From assembly GCA_017622175.1 (NCBI GenBank), contig JAGARQ010000046.1:1-49647 (forward strand): a stretch of 49,647 nt of DNA, read 5' to 3'. Positions 1-49,647 of the stretch are shown in pieces (within the stretch, counting starts at the first letter, position 1; each line of letters starts with the position of its first letter). The translations under genes were made by a program, and so were the position numbers. The notes beneath the pieces were generated by a model, which had not been told where the DNA came from, ran no database searches, and was given only the letters and a program-made list of their open reading frames with translations. This stretch comes from Bacilli bacterium. GTDB taxonomy: Bacteria; Bacillota_I; Bacilli_A; RF39; UBA660.

Positions 1-128
1 GGAGTAGAATTTTTTAATATTTTTTCACGACTTTCTAATGTTTTTCCATTTGGAATAAACATATATATTGTACTTATTGACATGATTATAATTAAAAAAA
101 TTATTCCAATAAATTTTTTATTTTTCAT
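1..128 (-). CDS. N-terminal part of a small membrane-anchored protein
   Basis: The ATG at 128..126 follows AGGAG with normal spacing, and the frame stays open to the window edge (42 codons seen). The protein begins MKNKKFIGIIFLIIIMSIST, a short basic start followed by one hydrophobic segment, so it is probably an exported or single-pass membrane protein. It is the downstream member of a same-strand run of short proteins with the same N-terminal design. The rest lies outside the window, and no family is recognised. Confidence 0.6.
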   Translation of the reverse strand, partial: MKNKKFIGIIFLIIIMSISTIYMFIPNGKTLESREKILKNST

Positions 129-154
129 AACTGCTCCTAATAAACACATTTTAA

Positions 155-994
155 CTATTTGCACATTGAATCACTATCAAAGTTCATTGAATAGTCACCT
201 ATAAAAATATCTTTGTTTCCATCTATTGTTTTACAAACAATCATTGTTATGTCTTTATCTTTTGATTTATAAATAGTAGTACCACCATCTTTTAATATAT
301 CTTTTTTATCTAAGTTATCTGTAATTGATTTAATACTTTCATCAAAAGTCTCACATATGTTTGACATATAATGCTTTAATGTGACTTTCGTATCATCTTC
401 AGGCATAACATAAAATTCTTCAATATTTCCTGCTAAATATATAGTTCTATCACTAATTTTATAATAATCATTGAATTTAATATCGTCATGAGTTTCGGGT
501 TTTGATATATAAAAATCCATTGTTGATACAGTTGCCTTTTCTCCTTGTTTAAATTGAATATATTCGGAGTCCATAATATTTTTTTTAAACCAATTTTGTT
601 CTTCTTTGCTGTTATCCACTAGTTCAATAATTAATACTTTATTTTCTTCATCTACATAACTTGCAGAAAAATTATTATAATCCTTTTTTTGAATAATGAT
701 ATCGTCTATGTCATTTTGAAGTTCTCTTAAATAAGAGATACTGACATTATCAATAGGACAAGTAAATTTATTACCTTTAAACTTCCAAGATATAGTTTGA
801 ATATCTTTTTCTTTAGTACAATAAAATGTATCAATTATAATACCTCTATCAACATAACTATCTTCATCTGCTAGTTCTTCTTCCCAACTAATAATTGGAC
901 TATGTTTTAATATTCTTGCTTGCAATGTATCTAATAAAATGATTCCGATTAAAGTTCCTAAAATAATTAAAATAATTTTTAATTGTTTTTTCAT
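155..994 (-). CDS. Membrane-anchored hypothetical protein, 279 aa
   Basis: A lysine start and one membrane helix (about residues 5-22, IILIILGTLIGIILL) are followed by a roughly 255-residue, charged, probably extracytoplasmic region rich in Asp and Lys. Cysteines occur at about 59, 79, 213, 254 and 278. The start ATG follows GGAGGG. It sits between short membrane proteins on the same strand with gaps of about 26-32 bases, so it is probably part of one operon. I recognise no domain. The short N-terminal anchor plus variable exterior is typical of lineage-specific surface proteins, but the role is unknown. Confidence 0.6.
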   Translation of the reverse strand: MKKQLKIILIILGTLIGIILLDTLQARILKHSPIISWEEELADEDSYVDRGIIIDTFYCTKEKDIQTISWKFKGNKFTCPIDNVSISYLRELQNDIDDIIIQKKDYNNFSASYVDEENKVLIIELVDNSKEEQNWFKKNIMDSEYIQFKQGEKATVSTMDFYISKPETHDDIKFNDYYKISDRTIYLAGNIEEFYVMPEDDTKVTLKHYMSNICETFDESIKSITDNLDKKDILKDGGTTIYKSKDKDITMIVCKTIDGNKDIFIGDYSMNFDSDSMCK

Positions 995-1026
995 ATAATA
1001 AATCCCTCCATATATTTAAACTAGTT

Positions 1027-1443
1027 TTACCTTTTCTTTTTCATTAATAAAGTACTAATGATTATAAGTATTATTGATGGTAATAAATACATAATCGACT
1101 TTACTATTACATTTAGATAAAATGGTGTTGAATAATGTGCATACCAATTTAACCAATCAACATTTATAACAACAACAAACCAGAGTATTAATAACAATGC
1201 TACAAATAATAATATTAAACCAATAATCTTTGTTTTTTGTATTTTTTCCTTTTTTATTAATTTTCTAATAACATAAGTTATAGAGACAAATAAATATTCA
1301 AATATACTAAAAATAATTATTAAATATGATGTTGTTAGTAATGTTGGTACACTACCAAAATGATAAATACTAAATATCTCTGCGAATATAAATGTTAAAA
1401 CCAATGTAATAATACTTAATATTATAATTGTTCTTTTTTTCAT
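1027..1443 (-). CDS. Small integral membrane protein, 138 aa, about 4 TM segments
   Basis: Hydrophobic stretches near residues 7-26, 33-56, 73-97 and 112-134 suggest four membrane helices, with short Lys-rich loops (KKEKIQKTK near 63-71) that should face the cytoplasm. A strong AAAGGAGA lies just before the ATG. It is embedded in the run of single-pass proteins and could be their membrane partner, but that is inference from position only. No family is recognised. Confidence 0.6.
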   Translation of the reverse strand: MKKRTIIILSIITLVLTFIFAEIFSIYHFGSVPTLLTTSYLIIIFSIFEYLFVSITYVIRKLIKKEKIQKTKIIGLILLFVALLLILWFVVVINVDWLNWYAHYSTPFYLNVIVKSIMYLLPSIILIIISTLLMKKKR

Positions 1444-1467
1444 ATGTTCTCCTTTATAAATTGTAAT

Positions 1468-1902
1468 TTAATAGTTACAAATATAGTCGATACTCTCAAA
1501 ATATTTTTTTACTTTTGAAAATAATATATTACCTTTTTCGTCTTTACAATTATTTAAGTTCTCATAATTAACCATACTTCTTTTTTGGTACCACTCTATT
1601 GTATCGTTAACTATTTTAATATCTTGCACAGTTTCGTCATCCTTTAATATCTCATAATATTTATTTATGATTCCATGATTTTTATCATCAATCATTTTAC
1701 AATATCTTTCTTCTAATTTGATAGTATTTCTATATCCAGTGAAAACATATTTTTCATAAGCAGTATACCAATCACCGTTTTCCTTTATACAAGTTAATAC
1801 CTTTTTTTCTGGAAAAAGAATTATTACAAAAACAATTAGTGAAAAAATAACGGATGCTATCATTATATAAACATGAATTATATTTTTCATTTTTTTTCCC
1901 AT
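1468..1902 (-). CDS. Membrane-anchored hypothetical protein, 144 aa
   Basis: One N-terminal membrane helix (about residues 9-30) is followed by a charged, helical-looking exterior of about 110 residues with Cys at about 38, 68, 118 and 142. Two starts are possible: ATG at 1902, with GGGGA rather far upstream, and ATG at 1890 (MKNIIH), with GGGA directly upstream. The choice changes only four residues. Only 6 bases separate it from the upstream gene, so it is almost certainly cotranscribed. Function unknown. Confidence 0.55.
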   Translation of the reverse strand: MGKKMKNIIHVYIMIASVIFSLIVFVIILFPEKKVLTCIKENGDWYTAYEKYVFTGYRNTIKLEERYCKMIDDKNHGIINKYYEILKDDETVQDIKIVNDTIEWYQKRSMVNYENLNNCKDEKGNILFSKVKKYFESIDYICNY

Positions 1903-1908
1903 AACTTG

Positions 1909-2346
1909 CTAATTTCCCCAATCAATATATCCTTTATCTTTATAATCTTTACATTTTATATAAACTTTATAATTAACTTCACAGTCATTTCCATATGCTT
2001 CAAATGATATACTTTCATCAATATATCTATAGTCAACCACATAAATATCACAATAAGATACTCCATCTACATCAAGTAATTCTTCCTTTTTTATATATCC
2101 ATTATTTATAAAAAAATTAGAATTCATATGTGAATATTTTTTCTTTTCTTTTGTATCACCTATAACACAATAGGGCTGAGTTGCTTTAAGATGCCATTCG
2201 GCTGCTTTTGCAGCACTTTCTCTAATTTCTTTATATCTTTCTTGAACCTTATTATTTTGGTTGTTGCTATATAAAACAATATAAATACTTATACCCAAAA
2301 TTATTACTAAAATTATTGATACTATTATTAAGATTTTCTTTTTCAT
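1909..2346 (-). CDS. Membrane-anchored hypothetical protein, 145 aa
   Basis: A Lys-rich start and one membrane helix (residues 3-26, ILIIVSIILVIILGISIYIVL) precede a short helical linker and a domain with five cysteines (about 60, 99, 121, 132 and 138). This fits a secreted or surface-exposed small domain that may form disulfides. It is the first gene of the run, preceded by AGGAGG. A -10-like TATAAT lies at 2401..2396 on this strand, with only a weak -35. No homologous family is recognised. Confidence 0.55.
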   Translation of the reverse strand: MKKKILIIVSIILVIILGISIYIVLYSNNQNNKVQERYKEIRESAAKAAEWHLKATQPYCVIGDTKEKKKYSHMNSNFFINNGYIKKEELLDVDGVSYCDIYVVDYRYIDESISFEAYGNDCEVNYKVYIKCKDYKDKGYIDWGN

Positions 2347-2431
2347 ATAATCCTCCTAACAAACAAATTACTATTTAACGATTTGTTCTATAACTATTAT
2401 ACTATATAAATTAAATTTTCTTATAATGATA

Positions 2432-2460
2432 TTGAAAAAAACATTAATAAAATATATAAT
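2432..2460 (+). promoter_or_regulatory. sigA-type promoter for the small RNA
   Basis: TTGAAA (2432-2437) and TATAAT (2455-2460) are separated by exactly 17 bases. The next plus-strand feature is a hairpin pair ending in an intrinsic terminator at 2518-2540, with no coding gene in between. Confidence 0.65.
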
Positions 2461-2466
2461 CATATA

Positions 2467-2541
2467 TAGAAAGAGAGCAAGTTCGTAAGCTGTAGTTTAA
2501 CTGCTCCATTAGATATTAACTAGCGAAAGCTAGTTTTTTTG
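2467..2541 (+). ncRNA. Candidate stand-alone small RNA, about 75 nt
   Basis: The predicted transcript starts about 7 bases after the TATAAT at 2455-2460. It contains a hairpin of GAGC-A-AGTT (2475-2483) against AACTGCTC (2499-2506) with one bulged A and a 15-base loop. It ends in an intrinsic terminator: AACTAGC, GAAA loop, GCTAGTT, then seven T. No start codon with a ribosome site lies inside. Both neighbouring genes are on the opposite strand, so this is not a gene tail. I do not recognise the family. It could be a trans-acting sRNA or an antisense regulator. Confidence 0.55.
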
Positions 2542-2555
2542 TTTGTTTAAATAAA

Positions 2556-2586
2556 ATAAAAGAACGTATTGTACGTTCTTTTTTAT
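2556..2586. terminator. Bidirectional terminator
   Basis: The stem is AGAACGTA (2561-2568) with TACGTTCT (2572-2579) and a 3-base loop, flanked by T-rich tracts on both strands. It ends the minus-strand gene that stops at 2586 and backs up the sRNA terminator. Confidence 0.65.
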
Positions 2587-3248
2587 TACATTCTTTTTCC
2601 GCCACCAGTAAATTGTTCGTCTCCACTTCCGTAACTGTCATCACCAGTAACTTTTCTTATATATTGGTAAGCTAACCCTTTTCTTGATTGTACTTTTTCT
2701 CTTCCATATTCAGAATCACGAGCATTAAGTATTAATGTGACAGCTGCGCTTAATTCACCTTCACGTAATCCATCCTCTACATATTTCGAACGAGGTGTAC
2801 CATCAAATTGTCTATGATAATCTTCAAAAGTAAAATTACAATCTAGCATTAGTAGACCTAATATTAATTTTTCTTGACTTATTGTTGGATTTTCTAAAAT
2901 GAATTTTAACCCTTCAACTACAGTTTCCTCTTCTATTTCTATTTCTTCACCAGGTACTCTAGTTGCTTCAATAAGTCTTTGATATCTAGCTTCTCTTTCT
3001 TCGTATGTTTCTAAAGCTTTTCTTCTAGCTAATTTCATTTGTCTAGCACCTTCTGCTTGTTTTCTATGGTAGTCATCTCTTTTATCACCAGTTACTGCAA
3101 TATAAGCATCATCCATTGTTATTGTATCAGAGTAAAATGTATGATCTCCAAATCTACAACTTGCTTGTTTTCCTTCTGCTTTATATTGTAATAATATATT
3201 TACAACTTCATCTAAATTAGCTCCAGGTATATGCCCTAATTCTATCAT
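2586..3248 (-). CDS. Hypothetical cytoplasmic protein, 220 aa
   Basis: The ATG at 3248 is preferred over an in-frame GTG at 3257, because AAGGA lies about 10 bases before the ATG and almost touches the GTG. The product (start MIELGHIPGANLDEVV) has a small N-terminal alpha/beta portion, then a strongly charged helical stretch (about residues 60-110, rich in Arg, Lys and Glu) and a helical C-terminal half ending in a Gly-rich tail (GSGDEQFTGGGKRM). No signal peptide, membrane segment or known motif is seen. It has its own terminator and sits downstream of the metG operon. Function unknown. Confidence 0.55.
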   Translation of the reverse strand: MIELGHIPGANLDEVVNILLQYKAEGKQASCRFGDHTFYSDTITMDDAYIAVTGDKRDDYHRKQAEGARQMKLARRKALETYEEREARYQRLIEATRVPGEEIEIEEETVVEGLKFILENPTISQEKLILGLLMLDCNFTFEDYHRQFDGTPRSKYVEDGLREGELSAAVTLILNARDSEYGREKVQSRKGLAYQYIRKVTGDDSYGSGDEQFTGGGKRM

Positions 3249-3286
3249 TATAATCACATCCTTATATTAATATATTATCATATATA

Positions 3287-3706
3287 TTACTTTTTGTGAG
3301 AGCCTTTTTGTTCATAATTTACTTGTTTTACAATATGTTCATTTTCTTCTTTGAAGTTTGGAGTCATTCCTAAAGTCATAATCATTTCACCTTCATAACT
3401 AAATACTTTATTTGGTTCAATTGTGATTATGTCTCCTGGTTGAACTTCTATTTCTTCATCACCAACATAAAATTTCCCTGTTCCATCTAAAACATGATAT
3501 ACATGAGTGCTTTCTGTGTTATATGAAAAATTATCATGTCCTTGAATAGATTGGACAAAAAAGTCACCATGTTCTTCTGTATTGTCTGATGGGATAATTA
3601 ATTTAAATGATCCTCTATCAACCACAAACATTCCTTCTCCAACATTTTCTTGTGTTATTGGCAATCCAACTTTACACATTGCAATTAATTTTTTAAATTT
3701 TTCCAT
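3287..3706 (-). CDS. Single-domain cupin protein, 139 aa
   Basis: Residues about 65-120 form a cupin barrel. The first motif, including HVYHVLDGTGKFYVG, supplies metal-ligand-type histidines; the later part reads EVQPGDIITIEPNKVFSYEG, where the usual histidine of the second motif is replaced by Phe or Tyr. The ATG at 3706 follows AAAGGAGA; an upstream GTG- or ATG-like extension has no ribosome site. Such small cupins bind sugars or act as isomerase- or regulator-like domains, and the substrate cannot be read here. It is the last gene of the metG-HAD-MBL run, about 10 bases after the MBL gene. Confidence 0.7.
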   Translation of the reverse strand: MEKFKKLIAMCKVGLPITQENVGEGMFVVDRGSFKLIIPSDNTEEHGDFFVQSIQGHDNFSYNTESTHVYHVLDGTGKFYVGDEEIEVQPGDIITIEPNKVFSYEGEMIMTLGMTPNFKEENEHIVKQVNYEQKGSHKK

Positions 3707-3716
3707 ATTATCTCCT

Positions 3717-4517
3717 TTATAATTCAATTATTTGCCCTACTCCAATTTCTTTGATTGGTGTTTCTTTTGCTATTTTAATTTTAGAATCTAGTGATACACA
3801 ATGACAAGGATATAGTTCTGAAATATTATTTTCTTTTAAGTAAGTAATTGTCTTATACAATCTTTCATTTTCTTCCAATAAATGAAAACCACCAATTACT
3901 CCATATATTCTATTATCATTACATACCTTTTTAGCATATTCTATTATATTACAAATACCACTATGAGAACATCCTGTAATTATAAATAACCCTTTTTCTG
4001 ATTTATAAACTATAGCCGAATCTTCCATAACCGTATCACCAATTACTTTATTATCCTTATGGCATACTCCAATAACATCTCTTACTTCAAAGTCGTTACT
4101 TGAGGGAATTTCTCCTAAAAAGATTATGTTATTGCTTATTTGAAGTGGTCTTTTTGTTAAAGTTAATGTGCAAACTTCTTCTAATTCTTTTTGTGTCATT
4201 GGGGAGCCAATTGATTCATGTTCATCTTCTTTGTAGTTAAAGCTATCTGGATGAGAAATTAATTCAATATTTGTTTTGACCTTAAATAATTCTTTTAGTC
4301 CCCCTGCATGGTCATCGTGTCCATGTGATATGACTAACTTATTTATTTTTGCTAAATCAATATTCATCTTTTTAGCATTTTCTGCGAAGACACTTGAATA
4401 GCCGGTATCAAATAATATCTTAGTATCTTCATCTTCAATATAATAACTTACAGCAGGTTCCCCAATATAATACTTATTAATTAATGTATTGTTATCTACC
4501 AGTACAGTTAATCTCAT
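3717..4517 (-). CDS. MBL-fold metal-dependent hydrolase (COG1237-like)
   Basis: The metallo-beta-lactamase motif SHGHDDHAGG is at about residues 62-71. Later ligand motifs are ITGCSHSGICN (about 180) and IGGFHLL (about 210). The spacing and the GCSHxGxxN and GGFHL blocks match the COG1237 group, which contains enzymes annotated as dihydropterin-ribosylaminobenzene phosphate synthase-like; the true substrate here is unknown. The ATG at 4517 follows GAGGTG, with the HAD stop 4 bases upstream, so it is translated in the same operon. The predicted metal site looks complete. Confidence 0.75.
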   Translation of the reverse strand: MRLTVLVDNNTLINKYYIGEPAVSYYIEDEDTKILFDTGYSSVFAENAKKMNIDLAKINKLVISHGHDDHAGGLKELFKVKTNIELISHPDSFNYKEDEHESIGSPMTQKELEEVCTLTLTKRPLQISNNIIFLGEIPSSNDFEVRDVIGVCHKDNKVIGDTVMEDSAIVYKSEKGLFIITGCSHSGICNIIEYAKKVCNDNRIYGVIGGFHLLEENERLYKTITYLKENNISELYPCHCVSLDSKIKIAKETPIKEIGVGQIIEL

Positions 4518-4521
4518 ATAG

Positions 4522-5151
4522 TCACACCTCACTTATTATTTTATAAATGTCCTTTGGAGATTCAAACTTATAATCATAGTTTAATACTTCATTTTTATTT
4601 TCCCAAGAGGCAAAACCAAACTTTATCTGTGCTCTTGATGAAGCTATTTGATCACTTGAACTATCTCCAATGTAAATTGTTTCTTTCTTATTCAAAGCAT
4701 ATTTATCGATAATTATATTTATTGATTCTGGATTAGGTTTTGGTTCTTTAATTAAATCAGATGTTATTACAATGTTAAACAACTTTATACATTCTAGCAA
4801 TTCACCCAATTCCTCTAGTTCTTCTTTAGTTCTAGATGTGGCTATGCCCAAAAAACACCCTGTCTCTTTTAGATATTCTAATAATTTTTTTATTTCAGGA
4901 AATAATTTGGGTGTTTTTTCTTTTAATAATCTATCCCAATGATAATTAATGGCCTTCATTGTATCAGAATTTTTATCGATACCTATTTTTTTAAAAAATT
5001 CCTCTGTTGTAAGAATTGTAAGTTGATTCATAATTTCTAAATCATAGTTTATATTCATTACAATTCTTAAGGCTTCTCTTAATGTTTCAAGTTCTACTTT
5101 ATAACTGTCTACTAAAGTTCTATCTACATCAAATATAAAATTCTTAATCAT
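4522..5151 (-). CDS. HAD-superfamily phosphatase (phosphoglycolate-phosphatase-like)
   Basis: HAD motif I is FIFDVDRTLVDS (nucleophile Asp8, acid Asp10), motif II is ATSRT near residue 115, the motif III Lys is near KEPKPNP, and motif IV is YIGDSSSDQIAS near 161. A helical cap lies between residues 15 and 85. The length of 209 aa fits subfamily I, cap C1. It probably dephosphorylates a small phosphorylated metabolite. It follows metG by 25 bases with a good AAGGAGA site, so it likely shares the Met T-box control. The TGA stop shows that TGA is not recoded. Confidence 0.8.
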   Translation of the reverse strand: MIKNFIFDVDRTLVDSYKVELETLREALRIVMNINYDLEIMNQLTILTTEEFFKKIGIDKNSDTMKAINYHWDRLLKEKTPKLFPEIKKLLEYLKETGCFLGIATSRTKEELEELGELLECIKLFNIVITSDLIKEPKPNPESINIIIDKYALNKKETIYIGDSSSDQIASSRAQIKFGFASWENKNEVLNYDYKFESPKDIYKIISEV

Positions 5152-5176
5152 ATTTCTCTCCTTATAATTAAGTATA

Positions 5177-6817
5177 TCATATATTGTTTTTTAATCGAAA
5201 AATTTCTTCATCAATTCTTGATTTATCATATCTTTCATATAATGGTTTTATTTCTTTACTTATTTCTATATTATTTACTTTTGTATAGTTCCAATTTTTT
5301 GTTTTTTTATTTAAATATTCTTCTACTTTTTCACATGAAAATGGTAAATATGGTTTAAGGAGTATGTTTACATTTAAAATAATATTTACACAATTTAATA
5401 ATACTTTGTTGCATTCATCTATATTTTCTTTTGCTAATTTCCAAGGTTCTTTTTCATCAAAATACTTATTTGCATAACTGATAAAATCAAATATTTTAAT
5501 TAGTCCTTCTTTAACATTACCATTATCGATATCTTCACCTACTGTTTCAAATAATCTTTTAAGTTTATATTCTACTTCTTGATCAATTTCTGAATTTAAA
5601 AGTTTTCCATCAAATGATTTATTTATAAATACTAAAGTTCTATTAATAAAGTTACCCCATTTACCTAAAAGTTCTCCATTAATTGAATTAATAAAATCAT
5701 TCCATGTAAAGTTAAAATCTCTTTTTGATGGATCGTTATATAGGAAATAATATCTTACTGCATCAGCTGGATATCTTTCTAAAATGTCTTTTACCGAGAT
5801 ATAGTTTCCTTTACTTTTTGATAGTTTTTCTCCTTCTATTGTTATATATTCATCTGAAACGATTTTGTCTGGTAATTTATAGTTATCTTTAGTTGCAAGT
5901 AATAGTGATGGGAATATTACTGTGTGAAATGGAATATTATCCTTTGCATGAACTAGATATATTTTGTTTTCTTTTTCATTTTTCCAAAAATCTTCCCAAT
6001 TTAAATTATGTTCTTCACAATATTTTTTAGATGCTGTTACATATCCCCAAACATTTTCAAACCATCCATAAATCTTTTTATCTTCATAATCTTTTATTGG
6101 AATATCAATTCCCCAATTTAGACTACGTGATGCGCATCTGTCTGGTATTCCTTCTTTAATATATCGTTCAGTAAAAAGTATGGCGTTTTCTCGCCAAGTA
6201 AGTTTATTTTTTGAAACTAAGTCTTTTATATTATCTTGGAATCTTGAAAGTGAAAAGTATAAATTTTTAGTTTCTTTAATACTAGTTTTATTTCCACATA
6301 TTGCACATTTAGTTTCTTTCACATCTTTAATTTCTAAAAGACTACCACATTTTTCACATTCATCACCTTTTATGTCTGAACCACATTTTGGACACACTCC
6401 TACAATATAACGATCTGCTAAAAACAAATTACAATGTTCACAAAATAATTGTTCTTCTTTTTGTTCGTAAAGATAACCATAATCATAATATTTTTTAAAT
6501 TGTTCCTTTACAAAGTCTTTATGATATTCATCATCAGTTCGGTTATAAAGGTCAAAACTTACTCCTAGATTTTTCCAGTCTCTCGTAAAATTTTCGTGAC
6601 AAAGGTCGACTATTTCTTTGGCACTTTTTTTCTCTTGCAATGCTTTAACATCAATTGGAGTGCCATGGCAATCACTCCCTGATACTAATATTACATTGTT
6701 TCCTTTTAATCGATGATATCTTGCGATAACATCTCCTGGCAAACTACTTGCTGCATGGCCTATATGCAAATCTCCATTTGCAAATGGCCAAGATATTCCT
6801 ATTAATATATTCTTCAT
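5177..6817 (-). CDS. metG: Methionyl-tRNA synthetase
   Basis: It charges tRNA-Met with methionine in the cytoplasm. The HIGH signature is NGDLHIGHAA (about residues 14-23) and the KMSKS loop is EGEKLSKSKGN (about 329). Between them are four Cys pairs (CEHC, CPKC, CEKC and CAIC, about residues 126-175), the double zinc-knuckle connective domain. The anticodon-binding helical domain follows. At 546 aa it lacks the C-terminal EMAP-type tRNA-binding domain of longer enzymes. AAGGAAGG precedes the ATG. Expression is controlled by the upstream T-box leader with an ATG specifier. Confidence 0.95.
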   Translation of the reverse strand: MKNILIGISWPFANGDLHIGHAASSLPGDVIARYHRLKGNNVILVSGSDCHGTPIDVKALQEKKSAKEIVDLCHENFTRDWKNLGVSFDLYNRTDDEYHKDFVKEQFKKYYDYGYLYEQKEEQLFCEHCNLFLADRYIVGVCPKCGSDIKGDECEKCGSLLEIKDVKETKCAICGNKTSIKETKNLYFSLSRFQDNIKDLVSKNKLTWRENAILFTERYIKEGIPDRCASRSLNWGIDIPIKDYEDKKIYGWFENVWGYVTASKKYCEEHNLNWEDFWKNEKENKIYLVHAKDNIPFHTVIFPSLLLATKDNYKLPDKIVSDEYITIEGEKLSKSKGNYISVKDILERYPADAVRYYFLYNDPSKRDFNFTWNDFINSINGELLGKWGNFINRTLVFINKSFDGKLLNSEIDQEVEYKLKRLFETVGEDIDNGNVKEGLIKIFDFISYANKYFDEKEPWKLAKENIDECNKVLLNCVNIILNVNILLKPYLPFSCEKVEEYLNKKTKNWNYTKVNNIEISKEIKPLYERYDKSRIDEEIFRLKNNI

Positions 6818-6841
6818 TGTATCCCTTCCTTTCTTATAAAC

Positions 6842-7122
6842 AAAAAACCTCTTAGGAAAATAATCCTAAGAGGTGAATATATATCACGCTACCACTCTTA
6901 TTTAATAGTGCATTACTGTACTAAACTCGCTAACCTACTTATGTCTTACGCATAGTTATAGGCTTGTGCTGTAACAGGCACACCTGTAATAACTTACTAT
7001 AGTTTCAGTCATTCACCCTTGAGGGCCATGTTCGAAAAGTCATTACATCCTCTTTTTCACCTAACAGAGTTCTCTAAAATGCTTTTACTCTTCTACTTCT
7101 TCCTCGCACTGGTTTTGTGATG
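6842..7122 (-). ncRNA. T-box leader, Met specifier, upstream of metG
   Basis: The T-box sequence reads AGAGTGGTAGCGTG (6884-6898), whose TGGT pairs with the ACCA end of tRNA-Met (discriminator A). The specifier is ATG at 7043..7041 within GTAATGAC. The terminator is a perfect 10-bp stem, CCTCTTAGGA (6848-6857) with TCCTAAGAGG, followed by six T on the minus strand. Uncharged tRNA-Met should stabilise the antiterminator and raise metG transcription. Confidence 0.88.
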
Positions 7123-7128
7123 GTTCTA

Positions 7129-7157
7129 ATTATATAATAGTTTGTTTATTTTGTCAA
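7129..7157 (-). promoter_or_regulatory. Consensus sigA promoter for the metG T-box
   Basis: TTGACA (7157..7152) and TATAAT (7134..7129) have a 17-base spacer, which is a perfect match. The -35 box lies inside the last codons of the upstream gene (stop at 7146), so the two units are packed end to start. Confidence 0.8.
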
Positions 7158-7772
7158 TTTTGGTACTTCTAGTGTCTTTTCTTGGCATGTTGTTACATCC
7201 ATGCAATCACCACATTTAGAAATAGTGTATTTACTATTTTCTTGGTCAACACCTAAAGTCACATCTAAGTATGGAGTCATCTCTGTTTTATCAGAAGTAA
7301 ATACTAAAACATCATTTCCATTACATTGTTTAGCAATAAATGAACTTATAATATATGTTCCCTCTAGTTTATAAATTTTTACATACGCACCATAATTACT
7401 TGAATAAATATTTTGTCCTGTGTAGAAATTATGACTTAATAGTTCTCCATTTAAATAAATCTCTGCTTTATATTTATAAGCATTTTCCATATCAGAACTC
7501 TTTGTTCCAATAAATTTAATACGTAGATTCTCATCATATGTTATTTCTTCAGTTTCTTTTGAAAGTTCAATTAATTGCCCTACTTCAGTTTCTGTTTCTG
7601 GAAGAGTTTCTTCTGAAGGTTGGTTTGGTGTTTCAGTATTTGGTTCTTCTTGTGGTACAAAGGTTGTTAAAACTACTCCTACTGCTATTAATAATAATCC
7701 TATAAGTAATAAGATACTTCCTGGATTAAATTTTGTTTTTTGTTTTGTTTCAGATATATTTTTATTTTCCAT
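7146..7772 (-). CDS. Membrane-anchored exterior protein, 208 aa
   Basis: After a 16-residue polar start, residues 17-41 (SILLLIGLLLIAVGVVLTTF) form one membrane helix. A Pro/Glu/Thr-rich spacer (about 42-66) typical of wall-spanning linkers follows. A beta-rich domain (about 70-208) has Cys at 152, 186, 189 and 195, with CGDC and TCQ near the end. No lipobox or sortase motif is seen. It lies 33 bases downstream of pyrH with no terminator between, so it is probably cotranscribed with pyrH. Function unknown. Confidence 0.6.
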   Translation of the reverse strand: MENKNISETKQKTKFNPGSILLLIGLLLIAVGVVLTTFVPQEEPNTETPNQPSEETLPETETEVGQLIELSKETEEITYDENLRIKFIGTKSSDMENAYKYKAEIYLNGELLSHNFYTGQNIYSSNYGAYVKIYKLEGTYIISSFIAKQCNGNDVLVFTSDKTEMTPYLDVTLGVDQENSKYTISKCGDCMDVTTCQEKTLEVPKLTK

Positions 7773-7805
7773 AGTATCACTCCTGTTTTTAATATATCAT
7801 GAAAG

Positions 7806-8510
7806 TTATTTGTTTTCTACAATAGTTCCTATCTTTTTACCTTCTACTACTTTTTTTAAATTACCATTTGTATTTATATCAAATACTATGATTGGGATAT
7901 CATTATCCATACATAATGATGTTGCGGTTGTATCCATGACATTTAGTTTTTTATTTAAAACTTCCATGTATGTTATTTCATCTATTTTTTCTGCATCTTC
8001 ATATTTTTTTGGATCTTTTGTATAAATACCATCTACGTTTGTTGCTTTTAAAAGGGCATCTGCATTTATTTCTGCCGCTCTTAGGGCTGCTGCTGTATCA
8101 GTTGAGAAGAATGGTGAACCTGTTCCACAACCAAATACTACTACTCTGTTATTGGTTAGATGTTTGATTGCTCTATCTTTTATATAGTATTCTGCGATTT
8201 GTCGCATTTCTACTCCTGTTTGTACTCTTACTGGTTGGTTTAATTGTTTAAAGGCATCTCCTATTGCTAAAGCATTCATTGTAGTTCCTAGCATACCAAT
8301 ATAGTCTGATGTACATCTATCCATTTGTTGATTACTTCTTCCTCTCCAGAAGTTTCCTCCACCAACTACTATAGCTACTTCTACTCCTTTTTTGGCAACT
8401 TCAGTAATTTCTCTACAAACATCTAATACTTTATCAAAATCTATTCCTGTTCCTTTAGAACCAGCTAATGATTCTCCACTTAATTTTAATAATATTCTTT
8501 TATATTTCAT
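7806..8510 (-). CDS. pyrH: UMP kinase
   Basis: It phosphorylates UMP to UDP in pyrimidine nucleotide synthesis. It has the amino-acid-kinase fold with the N-terminal LLKLSGES (residues 7-14), the glycine-rich VVGGGNFWRGR (about 48-58, nucleotide and UMP contacts), and FGCGTGSPFFSTDTAAALRAAE (about 126-147), which is diagnostic for PyrH. Length 234 aa is standard. The usual neighbour frr is absent; the next gene is a membrane-anchored unknown. AGGAGG precedes the ATG, which lies just after an intrinsic terminator preceded by a 15-codon ORF, pointing to attenuation control. Confidence 0.95.
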   Translation of the reverse strand: MKYKRILLKLSGESLAGSKGTGIDFDKVLDVCREITEVAKKGVEVAIVVGGGNFWRGRSNQQMDRCTSDYIGMLGTTMNALAIGDAFKQLNQPVRVQTGVEMRQIAEYYIKDRAIKHLTNNRVVVFGCGTGSPFFSTDTAAALRAAEINADALLKATNVDGIYTKDPKKYEDAEKIDEITYMEVLNKKLNVMDTTATSLCMDNDIPIIVFDINTNGNLKKVVEGKKIGTIVENK

Positions 8511-8522
8511 ATATCCTCCTAT

Positions 8523-8559
8523 AAAAAAAGACTTATTATCCTAAGGGAATAATAAGTCT
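8523..8559 (-). terminator. Attenuator hairpin before pyrH
   Basis: On the minus strand, AGACTTATTATTCC pairs through a CTTA loop with GGATAATAAGTCT, followed by seven T, about 12 bases before the pyrH start. Its 5' arm overlaps the TAG stop (8560..8558) of the upstream 15-codon ORF. A ribosome sitting at that stop would cover the 5' arm. Confidence 0.75.
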
Positions 8560-8605
8560 AGAAAATAAAAGAGATAGTTTGAATTGAAATGTTCGTTTTC
8601 TTCAT
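8558..8605 (-). CDS. Leader peptide ORF for pyrH, 15 aa
   Basis: AAGGAGGAGATAGT precedes ATG at 8605, a near-perfect ribosome site. The peptide is MKKTNISIQTISFIF and its TAG stop enters the terminator stem. Its last codons are pyrimidine-rich (ACTATCTCTTTTATTTTC), so the RNA just before the attenuator is U-rich. A second hairpin can pair GAGATAGT at the start with ACTATCTC in the body. The design matches pyrBI-type UTP-sensing attenuation of enteric bacteria by logic, not by sequence. This is inference; the ORF itself is seen. Confidence 0.55.
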   Translation of the reverse strand: MKKTNISIQTISFIF

Positions 8606-8626
8606 ACTATCTCCTCCTTGTATATA

Positions 8627-8655
8627 ATCATACAATATTATTTATATTTATTCAA
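8627..8655 (-). promoter_or_regulatory. Promoter for the pyrH leader
   Basis: TTGAAT (8655..8650) and TATGAT (8632..8627) have a 17-base spacer. The -35 overlaps the last codons of tyrS. Transcription would start near 8620, placing the leader ORF ribosome site at the very 5' end of the RNA. Confidence 0.55.
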
Positions 8656-9886
8656 ATATAACTTTTAAAAATACTTTTTTACCTTTTTGAATAATTATAA
8701 AGTTTTCTGTTAAATTGTTGTTTGTTATTAAATCATTAACACTATTTACTTTTATTTGATTTATACTTATACCATTTTGTTCTATTAATCTTCTTGCTTC
8801 AGATTTAGATGTTACTAAGTTTGTTTCTACTAATAAGTCGACTATATTAATATCTAATTTTTCTTTAGGTAAAGTTATTGTTGGCATGTTATCAGAGATA
8901 CCTTTATTACTAAATAGTTCTTCAGAAGTTTTTCTGGCTTTGATTGCTTCTTCTTCACCATGAACTAATTTTGTTACTTCAAAAGCTAGAAGTTTTTTTG
9001 CTTCTCTAATATCTTTTTTGCAAAGTTCTTTTATATCTTCTATTTCCATTCTTGTGAAGAAAGATAAACTTCTTTCAACATCTTCATCAAATGAATTCAT
9101 CCATGCTTGGAAAAATTCAAATGTAGATGTTTTATCTCTAGATACCCATAATGTACCTGTTGCTGTTTTACCCATTTTTTCTCCATCTGCTTTTATTAGT
9201 AATGGACATACTAAACCAAATAATGGGTCTATTTTTTTACCTTCACTAAATCCTATTTTTCTTGATAAATCTACTCCTGCAATTATATTACCCCATTGGT
9301 CTGAACCACCTATTTGTAATTTACAATCAAATTCTTTATTTAAGTGAACAAAGTCAAATGCTTGCATTAACATGTAGCCCATTTCTAGGAATGTTAATCC
9401 ACCATTTTCTAGACGTTTTTTGTAACAATCTGCTTGAAGCATATTGTTGACATTAAAGTGTACTCCAATATCTCTCATAAAGTCTATGTAATTCTTATCA
9501 GAAATCCAATCTGCATTATCTACGATAATTGCAGGATTATCTCCATCTGTTTTTACAAAACGTTTTACTAATTCTTTTACTTCAGCTTTATTATGAGCAA
9601 CTTCTTCTTTTGATAGCATTTTTCTCATATCACTTTTTCCAGTTGGGTCACCTATTAAGGCTGTTGCTCCTCCAACTAAGACAATACCTTTGTGTCCAAA
9701 ATCTTGTAACCATCTAAACATTGTTAAGGCAAAGAAATGACCAATATGTAGACTATCTGCAGTTGGGTCTATTCCTAGGTAAAATGTAAATGGTTCTCCA
9801 TTCAATAAATCAATAATTTCTTGTTCGTGTGTTAAATCTTTTATGTATCCTCTTTCTTTGAGAATATCAAATAATTTCTTTTTCAT
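8648..9886 (-). CDS. tyrS: Tyrosyl-tRNA synthetase
   Basis: It charges tRNA-Tyr. The HIGH motif is DPTADSLHIGHFFA (about residues 39-52), the KMSKS loop is KADGEKMGKTATG (about 229-241), the tyrosine and tRNA pocket includes QIGGSDQWGNI (about 190), and a C-terminal S4 RNA-binding domain starts near residue 345 (VDLLVETNLVTSKSEARRLI). The length of 412 aa is typical of bacterial TyrS. AGGAGG precedes the ATG at 9886. The gene is downstream of a Tyr T-box and of a separate Tyr-rich ORF that overlaps its first codons in another frame. Confidence 0.96.
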   Translation of the reverse strand: MKKKLFDILKERGYIKDLTHEQEIIDLLNGEPFTFYLGIDPTADSLHIGHFFALTMFRWLQDFGHKGIVLVGGATALIGDPTGKSDMRKMLSKEEVAHNKAEVKELVKRFVKTDGDNPAIIVDNADWISDKNYIDFMRDIGVHFNVNNMLQADCYKKRLENGGLTFLEMGYMLMQAFDFVHLNKEFDCKLQIGGSDQWGNIIAGVDLSRKIGFSEGKKIDPLFGLVCPLLIKADGEKMGKTATGTLWVSRDKTSTFEFFQAWMNSFDEDVERSLSFFTRMEIEDIKELCKKDIREAKKLLAFEVTKLVHGEEEAIKARKTSEELFSNKGISDNMPTITLPKEKLDINIVDLLVETNLVTSKSEARRLIEQNGISINQIKVNSVNDLITNNNLTENFIIIQKGKKVFLKVIFE

Positions 9887-9965
9887 TTTTATTTCCTCCT
9901 AAATAATTTGTATAGTTAATTAAATTACAATCATCAAAGTAATAATAGTAATAGTCACTATCCAT
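9867..9965 (-). CDS. Tyr-rich leader ORF overlapping tyrS, 32 aa
   Basis: AAAGGAGGTGA precedes ATG at 9965. The peptide starts MDSDYYYYYFDDC, with five consecutive Tyr codons (TAT TAC TAT TAT TAC, 9953..9939) and seven Tyr in 32 residues. It runs through the tyrS ribosome site in another frame and stops (TGA 9869..9867) 17 bases inside tyrS. It lies after the T-box terminator, so it is made only on read-through. Ribosomes finishing it would cover the tyrS start. Ribosomes stalled for lack of Tyr-tRNA would stop about 40 bases upstream and leave the start free. The ORF is seen; the mechanism is inferred. Confidence 0.7.
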   Translation of the reverse strand: MDSDYYYYYFDDCNLINYTNYLGGNKNEKEII

Positions 9966-9983
9966 ACAAATCACCTCCTTTGA

Positions 9984-10199
9984 AAATAAAAAGAGCACTT
10001 CATCCAAAAGGACGAAATGCTCGTGGTACCACCTTTATTTGTAATAATAGTTTATTACCTTGTTTTGATAACGGACTTCTCCGATTAAAATCATCACTTG
10101 TAATTCATTATTTTATTTTTGTTTGTTTCCACCTAACCACAAACTCTCTATAAAAAATTATAAAATAATTACTTTGAATGAGTCATCTTTTAATTAACT
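9984..10199 (-). ncRNA. T-box leader, Tyr specifier, upstream of tyrS
   Basis: The T-box sequence GGTGGTACCACGAGC is at 10034..10020, and its TGGT matches a tRNA ending ACCA. The specifier TAC is at 10102..10100 in GAATTACAAG. The terminator is a 13-bp stem, GAGCACTTCATCC (9993-10005) with GGACGAAATGCTC (10010-10022), plus a T-rich minus-strand tail. Uncharged tRNA-Tyr should promote antitermination. Confidence 0.9.
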
Positions 10200-10205
10200 G
10201 GCCTA

Positions 10206-10234
10206 ATTATAACATAAGATGGTTATTTTTGCAA
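10206..10234 (-). promoter_or_regulatory. Promoter for the tyrS T-box
   Basis: TTGCAA (10234..10229) and TATAAT (10211..10206) have a 17-base spacer. The start would be near 10199, just before the T-box stem I region. Confidence 0.65.
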
Positions 10235-10246
10235 CTTTGCTTGTTT

Positions 10247-10963
10247 TTAATAATTTTTTATGTGTCTAATTTCAATACTTGGAATAGTAATTTCGTGTGG
10301 TAATTCAAAAATATATTTAACTACATTAGCTACTTCTTCTTTAGTTAATCCATTATTCATTACTGATTCTGGTAATTCGTTATTTGCATGTTTATAAAAA
10401 TCTGTTTTAATTAATCCTGGGCAAACATCAGTTATTTTTATATTGTTTCTTGCAAGATCATCTTGAATAGCTTTTCTAAAAGCAGTTGCACTTTGTTTAG
10501 AAGCATTATAAATTGGGAATGGTGGTTCACACATTACTCCACTTTGGGAATTAATATTAATTATTTGACCATAGCCTTGTTTTTTCATAACTGGAAAGAT
10601 GCTTTTAATCATAGCTATTGTACCAAAAACATTTGTATCTATGACTTTTTTTATTCTATCAAGTTCATTCATTTCATTAAATACTGGTTCTTCTAATTTG
10701 GACATATCTCCTGATATCCACATACCAGCACAGTTTATTAAACAATCAATATTATTATATTTTTCAGTAATTTGATTAAGTACTTGTTTTATATTTTTTG
10801 TATCAGTTAAATCACATACATAATATTCTGAATTAGTTAATTCTGCTGTTTTCTTTAGATTACTTTCGTCTATGTCAAGTAAAATTAAATTATTATCTTT
10901 TAGTGTTTTTGCTATTTCTGCTCCTACCCCGTTTGCTGCGCCTGTGATAATTATGTTTTTCAT
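10247..10963 (-). CDS. SDR-family NAD(P)-dependent oxidoreductase
   Basis: This is a classical short-chain dehydrogenase. The cofactor motif is TGAANGVGAEIAK (residues 7-19), the Asp after beta2 (LLDIDES) favours NAD(H), the structural NCAGMW is about residue 77, the Ser is in NINSQSG, and the catalytic pair YNASK is near 152-156. At 238 aa the length is normal. The substrate cannot be read. It lies 12 bases after the radical SAM gene on the same strand with AAGGAGAAA before the ATG, so the two are probably one transcript. Confidence 0.85.
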   Translation of the reverse strand: MKNIIITGAANGVGAEIAKTLKDNNLILLDIDESNLKKTAELTNSEYYVCDLTDTKNIKQVLNQITEKYNNIDCLINCAGMWISGDMSKLEEPVFNEMNELDRIKKVIDTNVFGTIAMIKSIFPVMKKQGYGQIININSQSGVMCEPPFPIYNASKQSATAFRKAIQDDLARNNIKITDVCPGLIKTDFYKHANNELPESVMNNGLTKEEVANVVKYIFELPHEITIPSIEIRHIKNY

Positions 10964-10975
10964 TACTATTTCTCC

Positions 10976-11770
10976 TTATCTATTATAAGTTGCTTGTTTC
11001 TTCATAATTTTTCCTGTTTTTCGATACCAAGTTCTTGGAGATACTTCTTCTCCTACTCTTTTTATTATTGTTTCTAAATCTTCATCTAGAATATTTCCAT
11101 AATTGTATAAAGTTCTTTGATGTTCATAAGATGCATCACATTCTGTAACTATTCCATCTACGTTTATTGATACTAGCGGTCCAACTTCTGTTACATCATG
11201 CCCTTTTAGATATGTATATACTATGGGCCATGGACGCATTGGAACTGTAAGTCTTGGATCAAGTGTTTCTGCTCTACCTTCTCTAAACAATTTTTTATCT
11301 AGCACTCGATAATTTAAAAAGTGTGGATTTTCTGTATATTTTGTAAGATTTTCTATATATTCTTCTCTTTTTCCTCTTTCAATAATTTCTTTTAAGTGAA
11401 ATTGATCTCTTGATATTCCTATTAATGCATTAACATCATATTTTCTTTTTGGAATATATTCATCAATATAATCTAATAATCTTAATAATTCTTCACTATA
11501 GTTTGTACCATTTATTGTCATTGTCAGTGTATCTAAGCCAATGTTGTTATCCACAATAAATGTTAATAGCTTTTCTAATGTTGGTAGAGCTAAAGTTGGT
11601 TCTCCACCACAGATAGTTATGTTTCCAATTGAGTCAATTTGACCTAATTGTTCTATTACTTCATCTTTCATATCTTTAGATGTAGAGTCTCCTCTCATAC
11701 AATGGGCACATTTTAAATGACAACGTTCGGTTATGATCGGAGCTAGATTTTGAATATATAATTTGCTCAT
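10976..11770 (-). CDS. Short radical SAM protein, 264 aa
   Basis: The cluster motif is RCHLKCAHCMRG (CxxxCxxC, about residues 17-24) and the SAM-binding GGEPTLALPT is near 55. The C-terminal region has SINVDGIVTECDASY and a GNI-type segment resembling a reduced SPASM or twitch end, but with only one obvious Cys, so a second Fe-S cluster is unlikely. It could be a maturase-like or anaerobic metabolism enzyme. No peptide substrate gene is seen nearby. It precedes the SDR gene. GGGGG lies near the ATG at 11770. Confidence 0.8.
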   Translation of the reverse strand: MSKLYIQNLAPIITERCHLKCAHCMRGDSTSKDMKDEVIEQLGQIDSIGNITICGGEPTLALPTLEKLLTFIVDNNIGLDTLTMTINGTNYSEELLRLLDYIDEYIPKRKYDVNALIGISRDQFHLKEIIERGKREEYIENLTKYTENPHFLNYRVLDKKLFREGRAETLDPRLTVPMRPWPIVYTYLKGHDVTEVGPLVSINVDGIVTECDASYEHQRTLYNYGNILDEDLETIIKRVGEEVSPRTWYRKTGKIMKKQATYNR

Positions 11771-11805
11771 ATTAATCCCCCAATTTCGTCTATATTATAC
11801 TACAT

Positions 11806-11836
11806 TAATAAAAAAATAGGAAATTATTCCTATTTT
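11806..11836 (-). terminator. Intrinsic terminator after the DUF362 gene
   Basis: AAAATAGGAA pairs with TTCCTATTTT across a short loop, followed by TTTATT on the minus strand. It overlaps the stop codon of the DUF362 gene and separates it from the radical SAM gene. Confidence 0.7.
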
Positions 11837-12713
11837 AGTCGATATTAATAAGGTCATATTCTTTTGAACCTACACCTTGTTTTTCTGCGGCATCTATTGT
11901 TAGAAGACCATTTTTTGATTCAATACGTTTTACTAATTCATCTCTTCCTTTATCATCTGAATTATAAACTAAATCAATACAGGCTTGGTCTAGGGCAACT
12001 GGATCAGTTGATGCTAAAATACCAATATCTTGCATACATGGTTCTTTAGCTTTTGCACAACAGTCACAATCTACCGACATATTTACCATAGCATTAATAT
12101 ATACGATTTTATCTTTATAGTAGTCTGTTATTGTTTTGCAAGCATCTCCCATAGCCATTAAAAACGAATCATGGTCTGCGCTAAATAAATCTAAATAAGT
12201 ACTTTTTTCCTTGCCACCAGTATGGATATATTTTTTTCCTTTACTTGAAGCAAGGCCAATAGACATGTTTTTTAATGCTCCACCAAATCCTCCCATAGGA
12301 TGACCTTTAAAATGAGATAGAACTAACATTGAATTATATTTTTCTATATTCTTTCCTACAATGTTCTTTTTTATTATTTTTCCGTTTTCATTATATAAAA
12401 TTAGTTCTTCCTTGCTATCTAAAATATCCACATTAAAATGCTTACTCCAACCATGTTTTTCCATTAGTTTTTCGTGTTTTTTTGTAGTATTTCTTTTACC
12501 AGGATAAGCAGTGTTACACTCTACTACTGTACCATTTACATATTCAATAATATCTTTAACAAATTCTGGTTTTAAATAGTTTTGATTACCTTCTTCTCCT
12601 GAATGTAGTTTTACTGCAACTTTACCAGGAAGTTTTATTTCTAATTTATTATATAGTTCTACTAGACTTTGAGGCTCTAGTATTTTTGTAAAATATACTT
12701 TTGATTTTGCCAT
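11835..12713 (-). CDS. DUF362-family protein, 292 aa
   Basis: The protein matches the DUF362 pattern from memory: an N-terminal KVAVKLHSGE (about 31-40), NTAYPGKRN, then GHPMGGFGGALKNMSIG (about 137-153), and a Cys-rich CDCCAKAKEPC (about 217-227) followed by DIGILASTDPVALDQACIDL. Many relatives carry a ferredoxin-like 4Fe-4S domain; here only the short Cys cluster is present, which could bind a metal or cluster. The molecular function of the family is not established. The gene starts at a GGAGA site 10 bases after an unknown gene with which it is probably cotranscribed. Confidence 0.75.
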   Translation of the reverse strand: MAKSKVYFTKILEPQSLVELYNKLEIKLPGKVAVKLHSGEEGNQNYLKPEFVKDIIEYVNGTVVECNTAYPGKRNTTKKHEKLMEKHGWSKHFNVDILDSKEELILYNENGKIIKKNIVGKNIEKYNSMLVLSHFKGHPMGGFGGALKNMSIGLASSKGKKYIHTGGKEKSTYLDLFSADHDSFLMAMGDACKTITDYYKDKIVYINAMVNMSVDCDCCAKAKEPCMQDIGILASTDPVALDQACIDLVYNSDDKGRDELVKRIESKNGLLTIDAAEKQGVGSKEYDLINID

Positions 12714-12723
12714 TTTTATCTCC

Positions 12724-13611
12724 TTATTTTTTGGGTCTACTAACTACTTCTGTTTCTTCAAATGGTGGTAATGAAAACTCTCCATCATCTTCTTGTGGTA
12801 TACCATCAATAGATGCTGAATAGTCAGGTATTGCAGAACCTATGTGTACACCGTTTTTATCTTTTGGATGATTAGAATATACATTAGAACTTAAATCAGA
12901 TGGTGAGTAATCTGGTATTGCTGGACCAATATGTTCTTCTACATCATCTTCATATCGGTCTTCTATTTTTGGTAAACTAGCTCTATGTAATTTGCTATAA
13001 ACATTTCTGAAATTAAGACCAGTTGAAGTTATTTCTTGTTCTTCTGCTGTTAATGGTTCGTCATTTAAGTATTTAGAAACTAAGACATACATTTTATCTA
13101 TCATTTCTACATCTACTGGTATAAATGGATCTGTTGTAGAAGCACTACGTTTGGTAAAATCCCCAAGAATAGGATAATATGTTCCAACTTTTGTAACACC
13201 TTGAAAGATGTAATATTTAAACCAAGTTGGATATGTATTATTTTCATCAAATAAATAATCTAACCAATTATCTAATGATTTTCTTTGTTCATATTTTATA
13301 CAACCAAGTACTAATCCTTTATCCTCTGGTGTTAATTCTTTTTTATCTACTAACCCTAATTCATGACAAAAACCTTTTCTGTATTTTACATAACTTTCAG
13401 GTAAAGATTTAATTATATATTTACTGTAATAAAATGATTTTAGAATATCTCTTTTATGTTCATCACTTAGTGCTTTTCCATGTAATTTTTCTATTCTTTC
13501 TAAGTACTCAGCAATTTTTCTTGATGGGTCTTGTGATTCTGATTTAATAGAGTCTTTCATATCTTTAAAGACTAAATTTAAAAATTCTGGTCCTGTATTT
13601 ATATTTTTCAT
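12724..13611 (-). CDS. Hypothetical protein with a tandem C-terminal motif, 295 aa
   Basis: A mostly helical, charged N-terminal domain (about 1-215) is followed by a low-complexity acidic tail. The tail carries two copies of a motif: HIGPAIPDYSPS (about 226) and HIGSAIPDYSAS (about 257), about 30 residues apart and each preceded by acidic residues. There is no signal peptide or membrane segment. The repeated peptide looks like a linear binding motif or processing site. It lies between the DHH and DUF362 genes with gaps of 18 and 10 bases. No family is recognised. Confidence 0.55.
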   Translation of the reverse strand: MKNINTGPEFLNLVFKDMKDSIKSESQDPSRKIAEYLERIEKLHGKALSDEHKRDILKSFYYSKYIIKSLPESYVKYRKGFCHELGLVDKKELTPEDKGLVLGCIKYEQRKSLDNWLDYLFDENNTYPTWFKYYIFQGVTKVGTYYPILGDFTKRSASTTDPFIPVDVEMIDKMYVLVSKYLNDEPLTAEEQEITSTGLNFRNVYSKLHRASLPKIEDRYEDDVEEHIGPAIPDYSPSDLSSNVYSNHPKDKNGVHIGSAIPDYSASIDGIPQEDDGEFSLPPFEETEVVSRPKK

Positions 13612-13629
13612 ATGTCACCTTTTTTCTTT

Positions 13630-14577
13630 TTAATTATCTTTTGATTTTGTAAGTATTTTTAAAATTTCTGTTTGCATTTCTTCTGTAATTGGATTTGTTG
13701 CTGCTTTTTCGTGTCCTTTTCCACCAAATAGTTCAGCTACTGGTCTTACATGAACACCTTCTTTTACACTTCTATATGCTACTACTCCTGGATCAAAAGC
13801 AATCATCATTGTAAAATCCATATCAAAGTTATTTTCTCTAAAGTATTCTGCAAGTTCATTTCTATATTCATATGTTATAAAAACTATGCCCGCTTTCATT
13901 CCTAAGATTTCTCTATAGTGAATTTTATCTTTATAATATTCACATTTTTCTTTTATTTGTTGTTTTCTATTATCAATTAAAGTTCTTTCCATTGGACTGT
14001 ATTCAAATTCTTTTGTTTCGGGATTTTTTAATTTTTCTGTCATTAAAGCAATATATCCGTCATACCCTAATGCATCAAATAAAATTGATAGCTCACGAGA
14101 CTTTTCATTATTATAAATATTACGCCATTCCCAAGTGTCATGTTGTCTTGTTAGTTCTACAAATTCAGCAATTGCTTTATTATCTTTATCTAGTAGTCCT
14201 TCAGCTAATAAATGGTTATAAAAGATGCTTGTACCACAGCATAGACCTTTATCATTTGACAATTGTACTGTAACGAATGGATGGTCTGTATACTTTGGTT
14301 CAGCAAACGTTTTATGATGATCAAATACTTGAATTTTTCCATTTAAATTTTCATCTGCTGCTATTTTTGAAAGAATTGGATCTTGTAGACATAAGTCTGT
14401 TACATAGATTCTATCATAACCATAGATTGTTCCATCTTTATAATATCTTTCCACAGAATCTGTTAAATCAAATGTACCACATAAAACATAATTAACTTCA
14501 TCAAATGCAAGTTGAGCAAGAACTGCATTTCCCATTCCATCAATATCATTTTTATGAGTAAATAATAATACTTTCAT
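13630..14577 (-). CDS. DHH-family phosphoesterase (NrnB-like)
   Basis: Motifs of the DHH superfamily are present: FTHKNDIDGMGNAV (DxDG, about residues 6-19), VTDLCL (about 60), the signature FDHHKTF (about 86-92), and the DHHA1-type FGGKGHEKAATNP near the C-terminus (about 287-299). The set resembles NrnB and YhaM-like oligoribonucleases or cyclic-nucleotide phosphodiesterases, which hydrolyse short RNA or dinucleotides using Mn2+. ATG 14577 is chosen over GTG 14583 because AGAGG then has proper spacing. It is the first gene of a minus-strand operon. Confidence 0.8.
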   Translation of the reverse strand: MKVLLFTHKNDIDGMGNAVLAQLAFDEVNYVLCGTFDLTDSVERYYKDGTIYGYDRIYVTDLCLQDPILSKIAADENLNGKIQVFDHHKTFAEPKYTDHPFVTVQLSNDKGLCCGTSIFYNHLLAEGLLDKDNKAIAEFVELTRQHDTWEWRNIYNNEKSRELSILFDALGYDGYIALMTEKLKNPETKEFEYSPMERTLIDNRKQQIKEKCEYYKDKIHYREILGMKAGIVFITYEYRNELAEYFRENNFDMDFTMMIAFDPGVVAYRSVKEGVHVRPVAELFGGKGHEKAATNPITEEMQTEILKILTKSKDN

Positions 14578-14640
14578 AGACACCTCTTTCTAGATTTTAT
14601 TATAACACAAATTTTATATGTTTTTGTTTTTGTTTTGATA

Positions 14641-14664
14641 ATATAAAAAGAGAATGTTCTCTTT
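14641..14664. terminator. Short hairpin, possible bidirectional terminator
   Basis: AAAGAGAA and TTCTCTTT form an almost loop-less stem with a T-rich side on the minus strand. It lies between the second antisense unit and the DHH gene, so it could stop antisense transcription from entering the DHH gene. It is weak. Confidence 0.35.
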
Positions 14665-14711
14665 ATTCTATAGTTTTCCTTCTATTATTAGTTGGAATAA
14701 TATTACTTTTA

Positions 14712-14822
14712 AAATAAAAACAAGAGTCTAGTATAAACTAGACTCACCCAAAATAATCCAAGAAAGGAATACGTTTGATACCACTCAAATGTATCCTTTT
14801 TTATACAAGTTATACATACTTG
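14712..14822 (-). ncRNA. Second antisense-RNA-like unit (copy A)
   Basis: On the minus strand this segment repeats the design of the antitoxin candidate at 15090-15192: a CAAG..CTTG hairpin at the 5' end, then GGATACATTTGA with TCAAACGTATTCC as a long stem with a GTGGTA loop, then a terminator GAGTCTAG, TTTATA loop, CTAGACTC with a T-rich tail (14745..14712). The promoter is less clear: TTATAG lies upstream with only a poor -35. No intact toxin ORF is seen beside it, so it may be an orphan antitoxin or a remnant of a duplicated locus. Confidence 0.5.
14756..14811 (+). repeat. Direct repeat copy A, about 56 bp
   Basis: It matches 15129-15185 with two substitutions and one T insertion or deletion. 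It contains the inverted repeat GGAATACGTTTGA / TCAAATGTATCC, a run of six T on the plus side and TATACAAGTT. Confidence 0.85.
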
Positions 14823-14919
14823 TCTTTTCTATAATTTTTTTATTTATTTTTTTATAAATTGTCTTAATAAAATTTGTGTTTTTAATAATTATTTTCTATG
14901 AATTACATATTTTCTTTAT

Positions 14920-14948
14920 TTGAATATAGTTTTTTATTTTGCTAATAT
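14920..14948 (+). promoter_or_regulatory. Promoter for the toxin-like peptide mRNA
   Basis: TTGAAT (14920-14925) and TAATAT (14943-14948) have a 17-base spacer. The predicted start near 14955 gives an mRNA of about 220 bases ending at the copy B terminator. Confidence 0.6.
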
Positions 14949-15016
14949 ACCAAATCGGATACATTTGAACTAAATGGCATCTTTTCTTGGAAAACTTCAA
15001 GAAAGGTGGTGGTACT

Positions 15017-15094
15017 ATGACAAAAAGAGAAAATGCTCAATTTATTATAATACTACTTTTATTTATTATAATATTAACTCTATTATATAAATAA
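15017..15094 (+). CDS. Small hydrophobic peptide, type I toxin candidate, 25 aa
   Basis: After the polar start MTKRENAQ, the chain is one hydrophobic helix (FIIILLLFIIILTLLY) ending in Lys. AAAGG lies before the ATG but is locked in a hairpin: CTTTTCTTG (14981-14989 region) against CAAGAAAGG (14998-15006). The 5' UTR GGATACATTTGA (14957-14968) is perfectly complementary over 12 bases to TCAAATGTATCC (15158-15169) in its own 3' end. An opposite-strand RNA covers the 3' end. These traits match type I toxins such as Fst, TxpA or Hok by design. Toxicity is inferred. Confidence 0.65.
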   Translation: MTKRENAQFIIILLLFIIILTLLYK

Positions 15095-15192
15095 AAACCT
15101 GAACCTTTGGGGGTTCAGTTCAGAAAATATCCAAGAAAGGAATACATTTGACACCACTCAAATGTATCCTTTTTTTATACAAGTTTCCTTGC
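15090..15192 (-). ncRNA. Antisense RNA, type I antitoxin candidate, about 100 nt
   Basis: The RNA begins GCAAGGAAACTTG (a CAAG-GAAA-CTTG hairpin), then has GGATACATTTGA paired with TCAAATGTATTCC, and ends with the terminator CTGAAC...GGTTCAG followed by GTTTTTATTT, which reaches the toxin stop codon. It overlaps the whole 3' region of the toxin mRNA. Its CCTTTCTTG can also pair with the ribosome-site region CAAGAAAGG of the toxin. The convergent arrangement with shared repeats resembles par (fst) loci. Confidence 0.65.
15129..15185 (+). repeat. Direct repeat copy B, doubling as plus-strand terminator
   Basis: The stem GGAATACATTTGA (15139-15151) with TCAAATGTATCC (15158-15169) and a CACCAC loop is followed by seven T (15170-15176). 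It ends the toxin mRNA on the plus strand and is the core of the antisense RNA on the minus strand. It is about 95% identical to copy A. Confidence 0.8.
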
Positions 15193-15198
15193 AATTTA

Positions 15199-15227
15199 AT
15201 AGTAACATATTAGTTTACTTTTATCAA
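15199..15227 (-). promoter_or_regulatory. Promoter for the antisense RNA
   Basis: TTGATA (15227..15222) and TACTAT (15204..15199) have a 17-base spacer on the minus strand. The start would be near 15192, at the first hairpin of the antisense RNA. Confidence 0.6.
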
Positions 15228-15256
15228 TAAAAAAGTAGTCATAAAACTACTTTTTC
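15226..15256 (-). terminator. Terminator after the ABC transporter
   Basis: AAAGTAG and CTACTTTT form a stem across an 8-base loop, followed by T-rich sequence on the minus strand. It overlaps the transporter stop codon. Confidence 0.6.
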
Positions 15257-16929
15257 TTTAATGATAATTCTTGAAAATATTCACTTGTTTTTTGTAACTT
15301 TTTATATGTTCCACTTTCTATTATTTCACCATTTCTTAGAACAAATATTTCGTCAACATTTTTTATTGTATTTAGACGATGAGCAATTATTATAAATGTT
15401 CTGTTGTCTAATTTTTCCATTATGTTTTCCATTACTTTTTCTTCTGTTATGTTGTCCATCGCAGAAGTGGCTTCATCTAAAATTATTATTTTTGAATCAT
15501 CAAAGAATAATCTAGCAAGAGCTATTCTTTGACGTTCACCACCTGATATTAAAATTCCTTTTTCACCAAGTTCTGTTTGTAATCCGTTTTTTAATTTAGA
15601 ATAGAATTTTTCTAGTTCAACTAGTTTTAAAACTTCTATTATTTTTTCATCAGAAATGTCTTTGTCAAAAACAATGTTTTCTTTTAATGTTCCATCAAAT
15701 ATTGGAGAATCTTGTGATAGATAAGATAAGTGTTCATAATATGAATCAAGTTTTATTTTGTTTAAGTCTACTCCATCTAATTGAATTTTTCCTGATTGTG
15801 GTTTTATTAAACCAGCAATTAATTTTATGATTGTTGACTTTCCACTTCCTGTTTCACCTACAAAAGCTACTTTTGTTTTTTCTTTTATGTCTAGATTTAT
15901 GTTTGTTAGAACTTGTTTTTCTTTGTATGCAAAACTTACATCTTGAATTTTTATGTTTCCAGTTACTTTCTTTAATTCTTTTCCTTCATACATGTTTTCT
16001 ACATCTTTTAAATCTAAATATTCTATGTATCTTTTTAGTGAAACTTTGTTTAGTTTGTAGTCAATGTATTCGACATTGAATATTGCGATTGGTTCATAGG
16101 CTTTGCCTAATAATGTTATCAAAACAACTATTTCTCCTATTGTTAGATTTTTTGATATTACTGCATATACTAACATTATTATTTTTATTATGGCAACTAA
16201 TATTTCAAATGCTGTGAAGAATATTTCATGAACTAATTTTATTTTTGTTCTTCCTTTAGTTATGTCAGTTATTTCTTCATCTATTTTAGATAATTCTGTA
16301 TCATATTTTTTGTTTGTTCTAAAAATTACTAATTCCATAAAACCACGAATTAAATGTTTATTTAATAATTCTTGATTTATGATTATTTTTTCTTTTAAAT
16401 CATAAAGTATTTTTAATACAATGTTTGTTAGTATTATGACAAATATGTATCCTACTAAAACTGCATATAATATTTTTATTTCTATTTTTCCTATAAATAT
16501 TAAACTTATTAATGCACCTGGTAATAATTCTCTTAATAGTTTTAACCAGAAATAGTATAATGCATCTCTTGCGGATGTTGCTCCTTCTTCTACTTGTTGC
16601 GAAAGTCTTCCTGTTCCTATTTTTACATATTCTTGATAATCAATTGTTTTTAGCTTTTTCATTGATTGTTTTTTGAATTCTAAATATAATTTGTTGAATA
16701 ATTTTCTGTCCGGATAATTATCAATGTAACCTATGATAGCTGTTACCAAAAGAATTATTCCATAAAATATTATCATTGAAATTGTTGTTGTATTGGTTCC
16801 AAATGAATCAATTATTACTTGAAAATAGTTTGTTGCATAAAGTCCTAAAAATGTGAATGTTATTCCAAGTATTACATAAATTATCATTAGTTTTAAATTG
16901 TTTTTTATTACTTCTTTGAATAATTTCAT
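15247..16929 (-). CDS. ABC exporter, fused membrane and ATPase domains
   Basis: The N-terminal half has about six membrane helices (segments near 15-37, 50-72, 125-150, 155-180, 236-262). The C-terminal ATPase (about 325-555) has Walker A GETGSGKST, signature LISGGERQRIAL, Walker B KIIILDEATS, and switch IAHRL. The layout is that of multidrug, lipid or peptide exporters. ATG 16929 is chosen over 16935 because AAGGAAG would touch the first. Only one half-transporter gene is present, so it may be a homodimer. Its start overlaps (ATGA) the stop of a 45-codon leader ORF, and a terminator lies upstream, which suggests inducible attenuation as in bmrCD. Confidence 0.88.
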   Translation of the reverse strand: MKLFKEVIKNNLKLMIIYVILGITFTFLGLYATNYFQVIIDSFGTNTTTISMIIFYGIILLVTAIIGYIDNYPDRKLFNKLYLEFKKQSMKKLKTIDYQEYVKIGTGRLSQQVEEGATSARDALYYFWLKLLRELLPGALISLIFIGKIEIKILYAVLVGYIFVIILTNIVLKILYDLKEKIIINQELLNKHLIRGFMELVIFRTNKKYDTELSKIDEEITDITKGRTKIKLVHEIFFTAFEILVAIIKIIMLVYAVISKNLTIGEIVVLITLLGKAYEPIAIFNVEYIDYKLNKVSLKRYIEYLDLKDVENMYEGKELKKVTGNIKIQDVSFAYKEKQVLTNINLDIKEKTKVAFVGETGSGKSTIIKLIAGLIKPQSGKIQLDGVDLNKIKLDSYYEHLSYLSQDSPIFDGTLKENIVFDKDISDEKIIEVLKLVELEKFYSKLKNGLQTELGEKGILISGGERQRIALARLFFDDSKIIILDEATSAMDNITEEKVMENIMEKLDNRTFIIIAHRLNTIKNVDEIFVLRNGEIIESGTYKKLQKTSEYFQELSLKKK

Positions 16930-17063
16930 ATACATCTTCCTTTTCTTTTAATTTTATCTGGTTGTATCAAAAAAAAGAACCTCCTTTCATGATCAGCAAA
17001 AACAACCATAATTTTGCTTATGGATATTTTGCCATTCATGAGGAGATTCTTAAGGCTCTTCAT
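16926..17063 (-). CDS. Leader ORF upstream of the ABC exporter, 45 aa (bmrB-like role)
   Basis: AAGGA precedes ATG at 17063. The frame is open for 45 codons, runs through both arms of an intrinsic terminator (16969-17051), and ends TGA overlapping the exporter ATG. The peptide starts MKSLKNLLMNGKISISKIMV, continues with DHERRFFFLIQ and ends basic (KIKRKGRC). In Bacillus subtilis the leader bmrB controls bmrCD by ribosome-mediated attenuation induced by ribosome-targeting antibiotics. The same geometry is seen here, but no sequence match is claimed. Confidence 0.6.
   Translation of the reverse strand: MKSLKNLLMNGKISISKIMVVFADHERRFFFLIQPDKIKRKGRCI
16969..17051 (-). terminator. Large attenuator hairpin inside the leader ORF
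   Basis: The outer stem pairs AAGAATCTCCTCATGA (17051..17036) with TCATGAAAGGAGGTTCTT (16992..16975), with a second inner stem (CCATAA/TTATGG and GCAAAA/TTTTGC). Eight T follow on the minus strand. A free AGGAGG lies on the 3' arm. Ribosome position in the leader ORF should decide whether it forms. Confidence 0.7.
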
Positions 17064-17125
17064 TATTCCTTCAAACTCTTGGTTTGTCTGGTAGTAAATC
17101 GCGAATGGACGAATTAACTTACTAC
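17064..17125 (-). promoter_or_regulatory. 5' leader region with two smaller hairpins
   Basis: Reading the minus strand from about 17125, GTAGTAA pairs with TTACTAC around a 20-base loop, then CAAAC-CAAGA-GTTTG forms a small hairpin just before the leader ORF ribosome site. I could not match it to a known riboswitch class; T-box, purine, SAM and TPP signatures are absent. Confidence 0.4.
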
Positions 17126-17131
17126 GGCTAG

Positions 17132-17160
17132 ATTATATCAAATTTTGTGTTATATGTCAA
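17132..17160 (-). promoter_or_regulatory. Consensus sigA promoter for the exporter leader
   Basis: TTGACA (17160..17155) and TATAAT (17137..17132) have a 17-base spacer, a perfect match. It lies directly behind the stop of the SIS-like gene. Confidence 0.8.
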
Positions 17161-17163
17161 ACT

Positions 17164-18087
17164 TTACATTTGTCCCTTATATCGATAAAGTTTTTTTACT
17201 GCTGGAGAATAGGCCATTCTTGATAAATCTCTACCTGTTGCTTCAGCCATTTTTTTAGATAAAAGCATAGCTTGATATGTTAAATAAAAATCATCAATTA
17301 TTGGATCTTGATATTTTCCATCTAGGGTAATTACCCCATTATAATACTGTGGTAATTCTTCTTGATATAATCTATCAAGTTCAGTGTTTCTGTTAAGATG
17401 AATTAATGAATTATCATGATGATATGAGAGTGTTGTTCTTCCATGGCATAAAGAATATTTATCATGAATTACTGGAGATGCAAGTCCTGCTTCTGTGAGA
17501 GTTGAATCTAAATATATTGATGCAGTTCTTGTATCAAACCCTGTTAATATCTCATATACTTTGTCCATATCAATATTATATTCTCTTGCTGATTCTAAAA
17601 TTTCTTTAATTATTGAAATATCATTATCATTGTAATAAGCAAGCATTATGCTCATTGGCATAAGTGTTGCTGCCAATGATATGAAGCTATCTTCATTTTC
17701 TATTGAAGTATCATAGTTTAGGTTTGTTACACCTTCTATTTGTGATTCATTTCTTGATAATAAGTACTTATTTAAATCATTGGCAAATGATGTTTGGACA
17801 CCATAATTATTTCCTCCATAACTACAAGCTAAGACATTTTCATAACCTTTTAGTGGTTTATATAACATATCTCTTGGTTCTTGATGTTCTGCGATTATTC
17901 CATTTTTAGAACTTAACACTTTTGAAGCATAATTACTTGCTACACTTGAACCACCTACTCCAGTTGTGATTGTAGGAGTTTTAATTCTTTCTAAGTAGTA
18001 TTTAATCCTTTCTAAGTCAGTTTTTTCTAAAGAGTCTAAAACTCTTTTTTCAAGTAATTTAAAATTATCATGCATATTTGGTTTCAT
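17164..18087 (-). CDS. SIS-domain-like (sugar isomerase fold) protein, 307 aa
   Basis: Residues about 35-65 read TPTITTGVGGSSVASNYASKVLSS, the Gly/Ser-rich phosphate-binding loop and helix typical of SIS domains. ACSYGGNNYGVQTSFAN (about 87-103) resembles the second SIS loop. Clear catalytic residues are not recognised, so it may be an isomerase or a sugar-phosphate sensor. It follows the WYL regulator on the same strand and may be its target. A terminator-like hairpin sits immediately before its start and holds the ribosome site AAGGAAG in its 3' arm. Confidence 0.6.
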   Translation of the reverse strand: MKPNMHDNFKLLEKRVLDSLEKTDLERIKYYLERIKTPTITTGVGGSSVASNYASKVLSSKNGIIAEHQEPRDMLYKPLKGYENVLACSYGGNNYGVQTSFANDLNKYLLSRNESQIEGVTNLNYDTSIENEDSFISLAATLMPMSIMLAYYNDNDISIIKEILESAREYNIDMDKVYEILTGFDTRTASIYLDSTLTEAGLASPVIHDKYSLCHGRTTLSYHHDNSLIHLNRNTELDRLYQEELPQYYNGVITLDGKYQDPIIDDFYLTYQAMLLSKKMAEATGRDLSRMAYSPAVKKLYRYKGQM

Positions 18088-18136
18088 AAAAAAACACTTC
18101 CTTTCAAGTACATGGTAGCACTTGAGTAGGAAGTAT
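18088..18136 (-). terminator. Hairpin with T7 directly before the SIS-like gene
   Basis: On the minus strand, ACTTCCT and CAAGT pair with ACTTG and AGGAAGT, followed by GTTTTTTT and then the ATG. The ribosome site of the gene lies on the 3' arm. It can act as a transcription attenuator, a translation block, or both; a plain terminator so close to a start codon would be unusual. Confidence 0.55.
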
Positions 18137-18145
18137 TTGGTCTAC

Positions 18146-18745
18146 TTAAAATGTTTCATCTAATAATTCATATTTTATTATTCTTTTTAATTCAAAATGA
18201 CGAATATCATTCTTTACTAAACAGAATGCTGCAACATACCAACCTTCTTGAAACAAGAACATTTCTGCTGGACAAATGATTCTTTCATTTTCTCCTTTAT
18301 TATAAGAATAATATAGTATTTTTACTTTTCTTCTTTCTTTAATCGCACGTGTTAGTAAATTATATTTACTTTGAGTTTCATCTTTTAAATTTAATTCACG
18401 TGCTTCTTGTTTACTACCTGCATAGACTCCTTGTATTTTATCTTTTAAAAGAATTAGTTTTTCTTTTGTTTCTACGTCTTGTTCTTCATTAATATATTTT
18501 TCTAGAAGTTCATAATCTTTTTTCTTAAATTTTCTTACTGGCATTCTTATCGATTGATTTAGAACATATCCTCCATATGGTCCCATTATGGTATCAACAT
18601 AAATACCTGCTTTTTCAAGTTCGTCTTTATAAACTCTAATCATACGTGGTGATACTTCTAATTTTTCAGCAAGTTCTTGAATACTGTATTTTTTTCCAGT
18701 ACTTAAATATTGCATAAAAGTTAATACATTACTGATTTTTGACAT
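18146..18745 (-). CDS. HTH-WYL transcriptional regulator (YafY family), 199 aa
   Basis: An N-terminal winged helix (residues 1-60: YSIQELAEKLEVSPRMIRVYKDELEKAGI) is followed by a WYL domain (about 130-199) with ITRAIKERRKVKILYYSY-like start and the EGWYVAAFCLVKNDIRHFELKRI core. At 199 aa it lacks the extra C-terminal extension of longer WYL proteins. WYL domains bind ligands, often nucleotides. It is the gene upstream of the SIS-like protein and probably regulates it or itself; this is inference from position. GTAGGTGA precedes the ATG. Confidence 0.85.
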   Translation of the reverse strand: MSKISNVLTFMQYLSTGKKYSIQELAEKLEVSPRMIRVYKDELEKAGIYVDTIMGPYGGYVLNQSIRMPVRKFKKKDYELLEKYINEEQDVETKEKLILLKDKIQGVYAGSKQEARELNLKDETQSKYNLLTRAIKERRKVKILYYSYNKGENERIICPAEMFLFQEGWYVAAFCLVKNDIRHFELKRIIKYELLDETF

Positions 18746-18759
18746 AGTATCACCTACTT

Positions 18760-19386
18760 TTATTTTATATTATTTACTTCTAAGAATCTTTTTCTAAATA
18801 ATTCTTTATCTTCTGCGAATGATTCTACTTCTTTTAAAAATTCATTATAGTCTTCATCTTCAAAATACATTTTTTCTTTAGCATAACCATTTTTTCCAAA
18901 TTTATCAATTATATGATTTCTTGATTCTTCAATTATTTCTTCTAGTGATGCATTTGGAAAATGTTCTTTCCTATAAGAATATGTTCTTTTAAGCGGTACA
19001 TTTATATCTGTATTTCTATCAGCAGAAGATACTATTTTTCCATAGATTGAACGTGGAACATACTCTAGACTAGCTCGATGATCAACTACTGCTTCTACCA
19101 TTATTTTCATTTCTTCTTCAGTAAAATATTTTTTTATAAAATTATCTTTTTCTAATATTTCTGAAGATACTTGTTCATGATTTTTAGCATCTATATGATG
19201 ACCTATATCATGAAATGATGCGATTACATAAACCATATTCATATTTATATTTGGAACTGTACTAGCAAACTTTAAACTTCTTTCTAATACATATTTAATG
19301 TGGTCTATGTTATGACCACTGTCATTTTTTTGATATTCAGGAAATATTTTACTTTCAATATATTCTTTTAATTCTTGATTAATCAT
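18760..19386 (-). CDS. HD-domain metal-dependent phosphohydrolase
   Basis: HD motifs: GHNIDHIKYV (about residues 23-32), IASFHDIGHH (about 60-69, the central HD), and VVDHRAS near 103. The first His and the HD pair with a later Asp (SADRN) are the usual metal ligands. HD proteins hydrolyse phosphomono- or diesters, including nucleotides. I chose ATG 19386, since GGTGA is well spaced for it; ATG 19398 is an alternative adding four residues. It lies 14 bases upstream of the WYL gene on the same strand. Confidence 0.82.
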   Translation of the reverse strand: MINQELKEYIESKIFPEYQKNDSGHNIDHIKYVLERSLKFASTVPNINMNMVYVIASFHDIGHHIDAKNHEQVSSEILEKDNFIKKYFTEEEMKIMVEAVVDHRASLEYVPRSIYGKIVSSADRNTDINVPLKRTYSYRKEHFPNASLEEIIEESRNHIIDKFGKNGYAKEKMYFEDEDYNEFLKEVESFAEDKELFRKRFLEVNNIK

Positions 19387-19416
19387 TTGATTCACCATTT
19401 TTAGTATATCATATTA

Positions 19417-20106
19417 TTAATCTTTTTTTACTTTTTGAATAGGCTTTTCTTTTTGATTTAGATTAGGTACAGAACTTACTGCTAATTGACCTAGTCCATC
19501 AATGTTTTCACGATTGTATGCTTCAACATAAACTAAATTATCTTTAAACTTACAACGCATTAGTCGCCCTTGAACCCATTCAAAGAAAATAGAACCGTCA
19601 GCTAATACTTCACCAAATTTTTCAAATGCAAGTTTACCAATTTCTTCATCCCATGCATATGGGTCATATTGAGCAAATCCCATACCATATGGAGTGGCAT
19701 AATTATATAAGGCTGCAAGTACTGCATATTTATTTTTATTTGAAATGTCTATTATATCTTCTTCTGTTTCTAGATAGCCATAGTCTGTTTCTAATTCTGG
19801 TTGAGGAGGCAATCCTAGAATATCTGTAATATATTTTTTTCTAAATTCTTTAGAAAATTCTTTTGTTGTTCCTTTACGAACATATTGAGGAATTACTGCG
19901 ATAAATGGTAAAACGTTTCCTTTTTGTTTTTCATAATTATCTAAACATATTTTGTATGCAAGTATTAAATTATCTACATCAATATCAGTAGGAATCATTT
20001 CAGCAACTTTATGATGAATATGACACTCAGGATGTTCTTCATAATGCATTCTTCCTGACATTGTTGCTTCTTTTAAATGTTGTTTTATATTTTTTGCAAT
20101 CAACAT
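19417..20106 (-). CDS. Hypothetical protein, 229 aa, coupled to the 978-aa gene
   Basis: A mixed, cytoplasmic protein with a His-rich segment near the start (HYEEHPECHIHHKV, about 21-34), a central aromatic patch (YNYATPYGMGFAQYDPYAWDEE) and a basic C-terminal tail. The HxxxxxCHIHH cluster could bind a metal, but this is a guess. Its ribosome site AGGAGGGG is encoded by the last codons (Arg-Arg-Gly) of the upstream gene, and only one base separates the two genes, so they are translationally coupled. Function unknown. Confidence 0.6.
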   Translation of the reverse strand: MLIAKNIKQHLKEATMSGRMHYEEHPECHIHHKVAEMIPTDIDVDNLILAYKICLDNYEKQKGNVLPFIAVIPQYVRKGTTKEFSKEFRKKYITDILGLPPQPELETDYGYLETEEDIIDISNKNKYAVLAALYNYATPYGMGFAQYDPYAWDEEIGKLAFEKFGEVLADGSIFFEWVQGRLMRCKFKDNLVYVEAYNRENIDGLGQLAVSSVPNLNQKEKPIQKVKKD

Positions 20107-20107
20107 A

Positions 20108-23044
20108 TTATCCCCTCCTACTTTCTAGTTTAGTCTTACGTAGTTGCTTTACTATATCATCTTTTGATATTTTATAACCATCATTTAATTCTTTATGTTC
20201 CATTTCAAAGTTAATTCCTAATAGTTCGGCATAGCTTTTACATTCATCTAGAGCTGAGTCTTCATCTCCTAAAATTTCTACTTCCACATTTCCTTCTTTG
20301 GTTGTTTTTATATACCAATCTTGTCCAACAAAAAGTTGATTTATTGTTGTTAAATCTTCTATTTCTTCGTTGCCTGTTGCTTCATACTTGATTGCTTGAA
20401 GTTTTAATAATGCTTCATCTAAATCATCTATGTCAGCTTCTTCAATACTTAAGAATTTGTGTACCCTTTTTCTTGGGTCCTTATAACGAATAGATACAGG
20501 TTCATATTTTGGTTTTTTAGGAAGTTCTCCTGCTAATATTCCTTGAGACTCAGAATCATATACGTAAACATCTCTTTCTTGAGGTCTTGGTACTTTACCT
20601 TCTACTTTTGGTAATCCTTTAAAGATATAATCAGATGCTCCAACTGTTACTACTTTAACTCTTTCTTCTTCTGGTTCATTACATTTGGAAATGTCCATTA
20701 TTTCATCTGCTACATGTTTATAAACATCTACTAATTTTATATCGTCGTTATAGGCTCCATGAATGCTGCTTCCTGATTCAACACTGTCAAAGCAAACAAC
20801 ATCACCATTTCTCCACATCCAACTTTGAGTTAGGAATTTACCTTTATGGTAAACAACAAATGTTCTTCCATTTATAGATTGCATTGAATGTTTTAAAGCA
20901 GAATAAGAAATTCCATCAACAACAAAACAACAATGTGATAAATACCCAACTGCTAAAGCAAAAGGATCTTTTACATCTAGTATTTCATATGTAAAGTCTC
21001 CTAATTTTCCTTTTACTTTAGGAATTGTAGAAGATGTTCTGTTTTTAGCATCATGACATAAAGAAATACCTTTTGTAAGTGTATCTTCATTAGTTATACG
21101 CATTTCTTTTAATGCTGGCTTAAATGCTTGTTCATTTGGTTTTAAAGTTACTGGAAGTACTACATCTTCAAAGTGGGATAATGCTCTTTTGACTGTTATA
21201 ATTCCATGACAGGCTTTTTTTACTTCTTCATAGTTATTACATATTTCAGGTACAAATCTTCCAAACTCCAATAATTCTTCACGAATTATTTTATTCATAA
21301 CACTATTCTTTTCTGTGGCACTTCCTCTTCCAAATAAGAAATCCATTAATTCTTGATTAACAATAGGTTTACCTTCTTCATCAATAACAATATCTTTATA
21401 GTTAATATTGTCAAAAATGTTTTCCATTCTTGTCGTTTTCATATCTGACTTAATGATATGCCTTGCTTTAATTTCTCCAAAATAACAAAGTAATTGAAGC
21501 ATCATTCTTTCTTTAAATTCAGAAACAGCTACACGTGGATTAAATTCTTGTTCTGGATGTAGTTCTTTGTGTTTGCTTTTAGCTTCACGAATTAATTCTT
21601 TCTTTAAATGTAAAACAGAAGATATATCTAATTTTCTTACTTGTTCATCAGAAAGATATTTTGTAATTAAATCTGGAGTATTGAATACATGACCTGATTT
21701 AGTTAGATAAATTAGTCCTTTATAAGTTTTTGTATTAAATACTTTATCAAAGTCTACACTACCTTTTATTAAACGATAGAATAAACCATTAAAACTAACA
21801 GTTTCTGTTAATGTTCCGTCTTTTTCAGTTTGATCATTTAACATAGAAATAAATCTTCTACGTAATTCTAAAAAGTAAGGATCTTGATCTGATATTATGT
21901 GGTTCTTCATTAATGAACCACAAGCAATCATAGCTTCAATATAATCATCTTTTATTAACTTGTGTGGTTTTGTTGTAGTAGTCTTTTCAACTAATCTTCT
22001 GAAGTCTTCAATACTATATTCTTTCTTTTGACATTCTGTTATAAATCTTTCAATTAATGATGATATTGTTTTTTCATTTACATAGTCTCTTAAACTATCA
22101 TCTTCATAGGCAATATCTAAGAACTCGTAGATTATTTCATTACCATGTTCACAATCATAATATCCATCAACATTAGCATCTAATATTGATAAAGAATTTT
22201 TTAATCCTAATGTTTTAAATCGAGGTTTTAATTTATTAAATATTTCTGAGGCGTTTTCAAATTTATGTTTTTGAAAATAGTTTTCTTCATTTAATAATAC
22301 TTTTAATCTACCTACTAATAATTTAAATCTCATGTCAGATATTTCTTTTTGTCTATCGTTATAGGCTTCAAGGATTGAGAAAATATCTTCTGATGAATTA
22401 ACATTTAATAAAATTGTCTCAATAATATCATCCATTGGAATTGTTTTATATTGACTAATATTGTTAATTAAATTTTCTTTTATTTGTTCTGGAGTTTGAT
22501 TACTTAATTGTAAAAGAGGATTTATCTTTACTGCATTATTAGTTAATTTATCTACTTCTATTTGAGCATCTTTAGATAGACATAAATAAAACGAATAAAA
22601 TGTTTCAGCTTTGGGATTTAATTTATTTTTGTATTTATTTATAGCAACGGCTTGTTTTGAATCTGATAAATTTAAAATTAATGTTTCTATTATTGATGCA
22701 GGTAATTTATCTGAATAATTTTTTAATACTCCTTTAATTCCTTCATCATCCATTTCACCTATTACTTCCATCCAGACAATCAGTGGATATGGTTTTGTTT
22801 CTTCTAGCATCATATCTGCTAATTGATTTTTCTTTTGTGACATAAAAGCAAGTGCCATGAAGGCAGTTTCAAAACATTCATCTTTTATTCTTTTTCGTGT
22901 TTGAGCTTTTTCAACAAAGATGTTTGAAGCACGCATATTATTAGCGAAAGTGTCATTGTTATTTTGTAAATATTCATTATAGATTTCTTGGGCTTTACTT
23001 AGTGGTAATCTTAATAGTTTACTTAATAGTATTTCAAAGTTCAT
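20108..23044 (-). CDS. Large uncharacterised protein, 978 aa
   Basis: The first about 600 residues look like helical repeats (alternating amphipathic helices, HEAT- or ARM-like), with no membrane segment or signal peptide. A compact region at about 695-790 reads FALAVGYLSHCCFVVDG, then NGRTFVVYHKGKFLTQSWMW, then RNGDVVCFDSVESGSSIHGA. The Cys-Cys, SWxWR and FDxxE pattern suggests an enzyme-like or binding fold. I recall a similar pattern in uncharacterised phage-related proteins but cannot name it. A roughly 150-residue acidic or basic tail follows. GGGGGA precedes the ATG. It is followed by the coupled 229-aa gene. Confidence 0.65.
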   Translation of the reverse strand: MNFEILLSKLLRLPLSKAQEIYNEYLQNNNDTFANNMRASNIFVEKAQTRKRIKDECFETAFMALAFMSQKKNQLADMMLEETKPYPLIVWMEVIGEMDDEGIKGVLKNYSDKLPASIIETLILNLSDSKQAVAINKYKNKLNPKAETFYSFYLCLSKDAQIEVDKLTNNAVKINPLLQLSNQTPEQIKENLINNISQYKTIPMDDIIETILLNVNSSEDIFSILEAYNDRQKEISDMRFKLLVGRLKVLLNEENYFQKHKFENASEIFNKLKPRFKTLGLKNSLSILDANVDGYYDCEHGNEIIYEFLDIAYEDDSLRDYVNEKTISSLIERFITECQKKEYSIEDFRRLVEKTTTTKPHKLIKDDYIEAMIACGSLMKNHIISDQDPYFLELRRRFISMLNDQTEKDGTLTETVSFNGLFYRLIKGSVDFDKVFNTKTYKGLIYLTKSGHVFNTPDLITKYLSDEQVRKLDISSVLHLKKELIREAKSKHKELHPEQEFNPRVAVSEFKERMMLQLLCYFGEIKARHIIKSDMKTTRMENIFDNINYKDIVIDEEGKPIVNQELMDFLFGRGSATEKNSVMNKIIREELLEFGRFVPEICNNYEEVKKACHGIITVKRALSHFEDVVLPVTLKPNEQAFKPALKEMRITNEDTLTKGISLCHDAKNRTSSTIPKVKGKLGDFTYEILDVKDPFALAVGYLSHCCFVVDGISYSALKHSMQSINGRTFVVYHKGKFLTQSWMWRNGDVVCFDSVESGSSIHGAYNDDIKLVDVYKHVADEIMDISKCNEPEEERVKVVTVGASDYIFKGLPKVEGKVPRPQERDVYVYDSESQGILAGELPKKPKYEPVSIRYKDPRKRVHKFLSIEEADIDDLDEALLKLQAIKYEATGNEEIEDLTTINQLFVGQDWYIKTTKEGNVEVEILGDEDSALDECKSYAELLGINFEMEHKELNDGYKISKDDIVKQLRKTKLESRRG

Positions 23045-23097
23045 ATATATCCCCCTTAAATGCCTTATATAATAGCATAAAGACTTTTATTTTTCAA

Positions 23098-23131
23098 TAA
23101 AATAAAAGAAAGTAACTAATCGTTACTTTCT
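23098..23131 (-). terminator. Terminator overlapping a gene end
   Basis: AGAAAGTAAC pairs with GTTACTTTCT across a 5-base loop that contains the TAG stop of the upstream gene, followed by TTTATTTTATT on the minus strand. Confidence 0.65.
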
Positions 23132-23640
23132 GGTTTTCTTGTATCTTTTAATGTTAATTGTTTATTATTATTTTTTTCATTCATAAATGAATTAGTAAAT
23201 ACTTCATGTACAAATTTAAATGTTTGTACATAAGATGATTGTTTATGTGTAGTTAATGAATCTATTTTTCCCTCTTCATTAAATTTAATTAATGGATTAT
23301 CAATAAATTGTTCATCTTGTTCATCCCACCAAGTAATTGACCATCCTTGCATTTCTCCAGCAATATTTAACATAAAATGAGTTAGATGTCTCATTGTATC
23401 AAAATGTTCTTCTTCTGGAATTAAATCCCCTAACATTTCTACTAAATCATCAACTGATACTTCTTCTTTTTCACTTAATATTAATGCTTGTTCTGTACTT
23501 TCTTCAGCAATTTTACTTGCTAAATAGTTTTTTAAACATCCTTCTACTAAGCGCTTTTTTCTACCTGTATTTTCTACATCAAATGCATGTTGATATAAAT
23601 CTTTACCAACTCTAAAATAGATATCTCTTAAATCTGCCAT
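23116..23640 (-). CDS. Hypothetical protein, 174 aa
   Basis: A helical cytoplasmic protein starting MADLRDIYFRVGKDLYQHAF, with an acidic centre (LSEKEEVSVDDLVEMLGDLIPEEEHF) and SITWWDEQDEQF near 100. ATG 23640 is preferred to an in-frame TTG at 23649 because AAGGGAG has good spacing. It has its own terminator and precedes the 978-aa gene by 70 bases. No domain is recognised. Confidence 0.6.
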   Translation of the reverse strand: MADLRDIYFRVGKDLYQHAFDVENTGRKKRLVEGCLKNYLASKIAEESTEQALILSEKEEVSVDDLVEMLGDLIPEEEHFDTMRHLTHFMLNIAGEMQGWSITWWDEQDEQFIDNPLIKFNEEGKIDSLTTHKQSSYVQTFKFVHEVFTNSFMNEKNNNKQLTLKDTRKPESND

Positions 23641-23685
23641 AATATTCAACTCCCTTAAGTGCTTACATATTATAACATAATTTAT

Positions 23686-24024
23686 TTATTTTGTATAGGT
23701 TTTCATAAATACTTTAGGCTTTTCTAATATTTCGCTTGGTACTATTTCTTTAAAATCCAGTGACTTTGCTTCTAACATTTTATCTAGTTCTACTAATTCT
23801 TCTGTACTGTATGATTGAAGACATTCAAACGCATCAAATACTTGTTTAATACCTTCAATATTACTATAAATACTTAATCCAACTGAAGTTGTTGTATAAA
23901 GTGCAGCTGTTGTAGTTGCTAAATCATCATTATTTCCATCTTCACTTACAGTCATTGTTGTTGTAAATGGTGGAGCTACTAAGGCAGTTCCTGCCATTAA
24001 TGTTTTAAATAAAAATTCTATCAT
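23686..24024 (-). CDS. Hypothetical small protein, 112 aa
   Basis: The N-terminal third is hydrophobic or Thr-rich (MIEFLFKTLMAGTALVAPPF, then repeated TTT runs such as ATTTAALYTTTS), and the C-terminal half is a charged helix region. It may be membrane-associated. AAAGGAA is upstream of the ATG. Nothing in the neighbourhood reveals a role. Confidence 0.45.
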   Translation of the reverse strand: MIEFLFKTLMAGTALVAPPFTTTMTVSEDGNNDDLATTTAALYTTTSVGLSIYSNIEGIKQVFDAFECLQSYSTEELVELDKMLEAKSLDFKEIVPSEILEKPKVFMKTYTK

Positions 24025-24102
24025 GTTATCAATTCCTTTTTTATATGTTTTTCTTGTAGATATATATTACCGGTTTTTTTATTATTTCTACTTAATTTAA
24101 GT

Positions 24103-24137
24103 GTAAAATAAAAAGGATATTATGTCTAATATCCTTT
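24103..24137 (-). terminator. Terminator after the LysR gene
   Basis: AAAGGATATTA pairs with TAATATCCTTT across a 4-base loop, followed by TTTTATTTTA on the minus strand. Confidence 0.75.
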
Positions 24138-24156
24138 ATTCATAGTAATTATGAAT

Positions 24157-25047
24157 TTATTTCATATTTATATTCATATACTCTTTTATAAATTTTATGG
24201 ATGCAGATGTTAGGTAATTAATATCATATATTAAATCTATATCTGTTTTTTGTAATGTTTCTTTAACTGGAACTTTATATAATTCTTTGTTTTCTAATTC
24301 ATATTTAACTAAGTCTTCAATTACATAACCAATGCCTAAATTTCTTTTTACTGCTGCTATGATCATTTCAGTAGTATGGATATTTAAAACATTTTTAACT
24401 TCTGTTTCAGTTTCTTTAAAAACTAAGTCTAGTTTATTTCTATTTTCTGTTTTAGGTATAGGTAATATTAATTGTTCATCTTTTAAATCTTTAACACTTG
24501 TGATATTTCTTTTTTCTTTAGAAATAAAACAATATTTTACACTATCTAATTTTACTGTTGTTTTATTTTTATCTAGATTTTTAAATGGTGGAGTATCAAT
24601 AATAAAATCCACTTCATGAGATTCTAATAAACTTAATAGTTTTGTTGTTGAACCTGTTATTATTGTTACTTCAATATTTGGGTAGTCATTATGAAATTTT
24701 ATTATGTGGTCAAATAAATAGAATGAGCCAATATTTGATGGCATACCAATTGAAAGTTTTCCACGGTCTAGATTATTTGTTTCTAACATTCTTCTTTCTG
24801 CAGTAACTAAACTATTAAAAGATTGTTCTACGAAGAAAAGTAATTCTTCACCTTTTTCGGTTAAGTCTACTCCATTTTTCTTTCTAATAAAAAGTGGTGT
24901 TCCTAGTTCTTCTTCAAGTTTTTTTATTGCTTTACTAATAGCAGACTGAGACATATATGTTTGTTTCGCTGTTTCAGAGAAACTTTTGTATTTAGCTAAT
25001 TCATAAAAAGTTTTATATAAATTTAAATTAATATCTGTTTTAAACAT
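24157..25047 (-). CDS. LysR-family transcriptional regulator, 296 aa
   Basis: The N-terminal winged helix-turn-helix (residues 5-65) reads YKTFYELAKYKSFSETAKQT..SQSAISKAIKKLEEELGTPLFIRKKNGVDLTEKGEEL, a textbook LysR domain. A two-lobed ligand-binding domain (about 90-290) follows. The start is the ATG at 25047, after AAAGGAGAG; a longer in-frame extension lacks a ribosome site and would run into the promoter. It is transcribed from a promoter lying in the terminator of the upstream PRPP synthetase gene. Its targets are unknown. Confidence 0.88.
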   Translation of the reverse strand: MFKTDINLNLYKTFYELAKYKSFSETAKQTYMSQSAISKAIKKLEEELGTPLFIRKKNGVDLTEKGEELLFFVEQSFNSLVTAERRMLETNNLDRGKLSIGMPSNIGSFYLFDHIIKFHNDYPNIEVTIITGSTTKLLSLLESHEVDFIIDTPPFKNLDKNKTTVKLDSVKYCFISKEKRNITSVKDLKDEQLILPIPKTENRNKLDLVFKETETEVKNVLNIHTTEMIIAAVKRNLGIGYVIEDLVKYELENKELYKVPVKETLQKTDIDLIYDINYLTSASIKFIKEYMNINMK

Positions 25048-25071
25048 AGGCACTCTCCTTTGGTGCTCTTT

Positions 25072-25100
25072 ATTATAACATAAGAAAAAAAGATGTACAA
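25072..25100 (-). promoter_or_regulatory. Promoter for the LysR gene, embedded in a terminator
   Basis: TTGTAC (25100..25095) and TATAAT (25077..25072) have a 17-base spacer. The -35 lies in the loop and stem of the upstream gene's terminator, so one sequence ends one unit and starts the next. Confidence 0.6.
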
Positions 25101-25110
25101 TGTACATCTT
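25085..25110 (-). terminator. Terminator after the PRPP synthetase gene
   Basis: AAGATGTACA pairs with TGTACATCTT, then seven T follow on the minus strand. It overlaps the last bases of the gene ending at 25109. Confidence 0.7.
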
Positions 25111-26248
25111 ATTTATCACGTTCAAATTTCTTTTCTATTAATTTTATTGGATATGATTTATCTCTTAAGATTGATGAGATTGACTGATCATTATGAATAC
25201 TATAAATAATTTCTGCTACCATTTTTGAACAATCACATACATGTAACCATTTTGACTCTTTATATTCCTCTGGAATATAAGATAAATTTGTTGTATATAA
25301 TCCATCAAATTTACCTTCTTTATAATATTCTTCGAACTTTTCAATTCCTTTAGTGAATAATGTATATGTTGTCATTAAGTAGATGTATTTTACTCCACGT
25401 TTTTTTAATTCGTCTATTACATCAAACATAGATCCACCACTTGAAATCATATCATCACTGACTATGGCTGTATAGCCATCTAGTTCTTCATTACCACAGT
25501 AATCATGGGCAATTACTGGATATTTTCCATCTACCAGGTTATTATAGTCTCTTTGTTTTATGAAACTACCTGCTTCTCTATGTATATATTTTGAGTTAAA
25601 TGAATTTAAGTAGACATTTCTTCTTCCTGTTGCGCCATTATCTGGTGCGACAAATACTATTTTCTTTAATCTGTTCATGCTCATGTCGTTAATAAAACTT
25701 TCAAGAATGGTATTTGTTGGGAAGAAGTTATCAAATTCCATATTTTGAATGGCATGTTCTACTCCTTGATCATGAGCATCAAATGTTATAAAACTTTTTA
25801 TTCCACTTGTTGTATCTATTTCATGAAGCATTCTTCCACACATTAAGTTTTCTCTTGTATTTCTTCTGTGTTGTCTTCCAGCATATAATAGTGGCATAAT
25901 TATATTTATGTTTTTAGCATGACAATTACATGCGCCTATTCCATCTTTTAGTTCCATGAATAAATCATTAGGACTGGTATGGTTTATGAATCCATGCATT
26001 TTATATTCAATTGAATAATTTCCAACATCTGTTAACATAAACATGTCTTTTCCTCTTACTGTTTCTTCTATTTCAACTTTGAAGTGACCATCTTCAAAGA
26101 AGTTTTCTTTGATTGGAACAATAAAAGTATATTTTTCTTTATCAAGTTTATACATTTCAAGTAAGTGTTCATCAATTTTGTTTCCTAAATCTGTGGCACT
26201 TTTAAATACCATTAATCTTAAATCTTTTTTTTCTACTTGTTTTTTCAT
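25109..26248 (-). CDS. Divergent ribose-phosphate pyrophosphokinase, 379 aa
   Basis: It should make PRPP from ribose 5-phosphate and ATP. Supporting motifs are YAGRQHRRNTRENLMCGRML (about 120-140, the ATP-loop region), SFITFDAHDQGVEHAI (about 150-165, the ribose-phosphate DxHxxxxQ block), a partial flexible-loop FIKQRDY (about 227), and the PRPP loop AIVSDDMISSGGSMFDV (about 261-277). It is about 60 residues longer than usual Prs (about 315), mostly from an N-terminal region, and the PRPP loop has SSGG in place of the usual TAGT. It may be a second, specialised Prs. AGGAG precedes the ATG. Confidence 0.8.
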   Translation of the reverse strand: MKKQVEKKDLRLMVFKSATDLGNKIDEHLLEMYKLDKEKYTFIVPIKENFFEDGHFKVEIEETVRGKDMFMLTDVGNYSIEYKMHGFINHTSPNDLFMELKDGIGACNCHAKNINIIMPLLYAGRQHRRNTRENLMCGRMLHEIDTTSGIKSFITFDAHDQGVEHAIQNMEFDNFFPTNTILESFINDMSMNRLKKIVFVAPDNGATGRRNVYLNSFNSKYIHREAGSFIKQRDYNNLVDGKYPVIAHDYCGNEELDGYTAIVSDDMISSGGSMFDVIDELKKRGVKYIYLMTTYTLFTKGIEKFEEYYKEGKFDGLYTTNLSYIPEEYKESKWLHVCDCSKMVAEIIYSIHNDQSISSILRDKSYPIKLIEKKFERDK

Positions 26249-26277
26249 ATTAACTCCTCTACTTTAATTTTTTTCAG

Positions 26278-26309
26278 CAAAAAAAGACAATTCACTAAAG
26301 AATTCTCTT
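26278..26309 (-). terminator. Terminator overlapping the end of the 131-aa gene
   Basis: AGAGAATTC pairs imperfectly with GAATTGTCT across TTTAGT, followed by seven T on the minus strand. Confidence 0.55.
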
Positions 26310-26690
26310 TCTGTACTCCGCCTTGATTAAATATTTTCCACCCTTACCTCTATCTAGTCCGTGTTCTTCTTCAAATTGACATAAAACTTCATTAATGTGT
26401 TGTAGGTTTTCTGGGTCTAAAAAACCTTTGATATTCATATCAACCATTTCACTCGTAATAAAGCAAAATTTTTCGTAGTCAACTGCTTCGATTAAATGTA
26501 AGTATGGATGAGAGGTATCCCCATTTAAAATAGCACCATTCCATCTTGCATAAGGGCCACCTTTTCGGTTTGGTATTATTAAATGATGAAATGTTGCTAT
26601 ATCTTCTTCGTTTAAATGGAAACCCATAAAGTCACATTCTAACTCTTTGATCTTATAGTCTTGGATCATTAGTTTAGTAACTTGCTTCAT
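26295..26690 (-). CDS. Small protein with a His/Asn pattern, 131 aa (possible HNH-like fold)
   Basis: The core reads DIATFHHLIIPNRKGGPYAR, then WNGAILNGDTSHPYLHLIEA: an HH pair, a conserved-looking N, and two further His about 25-30 residues on. This spacing resembles HNH-type nuclease or zinc folds, but no Cys metal knuckle is present, so the assignment is tentative. GAGGTGA precedes the ATG, and an extended -10 (TTGCTATAAT, 26719..26711) lies upstream. It is a single-gene unit with its own terminator. Small size and cytoplasmic location are likely. Confidence 0.45.
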   Translation of the reverse strand: MKQVTKLMIQDYKIKELECDFMGFHLNEEDIATFHHLIIPNRKGGPYARWNGAILNGDTSHPYLHLIEAVDYEKFCFITSEMVDMNIKGFLDPENLQHINEVLCQFEEEHGLDRGKGGKYLIKAEYRKRIL

Positions 26691-26769
26691 AGGCTCACCT
26701 CTATATTTTGATTATAGCAATATTTTATATCTTTGTGATTAGTAAAATTTTTTTTAGACAGTATTTTAC

Positions 26770-26797
26770 AAAAAAAAGAAAATAGTTTTCTATTTTC
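26770..26797 (-). terminator. Terminator after the kinase-fold gene
   Basis: GAAAATAG pairs with CTATTTTC across AAAA, then eight T follow on the minus strand. Confidence 0.75.
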
Positions 26798-26801
26798 TTT
26801 T

Positions 26802-27548
26802 TTATTCAAAATCCATAACATTTATCCATTTACTTAAGAATTCTTGTTCTTCAGGAATGTTCTTAGTCATTTGTGTTGCGGCAACAATTGGTATCCATCT
26901 TTGAATATGACTTTTTTCTATACCACTTTTTTCTGCAAAAAGATTTAAGTATTTTTCTGCTAATTCTTCTTGCTTATCTATTGAGAATAATAAATAAGTT
27001 CTAGCAGCATCTGCGGATGCATTTCCTTGTGTAACATGAGCCCAGTCAATTACATAAACTGCTCCATCTTCTTTTACAATTACGTTACTTGGATGATAAT
27101 CTCCATGACATAGTTTTTGGTGATTTTTCATTCCTTGTAATCTTTGAAGTAATTCGTATTTTGTATTTTCATCGATGTTTGTTGCATTTTCTAATTTTCT
27201 TGTAAATTTTTCTTTAATTCTATTTAGTAATGGAACTTCATTTTCTAGAATCGCTAGTTGAACATCTACAAATAAGTTTAAATACTTATCAATATTTTCA
27301 GAATCTTCTTTCATTAATTCTGAAATTGTTTTTCCCTCAATTTTTTCTGATATAATAGCCCATCTATTTTCAATTTTTCCTACTTCTATTAGTTTTGGAA
27401 CATTTAAATTCGAATATTCTTCTACTCTTGATTGATTAAGCGCTTCATTCAAAATATCAGATTGGGAATGTCCTTCATTATATAATTTTACTATTGTATT
27501 TTTATCTGCAAATATTTCTTTATTTTTTCTTTTAGCAATTAACTCCAT
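26802..27548 (-). CDS. Aminoglycoside phosphotransferase-fold kinase, 248 aa
   Basis: The APH/choline-kinase fold is shown by the catalytic loop LCHGDYHPSNVIVKEDG (about 150-166, with HGDxHxxN) and the metal motif VYVIDWAHVTQGN (about 169-181). The substrate may be a small alcohol or sugar rather than an antibiotic; this family is broad. ATG 27548 is chosen because GGAGG lies at the right distance. That ribosome site is inside the last codons of adhE, and only one base separates the genes, so translation is coupled to adhE. Confidence 0.8.
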   Translation of the reverse strand: MELIAKRKNKEIFADKNTIVKLYNEGHSQSDILNEALNQSRVEEYSNLNVPKLIEVGKIENRWAIISEKIEGKTISELMKEDSENIDKYLNLFVDVQLAILENEVPLLNRIKEKFTRKLENATNIDENTKYELLQRLQGMKNHQKLCHGDYHPSNVIVKEDGAVYVIDWAHVTQGNASADAARTYLLFSIDKQEELAEKYLNLFAEKSGIEKSHIQRWIPIVAATQMTKNIPEEQEFLSKWINVMDFE

Positions 27549-27549
27549 A

Positions 27550-30153
27550 CTACTTACCTCCATAATATGCATTTAAATACATTTGTTTTATTTCTGATAG
27601 TAATGGTAAGCGAGGATTTGCACCTGTACATTGGTCATCAAATGCTTGTTCTGTCATTTCATCTAATGTTTCTAAGAAAGCATTTTCATCAATATTATAA
27701 TCTTTAATTGTTTTCTTGATACCAATTCTTTCTTTTAAATCATTAATTGCTTTTATTAAGTTTTCTACTTTTTCTTCATCTGTTCTTCCATCTAAGTTTA
27801 AGCTTTCAGCAATTTCTGCATATCTTCTTAGTGTATGTGGATGATCGTATTGTGGGAATGTTCCCATTTTTGTTGGAACTTCTGATGAATTAAATCTAAT
27901 TACTTCTTCAATCATTAAAGCATTAGCAATTCCATGAGGTAAATGATGGAACGCTCCTAGTTTATGTGCCATTGAGTGACATACTCCTAAGAAGGCATTG
28001 GCAAAAGCCATACCTGCCATTGTAGCTGCATTAGCCATCTTTTCTCTTGCTTCTGGATCATTTGGTCCATTATCATAGGCTCTTGGTAAGTAAGCAAAAA
28101 TTGTTTTTAATGATTGAATGGCAAGACCATCTGTATAGTCTGTTGCCATCATTGATGCATATGCTTCAAGGGCATGTGTTACAGCATCAATTCCAGATGC
28201 AGATGTTAATCCCTTTGGAGCATTCATCATTGTGTTAGCATCAACAATAGCCATATTTGGCATAAGTTCATAATCAGCTAGTGGATATTTTGTACCTGTT
28301 TTTTCATCAGTAATTACTGCGAATGGTGTAACTTCTGAACCTGTTCCGGCAGAAGTTGGTACAGCGATAAAGTATGCTTTTTCACCCATTTTAGGGAATG
28401 TGTATACTCTTTTTCTGATATCCATAAATCTCATTGCCATATCCATGAAATCTACTTCTGGATGTTCATACATTACCCACATAATCTTAGCAGCGTCCAT
28501 TGCAGAACCACCACCAATTGCAATGATACAATCTGGATTAAACATATTCATTGCTTTTGTACCTTCAATAGCACATGCTAGAGTTGGATCTGGTTCAACA
28601 TTAGAGAATGTTGTATAAGCAATTCCCATCTCTTCTAATTTATCAGTAATTGGTTTTGTATATCCATTTTCAAAAAGGAATGTATCTGTAACAATAAATA
28701 CTTTCTTTTTATTTAATACTGTTTTTAATTCTTCTAGGGCAACTTGTAGACAACCTCTTTTTATATAAACCTTTTCAGGTGCTCTAAACCATAACATATT
28801 TTCTCTCCTCTCGGCTACTGTTTTTACATTTAATAGTTGTTTAATTCCAACGTTTTCTGAAACAGAGTTTCCACCCCATGAACCACAACCAAGTGTTAAT
28901 GATGGGGTTAACTTAAAGTTATATAAATCTCCAATACCACCTTGTGATGATGGAGTATTAATTAAAACACGACATGTTTTCATACTATTATAGAACTTTT
29001 CCTGTTTTTCTTTTTCAGTAAGTGGATTTATATATAATGATGAAGTATGACCAAGGCCCCCATCGTCAATTAGTTGACGTGCTTTTTCTACTGCTTCATC
29101 AAAATTATTTGCTTTATACATAGCAAGAACTGGAGATAATTTTTCATGGGCAAATTCTTCAGATAGGGCAACTGATTCTACTTCTCCAATTAGAATCTTT
29201 GCATTTTCTGGAACTGTTATTCCTGCAAGATTTCCAATTGTATGAGCGGTTTGTCCAACTATTTTGGCATTTAGTGCTCCATTAATAATAATTGTCTTTC
29301 TGACTTTTTCTAGTTCATCTTCATTTAAGAAATAGCAACCTCTTTTTTGAAATTCAGCTTTAACCTTATTATAGATATTATCTAGAACAATAACTGATTG
29401 TTCTGAAGCACAAATCATTCCATTATCAAATGTTTTTGAGTGAATGATTGAGTTTACTGCTAAAATTATATCTGCTGAATCATCTATAATTGCTGGAGTG
29501 TTTCCTGCTCCTACTCCTAATGCTGGTTTTCCACTTGAGTAAGCTGATTTTACCATCCCTGGTCCACCTGTTGCTAAAATTGTATCTACTGAGTGCATTA
29601 AGTGGTTTGTTAAATCTAGTGATGGTACATCTATCCAAGAAATTATTCCTTCTGGAGCACCTGCTTTAACTGCTGCTTCTAGTACAATTTTTGCTGCTTT
29701 AATTGTAGAATTTTTTGCACGTGGATGCGGACTAATAATAATACCATTTCTTGTTTTTAGTGCTATTAATGTCTTAAAAATAGCAGTTGAAGTTGGATTT
29801 GTAGTTGGAATAACTGCTCCAATAATACCAATAGGCTCTAGGACTTTTTTAATTCCATATGCTGTATCTTCTTCAACTACTCCGCATGTTTTTTCATCAC
29901 GATATTTGTTATAAATATACTCAGAGGCATAATGATTTTTAATTATTTTATCTTCAATTACACCCATACCAGTTTCTTCAACAGCCATTTTAGCAAGTGG
30001 AATTCTTGCTTGATTAGCAGCAATTGCTGCTGCTTTGAATATCTTATCTACTTGTTCTTGTGAATACTTAGAAAATTCTTCTTGTGCTTTTTTTACTTTT
30101 GAAAGAGCATCTTCTAAAGTTTCAATACTATCTACTGTTATATATTCTTTCAT
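27550..30153 (-). CDS. adhE: Bifunctional acetaldehyde-CoA/alcohol dehydrogenase
   Basis: It converts acetyl-CoA to acetaldehyde and then ethanol, recycling NADH in fermentation. The N-terminal aldehyde dehydrogenase (about 1-430) carries the catalytic Cys in NGMICASEQS (about 243), and the C-terminal iron alcohol dehydrogenase (about 450-867) has GGGSAMDAAK and iron ligands in SMAHKLGAFHHLPHGIANA (about 720-740). At 867 aa it is full length. ATG 30153 follows GGAGG; an upstream TTG has no ribosome site. No clear Rex operator was found. This supports an anaerobic ethanol-forming life style. Confidence 0.95.
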   Translation of the reverse strand: MKEYITVDSIETLEDALSKVKKAQEEFSKYSQEQVDKIFKAAAIAANQARIPLAKMAVEETGMGVIEDKIIKNHYASEYIYNKYRDEKTCGVVEEDTAYGIKKVLEPIGIIGAVIPTTNPTSTAIFKTLIALKTRNGIIISPHPRAKNSTIKAAKIVLEAAVKAGAPEGIISWIDVPSLDLTNHLMHSVDTILATGGPGMVKSAYSSGKPALGVGAGNTPAIIDDSADIILAVNSIIHSKTFDNGMICASEQSVIVLDNIYNKVKAEFQKRGCYFLNEDELEKVRKTIIINGALNAKIVGQTAHTIGNLAGITVPENAKILIGEVESVALSEEFAHEKLSPVLAMYKANNFDEAVEKARQLIDDGGLGHTSSLYINPLTEKEKQEKFYNSMKTCRVLINTPSSQGGIGDLYNFKLTPSLTLGCGSWGGNSVSENVGIKQLLNVKTVAERRENMLWFRAPEKVYIKRGCLQVALEELKTVLNKKKVFIVTDTFLFENGYTKPITDKLEEMGIAYTTFSNVEPDPTLACAIEGTKAMNMFNPDCIIAIGGGSAMDAAKIMWVMYEHPEVDFMDMAMRFMDIRKRVYTFPKMGEKAYFIAVPTSAGTGSEVTPFAVITDEKTGTKYPLADYELMPNMAIVDANTMMNAPKGLTSASGIDAVTHALEAYASMMATDYTDGLAIQSLKTIFAYLPRAYDNGPNDPEAREKMANAATMAGMAFANAFLGVCHSMAHKLGAFHHLPHGIANALMIEEVIRFNSSEVPTKMGTFPQYDHPHTLRRYAEIAESLNLDGRTDEEKVENLIKAINDLKERIGIKKTIKDYNIDENAFLETLDEMTEQAFDDQCTGANPRLPLLSEIKQMYLNAYYGGK

Positions 30154-30237
30154 TTTACCCTCCAATAGTATTCCTATTATACTATTTTATTATACTATAA
30201 TATTTTTTAATTTACTAGATATGATGCATGTTTTTAC

Positions 30238-30271
30238 ACAAGAAAAAGATATCTTTTTCGATATCTTTTTT
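30238..30271 (-). terminator. Terminator after the DUF3267-like gene
   Basis: AAAAAGATATC pairs with GATATCTTTTT across a 6-base loop, ending in TTTTTC on the minus strand, just before the adhE upstream region. Confidence 0.7.
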
Positions 30272-30953
30272 ATAAAACTACACTTAGTACTGTCAAGACT
30301 ATAAGAATTGCAAATACGATATAACTTGCTTTGCTTATAGTTACTTTTTTCAAATCATTTCTTGGTACATTTTTTAATGTTTCTATATAGTCAAGTCCAA
30401 AGAATTTTACTTTTATTTCTTTATTTGTATGAATTGCAAATCTAATTGGATTATCAAATTCTGTAAATTCTATTTCTTTTGGAAGAGACATTATATAAAT
30501 AAACATTATAATATCACCTGTTGCTCCTACGATATTCATGATTGCCAAAAATAATAGAAATGGCCATTTAAATATTAAGGCAATTATATATGGAATAATA
30601 CCGATATAGAATAATGGAAACATTAATGAATTAAGAATATTTTTACGAGTTATGTTTTGCTTACATAAACAATATAGAACTCCTTTTTCTAGGTATGATC
30701 CATATACTATATTTTTAAATTTTCCTCCATATATTACATATGCTAAACTATGTAGGAGTTCATGTATTAACATCATTATAATATTGACAAGTATTAGTAA
30801 CATTAGATTTACTTGGTAAAAGTCTGATATTAAGTTTCCTTTATATATAAATGATGTTAATACTATTAATAATATAAAAAATACTATACAAAATAAATTT
30901 AATTTACCAACATTTAGTTCAAATATATGATATTTTTTATTATCCCTTGTCAT
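30270..30953 (-). CDS. Membrane zincin-like protein (DUF3267-like), 227 aa
   Basis: About five membrane segments (near 18-37, 48-72, 103-125, 127-152, 206-226) surround the metalloprotease-like HELLHSLAY motif (about residues 64-72, HExxH). The pattern fits DUF3267, predicted intramembrane zinc peptidases. A possible third ligand is not clear. Its ATG overlaps the stop of the upstream HExxH gene (TAATG), so the two putative metalloproteases are translationally coupled and may cooperate. Confidence 0.65.
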   Translation of the reverse strand: MTRDNKKYHIFELNVGKLNLFCIVFFILLIVLTSFIYKGNLISDFYQVNLMLLILVNIIMMLIHELLHSLAYVIYGGKFKNIVYGSYLEKGVLYCLCKQNITRKNILNSLMFPLFYIGIIPYIIALIFKWPFLLFLAIMNIVGATGDIIMFIYIMSLPKEIEFTEFDNPIRFAIHTNKEIKVKFFGLDYIETLKNVPRNDLKKVTISKASYIVFAILIVLTVLSVVL

Positions 30954-31621
30954 TAATCTGCAAAATATTCCTCATAGTATTGAATTGATTTTGTAAGTAA
31001 GTTTTTACTTAATTCAGTTACTTCGTGAGCATTATGTAGGAATTTTAAGAATCTTTTCTTTCCCATTGTTTCAATTAGATAACTAACCATAATGTAAGCG
31101 TAATCATAACTATCATAATCATGGAATCCAAATTCTTCTTCTAATTCACGCATTTCAGGAATCGGAATTTTATTAATATAGTTTTGTAGTAGCCATTTAA
31201 TACCTTGAGAGTAAGTACCATCTAGGTATTTAGCAATACCTTCACTTAACCATTCTGGTTGTGTTCCGTAGATAGTATGTTCTATGGCATGAATTAATTC
31301 ATGGAATATAACTAAGTCATACTCATCTTTTGACCACTCATTTTCTGTTTCTTCATCTAATGGTTCATAGAAATTAAGTGAGGCATCTTCATCTTTGAAA
31401 CATGCACACATGTAATCAGGATGTTCTTTAAATCCTCTTGCATATAAACCATTTCTTAAAGTTTCCATTGTATCATAAATATAAATAGTATAATTAAATC
31501 TTCCATCATCTTCTACTTCAAAGAAGTCTAATATTTCTTTTTTAGAGTCATTAATTACTCTTTCAACACGCTTTTTATAATCTCTTGAACGATTGGCACA
31601 GATATATTTATTTTCTTTCAT
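30953..31621 (-). CDS. Gluzincin-type metalloprotease-like protein, 222 aa
   Basis: The zinc motif is FHELIHAIEH (about 116-125), followed by PEWLSEGIAKYLDG (about 133-146), where the Glu in the EG pair is the usual third ligand of gluzincins (peptidase MA-like). No signal peptide is seen, so it may act inside the cell. ATG 31621 follows GGGAG; the upstream GTG is rejected. It is overlapped at its stop by the DUF3267-like gene. The substrate is unknown. Confidence 0.7.
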   Translation of the reverse strand: MKENKYICANRSRDYKKRVERVINDSKKEILDFFEVEDDGRFNYTIYIYDTMETLRNGLYARGFKEHPDYMCACFKDEDASLNFYEPLDEETENEWSKDEYDLVIFHELIHAIEHTIYGTQPEWLSEGIAKYLDGTYSQGIKWLLQNYINKIPIPEMRELEEEFGFHDYDSYDYAYIMVSYLIETMGKKRFLKFLHNAHEVTELSKNLLTKSIQYYEEYFAD

Positions 31622-31670
31622 ATAATCACTCCCTATTTTATTCACCTTAATTCTAGCACGTTTTTAATCA

Positions 31671-31982
31671 CTAGAAAAGATTGTTTTTAGTTTGATTTAG
31701 TTTTTTTAGACGTTTTTTTACAAGTAACACTAATTCCATTGAGGCATTAATTTTATTTAAAACTAGTAATGCATCTTGTAGTTTAGTTATTTCTGATAAT
31801 TCTTCTTCATATTTTTTAGCTTCTTCTTCGTAGTTAAAATTATCAATTGGGTTTATTTCTATAAAGTCTTTTATATAGTTTTCTATATCTTTTAAAACAT
31901 AAACTTTTAATGGATAATCATCCATATAAGTTATTCCATAATAACCACCGACAAGATATTTAAATTGATCTTTTAAATCCAT
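31671..31982 (-). CDS. Small hypothetical protein, 103 aa
   Basis: A short aromatic start (MDLKDQFKYLVGGYYG) is followed by a charged, probably coiled-coil region (about 45-103, EEEAKKYEEELSEITKLQ...). AAGGA precedes the ATG, 4 bases after the YbaK-like gene stop, so it is cotranscribed. No family is recognised. Confidence 0.5.
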   Translation of the reverse strand: MDLKDQFKYLVGGYYGITYMDDYPLKVYVLKDIENYIKDFIEINPIDNFNYEEEAKKYEEELSEITKLQDALLVLNKINASMELVLLVKKRLKKLNQTKNNLF

Positions 31983-31986
31983 ATAA

Positions 31987-32457
31987 TCAGTCCTTATATA
32001 TAATGTATTTATGATTTGTATATTCTATAAATTTTATTAAATCTTCAAATAATAGTGACACTGTTTTGGTATTAGTATTTGGATGTACTAATATTTTATT
32101 ATTATTTAGTTCTTGATCTAATATTAGTGTTACTAAGTTTTCTTTATCATTAATAATACTTAGTGGTGTTACACTTCCTGGTTCTAGATTTAATATTACT
32201 TTCAATTCTTCTGGTGTTGCGAATGATAATTTAGATAGTTTTAAATAATTTGCTAATTCTTTTAAATTAGCTCTTTTATTTTCTTCAAGAACAAAAATAT
32301 AATAATTTTTATGTTTATCTTTTAAGAATAAGTTTTTGCAACCTACTCCTTCAATCATGTTTTCTATTTGTTTTGCTTCTTCTACTGTATATACTGCTTG
32401 ATGTGATAGAATTTCATATTTTATATTTAAGTCATTTAATATGTTTAATATATCCAT
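31987..32457 (-). CDS. YbaK/ProX-type aminoacyl-tRNA deacylase domain protein, 156 aa
   Basis: The sequence matches the YbaK/EbsC/PrdX fold: YEILSHQAVYTVEEA (about 13-27), GVGCKNLFLKDKHKNYYIFVL (about 38-58), the FATPEELKVILNLEPGSVTPLSI block (about 79-101). The conserved Lys in the KNLFLKD segment is the likely functional residue. Members free mischarged tRNAs such as Ala- or Cys-tRNA-Pro. Its start overlaps the stop of the CNNM gene (TAATG). Confidence 0.8.
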   Translation of the reverse strand: MDILNILNDLNIKYEILSHQAVYTVEEAKQIENMIEGVGCKNLFLKDKHKNYYIFVLEENKRANLKELANYLKLSKLSFATPEELKVILNLEPGSVTPLSIINDKENLVTLILDQELNNNKILVHPNTNTKTVSLLFEDLIKFIEYTNHKYIIYKD

Positions 32458-33479
32458 TAGTCTTCCTTTGATATTTCTTCATTCATATCATATTCATCGA
32501 ATACGTTTCCAACAATATGTTCTAAAATATCTTCTACAGTTACAATACCAATATATTCATTATTTTCTTTAACTATTGCCATAGCTTCATAGTTAGAATT
32601 TAATAATAAGAAAGCATCATCAATAATTGTCTTAGCATCAAGTTTTTCAACTTTTCTTAAGTAACGATAAACACTATATTCTTTATTTCTATCTGAGTCT
32701 AAAATAATATCTTTAATATTTACAATACCAATTACTTTATCATTTTTAATAACTGGGAATCTTGTAAATTTTGATTTGCGAACTTTTTTAGCAACTTCTT
32801 CTTTTGATTCGGTTACATCAATAGAAACAACTTTTTCTTTTTTAGTCATTACATCTTTAATAGTTACATCATTAAATTCAAATACTTTTAATAACATTTT
32901 CTTTTCAAGTTCTTCTAAGTTAGAATCAACTATTGTATCTTTTAATTCTTCTTCTACTTCTTCTTTTTGTGGCTTTATATTAAGTAATTTTTCCATAAGA
33001 TTAGTTGATGCTTTTAAAATAATAATAAATGGTTTAAAGAAAGCTATTACAAAACAAATTACTCCGACCATTGCATATGATATTTTTTCTGGATTAGCTA
33101 AACCAATCTTTTTAGGTACTAATTCTCCAAATACTAATGTAAAGTATGAAAGAATTATTGTAATTACAACAATTAAAATATTAGTAAGTGTTGCTTGAGA
33201 GATAAATGATACATTAACATATTCTGCTATTTCACTAGCAAAACTATCTGCTGCAAAGGCACTTGCTAAAAAGCCAGATAATGTTATAGCAACTTGAATT
33301 GCTGATAAGAATGTAGATGAATCATTTAAAAGATTAACTATTTTGCTAGCTTTTTTATTACCTTTTTTAACTTCTTTATTTAGCTTATATTTATTCAAAG
33401 ATAAAAAAGCTATTTCTGTTGCGGAGAATACTCCGTTGATTCCAATTAATATAATTAAAATTAATATACGTATTAACAT
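32457..33479 (-). CDS. CNNM/DUF21 and CBS-domain membrane protein, 340 aa
   Basis: Residues about 1-155 form the DUF21 membrane domain (NGVFSATEIAFLSLNK near 16-31, GELVPKKIGLANPEK near 127-141). A CBS pair follows (about 205-330) with MTKKEKVVSI and ITVEDILEHIVG-like ends. Family members transport or sense Mg2+ or other divalent cations, or affect export. The protein ends soon after the CBS pair and lacks the usual C-terminal CorC_HlyC domain of about 80 residues. AGGAGG precedes the ATG. Confidence 0.82.
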   Translation of the reverse strand: MLIRILILIILIGINGVFSATEIAFLSLNKYKLNKEVKKGNKKASKIVNLLNDSSTFLSAIQVAITLSGFLASAFAADSFASEIAEYVNVSFISQATLTNILIVVITIILSYFTLVFGELVPKKIGLANPEKISYAMVGVICFVIAFFKPFIIILKASTNLMEKLLNIKPQKEEVEEELKDTIVDSNLEELEKKMLLKVFEFNDVTIKDVMTKKEKVVSIDVTESKEEVAKKVRKSKFTRFPVIKNDKVIGIVNIKDIILDSDRNKEYSVYRYLRKVEKLDAKTIIDDAFLLLNSNYEAMAIVKENNEYIGIVTVEDILEHIVGNVFDEYDMNEEISKED

Positions 33480-33488
33480 ATTTTCCTC

Positions 33489-34028
33489 CTATAATTCTTG
33501 CAATAATTCTTTAAATTCAATATAGCCAGATTCTGCATTTAAGTGACCACCATTATTTATAATATATTGTTTATTAGCAATAGTGTCTGCAAAATCTTTT
33601 TCTACTTCATATTTTACATATGGATCATTATCTGAATAATAGCAAACTATATCTTTACAGTATTCTTTTATTTCTTCTAAATTGTCTGTGTACATTGATT
33701 CATTTACAGAATCAAAGTCTTTATCAATTCCTAAGTAATTGTTAAATCCACAAACAAAGATTAGTTTTTGCACTTTTACTTTATTATTAATTAAATATTT
33801 ACATATAAATACTGGAGCTATACTATGTGCAATAATTGTTGTGTTTTCATTTATATTTAATTTTGATAATTCATTTGACCAACTATTATAGTTTTGTATT
33901 CCTACTCCTACTGGCATTTGTGGTACAGTAACTTCCATTTTTTTAAGTTCAAGTTGTTCTTTTAACCAGGGAAACCAGTTACCTGTTTTTGAACCAAAAC
34001 TTCCGTGAAGAATTATATAATTTTTCAT
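33489..34028 (-). CDS. RBBP9/YdeN-type serine hydrolase, 179 aa
   Basis: An alpha/beta hydrolase with the oxyanion start YIILHGSFGS (residues 3-12), nucleophile Ser in IIAHSIAPVF (about 68, where many relatives have HSLG), Asp in SDNDPYV (about 132) and His in NNGGHLN (about 158). The small size fits the RBBP9/YdeN group, whose physiological substrate is generally unknown. It precedes the CNNM gene with a 9-base gap. Confidence 0.8.
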   Translation of the reverse strand: MKNYIILHGSFGSKTGNWFPWLKEQLELKKMEVTVPQMPVGVGIQNYNSWSNELSKLNINENTTIIAHSIAPVFICKYLINNKVKVQKLIFVCGFNNYLGIDKDFDSVNESMYTDNLEEIKEYCKDIVCYYSDNDPYVKYEVEKDFADTIANKQYIINNGGHLNAESGYIEFKELLQEL

Positions 34029-34064
34029 ATTATCACCTTGTGTTTATTATAACAAATTTTTAAT

Positions 34065-34100
34065 TAAAAAAATAGAGGTTCTTGTATCCTCTATTTATGT
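34065..34100 (-). terminator. Terminator after the papain-fold gene
   Basis: AAATAGAGG pairs with CCTCTATTT across about 9 bases, followed by TTTTAATT on the minus strand; it overlaps the gene end at 34095. Confidence 0.65.
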
Positions 34101-34619
34101 TCTTGAATTATATTCTCTTAGTAATCCTTTATAGATTTCATCTAATCCATATATTTTTTCAAAGTCTTCTGGTTTTACTAAGTTGGGTAATTCTATTATT
34201 GATGATTGTTCTAAAACATATTTAACAAATTCTGCACAATAGAAATAGTTTTCTCTTTTTACTTGGTGATTTATTAATATTCCTATTAATCCTAGTATGT
34301 TAAATTTATATGAATCTTTTGCATTATACATTTCTTTAATAAGTTTTTCTAATTCTTTATACTTTTCTTCAGATACTTCTAAAGAATATATTTTTGTTTT
34401 TGTATTTTTAAATCTTTTAAATGTACCTTGGTTTATTCTTTCATGAACAAATCCTCCACTAAATGGATTATAAGGATTTAGTCTTCCAAAACTATACATT
34501 TTTGTTAGGTTTTCATCTAATGAAATTGATACATGAGAAAATTCTCTTCTTGTATATACTTTTACTATTTGAGAAAGTATAGTTCCAGTATAAGTTAAAA
34601 TGATATATATTTTCTTCAT
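34095..34619 (-). CDS. Permuted NlpC/P60 (papain-fold, YiiX-like) protein, 174 aa
   Basis: His in the EFSHVSISLDE motif (about 26-36) and Cys in ENYFYCAEFVKYVL (about 136) are the expected catalytic pair of permuted NlpC/P60 hydrolases, which act on peptide or lipid amide bonds. No signal peptide is seen. ATG 34619 follows AGGTG; the longer version lacks a ribosome site. It is transcribed away from trkA, which starts about 110 bases to the right on the other strand. Confidence 0.65.
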   Translation of the reverse strand: MKKIYIILTYTGTILSQIVKVYTRREFSHVSISLDENLTKMYSFGRLNPYNPFSGGFVHERINQGTFKRFKNTKTKIYSLEVSEEKYKELEKLIKEMYNAKDSYKFNILGLIGILINHQVKRENYFYCAEFVKYVLEQSSIIELPNLVKPEDFEKIYGLDEIYKGLLREYNSRT

Positions 34620-34730
34620 TTCTACACCTACTTGTATTTTTCTTGTATTAATTTCATTATACAATACTTTCTTATGATTTGTATATTTTTTTATAATGAT
34701 AAATTTGTTATAATGTACTAAGGTGATTAT

Positions 34731-36083
34731 ATGAAAATTATTATTGTAGGTATTGGAAAACTTGGAGAATACCTTGTTAGAAACTTAGTTAAAGATGGTA
34801 ATGAGGTAACATTAGTTGATACTGATTTTACTACTAGTATGGATGTTATTAATAATGAAGATGTTAATTATATTCTTGGTAGTGGGCTGGACGCTAATGT
34901 GTTAATAGAAGCTGGTATTAAAGATGCAGATTTATTAATTAGTGTTATGCAACATGATGAACAAAATGTAATGTGTAGTTTACTTGGTAAAAAACTTGGT
35001 GCTAAAAATACAATTGCTAGAATTAGAACTCCTGAGTATTCAAACTCGGTTAACTTATTAAAAGATGAACTTGGTTTATCAATGTTGATTAATCCTGAGG
35101 CACTTACTGCTAACCAAATAGCAAAAGCTTTAAGTATTCCTAGTGCAATGGATGCTACTACATTCTTAAAAGGGCGTGTACTATTAGTTTCATTTAAAGT
35201 CAAAGAAAACGGTCCATTGGATAAAACTGCTATTAGTAGTATTTCTAGAAAAGTTGAAGGTTTAATTATTTGTGCTATTGAAAGAGATGAAAAAATAATA
35301 GTACCAACTGGTAATACTAAGTTACAAGATGGAGATACTATTTTCGTTAGTGGTACAAATAAATCTATTAACAAGTTTTTAATTCTTTCAGAATTAATTC
35401 AAGAAAAAACAAAGAAAGTTATTATTAGTGGTGGGTCTAATACAGCTGTTTATCTTGCTAAAAATTTGCTTGATATGGGAATGCAAGTTAAAATTATTGA
35501 AATTAATCCAGAAAGATGTGCTGTATTAAGTGAAAAATTACCTAATGCATTAATTATAAATGGTGATGTTTCTGATCAAAATGTTTTATTCGAAGAAGGA
35601 ATTGAATCTTGTGATGCATTTGTTGCACTTACAAGTATTGATGAAGAAAATATTGTATATTCAATGTTTGCTGCTATGCAGAATGTTCCTAAGATTATTA
35701 CAAAGATTAATCATATAAATTTAGATGGTATTGTTGAAAAAACTCATATTGATACTGTTATTACTCCACATAAAATTGCTACTCATCAGATTGTTAAATA
35801 TATTAGAGCTATGCAAAATAGTGATAAAAGTAGTTGTGAAGCAATTTATAAAATTAATGGTGATTTATTTGAGATGTTGGAGTTTACTGTAAGAGATGAT
35901 TTTAAAGCATTAAATACTAAAATTAGAGATATGAATTTTGTTGATGGTTCTTTAATTATTGCGATTATGAGAGGTAGAAATATTATCTTCCCTACTGGAA
36001 ATGATGAAATAAAAGAAAATGATATTATGGTTGTTATTGATACAAATGACAAAATAAGAGATATTAATGATATATTGAGGTAG
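34731..36083 (+). CDS. trkA: Trk potassium uptake regulator
   Basis: Two repeated RCK units (about 1-220 and 225-450), each with an NAD-binding Rossmann start: IIIVGIGKLGEYLVRNL (residues 3-19) and VIISGGSNTAVYLAKNL (about 230-246), followed by TrkA-C domains. It gates the TrkH channel in response to nucleotides. It is 3 bases upstream of trkH. AAGGTGA precedes the ATG and TATAAT lies just upstream; the -35 is poor. Confidence 0.92.
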   Translation: MKIIIVGIGKLGEYLVRNLVKDGNEVTLVDTDFTTSMDVINNEDVNYILGSGLDANVLIEAGIKDADLLISVMQHDEQNVMCSLLGKKLGAKNTIARIRTPEYSNSVNLLKDELGLSMLINPEALTANQIAKALSIPSAMDATTFLKGRVLLVSFKVKENGPLDKTAISSISRKVEGLIICAIERDEKIIVPTGNTKLQDGDTIFVSGTNKSINKFLILSELIQEKTKKVIISGGSNTAVYLAKNLLDMGMQVKIIEINPERCAVLSEKLPNALIINGDVSDQNVLFEEGIESCDAFVALTSIDEENIVYSMFAAMQNVPKIITKINHINLDGIVEKTHIDTVITPHKIATHQIVKYIRAMQNSDKSSCEAIYKINGDLFEMLEFTVRDDFKALNTKIRDMNFVDGSLIIAIMRGRNIIFPTGNDEIKENDIMVVIDTNDKIRDINDILR

Positions 36084-36086
36084 TTT

Positions 36087-37502
36087 ATGAAGAATAAGTT
36101 AGTTTATAAATATATTGGTAAAGTCTTAATTGCATTTGCAGTATTAATGATGTTACCAATGATAGTTGCAATTATTTATAAAGAAAGGGTTATTCCTTTC
36201 TTTGTACCAGCTATTATTAGTTTAGTAATTGGTACTTTACTTAATTCATTTAAATTAAAAAGTAAAATGTTATATGCAAAAGATGGTTTCATTATAGTTG
36301 CTTTATCTTGGATAATAATTAGTGTTCTTGGAGCTCTTCCTTTATGCATTAATGGTGATTCAAGTTTAGTTGATGCTATATTTGAAGCCGTTTCAGGGTT
36401 AACAACAACTGGAGCAACAATTTTTAAAGATGTTGAAATCTTGAATAAAAGCATCTTGTTTTGGAGAGCGTTTATGCATTTTATTGGTGGTATGGGAGTT
36501 TTAGCTTTTGTTATGGCAGTTATACCTCTTGCTAACAATGACAAATCAATGCATGTTTTAAAAGCAGAAATGCCTGGTCCTAGTGTTGCTAAATTGGTTC
36601 CCGGAATTAAAAAGACATTATTTTACTTATATGGTATTTATATTGTTCTTACTACTTTGGAAACAATTCTATTAGTAATTGGTGGACTTCCATTTTTTGA
36701 CAGTTTATTAACAGCATTTTCTACAGCAGGTACTGGAGGATTTGCTACATTAAATTCTAGTGCCGCTACATATTCTTTGTTTAATAAATATGTAGTTGCG
36801 ATATTTATGTTTTTATTTGGAATTAACTTTAATATCTATTTTTTAATTCTAATGAAAGATGTAAAAAGCGCTTTAAAGAGTGAAGAATTAAAAGCTTATA
36901 TAATGATATTTGTATTTTCTGTATTGTTCATTTTTATTAATACAATGAGTATGTTTAATAATATTGGACAAGCTTTTAGTGATTCATTTTTTCATGTTAG
37001 TTCAATAATGACAAGTACAGGATTTGCCGTTGGAGATATAAATATTTATCCTACAGCAGCAAGAATTTTAATATTAGTTTTGATGTTAATAAGTGCTTGT
37101 GCAGGTAGTACTTGTGGAGGATTTAAAATATCAAGACTTGTTATTTTATTAAAAACAATTAAACGTGAATTGTTAAAAGCAATTCATCCTAATAGTGTTA
37201 GAACTATTACTTTTGAAGGAAAGAAAGTTGATGAAGATACAGTTAGAAGTACATGTTTATATTTATTACTTTATGCAATGTTTATAGTAGTAATTATGTT
37301 TATAGTTAGTTTTGATAAAGTTAATTTTAGTCAAGCTGTTAATGCTACTTTTACTACTTTTGCTAATGTTGGCTTATGTTTTGATATAAGTAACTTTGCT
37401 GACTTTAGTATTTTATCTAAACTAGTACTTTCAATTGGAATGTTACTTGGAAGATTAGAAATACTTCCTATGATGGTATTATTTAGTGATTTAAAGAAAT
37501 AG
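36087..37502 (+). CDS. trkH: Trk potassium uptake channel subunit
   Basis: An integral membrane protein with about ten helices and four selectivity-loop repeats, recognisable as VSGLTTTGATIF (about 101), FSTAGTGGFATLNS (about 213), ISSIMTSTGFAVGD (about 305) and TFANVGLCFDIS (about 424), each with the filter Gly. It carries K+ into the cell with trkA. At 471 aa the length is normal. A terminator follows, so trkA-trkH form one operon. Confidence 0.92.
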   Translation: MKNKLVYKYIGKVLIAFAVLMMLPMIVAIIYKERVIPFFVPAIISLVIGTLLNSFKLKSKMLYAKDGFIIVALSWIIISVLGALPLCINGDSSLVDAIFEAVSGLTTTGATIFKDVEILNKSILFWRAFMHFIGGMGVLAFVMAVIPLANNDKSMHVLKAEMPGPSVAKLVPGIKKTLFYLYGIYIVLTTLETILLVIGGLPFFDSLLTAFSTAGTGGFATLNSSAATYSLFNKYVVAIFMFLFGINFNIYFLILMKDVKSALKSEELKAYIMIFVFSVLFIFINTMSMFNNIGQAFSDSFFHVSSIMTSTGFAVGDINIYPTAARILILVLMLISACAGSTCGGFKISRLVILLKTIKRELLKAIHPNSVRTITFEGKKVDEDTVRSTCLYLLLYAMFIVVIMFIVSFDKVNFSQAVNATFTTFANVGLCFDISNFADFSILSKLVLSIGMLLGRLEILPMMVLFSDLKK

Positions 37503-37530
37503 GACTTTTACTAGTCCTTTTCTTTTTGTT
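37502..37530 (+). terminator. Terminator after trkH
   Basis: AGGACT and AGTCCT form a stem with a short loop, then TTTTCTTTTT follows. Confidence 0.7.
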
Positions 37531-37554
37531 ATAATTTTATTAGAGGTGAAGTAT

Positions 37555-38811
37555 ATGAATTTAAAGATACCTAAAAAACCAGTTATTATTAAGAATAAAG
37601 ATTTTCAAACAATAATTGTAAGAGTATTATTTCCATTTTATGATGATGAAGAATATTTAACTAAAATGGCAATATTACCTAATTTACTTATGTATATGAA
37701 TAATAAGTATGATACTGAAGAAAAGTTTCAAAAGAATAGAAAAAAGAATTATATTTTAAATACAAGTTGTACTAAGATGACAGTTGGTACTAATATGTGT
37801 TTATGTTTTAGTATGATTATTCCGGATACTGAAGCTTTAGGATTTGATTATTTAAATGAACAATTTGAATTCTTTCAAGAAATGATTTATAATCCAAAAG
37901 TTATTGATGAAGGATTTGATAAGTTTGAAGTTGAAAGAGAAAAGAAAAATCTTGATATGAGTATTGAAAATGCGATGAAGAATTTAAGACCATATCAGTC
38001 AGTTAAAGGATTAGAATTAATTGATGATGAAGGAATTTTGTCCCGTACTATTGAAAATCATAGATACCAATTAGATGATGTTAATCCTCAAAGTATGTAT
38101 AATTTATATCAAGAAATAATTAATGCTTATCATCCAGCAATATTTGTTTTTGGTAATGTTTCAGAGAAAAGAATTAATGAACTTGCTGATAAATATTTAT
38201 ATAAACATTTATCAGATGTTGATGTTATAGAAAAAAGATATAGTCATTTCTTAAATGTTACTGATAAAGAAGTTAGTTTTGTAGAAGAAAAAAAGAATTT
38301 TAAGGATTCTTCAGTTTCTTTCTATTATAAAATTAAAGATATGAGTGAAGATGATTTTACTAAGCTAAGTTTAGTTAGAGGATTACTTACTTCTTTATCT
38401 TCTAGAATGCTTAATAAAAAATTAAGAGATGAAAATGATTTAGTTTATTCATCTAAAGCACTAGCTTATTTAAGATTTGGTGTTTTTGAAATTACTGCAT
38501 ATATTAATAAGAATAATAAAGATATTGTTATTGAAAAAATAAAAGAAGTAATGGAAGATTTAAAGGATCCAAATAAGATTAGTGAATATTTAGAAAATAT
38601 TAAAGAACGTAGACGTGTTTCTTTAATTAAAAGTTTAGATGATAAATTTACTTTACTGAGCGATGTTGTTTTAGAAACTTTAGAAGTTGATAAAAATATG
38701 GAAGATAATTATAAAGAAGCATTAAAAGTAAGTGCTGAAGATATAGCAGATTTTGTTAAGAGATTTGTTTTAGATACAATTTATTTTATTGAGGAGGATT
38801 GTCATGAATAA
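37555..38811 (+). CDS. M16-family peptidase-like protein, probably inactive (YmfF-like)
   Basis: It is homologous in fold and length (418 aa) to the first of the paired M16 genes in Bacilli. The HxxEH zinc motif is missing in its N-terminal half (the region near residue 20-70 has no such pattern), so it likely acts as the non-catalytic partner. ATG 37555 follows GAGGTG; the earlier GTG has no ribosome site. It overlaps the next gene by 8 bases. The pair may form a heterodimeric protease. Confidence 0.75.
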   Translation: MNLKIPKKPVIIKNKDFQTIIVRVLFPFYDDEEYLTKMAILPNLLMYMNNKYDTEEKFQKNRKKNYILNTSCTKMTVGTNMCLCFSMIIPDTEALGFDYLNEQFEFFQEMIYNPKVIDEGFDKFEVEREKKNLDMSIENAMKNLRPYQSVKGLELIDDEGILSRTIENHRYQLDDVNPQSMYNLYQEIINAYHPAIFVFGNVSEKRINELADKYLYKHLSDVDVIEKRYSHFLNVTDKEVSFVEEKKNFKDSSVSFYYKIKDMSEDDFTKLSLVRGLLTSLSSRMLNKKLRDENDLVYSSKALAYLRFGVFEITAYINKNNKDIVIEKIKEVMEDLKDPNKISEYLENIKERRRVSLIKSLDDKFTLLSDVVLETLEVDKNMEDNYKEALKVSAEDIADFVKRFVLDTIYFIEEDCHE

Positions 38812-40060
38812 TATTGAGACTATTAAATTAGATAATGGATTAACTATTTATTTATATTCAGATAAAAGAAGACATTCTACTCTATTTCAACATGTAACTT
38901 TATTTGGTGGACAAACTAAAGATTTTATTGTTGATGGTAAAGAATATCATATGCAAGATGGTGTTGCGCATATACTTGAACATTATGTTGTTGAGGAAAA
39001 TTCTAAAGGTAATTTTTTAAAATTACTTGGAGAAAAACAAATGGGTACTAATGCTGCTACTTATTATAATATGACAAGATATTATTTTGAGGCGATTGAA
39101 GATATTGAATATGGAATTGAAACAATGATTAGAGGAATTTACTCACCTATTTTTGATGAGGAAAGATTAGAAAAAATTAAGAGACCTATTCTTCAAGAAA
39201 CTAAAGGTCGTATGGATAATAAGTTTTATCATTCTAATCAGATGACTTTAAATAATTGTTTTGAATCTATTAAAGTTAGAAGTATTCTTGGAACATTAGA
39301 TGAAATAAGTAATACTACTTTAGATGATGTAATTACTTGCTACAAAGCTTTTTATCAACCAAGTAATCAGTTTATTGTTGTAGCGGGTAGTTTTGATAGA
39401 GATAGTGTATTAGATTTAATAAAGAAACTTTATGATGAGTTAGATATTAAGTCATGTGATATGAAACTGATAAAACATGATGAACCTAGTAATGTTTTAA
39501 AAGAAAAAGGAATATTAGAATTCCCTACTGGAGAAGATTATACTGAAGTTACTTATAAAGTTAATTTAAGTAAGTTTAAAGTTAAAGAAAAATTAAAGTT
39601 GGATTTTTATTTACATTATTTCTTTGATATGTATTTTGGAATTACTTCTCCACTTTATAAGGAATTAGTTAAAGATAAAATAATAACTACTTGTTTGTCA
39701 TGTAGTACATTTATGATGGAAGATTATATTCTAATTTCAGTTGGCTCTTATAGTAGTAATTCTGAAGAATTAGAAAAAAGAATAAAAGAAACTATAAAGA
39801 ATATGGATTCATTTAATGAAGAAATATTTGAATTAGATAAAAGAGATAGTATTTTAAAAATTGTTCTTCGTAGTGAAAATTTACTTGATACTATAATGCC
39901 TTTTGTAAGTAATATAGTTGAGTTTAAATATCCATATCCAGATACAGTTAAGGATTTAGAAGAGTTTAACTTTAAAGACTTTGTAGAGACAATTAAGTCA
40001 CTTGATTTTAGTAATAAGACTGTGACAGTTATACAAAATAAAAAAGAGAATTCTAAATAA
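38804..40060 (+). CDS. M16-family zinc protease (YmfH-like), 418 aa
   Basis: The active motif HILEH (about residues 54-58, GVAHILEHYVVEEN) is present, with the downstream Glu in a helix near residue 120-130 as the third ligand. GGAGG precedes ATG 38804. Members degrade short peptides or unfolded segments. It is the catalytic partner of the upstream M16-like gene with which it overlaps. Confidence 0.85.
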   Translation: MNNIETIKLDNGLTIYLYSDKRRHSTLFQHVTLFGGQTKDFIVDGKEYHMQDGVAHILEHYVVEENSKGNFLKLLGEKQMGTNAATYYNMTRYYFEAIEDIEYGIETMIRGIYSPIFDEERLEKIKRPILQETKGRMDNKFYHSNQMTLNNCFESIKVRSILGTLDEISNTTLDDVITCYKAFYQPSNQFIVVAGSFDRDSVLDLIKKLYDELDIKSCDMKLIKHDEPSNVLKEKGILEFPTGEDYTEVTYKVNLSKFKVKEKLKLDFYLHYFFDMYFGITSPLYKELVKDKIITTCLSCSTFMMEDYILISVGSYSSNSEELEKRIKETIKNMDSFNEEIFELDKRDSILKIVLRSENLLDTIMPFVSNIVEFKYPYPDTVKDLEEFNFKDFVETIKSLDFSNKTVTVIQNKKENSK

Positions 40061-40078
40061 TTAGAATTCTCTTTTTTA
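40041..40078. terminator. Bidirectional terminator between convergent genes
   Basis: AGAGAATTCTAA pairs with TTAGAATTCTCT across ATAA, with T runs on both sides. It ends the M16 genes on the plus strand and the exported-protein gene on the minus strand. Confidence 0.85.
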
Positions 40079-40957
40079 TGTCATACATGGTTGTTGGATA
40101 GTAATTGAATAATCTTTTCCCTTTTCAATAACCGTTGTCTCATCATAAATAACTTTTTCATAGTTTGATGAACATATTCCACCACCATCATAATAATAAT
40201 AATCTATATTATATGAACTTTCTACCCATTCCAGCCAAGTCATTCCTTCTTCGGCTTGATAAGTTACTCCATCAATTGTAAACGTAATTAATGAGACAGA
40301 TGAGGCTGCTGAACTATAATCCAGAGAAACATCTCCAAAAGATACTGAGAATGGTCCATCTGCTCTATTTCCGTTTGCAGCATATTCAATTGTTATTGTA
40401 ATTGGTGCAAATGTTTTTTGGTATAATACTTTACCTGATATACTGGAACTTGTAGATGTTGCTGTTATATCATGAACATTTACACTAATTGAAATATCAT
40501 TACATGCAGCTTGTACTAAAGAATCAGTTGCATCTGTTCCAGCAGTACAAACTTTATTTGAATTTGCTCCAATTGCATTATTAAAGTTTATTGCGCGTAA
40601 ATAAGCATCGTATTCTCCACTGTTTCCTACGTAGAAACTATAAGTAACTGATTCACCGGGAGAAGTAAAGCCAACTTTTAATGATGAAATTGAGGTAGTT
40701 CCTTCTGATATATATAGTGAAGTAGCAGTAGCACTTCCATTTGTACTTGGATAAACATGATCTTGAGCTTCACTTGCTAAAGCAGACGTTGTGCTGGCAT
40801 AAAATCCAACTTTAAAGTTTGAACTATCTGGTGCAACTGTTGCACTAGATGAAATATTTAAAGTTGTCGAAAACGCTGCAAATCCTAAAGACATTCCTGC
40901 TATGGCTAGTACTAAAGCTACTATTGATAAAATTTTTATATGTCTTTCCTTTTCCAT
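40076..40957 (-). CDS. Exported protein with a TasA/CalY-like signal region, 293 aa
   Basis: The N-terminal segment (residues 1-40) reads MEKERHIKILSIVALVLAIA then GMSLGFAAFSTTLNIS: a basic start, a hydrophobic core and an AFS region like that of TasA/CalY-type camelysins. The mature part is beta-rich, Ser/Thr-rich, with few Lys. It has a tyrosine run (YNIDYYYYDGGG, near 258) and Cys residues at about 128, 142, 264 and 290. It is strikingly like the protein at 42850-43551 in the first 45 residues. ATG 40957 is chosen over a longer in-frame form lacking a site. Confidence 0.65.
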   Translation of the reverse strand: MEKERHIKILSIVALVLAIAGMSLGFAAFSTTLNISSSATVAPDSSNFKVGFYASTTSALASEAQDHVYPSTNGSATATSLYISEGTTSISSLKVGFTSPGESVTYSFYVGNSGEYDAYLRAINFNNAIGANSNKVCTAGTDATDSLVQAACNDISISVNVHDITATSTSSSISGKVLYQKTFAPITITIEYAANGNRADGPFSVSFGDVSLDYSSAASSVSLITFTIDGVTYQAEEGMTWLEWVESSYNIDYYYYDGGGICSSNYEKVIYDETTVIEKGKDYSITIQQPCMT

Positions 40958-41046
40958 ATTATGACACTTCCTTATTTTATTTAAGTGTATCATTATAATA
41001 TTGGTTTTACAATATCATTAAGTTTTACTTTACAAACGTTTTTCCA

Positions 41047-41073
41047 CAGAAAAAGAGGAAAAGTTCCTCTTTA
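41047..41073 (-). terminator. Terminator after the NUDIX regulator gene
   Basis: AAAGAGGAA pairs with TTCCTCTTT across a 3-base loop; T-rich sequence follows on the minus strand. Confidence 0.65.
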
Positions 41074-41745
41074 AAATAATCTTTTATCTTTTTGTTCTTC
41101 GTTAAATTTATATTTTTTTGCCGGTTTTTTTCCTTCAAAATTTATTGTTTCATTTGTATCTATTATAATATTCTGAGTTAATAATTTTTTTCTAAAGTTT
41201 CTTCTATCAATTTCTATTCCTAATATTTCTTCATATACTTTATGTATTTCTGGAATTGTAAATCCATTTGGATAAAGTTTCTTTAAAATATTTGATGAGA
41301 TAATCATATCTTTTAATTTTTCAATTGCTTTTAATAATACATTATTATGATCATAGGCAAGTTCTGGAATATTGTTTATAGAAAACCAATCTGCATCAAT
41401 TGTCTTATTTGTTTCTTTTAATATATTAACTTTTTCTATATCAACTAAACCTATGTAGATAAAAGCTAACATTCTTAGAAGTGGTGATCTATCTACTTTA
41501 TCTTCCACTCCAACGAATAATAAATCTATGTCAGTAATATTTGTTTTTTCTTTTAATTCTCTTTTAGCAGATTCTTCAATAAGTTCATTATTATACATTG
41601 CTCCACCTGGTAATGCCCATTTTCCTTTAAATGGTTCATTATTTCTTTTTATTAAAAGAACTTTTATTTCACCCTTATCTATTGTGAAAACTGTATTAAT
41701 AACATGTGCTCCTATATTTTTATATAAAGGATTTTTTATTTCCAT
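41071..41745 (-). CDS. NUDIX domain plus winged helix protein, NrtR-like regulator
   Basis: Residues about 10-145 form a NUDIX fold with WALPGGAMYNNELIEESAKR then ELKEKTNITDI. The second Glu of REUxEE is replaced by Lys (ELKEK), which should weaken hydrolysis. Residues about 150-215 look like a winged helix (FTIPEIHKVYEEILGIEIDRRNFRKKL). This is the layout of NrtR, the ADP-ribose-sensing NAD-pathway repressor. No NAD gene lies beside it. A consensus promoter (TTGACA-17-TATTAT) precedes the gene, with an imperfect palindrome TGTGTATTTTGTACA in its spacer. Confidence 0.75.
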   Translation of the reverse strand: MEIKNPLYKNIGAHVINTVFTIDKGEIKVLLIKRNNEPFKGKWALPGGAMYNNELIEESAKRELKEKTNITDIDLLFVGVEDKVDRSPLLRMLAFIYIGLVDIEKVNILKETNKTIDADWFSINNIPELAYDHNNVLLKAIEKLKDMIISSNILKKLYPNGFTIPEIHKVYEEILGIEIDRRNFRKKLLTQNIIIDTNETINFEGKKPAKKYKFNEEQKDKRLF

Positions 41746-41766
41746 AGTATCATCTCCATTAATTAT

Positions 41767-41795
41767 ATAATATGTGTATTTTGTACATTTGTCAA
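41767..41795 (-). promoter_or_regulatory. Promoter for the NrtR-like gene, possible operator
   Basis: TTGACA (41795..41790) and TATTAT (41772..41767) have a 17-base spacer. The imperfect palindrome TGTGTATTTTGTACA fills the spacer and could be an autoregulatory site; that is a guess. Confidence 0.6.
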
Positions 41796-41797
41796 TT

Positions 41798-41827
41798 TAA
41801 AGAAAAAGACATTAATAACCAATGTCT
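41798..41827 (-). terminator. Terminator after the lipoprotein gene
   Basis: AGACATT pairs with AATGTCT across 7 bases, then TTTTTCTTT follows on the minus strand. Confidence 0.6.
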
Positions 41828-42270
41828 AATAATAGTTGTTTTACTTCTTCTTGATAATTCTTTTCTGTATCAACATGTACAACTGTATTTGATACTCTTG
41901 AAATAGCTGCGAATCGTTCATGATAAATCATTGTATATTTAGAATAGTTTCCTAAGTTTAATTCTGTGTATACTTGTGATCCTGTTGAACCAAGTTCAGC
42001 TTGTTTTTTTGCATAAAAACCTTGAGCAGAAACTTCTCCATCAAATTCATAAAAATTTATTACATATCTTTGGTCTGGTGTTTCTGCTTTATAACTTAAA
42101 TCAACATTTCCACCTTCTGCTATAGCTATACCTGTTTGTTCTGTTACTATAAAACCTTTTTTCTCCATTATTTTTTTAAAATTTGATGGTTCTAATTTTT
42201 CTTTCGCAGTACAACCTGTAATAAATAATAATCCAATTAATAGTAATCCTAATAGTAATTTCTTTTTCAT
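41812..42270 (-). CDS. Lipoprotein, 152 aa
   Basis: The signal peptide MKKKLLLGLLLIGLLFITGC ends in a lipobox (ITGC, Cys20). The mature part is a small alpha/beta domain of about 130 residues (EGGNVDLSYKAETPDQRYVI near 50-70). The domain family is not recognised. It is a single-gene unit with an AGAGGGGA ribosome site and its own terminator, facing the plus-strand helical protein across a shared intergenic region. Confidence 0.75.
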   Translation of the reverse strand: MKKKLLLGLLLIGLLFITGCTAKEKLEPSNFKKIMEKKGFIVTEQTGIAIAEGGNVDLSYKAETPDQRYVINFYEFDGEVSAQGFYAKKQAELGSTGSQVYTELNLGNYSKYTMIYHERFAAISRVSNTVVHVDTEKNYQEEVKQLLLDIGY

Positions 42271-42392
42271 TTTATCCCCTCTACTTTATTTTAGTATAAC
42301 ACATAAAATTTTTTTGTTTTAATTTTTTTAAATTTTAAATGTAAAGATGTATAAAATTATTATTTTTTCAAATACTATTTATGGAGGTTATT

Positions 42393-42827
42393 ATGAAAGA
42401 AGAAAAAAATATAGATATTTTAGATGAATTAAATAAAGGTTGTTGTATGGGAAGTGATGCAGTTAAATTTATTTTAGATAAAATTGAAGGTAAGAAATTT
42501 AAAGAAGTATGTGAAAACTTACTTGAAGAATATGAAGATTTAGAAGAAAGAATAAATAAAATTTATGATAGTTATAGTGATGATGATCCACATGAGACTA
42601 ATGTTATGAATAAGGTAATGACATGGTCTGGTATTCAAATGAGAACTATGAATGATGGTAGTGATTCTAAACTTGCAGAAATGTTACTTCAAGGTTTAAA
42701 TATGGGAATTATTGAAGGAAGAAGACTTATTAATCAAAAAGATGAAGATCCTAAAGTGAAAGAAGTAATGCAAGAATATGTAGATATGCAAGAAGAATAT
42801 GTAGAAGAAATTAAAGAATTCTTATAA
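42393..42827 (+). CDS. Helical-bundle protein, 144 aa, ferritin-like or DUF2383-like
   Basis: Four long helices are predicted (about 4-30, 34-60, 70-100, 110-144), rich in Glu and Lys, with paired acidic residues (EDLEE, EGRR) and a CC pair at 16-17. This resembles small ferritin-like or DUF2383 bundles, but metal ligands of the ferritin type are not confirmed. ATG 42393 follows GGAGG. It is a single gene with a bidirectional terminator. Confidence 0.5.
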   Translation: MKEEKNIDILDELNKGCCMGSDAVKFILDKIEGKKFKEVCENLLEEYEDLEERINKIYDSYSDDDPHETNVMNKVMTWSGIQMRTMNDGSDSKLAEMLLQGLNMGIIEGRRLINQKDEDPKVKEVMQEYVDMQEEYVEEIKEFL

Positions 42828-42853
42828 AAAAAACACCTAATTGGTGTTTTTAT
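42826..42853. terminator. Bidirectional terminator
   Basis: AACACC pairs with GGTGTT across TAATT, with T and A runs on the two sides. It separates the plus-strand bundle gene from the minus-strand exported protein. Confidence 0.7.
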
Positions 42854-43551
42854 TGTGGGTTTGTAGTAAATTCTAATTGTAAATCTTTGAATTGAACATC
42901 GAACGGTCCATCTGCATAATTAAGCAAGTAATCTATAATAATAAACATAAATATAGCATCCTCTTTTGCTAAAAAGTAAACATCATTTTCCTTTGAAAGT
43001 GGATTCATTGACAAATCCATAAAGTTAATTGCTTGCTCAAAACCGTTACAGGACGCTTCAACTAATTCTGGTGTTGTACCTTCTACTGGTATACAAGTAG
43101 GTTTATAGTTATAGTTTATAGTTCCAAAACTCCCGAGATAATCTTTGATGTTAAAATATGCATCATATGCACCTTCATTTATAATTAAAAACAAATAAGA
43201 TATCCCACTTTCATCAGATACAAATGTACCATTTATATTACTAATACTTAAGTTATCGTTATTTATAACTGCATTTTCAGCATCATTTACATTTCCTGAG
43301 GTCAATGCAATAGAGTATTCATCACTAATAGATTCTTCTGATAATTCTCCTGCACTGATAAAAGTTTGTGCTGCTTCCTCTGAAGTAAATCCATATATTT
43401 TAATTTTAAAATCATCAGCATTTGGAGTTACAGTTGTACTAGATGAAATAGTTAAAGTTGAAGAAAAAGCTGCAAAGCCTAAAGACATTCCTGCCACAGC
43501 TAATACTAATGCAACAATTAATAAAGCTTTAGTTTTTCTTGATTTTTCCAT
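42850..43551 (-). CDS. Exported protein with a TasA/CalY-like signal region, 233 aa, phase-variable promoter
   Basis: The N-terminus reads MEKSRKTKALLIVALVLAVA then GMSLGFAAFSSTLTIS, nearly the same as that of the protein at 40076-40957, followed by a divergent Ser/Thr- and acid-rich mature part with Cys at about 150 and 165. It is probably secreted or surface-bound. ATG 43551 follows AGGAG. Its promoter has a run of nine G in the spacer between -35 and -10, so expression may switch on and off. Confidence 0.65.
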   Translation of the reverse strand: MEKSRKTKALLIVALVLAVAGMSLGFAAFSSTLTISSSTTVTPNADDFKIKIYGFTSEEAAQTFISAGELSEESISDEYSIALTSGNVNDAENAVINNDNLSISNINGTFVSDESGISYLFLIINEGAYDAYFNIKDYLGSFGTINYNYKPTCIPVEGTTPELVEASCNGFEQAINFMDLSMNPLSKENDVYFLAKEDAIFMFIIIDYLLNYADGPFDVQFKDLQLEFTTNPQ

Positions 43552-43576
43552 TTTCTGCAACTCCTATTCTAGTAAA

Positions 43577-43604
43577 ATTGTACCCCCCCCCACCTCTTTG
43601 TCAA
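43577..43604 (-). promoter_or_regulatory. sigA promoter with G9 in the spacer (candidate phase-variable)
   Basis: On the minus strand, TTGACA (43604..43599) and TACAAT (43582..43577) are separated by 16 bases, of which 9 form an unbroken G tract. In a genome this AT-rich, nine G in a row are exceptional. One-base slippage would change the spacer to 15 or 17 bases and so change promoter strength. Confidence 0.75.
43583..43591. repeat. Homopolymer tract, nine C on the plus strand
   Basis: A single run of nine C (nine G on the coding strand of the exported-protein gene), located exactly in the promoter spacer. I saw no other G/C homopolymer of this length while reading the window. Confidence 0.9.
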
Positions 43605-43625
43605 GTTTTCCACAATTTATGCTTA

Positions 43626-43649
43626 CAAAAAAGACGATTACTCGTCTTT
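43626..43649 (-). terminator. Terminator overlapping the ASCH gene end
   Basis: AAGACGA pairs with TCGTCTT around a loop that includes the stop codon, then six T follow on the minus strand. Confidence 0.65.
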
Positions 43650-44036
43650 ATAATCATAGTCCCATAGACTTAGTTTTCCATTTATTTCTATTGGTTCTAT
43701 CTTTTCTATGTTTTCTAATTTAAAACCATATCCATCCCAGTTACTATCTTTTTGAAGTATACCATAATATACTAATGGATCTTTTTCTTGTAGTTCTTCT
43801 TTTAAATTATCATCTACATACACACAATCTGTTATTGTTGCTTTAGCAATTATTTTACCAGATGGATAATCTAGATTTAAGTGTTTATATCTTTCCATGG
43901 CTTTCTTATCTATACCTTTACCAGCGTGAATTAAAATGTCTCCTCTAAATTTAGTTCTCCAAGTTCTAAATTCATATTCTTTTAATCCTTCTGCAATAAG
44001 GGTTGCGAATGGTTGTTTTACTGTTATTACTTTCAT
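43638..44036 (-). CDS. ASCH-domain protein, 132 aa
   Basis: The ASCH fold is shown by the opening KVITVKQPFATLIAEGLKEY (about 2-21), then EFRTWRTKFRGDILIHAGKG (about 22-41), the motif typical of RNA-binding ASCH or PUA-like domains, and GKIIAKATITDCVYVDD. ASCH proteins may bind RNA or hydrolyse modified nucleosides. ATG 44036 follows GGTGA. It is transcribed away from the YlmH-like gene. Confidence 0.8.
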   Translation of the reverse strand: MKVITVKQPFATLIAEGLKEYEFRTWRTKFRGDILIHAGKGIDKKAMERYKHLNLDYPSGKIIAKATITDCVYVDDNLKEELQEKDPLVYYGILQKDSNWDGYGFKLENIEKIEPIEINGKLSLWDYDYKDE

Positions 44037-44101
44037 TTTAATCACCACTTTAATTATAACACTTTTTTTGATATAATACCTGGTGTTTAAGAGGTATTTT
44101 T

Positions 44102-44782
44102 ATGTATGAAATTCAAAAGAATATTACAAGACTTGATAATGGACAACCAACTTTCTTTTTAGATCCAAGTGAAGCCAGAGAAGTAAAAAGAAAGTTAGGA
44201 AAAAACAAAGTAAATGTTTTTTCTCCGTTTGTTGATAGTGAAAAAATTATTTACTATTTAGATAAAGAACCTGAAGTTATTTTATATGAAATTAAATGTT
44301 CTAATGAACTACGTCATCAAGATATTTTAGGTACAATGTTTTCTTTAAATATTAGTAAAGAAATGTATGGAGATATTATTCTTTATGATAATAGATATTT
44401 TATTTATATATTGAAGTTATTTCAAAATTATTTTGAAATGAATTTTACTAAAGTTCGTAATACTAAAGTTGAACTTAAAGAACTGGATTTAGATTATTTA
44501 AAAGATTATGAACGTGCTTATGAAGAATTAGAGTTAATTGTTTCTAGTGAAAGAATTGATACTATTGTTTCACATCTTTCTGGTACTAGCCGTACCTTGA
44601 TTAAAGATAAAGTAAAAGATAAAGAGATTTTATTAAATCATGAAATATTAAAAAATCTTTCTTATGTTCTAAAAGAGAATGATACTTTTAGTATAAGAAA
44701 GATTGGTAAGTTTAAATATATTGGTATTATTAAAAATACTAAGAGTGGTAATTATATTGTTAAAATATTAAAGTATATTTAA
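44102..44782 (+). CDS. YlmH-like S4-domain RNA-binding protein, 226 aa
   Basis: The C-terminal S4 domain (about 148-210) reads IDTIVSHLSGTSRTLIKDKVK then EILLNHEILKNLSYVL, with FSIRKIGKFKYIGIIKNTKS at the end. The N-terminal half (about 1-140) fits the YlmH-type YlmH/RqcP2 cell-division and ribosome-quality-control proteins. In Bacillus these lie by the division genes; here the neighbours differ. Its end overlaps the convergent GH25 gene by 4 bases. AAGAGG lies near the ATG. Confidence 0.78.
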   Translation: MYEIQKNITRLDNGQPTFFLDPSEAREVKRKLGKNKVNVFSPFVDSEKIIYYLDKEPEVILYEIKCSNELRHQDILGTMFSLNISKEMYGDIILYDNRYFIYILKLFQNYFEMNFTKVRNTKVELKELDLDYLKDYERAYEELELIVSSERIDTIVSHLSGTSRTLIKDKVKDKEILLNHEILKNLSYVLKENDTFSIRKIGKFKYIGIIKNTKSGNYIVKILKYI

Positions 44783-45975
44783 TTATACATAACATTTATA
44801 TCAACTGCACCTTTAATACCTGGTACACTTCCGTTATTACATAATTGCCACACATCATAGTCTCCTGTGTATGTAGTTGTTTCTGTATAATGAGCTAACC
44901 ATACTGGGTATTTTGTTTTAAACCAAATATTTTCTAAATAGTTTTTACTACTATATAGCATGGGTTTGTACCCTGCTTTTTCTATGGTATAGAAAAAGTT
45001 ATTAGCCATTTCTGTTAGATTATAAAAGCTTTTATCAAAGGCTTGATAGAATGACCAGTTTTCCCAGTCAAATACTACTGGTAATTCTAGCTTATATGGT
45101 TTTAATTGTTCTATTACCCATTTAGCATCATTTTTTGCTTCTTTATTACTACTTGCGTATGTATAAAAATAAACTCCTACTGGGATTCCAACACTTTGGA
45201 ATCCTTTTATATTTTGTTCAAAGTATGGGTCTATTACATATTCTCCACCTATTCCTTTTTGAGTTCCTACTCTAATAAAAGCAAATTCTACTCCAGCATT
45301 TTTTACTTGTTCAAAATTAATATTTCCTTGCCATTTAGAAATATCAATTCCTATTTTAGTATTTTCTGTTTTATGTTTAGCAATTATATCCGAAATCGGT
45401 TGATATACTGTTTTAGTTGAAGAACTACTATTTGTTTTTTCTTTAACTATTAAATTAAAATTAGTAACTGACGAATTACCGGATGAATCTGTTCCAGTGA
45501 ATGTTAGTGGATAAGTTCCCGGAACATTTGGATCATATGTACCTGTGATTTCACATTTAGGAATGTCATCATAATTATCTCCACAGAATAATTCTTCTGC
45601 AAGATTGCCACTATAACCTTTAGTTACTGATAAACTACTTGATGAGAAAATATACGGAGATTTTGTATCTACTACTTCTATTTCAAAAGAATATGAAACT
45701 TCTATTTTGTCATCATTTACATATTTAAAATCAATTGGTTTTTTTCCAATAGTTTTTGTGTTTATTTCAAAATCATCATTTAGTTTTCCATTAATTGATT
45801 TTATAAAGTCAGATAGTTTAGCTTCTGAATACACTTCAACTTTTAAATTATCTTGCAATTCTACTAATATTTTAGCATTGGCTATTCTCCATTTATTATA
45901 GAAAAATATACCTCCTACTGTTAGTAAAATAATACTAAATAAAACAATTATAATAATTATTATTTTTTTCTTCAT
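44779..45975 (-). CDS. GH25 lysozyme-like cell-wall hydrolase, 398 aa
   Basis: A membrane anchor (residues 1-25) is followed by a DUF5011-like Ig domain (about 108-178, IFSSSSLSVTKGYSGN..GTYPLTFTGTDSSGN) and a GH25 catalytic domain (about 208-398). Catalytic residues fit the family: Asp in IGIDISKWQG (about 209) and the acid pair in VVFDWENWSF (about 302). It probably cuts peptidoglycan sugar chains at the cell surface. GGTG is the weak ribosome site. It follows the Zn/Cd ATPase. Confidence 0.85.
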   Translation of the reverse strand: MKKKIIIIIIVLFSIILLTVGGIFFYNKWRIANAKILVELQDNLKVEVYSEAKLSDFIKSINGKLNDDFEINTKTIGKKPIDFKYVNDDKIEVSYSFEIEVVDTKSPYIFSSSSLSVTKGYSGNLAEELFCGDNYDDIPKCEITGTYDPNVPGTYPLTFTGTDSSGNSSVTNFNLIVKEKTNSSSSTKTVYQPISDIIAKHKTENTKIGIDISKWQGNINFEQVKNAGVEFAFIRVGTQKGIGGEYVIDPYFEQNIKGFQSVGIPVGVYFYTYASSNKEAKNDAKWVIEQLKPYKLELPVVFDWENWSFYQAFDKSFYNLTEMANNFFYTIEKAGYKPMLYSSKNYLENIWFKTKYPVWLAHYTETTTYTGDYDVWQLCNNGSVPGIKGAVDINVMYN

Positions 45976-45982
45976 ATAAACA

Positions 45983-46012
45983 CCAAAGAAGAATAAAAAT
46001 TATTCTTCCTCC
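45983..46012 (-). terminator. Possible terminator after the Zn/Cd ATPase
   Basis: GAAGAATAA pairs with TATTCTTC across TTTT, then TTTGGTGTTT follows on the minus strand, only a modest T tail. A strong AAAGGAGG lies just before the stem, but no start codon follows it at useful distance. It is placed between the ATPase and the lysozyme gene. Confidence 0.4.
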
Positions 46013-46014
46013 TT

Positions 46015-47835
46015 TTAAATCTTTTTCCATAGTATTGTTAAAACATTTAGTATTGAAATAAATGTTACTCCGACATCTGCAAATACAGCCATCCAGATTG
46101 TACTTATTCCTAGTGCTCCTAAAATTAATACAACTAGTTTTACTAATAGTGCAAATACTATTGTTTGAATTGTTTTTTTCTTGGTATGACGAGATATTTT
46201 TATAGCTGTTTCTAGTTTTGTTAAATCATCTTTCATAATGACAATATCACTTGCTTCTATTGCTGCATCGCTACCTACTTGTCCCATTGATACACCTACA
46301 TCAGCTATATGTAATACTGGAGCATCATTTACTCCATCTCCTACAAATAATACTTTTCCTTCTTTTTTTAATTCTTTTACTTTTTCAACTTTGTCTTCTG
46401 GTAAAAGTGATGAAAAATATTTGTTTATACCTACTTTTTTAGCAACTTTTTTTACTACTGATTCTATATCTCCTGATAAAATTACTAGTTCTTTTTTAAT
46501 ATAGTCATTTAATTTATAAATACGTTGACTACTCTTTTTAATTTTATCAGATATAACAATATATCCAGCATATTCTTTATCAATAGCAATATGAACTACT
46601 GTTCCTGTTTCTGAAATTGGTAATGTCATTACTTTGTTATCTTTTAATAATTGTTCATTTCCAATTAATACTTTTTTATTGTCAACTTCACAAGAAATAC
46701 CTTTTCCACTAATTTCTTTATATTTTTCTACCGGTAATAGTTTAGCATCATTTTTTTCTTTAATTGCTGTTGCAATTGGGTGAAGAGAATATTCTTCTGC
46801 TGATGCTGCTATTTGAAGTAGTTTGTTTTCTTTTATATCAACAGTATAAATATTTGTTACTTCAAATACTCCTTCTGTTATTGTTCCTGTTTTATCTAAT
46901 ACTATATAGTCTAAATTTTCTAGACTTTCTAATTCTTTACTTCCTTTTATTAAAATTCCTTCTTTACTAGCTTTACCTATTCCACAGAAATATGCAAGTG
47001 GTACTGAAATAACTAAGGCACATGGACATGAAGTAACTAGGAATACTAATCCTCTATATAACCATGTTTTAAAGTCTTGTCCTAATATCGTTGGAGTAAA
47101 GATTAAAATTAATGCAGAAATTACAACTATTGGTGTATATACTTTACAAAATCTTGTAATAAATTTTTCTGCATTAGCTTTTTTGGATGGTGATTTTTCT
47201 ATTATTTCTATTATTTTTGCTGCAGTAGATGTTTTATATGTTGATGTTGCTTTTATTTTTAAAATGTTTTCTTTATTTATACATCCACTTAAAACTTTGT
47301 CGTTTACTGAGACATGTTTTGGTTTTGATTCTCCAGTAAGTGATGATGTATCTAAATGAGATTCTCCTTCTAAAACAATTCCATCTAGTGGAATTTTTTC
47401 TCCTGGCTTAATTAATAAGAAATCTCCCTCTTCTACTTTTTTAATATCAACATCTAATATTTCATTATTAATTAATTTATGTGCTGATTCTACACGTAAA
47501 TCCATTAATTTTGTAATTGATTTTTTACTATTGTCTACTGCTAAATCTGATAGGTATTCTCCTATATGAAATAATAGCATTACAATTACTGCTTCTTCAT
47601 TACTTCCTATAGCAAATGCACATAGTGTCGCTATTATCATAAGTAAGTTTTCATCAAAGAATATTTTCTTTTTTACATGATGATAAGCACTAATATAAAT
47701 TCCTGTACTGATGATAGCATATGATGTTGCAAGTAATGCTAAGTTTACTTCTGCTCCCCTCACAAAGAATGAAATTATAAAGATGATTATACTTAATAAT
47801 ATTTTTATTAAATCCTCATTTATATATTTTTTCAT
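46015..47835 (-). CDS. P1B-type heavy-metal ATPase (Zn2+/Cd2+/Pb2+ class), 606 aa
   Basis: It pumps divalent metal ions out of the cell using ATP. Motifs: TGES (LTGESKPK, about 168), membrane CPC in SCPCALVISVP (about 270), phosphorylated Asp in DKTGTITEG (about 315), HP in SLHPIATAI (about 352), GDGVNDAPVL (about 500) and the last-helix VKLVVLI and ADVGVTFISILNVL with Lys and Asp typical of the Zn/Cd class. There is no N-terminal metal-binding domain, so 606 aa is short. GGAGG precedes the ATG. Confidence 0.92.
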   Translation of the reverse strand: MKKYINEDLIKILLSIIIFIISFFVRGAEVNLALLATSYAIISTGIYISAYHHVKKKIFFDENLLMIIATLCAFAIGSNEEAVIVMLLFHIGEYLSDLAVDNSKKSITKLMDLRVESAHKLINNEILDVDIKKVEEGDFLLIKPGEKIPLDGIVLEGESHLDTSSLTGESKPKHVSVNDKVLSGCINKENILKIKATSTYKTSTAAKIIEIIEKSPSKKANAEKFITRFCKVYTPIVVISALILIFTPTILGQDFKTWLYRGLVFLVTSCPCALVISVPLAYFCGIGKASKEGILIKGSKELESLENLDYIVLDKTGTITEGVFEVTNIYTVDIKENKLLQIAASAEEYSLHPIATAIKEKNDAKLLPVEKYKEISGKGISCEVDNKKVLIGNEQLLKDNKVMTLPISETGTVVHIAIDKEYAGYIVISDKIKKSSQRIYKLNDYIKKELVILSGDIESVVKKVAKKVGINKYFSSLLPEDKVEKVKELKKEGKVLFVGDGVNDAPVLHIADVGVSMGQVGSDAAIEASDIVIMKDDLTKLETAIKISRHTKKKTIQTIVFALLVKLVVLILGALGISTIWMAVFADVGVTFISILNVLTILWKKI

Positions 47836-47855
47836 ATACTACCTCCAAAATTATA

Positions 47856-49520
47856 TTATTTTAAATTTATAAATTCTTCAATATTTTCAGTATTTGAATA
47901 TACTGTTAATCCCCCAACTGAGTATGAATTAATTCCTGCTTCTTGTGTCATAAAGATTCCAGGGATTACATCCCATGGTTTTGTTGTTGATAATACTAGT
48001 GTATTTGTTCTTCCTGTTAATAAATTAGAAAATGCAAAACAGCAGGCATTTATATGCATAAAGTTTGCTGGTTTAACAGGATTAGTTAATAGTTTGTTAA
48101 AAATATATTGTTTTTCATCTTGCTTTTTATGGCATGATCCACAGAACTCGATTGTACTAGCATGTAGTGGTACTTTTTCACCTAAATTAATTCTCTTATG
48201 ATTTAAATATGCTCCTTTACCTTTTATAGCATAGAACATTTCATCTAACTTTGGTAAATACATTATTGAAAATTGAATTTCTCCTTTATCTACAAATGCT
48301 AGTTGAATTCCCCAGAAAATAGATTTTTTCATATAATGAGCTGTTCCATCGATTGGGTCAATAATCCATGTACGATTTTGAATTGTATTTTCATTATTAA
48401 ATTCTTCTGTTACGAAGTTATCATCTGGATAAGCATCTCTTATATGATCTATTAATAATTTTTCTACAATTAAGTCTGTTTCTGTTACAAATGTAGAATC
48501 TTCTTTTTCACGGAATTTAATTTTTACTAAATTCTTTTTGTTGATTGTTGATGTTGCATCTTCAATAGCGTTATATGCAAGATCAAATTCTCTTGTATAG
48601 TCATGATTATCTAAATAGTAATTCATCATATATTTTTCAAGTTCTTCTTCATAAGGCATTCCATCTTGAGCACCCTTGACTCTGATTTTCATACTTGATG
48701 CATATTGAGCTTTTACTACAGATTCATGAATTGTATATCCTTTAATTAGTGATGCTGCAAAGTTTCCATTAAATGTATCCCCTGCTCCTGTTGTATCTTC
48801 TACTCTATCTACTTCTATAGCAGGTATTCTTACAATTTTTTCTCCATCATGATATGCAACACCATCTGGTCCTAAAGTTACAATTAATTTATTAGGATAC
48901 ATTGCTAGACAAGAATCGATATCTGTTGTTTCAAATATTGTTTCACATTCTTTTTTATTTGCAGTTATGTATGTTATTTTATCTAATAATTCTTTATTTC
49001 CCGGTTCTGAAATAGCCAATCTTTGTGGACGGCATGGTGTTAAAACTAGTGGAACGTTATTGTCATAGCAAAAATTAATTAATTCTTTTGTTACTTCTTT
49101 TGGAACTTTTAATTGAGCTACTACCATTTTAGATTGTAAAAATACCTTTTTATATCTATCAATCATTTCAGGAGTAAAACTATCTATCGCACCAGCAAAT
49201 CGTTCAATATCATTATCTTTTGTCTTTTCGTCAATGACAATTTTAGCGTAGTCATTACTTAATCCTTCTACTACTTCAATATTATTTGTAGTGATGTTAT
49301 TGTATACTAAGTTTTCTAAAATTCTTTGTCCAATTGAATCTTTTCCTAAACGGCTTACCATTGTTACTTTTACTCCAGCACGTGCTGCTGCTACTGCTTG
49401 GTTTGATCCTTTCCCTCCTGGTAATACTAGGGATGGACAATCAGGAATTTGTCCTTTTTTATCTTTATAATAAAATTGGTCTAGAGCACATCCTCCAAAA
49501 ACACAAATATCATATTTCAT
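47856..49520 (-). CDS. Fusion of PfkB-family kinase and inositol-monophosphatase domain, 554 aa
   Basis: Residues 1-300 are a ribokinase-like PfkB kinase: PGGKGSNQAVAAARAG (about 34-49), TLGPDG and the catalytic TTGAGDTFNGNFAASL (about 244-260). Residues 310-554 are an IMPase-type phosphatase: FVTETDL (about 343), VTEEF (about 366), IIDPIDGTAHY (about 381), TKPWDVIPG (about 521). Both active sites look complete, so one protein could phosphorylate and dephosphorylate a related sugar or inositol. The joint lies in YYLDNHDYTREFDLAYNAIE. It is the only gene between the ATPase and a RhuM-like fragment. Confidence 0.8.
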   Translation of the reverse strand: MKYDICVFGGCALDQFYYKDKKGQIPDCPSLVLPGGKGSNQAVAAARAGVKVTMVSRLGKDSIGQRILENLVYNNITTNNIEVVEGLSNDYAKIVIDEKTKDNDIERFAGAIDSFTPEMIDRYKKVFLQSKMVVAQLKVPKEVTKELINFCYDNNVPLVLTPCRPQRLAISEPGNKELLDKITYITANKKECETIFETTDIDSCLAMYPNKLIVTLGPDGVAYHDGEKIVRIPAIEVDRVEDTTGAGDTFNGNFAASLIKGYTIHESVVKAQYASSMKIRVKGAQDGMPYEEELEKYMMNYYLDNHDYTREFDLAYNAIEDATSTINKKNLVKIKFREKEDSTFVTETDLIVEKLLIDHIRDAYPDDNFVTEEFNNENTIQNRTWIIDPIDGTAHYMKKSIFWGIQLAFVDKGEIQFSIMYLPKLDEMFYAIKGKGAYLNHKRINLGEKVPLHASTIEFCGSCHKKQDEKQYIFNKLLTNPVKPANFMHINACCFAFSNLLTGRTNTLVLSTTKPWDVIPGIFMTQEAGINSYSVGGLTVYSNTENIEEFINLK

Positions 49521-49647
49521 ATTCTTCGCCTACCTTTATAGAATTCATATTAATTATATCAAAAATATTAGTAAAACTAAACATTTCTTTTAAAACTTTG
49601 TTAGCCCAGTTTCTAAAATCAATACCTTTTTGTATTTTTACTCTATA
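49510..49647 (-). CDS. RhuM-like protein, C-terminal fragment (partial at window edge)
   Basis: The visible 45 codons read YRVKIQKGIDFRNWANKVLK then EMFSFTNIF..., ending EEYEI and TGA, which overlaps the PfkB-IMPase start codon. YRVxxxxGxxFRxWANxVLKEY is the core signature of the RhuM virulence family; after it the usual C-terminal region is replaced by about 24 unrelated residues, so the gene is probably truncated or decayed. The upstream part lies outside the window. Confidence 0.55.
   Translation of the reverse strand, partial: YRVKIQKGIDFRNWANKVLKEMFSFTNIFDIINMNSIKVGEEYEI

Follow-up and report, generated by a model that had tools for sequence, protein, structure and literature searches.

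The second tyrosyl-tRNA synthetase gene of this genome, tyrS2, lies behind a Tyr T-box and a short, Tyr-rich leader open reading frame (ORF). It is probably under two-tier control by Tyr-tRNA, in which the T-box would act first and the leader would then serve as a translational attenuator. Judged from sequence comparisons, the Tyr leader is real, conserved, and regulatory in design. These comparisons document the T-box, the ORF, its Tyr codons, the potential of the leader RNA to form a hairpin, and the persistence of the leader across gene replacement. T-boxes are usually presented as making a single decision; at this locus, one tRNA signal is apparently read twice on the same mRNA, first by the T-box and then by a translating ribosome.

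Architecture of the tyrS2 locus

All elements of the locus are on the minus strand of the window, the whole 49,647-nt stretch of DNA that was analyzed. A sigma-70-type promoter (TTGCAA-17 nt-TATAAT; 10206..10234) can be read from the sequence, its -10 and -35 positions are alignable across related loci, and transcription is predicted to start near 10199. The Tyr T-box leader RNA that follows (10005..10195; Rfam RF00230) scores 99 bits with the covariance model, for which the curated cut-off is 93. Its specifier codon, read from the sequence, is UAC (10102-10100), cognate to the downstream TyrRS gene, and is followed by the antiterminator GGTGGTACC and by a terminator hairpin with its U-tract (GAGCA...TGCTC and then a T-run; 9986..10022), which ends upstream of the leader ORF.

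The leader ORF (9867..9965), identified by translation and conservation, consists of 32 codons, MDSDYYYYYFDDCNLINYTNYLGGNKNEKEII, and then a stop. It is preceded by the extended Shine-Dalgarno sequence AAAGGAGGTGAT (9970..9981), which is the extended complement of the 16S rRNA 3' end. Seven of its codons specify Tyr, including five consecutive ones at codons 5 to 9 (9939..9953), and the ORF reaches out of frame into tyrS2, with an overlap of 20 nt counting the stop codon (9886-9867). The original prediction had described the ORF and its ribosome site after the T-box terminator, the number and run of Tyr codons, and the reach into tyrS, and was right on each.

tyrS2 (8648..9886) encodes a 412-aa tyrosyl-tRNA synthetase (PF00579 and TIGR00234; 414 bits against the latter). 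Its Shine-Dalgarno sequence, AGGAGG (9895..9900), is predicted to lie largely inside the internal loop of a leader hairpin of ∼105 nt (9887..9991). The other tyrS gene of the genome, tyrS1, is found on contig C60, is 44% identical, and has its own Tyr T-box with no leader (L004). An Rfam scan of 9850-10005 returned nothing above threshold, and the stretch from the Tyr codons to the start of tyrS contains no terminator (hairpin plus U-run).

Second synthetase copies are clustered here, as metS (5177-6817, minus strand) lies in the same 5-kb stretch as tyrS2; T-box positions indicate the same order in genome G002. This metS is preceded by a T-box at 6866-7118 (minus strand; 91 bits, just below the cut-off), and another T-box metS occurs elsewhere in the genome (L005). 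Upstream of the UMP kinase gene pyrH (8510-7806), we also noted a short ORF (8604-8559, minus strand) that encodes MKKTNISIQTISFIF and has a good ribosome site. Its end is pyrimidine rich (CTATCTCTTTTATTTTC) and complementary to its ribosome site, and a terminator-like hairpin with a T-run comes right after the stop codon. The ORF is also present in L048 and looks like a pyrBI-type attenuator.

Conservation and distribution of the cognate leaders

Tyr makes up 4.9% of the 15,036 residues encoded by large ORFs of the window, which contain no run of five Tyr, and a chance origin of the leader ORF is ruled out by its conservation in related loci. The titles of these loci refer to metagenome-assembled genomes of uncultured Bacilli, Tenericutes, and Firmicutes, several of them from animal gut. 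The start context AGGAGGTG is invariant in 23 distinct sequences, and the AUG and extended Shine-Dalgarno sequence of the leader are kept at nearly all loci. Within the leader core, we found only three length differences (L068, L140, and L142), each of 3 nt, and L140 keeps YYY despite a synonymous change.

The original prediction proposed aligning related upstream regions to see whether the Tyr codons and the overlap are kept. For the Tyr codons, the answer was positive: the leader is present in 23/23 tyrS2 loci at 80-98% identity, each with at least three Tyr among codons 4 to 9. More distant tyrS2 genes (e.g., L071 and L073-L079) have the T-box and lack the leader. For the overlap it was not, and we rejected the out-of-frame overlap as the conserved trait because its length varies, with the leader ending between -6 and +46 relative to the gene start (+8 to +34 in most loci, -6 in L050). 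The leader end is placed such that a ribosome completing it would cover the ribosome site of the gene.

The proximity of the leader end to the gene start in most loci, together with the strong leader ribosome site, would also suit translational coupling. Here, leader ribosomes would unfold the tyrS site and reinitiate, the Tyr codons would slow or tune this process, and scarce Tyr-tRNA would lower tyrS expression. We consider such coupling highly unlikely, given that the gene has a good Shine-Dalgarno sequence of its own and that the sign of the effect would oppose that of the T-box. A fixed reinitiation distance also fits poorly with leader ends as far as +46 and with the two loci in which the leader frame is continuous with the gene. 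In these loci (L072 and L080; 66-69% TyrS identity), only ATGGATAGTGA-TAT-(TAT or GAC)-TAT is left of the leader and its frame continues into tyrS; therefore, run-through would still give an N-extended TyrRS.

A pattern search of 386 family genomes also recovered the leader behind a T-box, and a covariance model placed it in 12 of the 386, representing 11 of 150 genera. No match was found among class-level genomes outside the family. Viral contigs, phages, and plasmids likewise gave no leader match, and on that basis we rejected a phage or plasmid origin. We also rejected the rule that every T-box gene in these genomes carries a cognate leader: in this genome and ten relatives, most other T-box genes have no leader ORF, and the few other leader ORFs behind the relatives' T-boxes are not rich in the cognate residue. 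Among short ORFs seen at other T-boxes, that of L016 (G000 contig C47) has 47 aa, lies between the T-box and proS, and overlaps proS, with a strong internal hairpin and two Pro codons only. Others, behind Thr-type and serS T-boxes (L014, L263, L015, L260, and L267), are conserved only within the genus; the Thr-type ORF begins MTKKESETKYS.. and has two ACC codons, and the serS ORF reads MKKF[SC]FNNLI..KVSC.

The leader is not confined to tyrS2. In G016, G234, and G339, the T-box end and the leader precede a different TyrRS that is 31-33% identical to tyrS2 (the replacing TyrRS of G016 matches TIGR00234), and the leader again runs into this newer gene, ending at +34, +28, and +8, respectively. 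In G421, a remnant resembles the start of tyrS2, and the next gene encodes DAHP synthase. These arrangements indicate that the leader module outlives its tyrS2 gene. At one such locus (L201; G234 contig C101), the leader and the antiterminator half of the T-box correspond to those of the tyrS2 module, and the T-box 5' half is unrelated, which suggests recombination within a T-box.

A counterpart for Trp was found in G000, G001, and G002: between the Trp T-box and trpB stands a leader, M(N/K)EYDWNWRKPY..., which reaches into trpB in another frame and whose ribosome site and start pair over 11 bp with trpB codons. Upstream of the trpB of G172 (74% identical; L292, contig C6), a genome that belongs to another genus, no T-box motif was recognized; this region instead encodes a leader peptide, MNYLNINKLNNWWNVWKSWSIQVLS, with a terminator-like hairpin behind it, and next comes an overlapping leader, MESDWNWKR.... 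This arrangement is an apparent trp-type attenuator in place of the T-box. The Trp leader is kept behind both, so the second leader remains with either type of transcriptional sensor in front of it. An exact DNA pattern for the DWNW leader matched only this genome among 296 class-level genomes, a search that may miss diverged copies.

The predicted hairpin and models of control

Among 21 loci, synonymous differences affect 1.8% of leader codons 2 to 18 compared with 33% in tyrS, where even the lowest 17-codon window reaches 18.6%. Nonsynonymous differences amount to 10.4% in the leader, against a tyrS median of 7.8%. The constraint on the leader thus appears to act mainly at the nucleotide (RNA) level. 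The same figures (1.8% synonymous versus 10.4% nonsynonymous) disfavor pure peptide constraint, such as that on an arrest peptide, and selection on peptide or codons is hard to prove because nonsynonymous changes in the leader outnumber synonymous ones.

The conserved block extends from the leader ribosome site to ACAAA, where it ends abruptly, and the predicted hairpin joins this block with the U-tract of the terminator and the spacer at the tyrS start. In the predicted fold, an outer stem pairs the U-tract with GAAAUAAAAA (9991-9982 with 9896-9887), a middle stem pairs the leader ribosome site and start with CUAUACAAAUUAUUU (9976-9957 with 9920-9901), and an inner stem pairs the Tyr codons with the FDDCN codons (9952-9940 with 9936-9924). 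Both Shine-Dalgarno sequences fall in the internal loop, and that of tyrS is closed off by the stem over the start spacer. Folding energies have z scores of -2.7 to -7.7 relative to shuffled sequences, and 95.7% of cells are paired in the hairpin, compared with 36-56% when the pairing is slid (23 distinct but related sequences). The covariation score is 0.134 versus 0.112 in shuffles (0/500 as good), and both sides have changed in 16 cells (1/500 shuffles), although the relatedness of the 23 sequences limits both results as proof. Double changes are almost wholly in the outer stem, mostly as a shifted A-U step, and variation in the middle and inner stems consists mainly of G-U changes. By inspection, one inner pair reads AUUAC/GUAAU, with AUUGC/GUAAU in its place at several loci and AUUGC/GCAAU at L140.

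This RNA-level constraint raises the possibility that the hairpin alone reduces tyrS translation or sets its timing, or else shields the mRNA, with the ORF translated little or never and the Tyr codons following from the sequence of the hairpin arm. The excess of nonsynonymous over synonymous change is consistent with such an element, as is the AUA in place of AUG at the leader start of L070 (where tyrS2 is kept) and of G421, which adds a Watson-Crick pair to the hairpin. We nevertheless regard an element of RNA alone as unlikely. It does not account for the invariant extended Shine-Dalgarno sequence, the AUG in nearly all loci, the restriction of indels to 3 nt, or the YYY retained in L140, and it would require two coincidences, the location of the Tyr run after a Tyr T-box and that of DWNW after a Trp T-box.

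A further pairing involves the T-box itself. Leader codons 8 to 18 are complementary to the opening ∼33 nt of the transcript, whose predicted 5' end, AGTTAATTAAA, is strongly conserved, and this duplex excludes the local hairpin. After antitermination, pairing of these codons with the 5' strand of Stem I could undo both the T-box and the leader hairpin in the full-length mRNA. The duplex has an energy of -18 to -29 kcal/mol and z scores of -3.3 to -7.5 in 25 loci (mean of 0.1 and minimum of -2.7 in 83 other T-box loci as a control), and it is nearly isoenergetic with the local hairpin in full-length folds. Against these values stand strands that do not covary (1276/5000 permutations were as good), the absence of the pairing in L072 and L080, and its loss in G234, where the T-box has a different 5' half and the leader and hairpin are kept. 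We give such a switch little probability and rejected the pairing as the main explanation, its strong complementarity notwithstanding, on the grounds that it lacks covariation and is lost in G234; it represents either a leftover of shared sequence or an additional switch. A related and quite improbable idea is that the T-box remains active after antitermination, with the choice of the Stem I 5' strand between the T-box, stabilized by uncharged tRNA, and leader codons 8 to 18 setting the closure of the hairpin over the tyrS site. If true, one T-box would gate both transcription and translation, and the Tyr leader would be an additional, ribosome-borne sensor.

The combination of T-box and translational attenuator, which we favor, would operate as follows. 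T-boxes let transcription pass their terminator when bound by uncharged tRNA, and uncharged tRNA-Tyr would do so here. The leader RNA would then fold, with its ribosome site and start held in a stem and the tyrS Shine-Dalgarno sequence kept in the loop, closed by the stem over the tyrS start spacer. This sequestration is partial in our model, with an opening cost of about 6.7 kcal/mol. Ribosomes that load on the leader would proceed into the Tyr codons that make up the 5' arm of the inner stem. When Tyr-tRNA is scarce, they would stall there, keeping the 5' arm melted and letting tyrS initiate. Initiation during the stall should be possible because the Tyr run ends 33-42 nt before the ribosome site of the gene (22/22 loci measured), leaving room for a second ribosome. 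Forbidding pairs across the stalled ribosome lowered the mean modeled opening cost from 6.7 to 3.2-3.9 kcal/mol; with such pairs allowed, the cost was lower for a stall at Tyr5 but not at Tyr7 or Tyr9. When Tyr-tRNA is ample, ribosomes would cross the run, cover the tyrS site, and finish translation inside or close to the tyrS start, and the RNA would fold back into the hairpin. That the leader is translated, that ribosomes stall on it, and which way tyrS output then moves are inferences. T-box, Tyr run, and Tyr enzyme coincide at one locus, and the sign of the proposed leader effect would agree with that of the T-box.

The reading that fits best is a cognate-codon leader with an effect on translation, because the leader is conserved, is kept before replaced TyrRS genes, and has a parallel in the Trp leader. 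The original prediction of a second, translation-level Tyr sensor accordingly draws support from the conserved ORF and Tyr codons, their reach over the tyrS site, and the Trp parallel, and is weakened by the AUA starts, the in-frame leaders, and the more distant tyrS2 genes whose T-box has no leader behind it. Its proposed mechanism, occlusion of the tyrS site alone, is incomplete in that it leaves out the conserved hairpin holding both ribosome sites and the selection acting mainly at the nucleotide level. Variants that occur naturally, with an AUA start, an in-frame leader, a swapped gene, or a swapped T-box half, could serve to tell apart what leader translation, the hairpin, and the T-box each contribute. 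The survival of the synthetase-gene leader through gene replacement, and the persistence of its Trp counterpart behind a trp-type attenuator, suggest a recurrent and modular use of a second, translational check among these uncultured gut Bacilli.

Comparison with known systems

The closest likeness is to the Bacillus subtilis rtpA (anti-TRAP) operon, where a T-box is likewise followed, right before the gene, by a small leader ORF containing consecutive cognate codons. There, a Trp-specific T-box controls transcription and the leader peptide RtpLP, with three Trp codons, controls translation; complete translation of RtpLP prevents that of RtpA (PMC2311275). This control has elsewhere been described as tRNA-dependent ribosome stalling (PMC11255114; PMC4027176). 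Unlike rtpA, the locus described here responds to Tyr rather than Trp in its predicted design, and the gene controlled encodes a synthetase (trpB in the Trp version) rather than a regulator. The leader is also longer and usually overlaps the gene start; it lies, together with both ribosome sites, in a large, conserved, predicted hairpin.

As in the translational attenuators of ermC/ermB and cat, the leader ORF lies in a predicted hairpin that masks the ribosome site of the gene and that a stalled ribosome is expected to open. Unlike in those systems, the signal would be a missing aminoacyl-tRNA rather than a ribosome-bound drug, and a T-box precedes the leader. A short leader ORF whose run of cognate codons makes up one arm of a hairpin recalls trpL-type attenuation, but no terminator separates the leader from tyrS; the sole terminator belongs to the T-box and precedes the ORF. 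We found no report of a T-box with a cognate leader at a synthetase gene in the literature searched, which was mostly open access. The combination of T-box and leader peptide has so far been proven in only one Bacillus operon, and the locus is best read as the rtpA/RtpLP logic, itself not new, applied to a synthetase gene.
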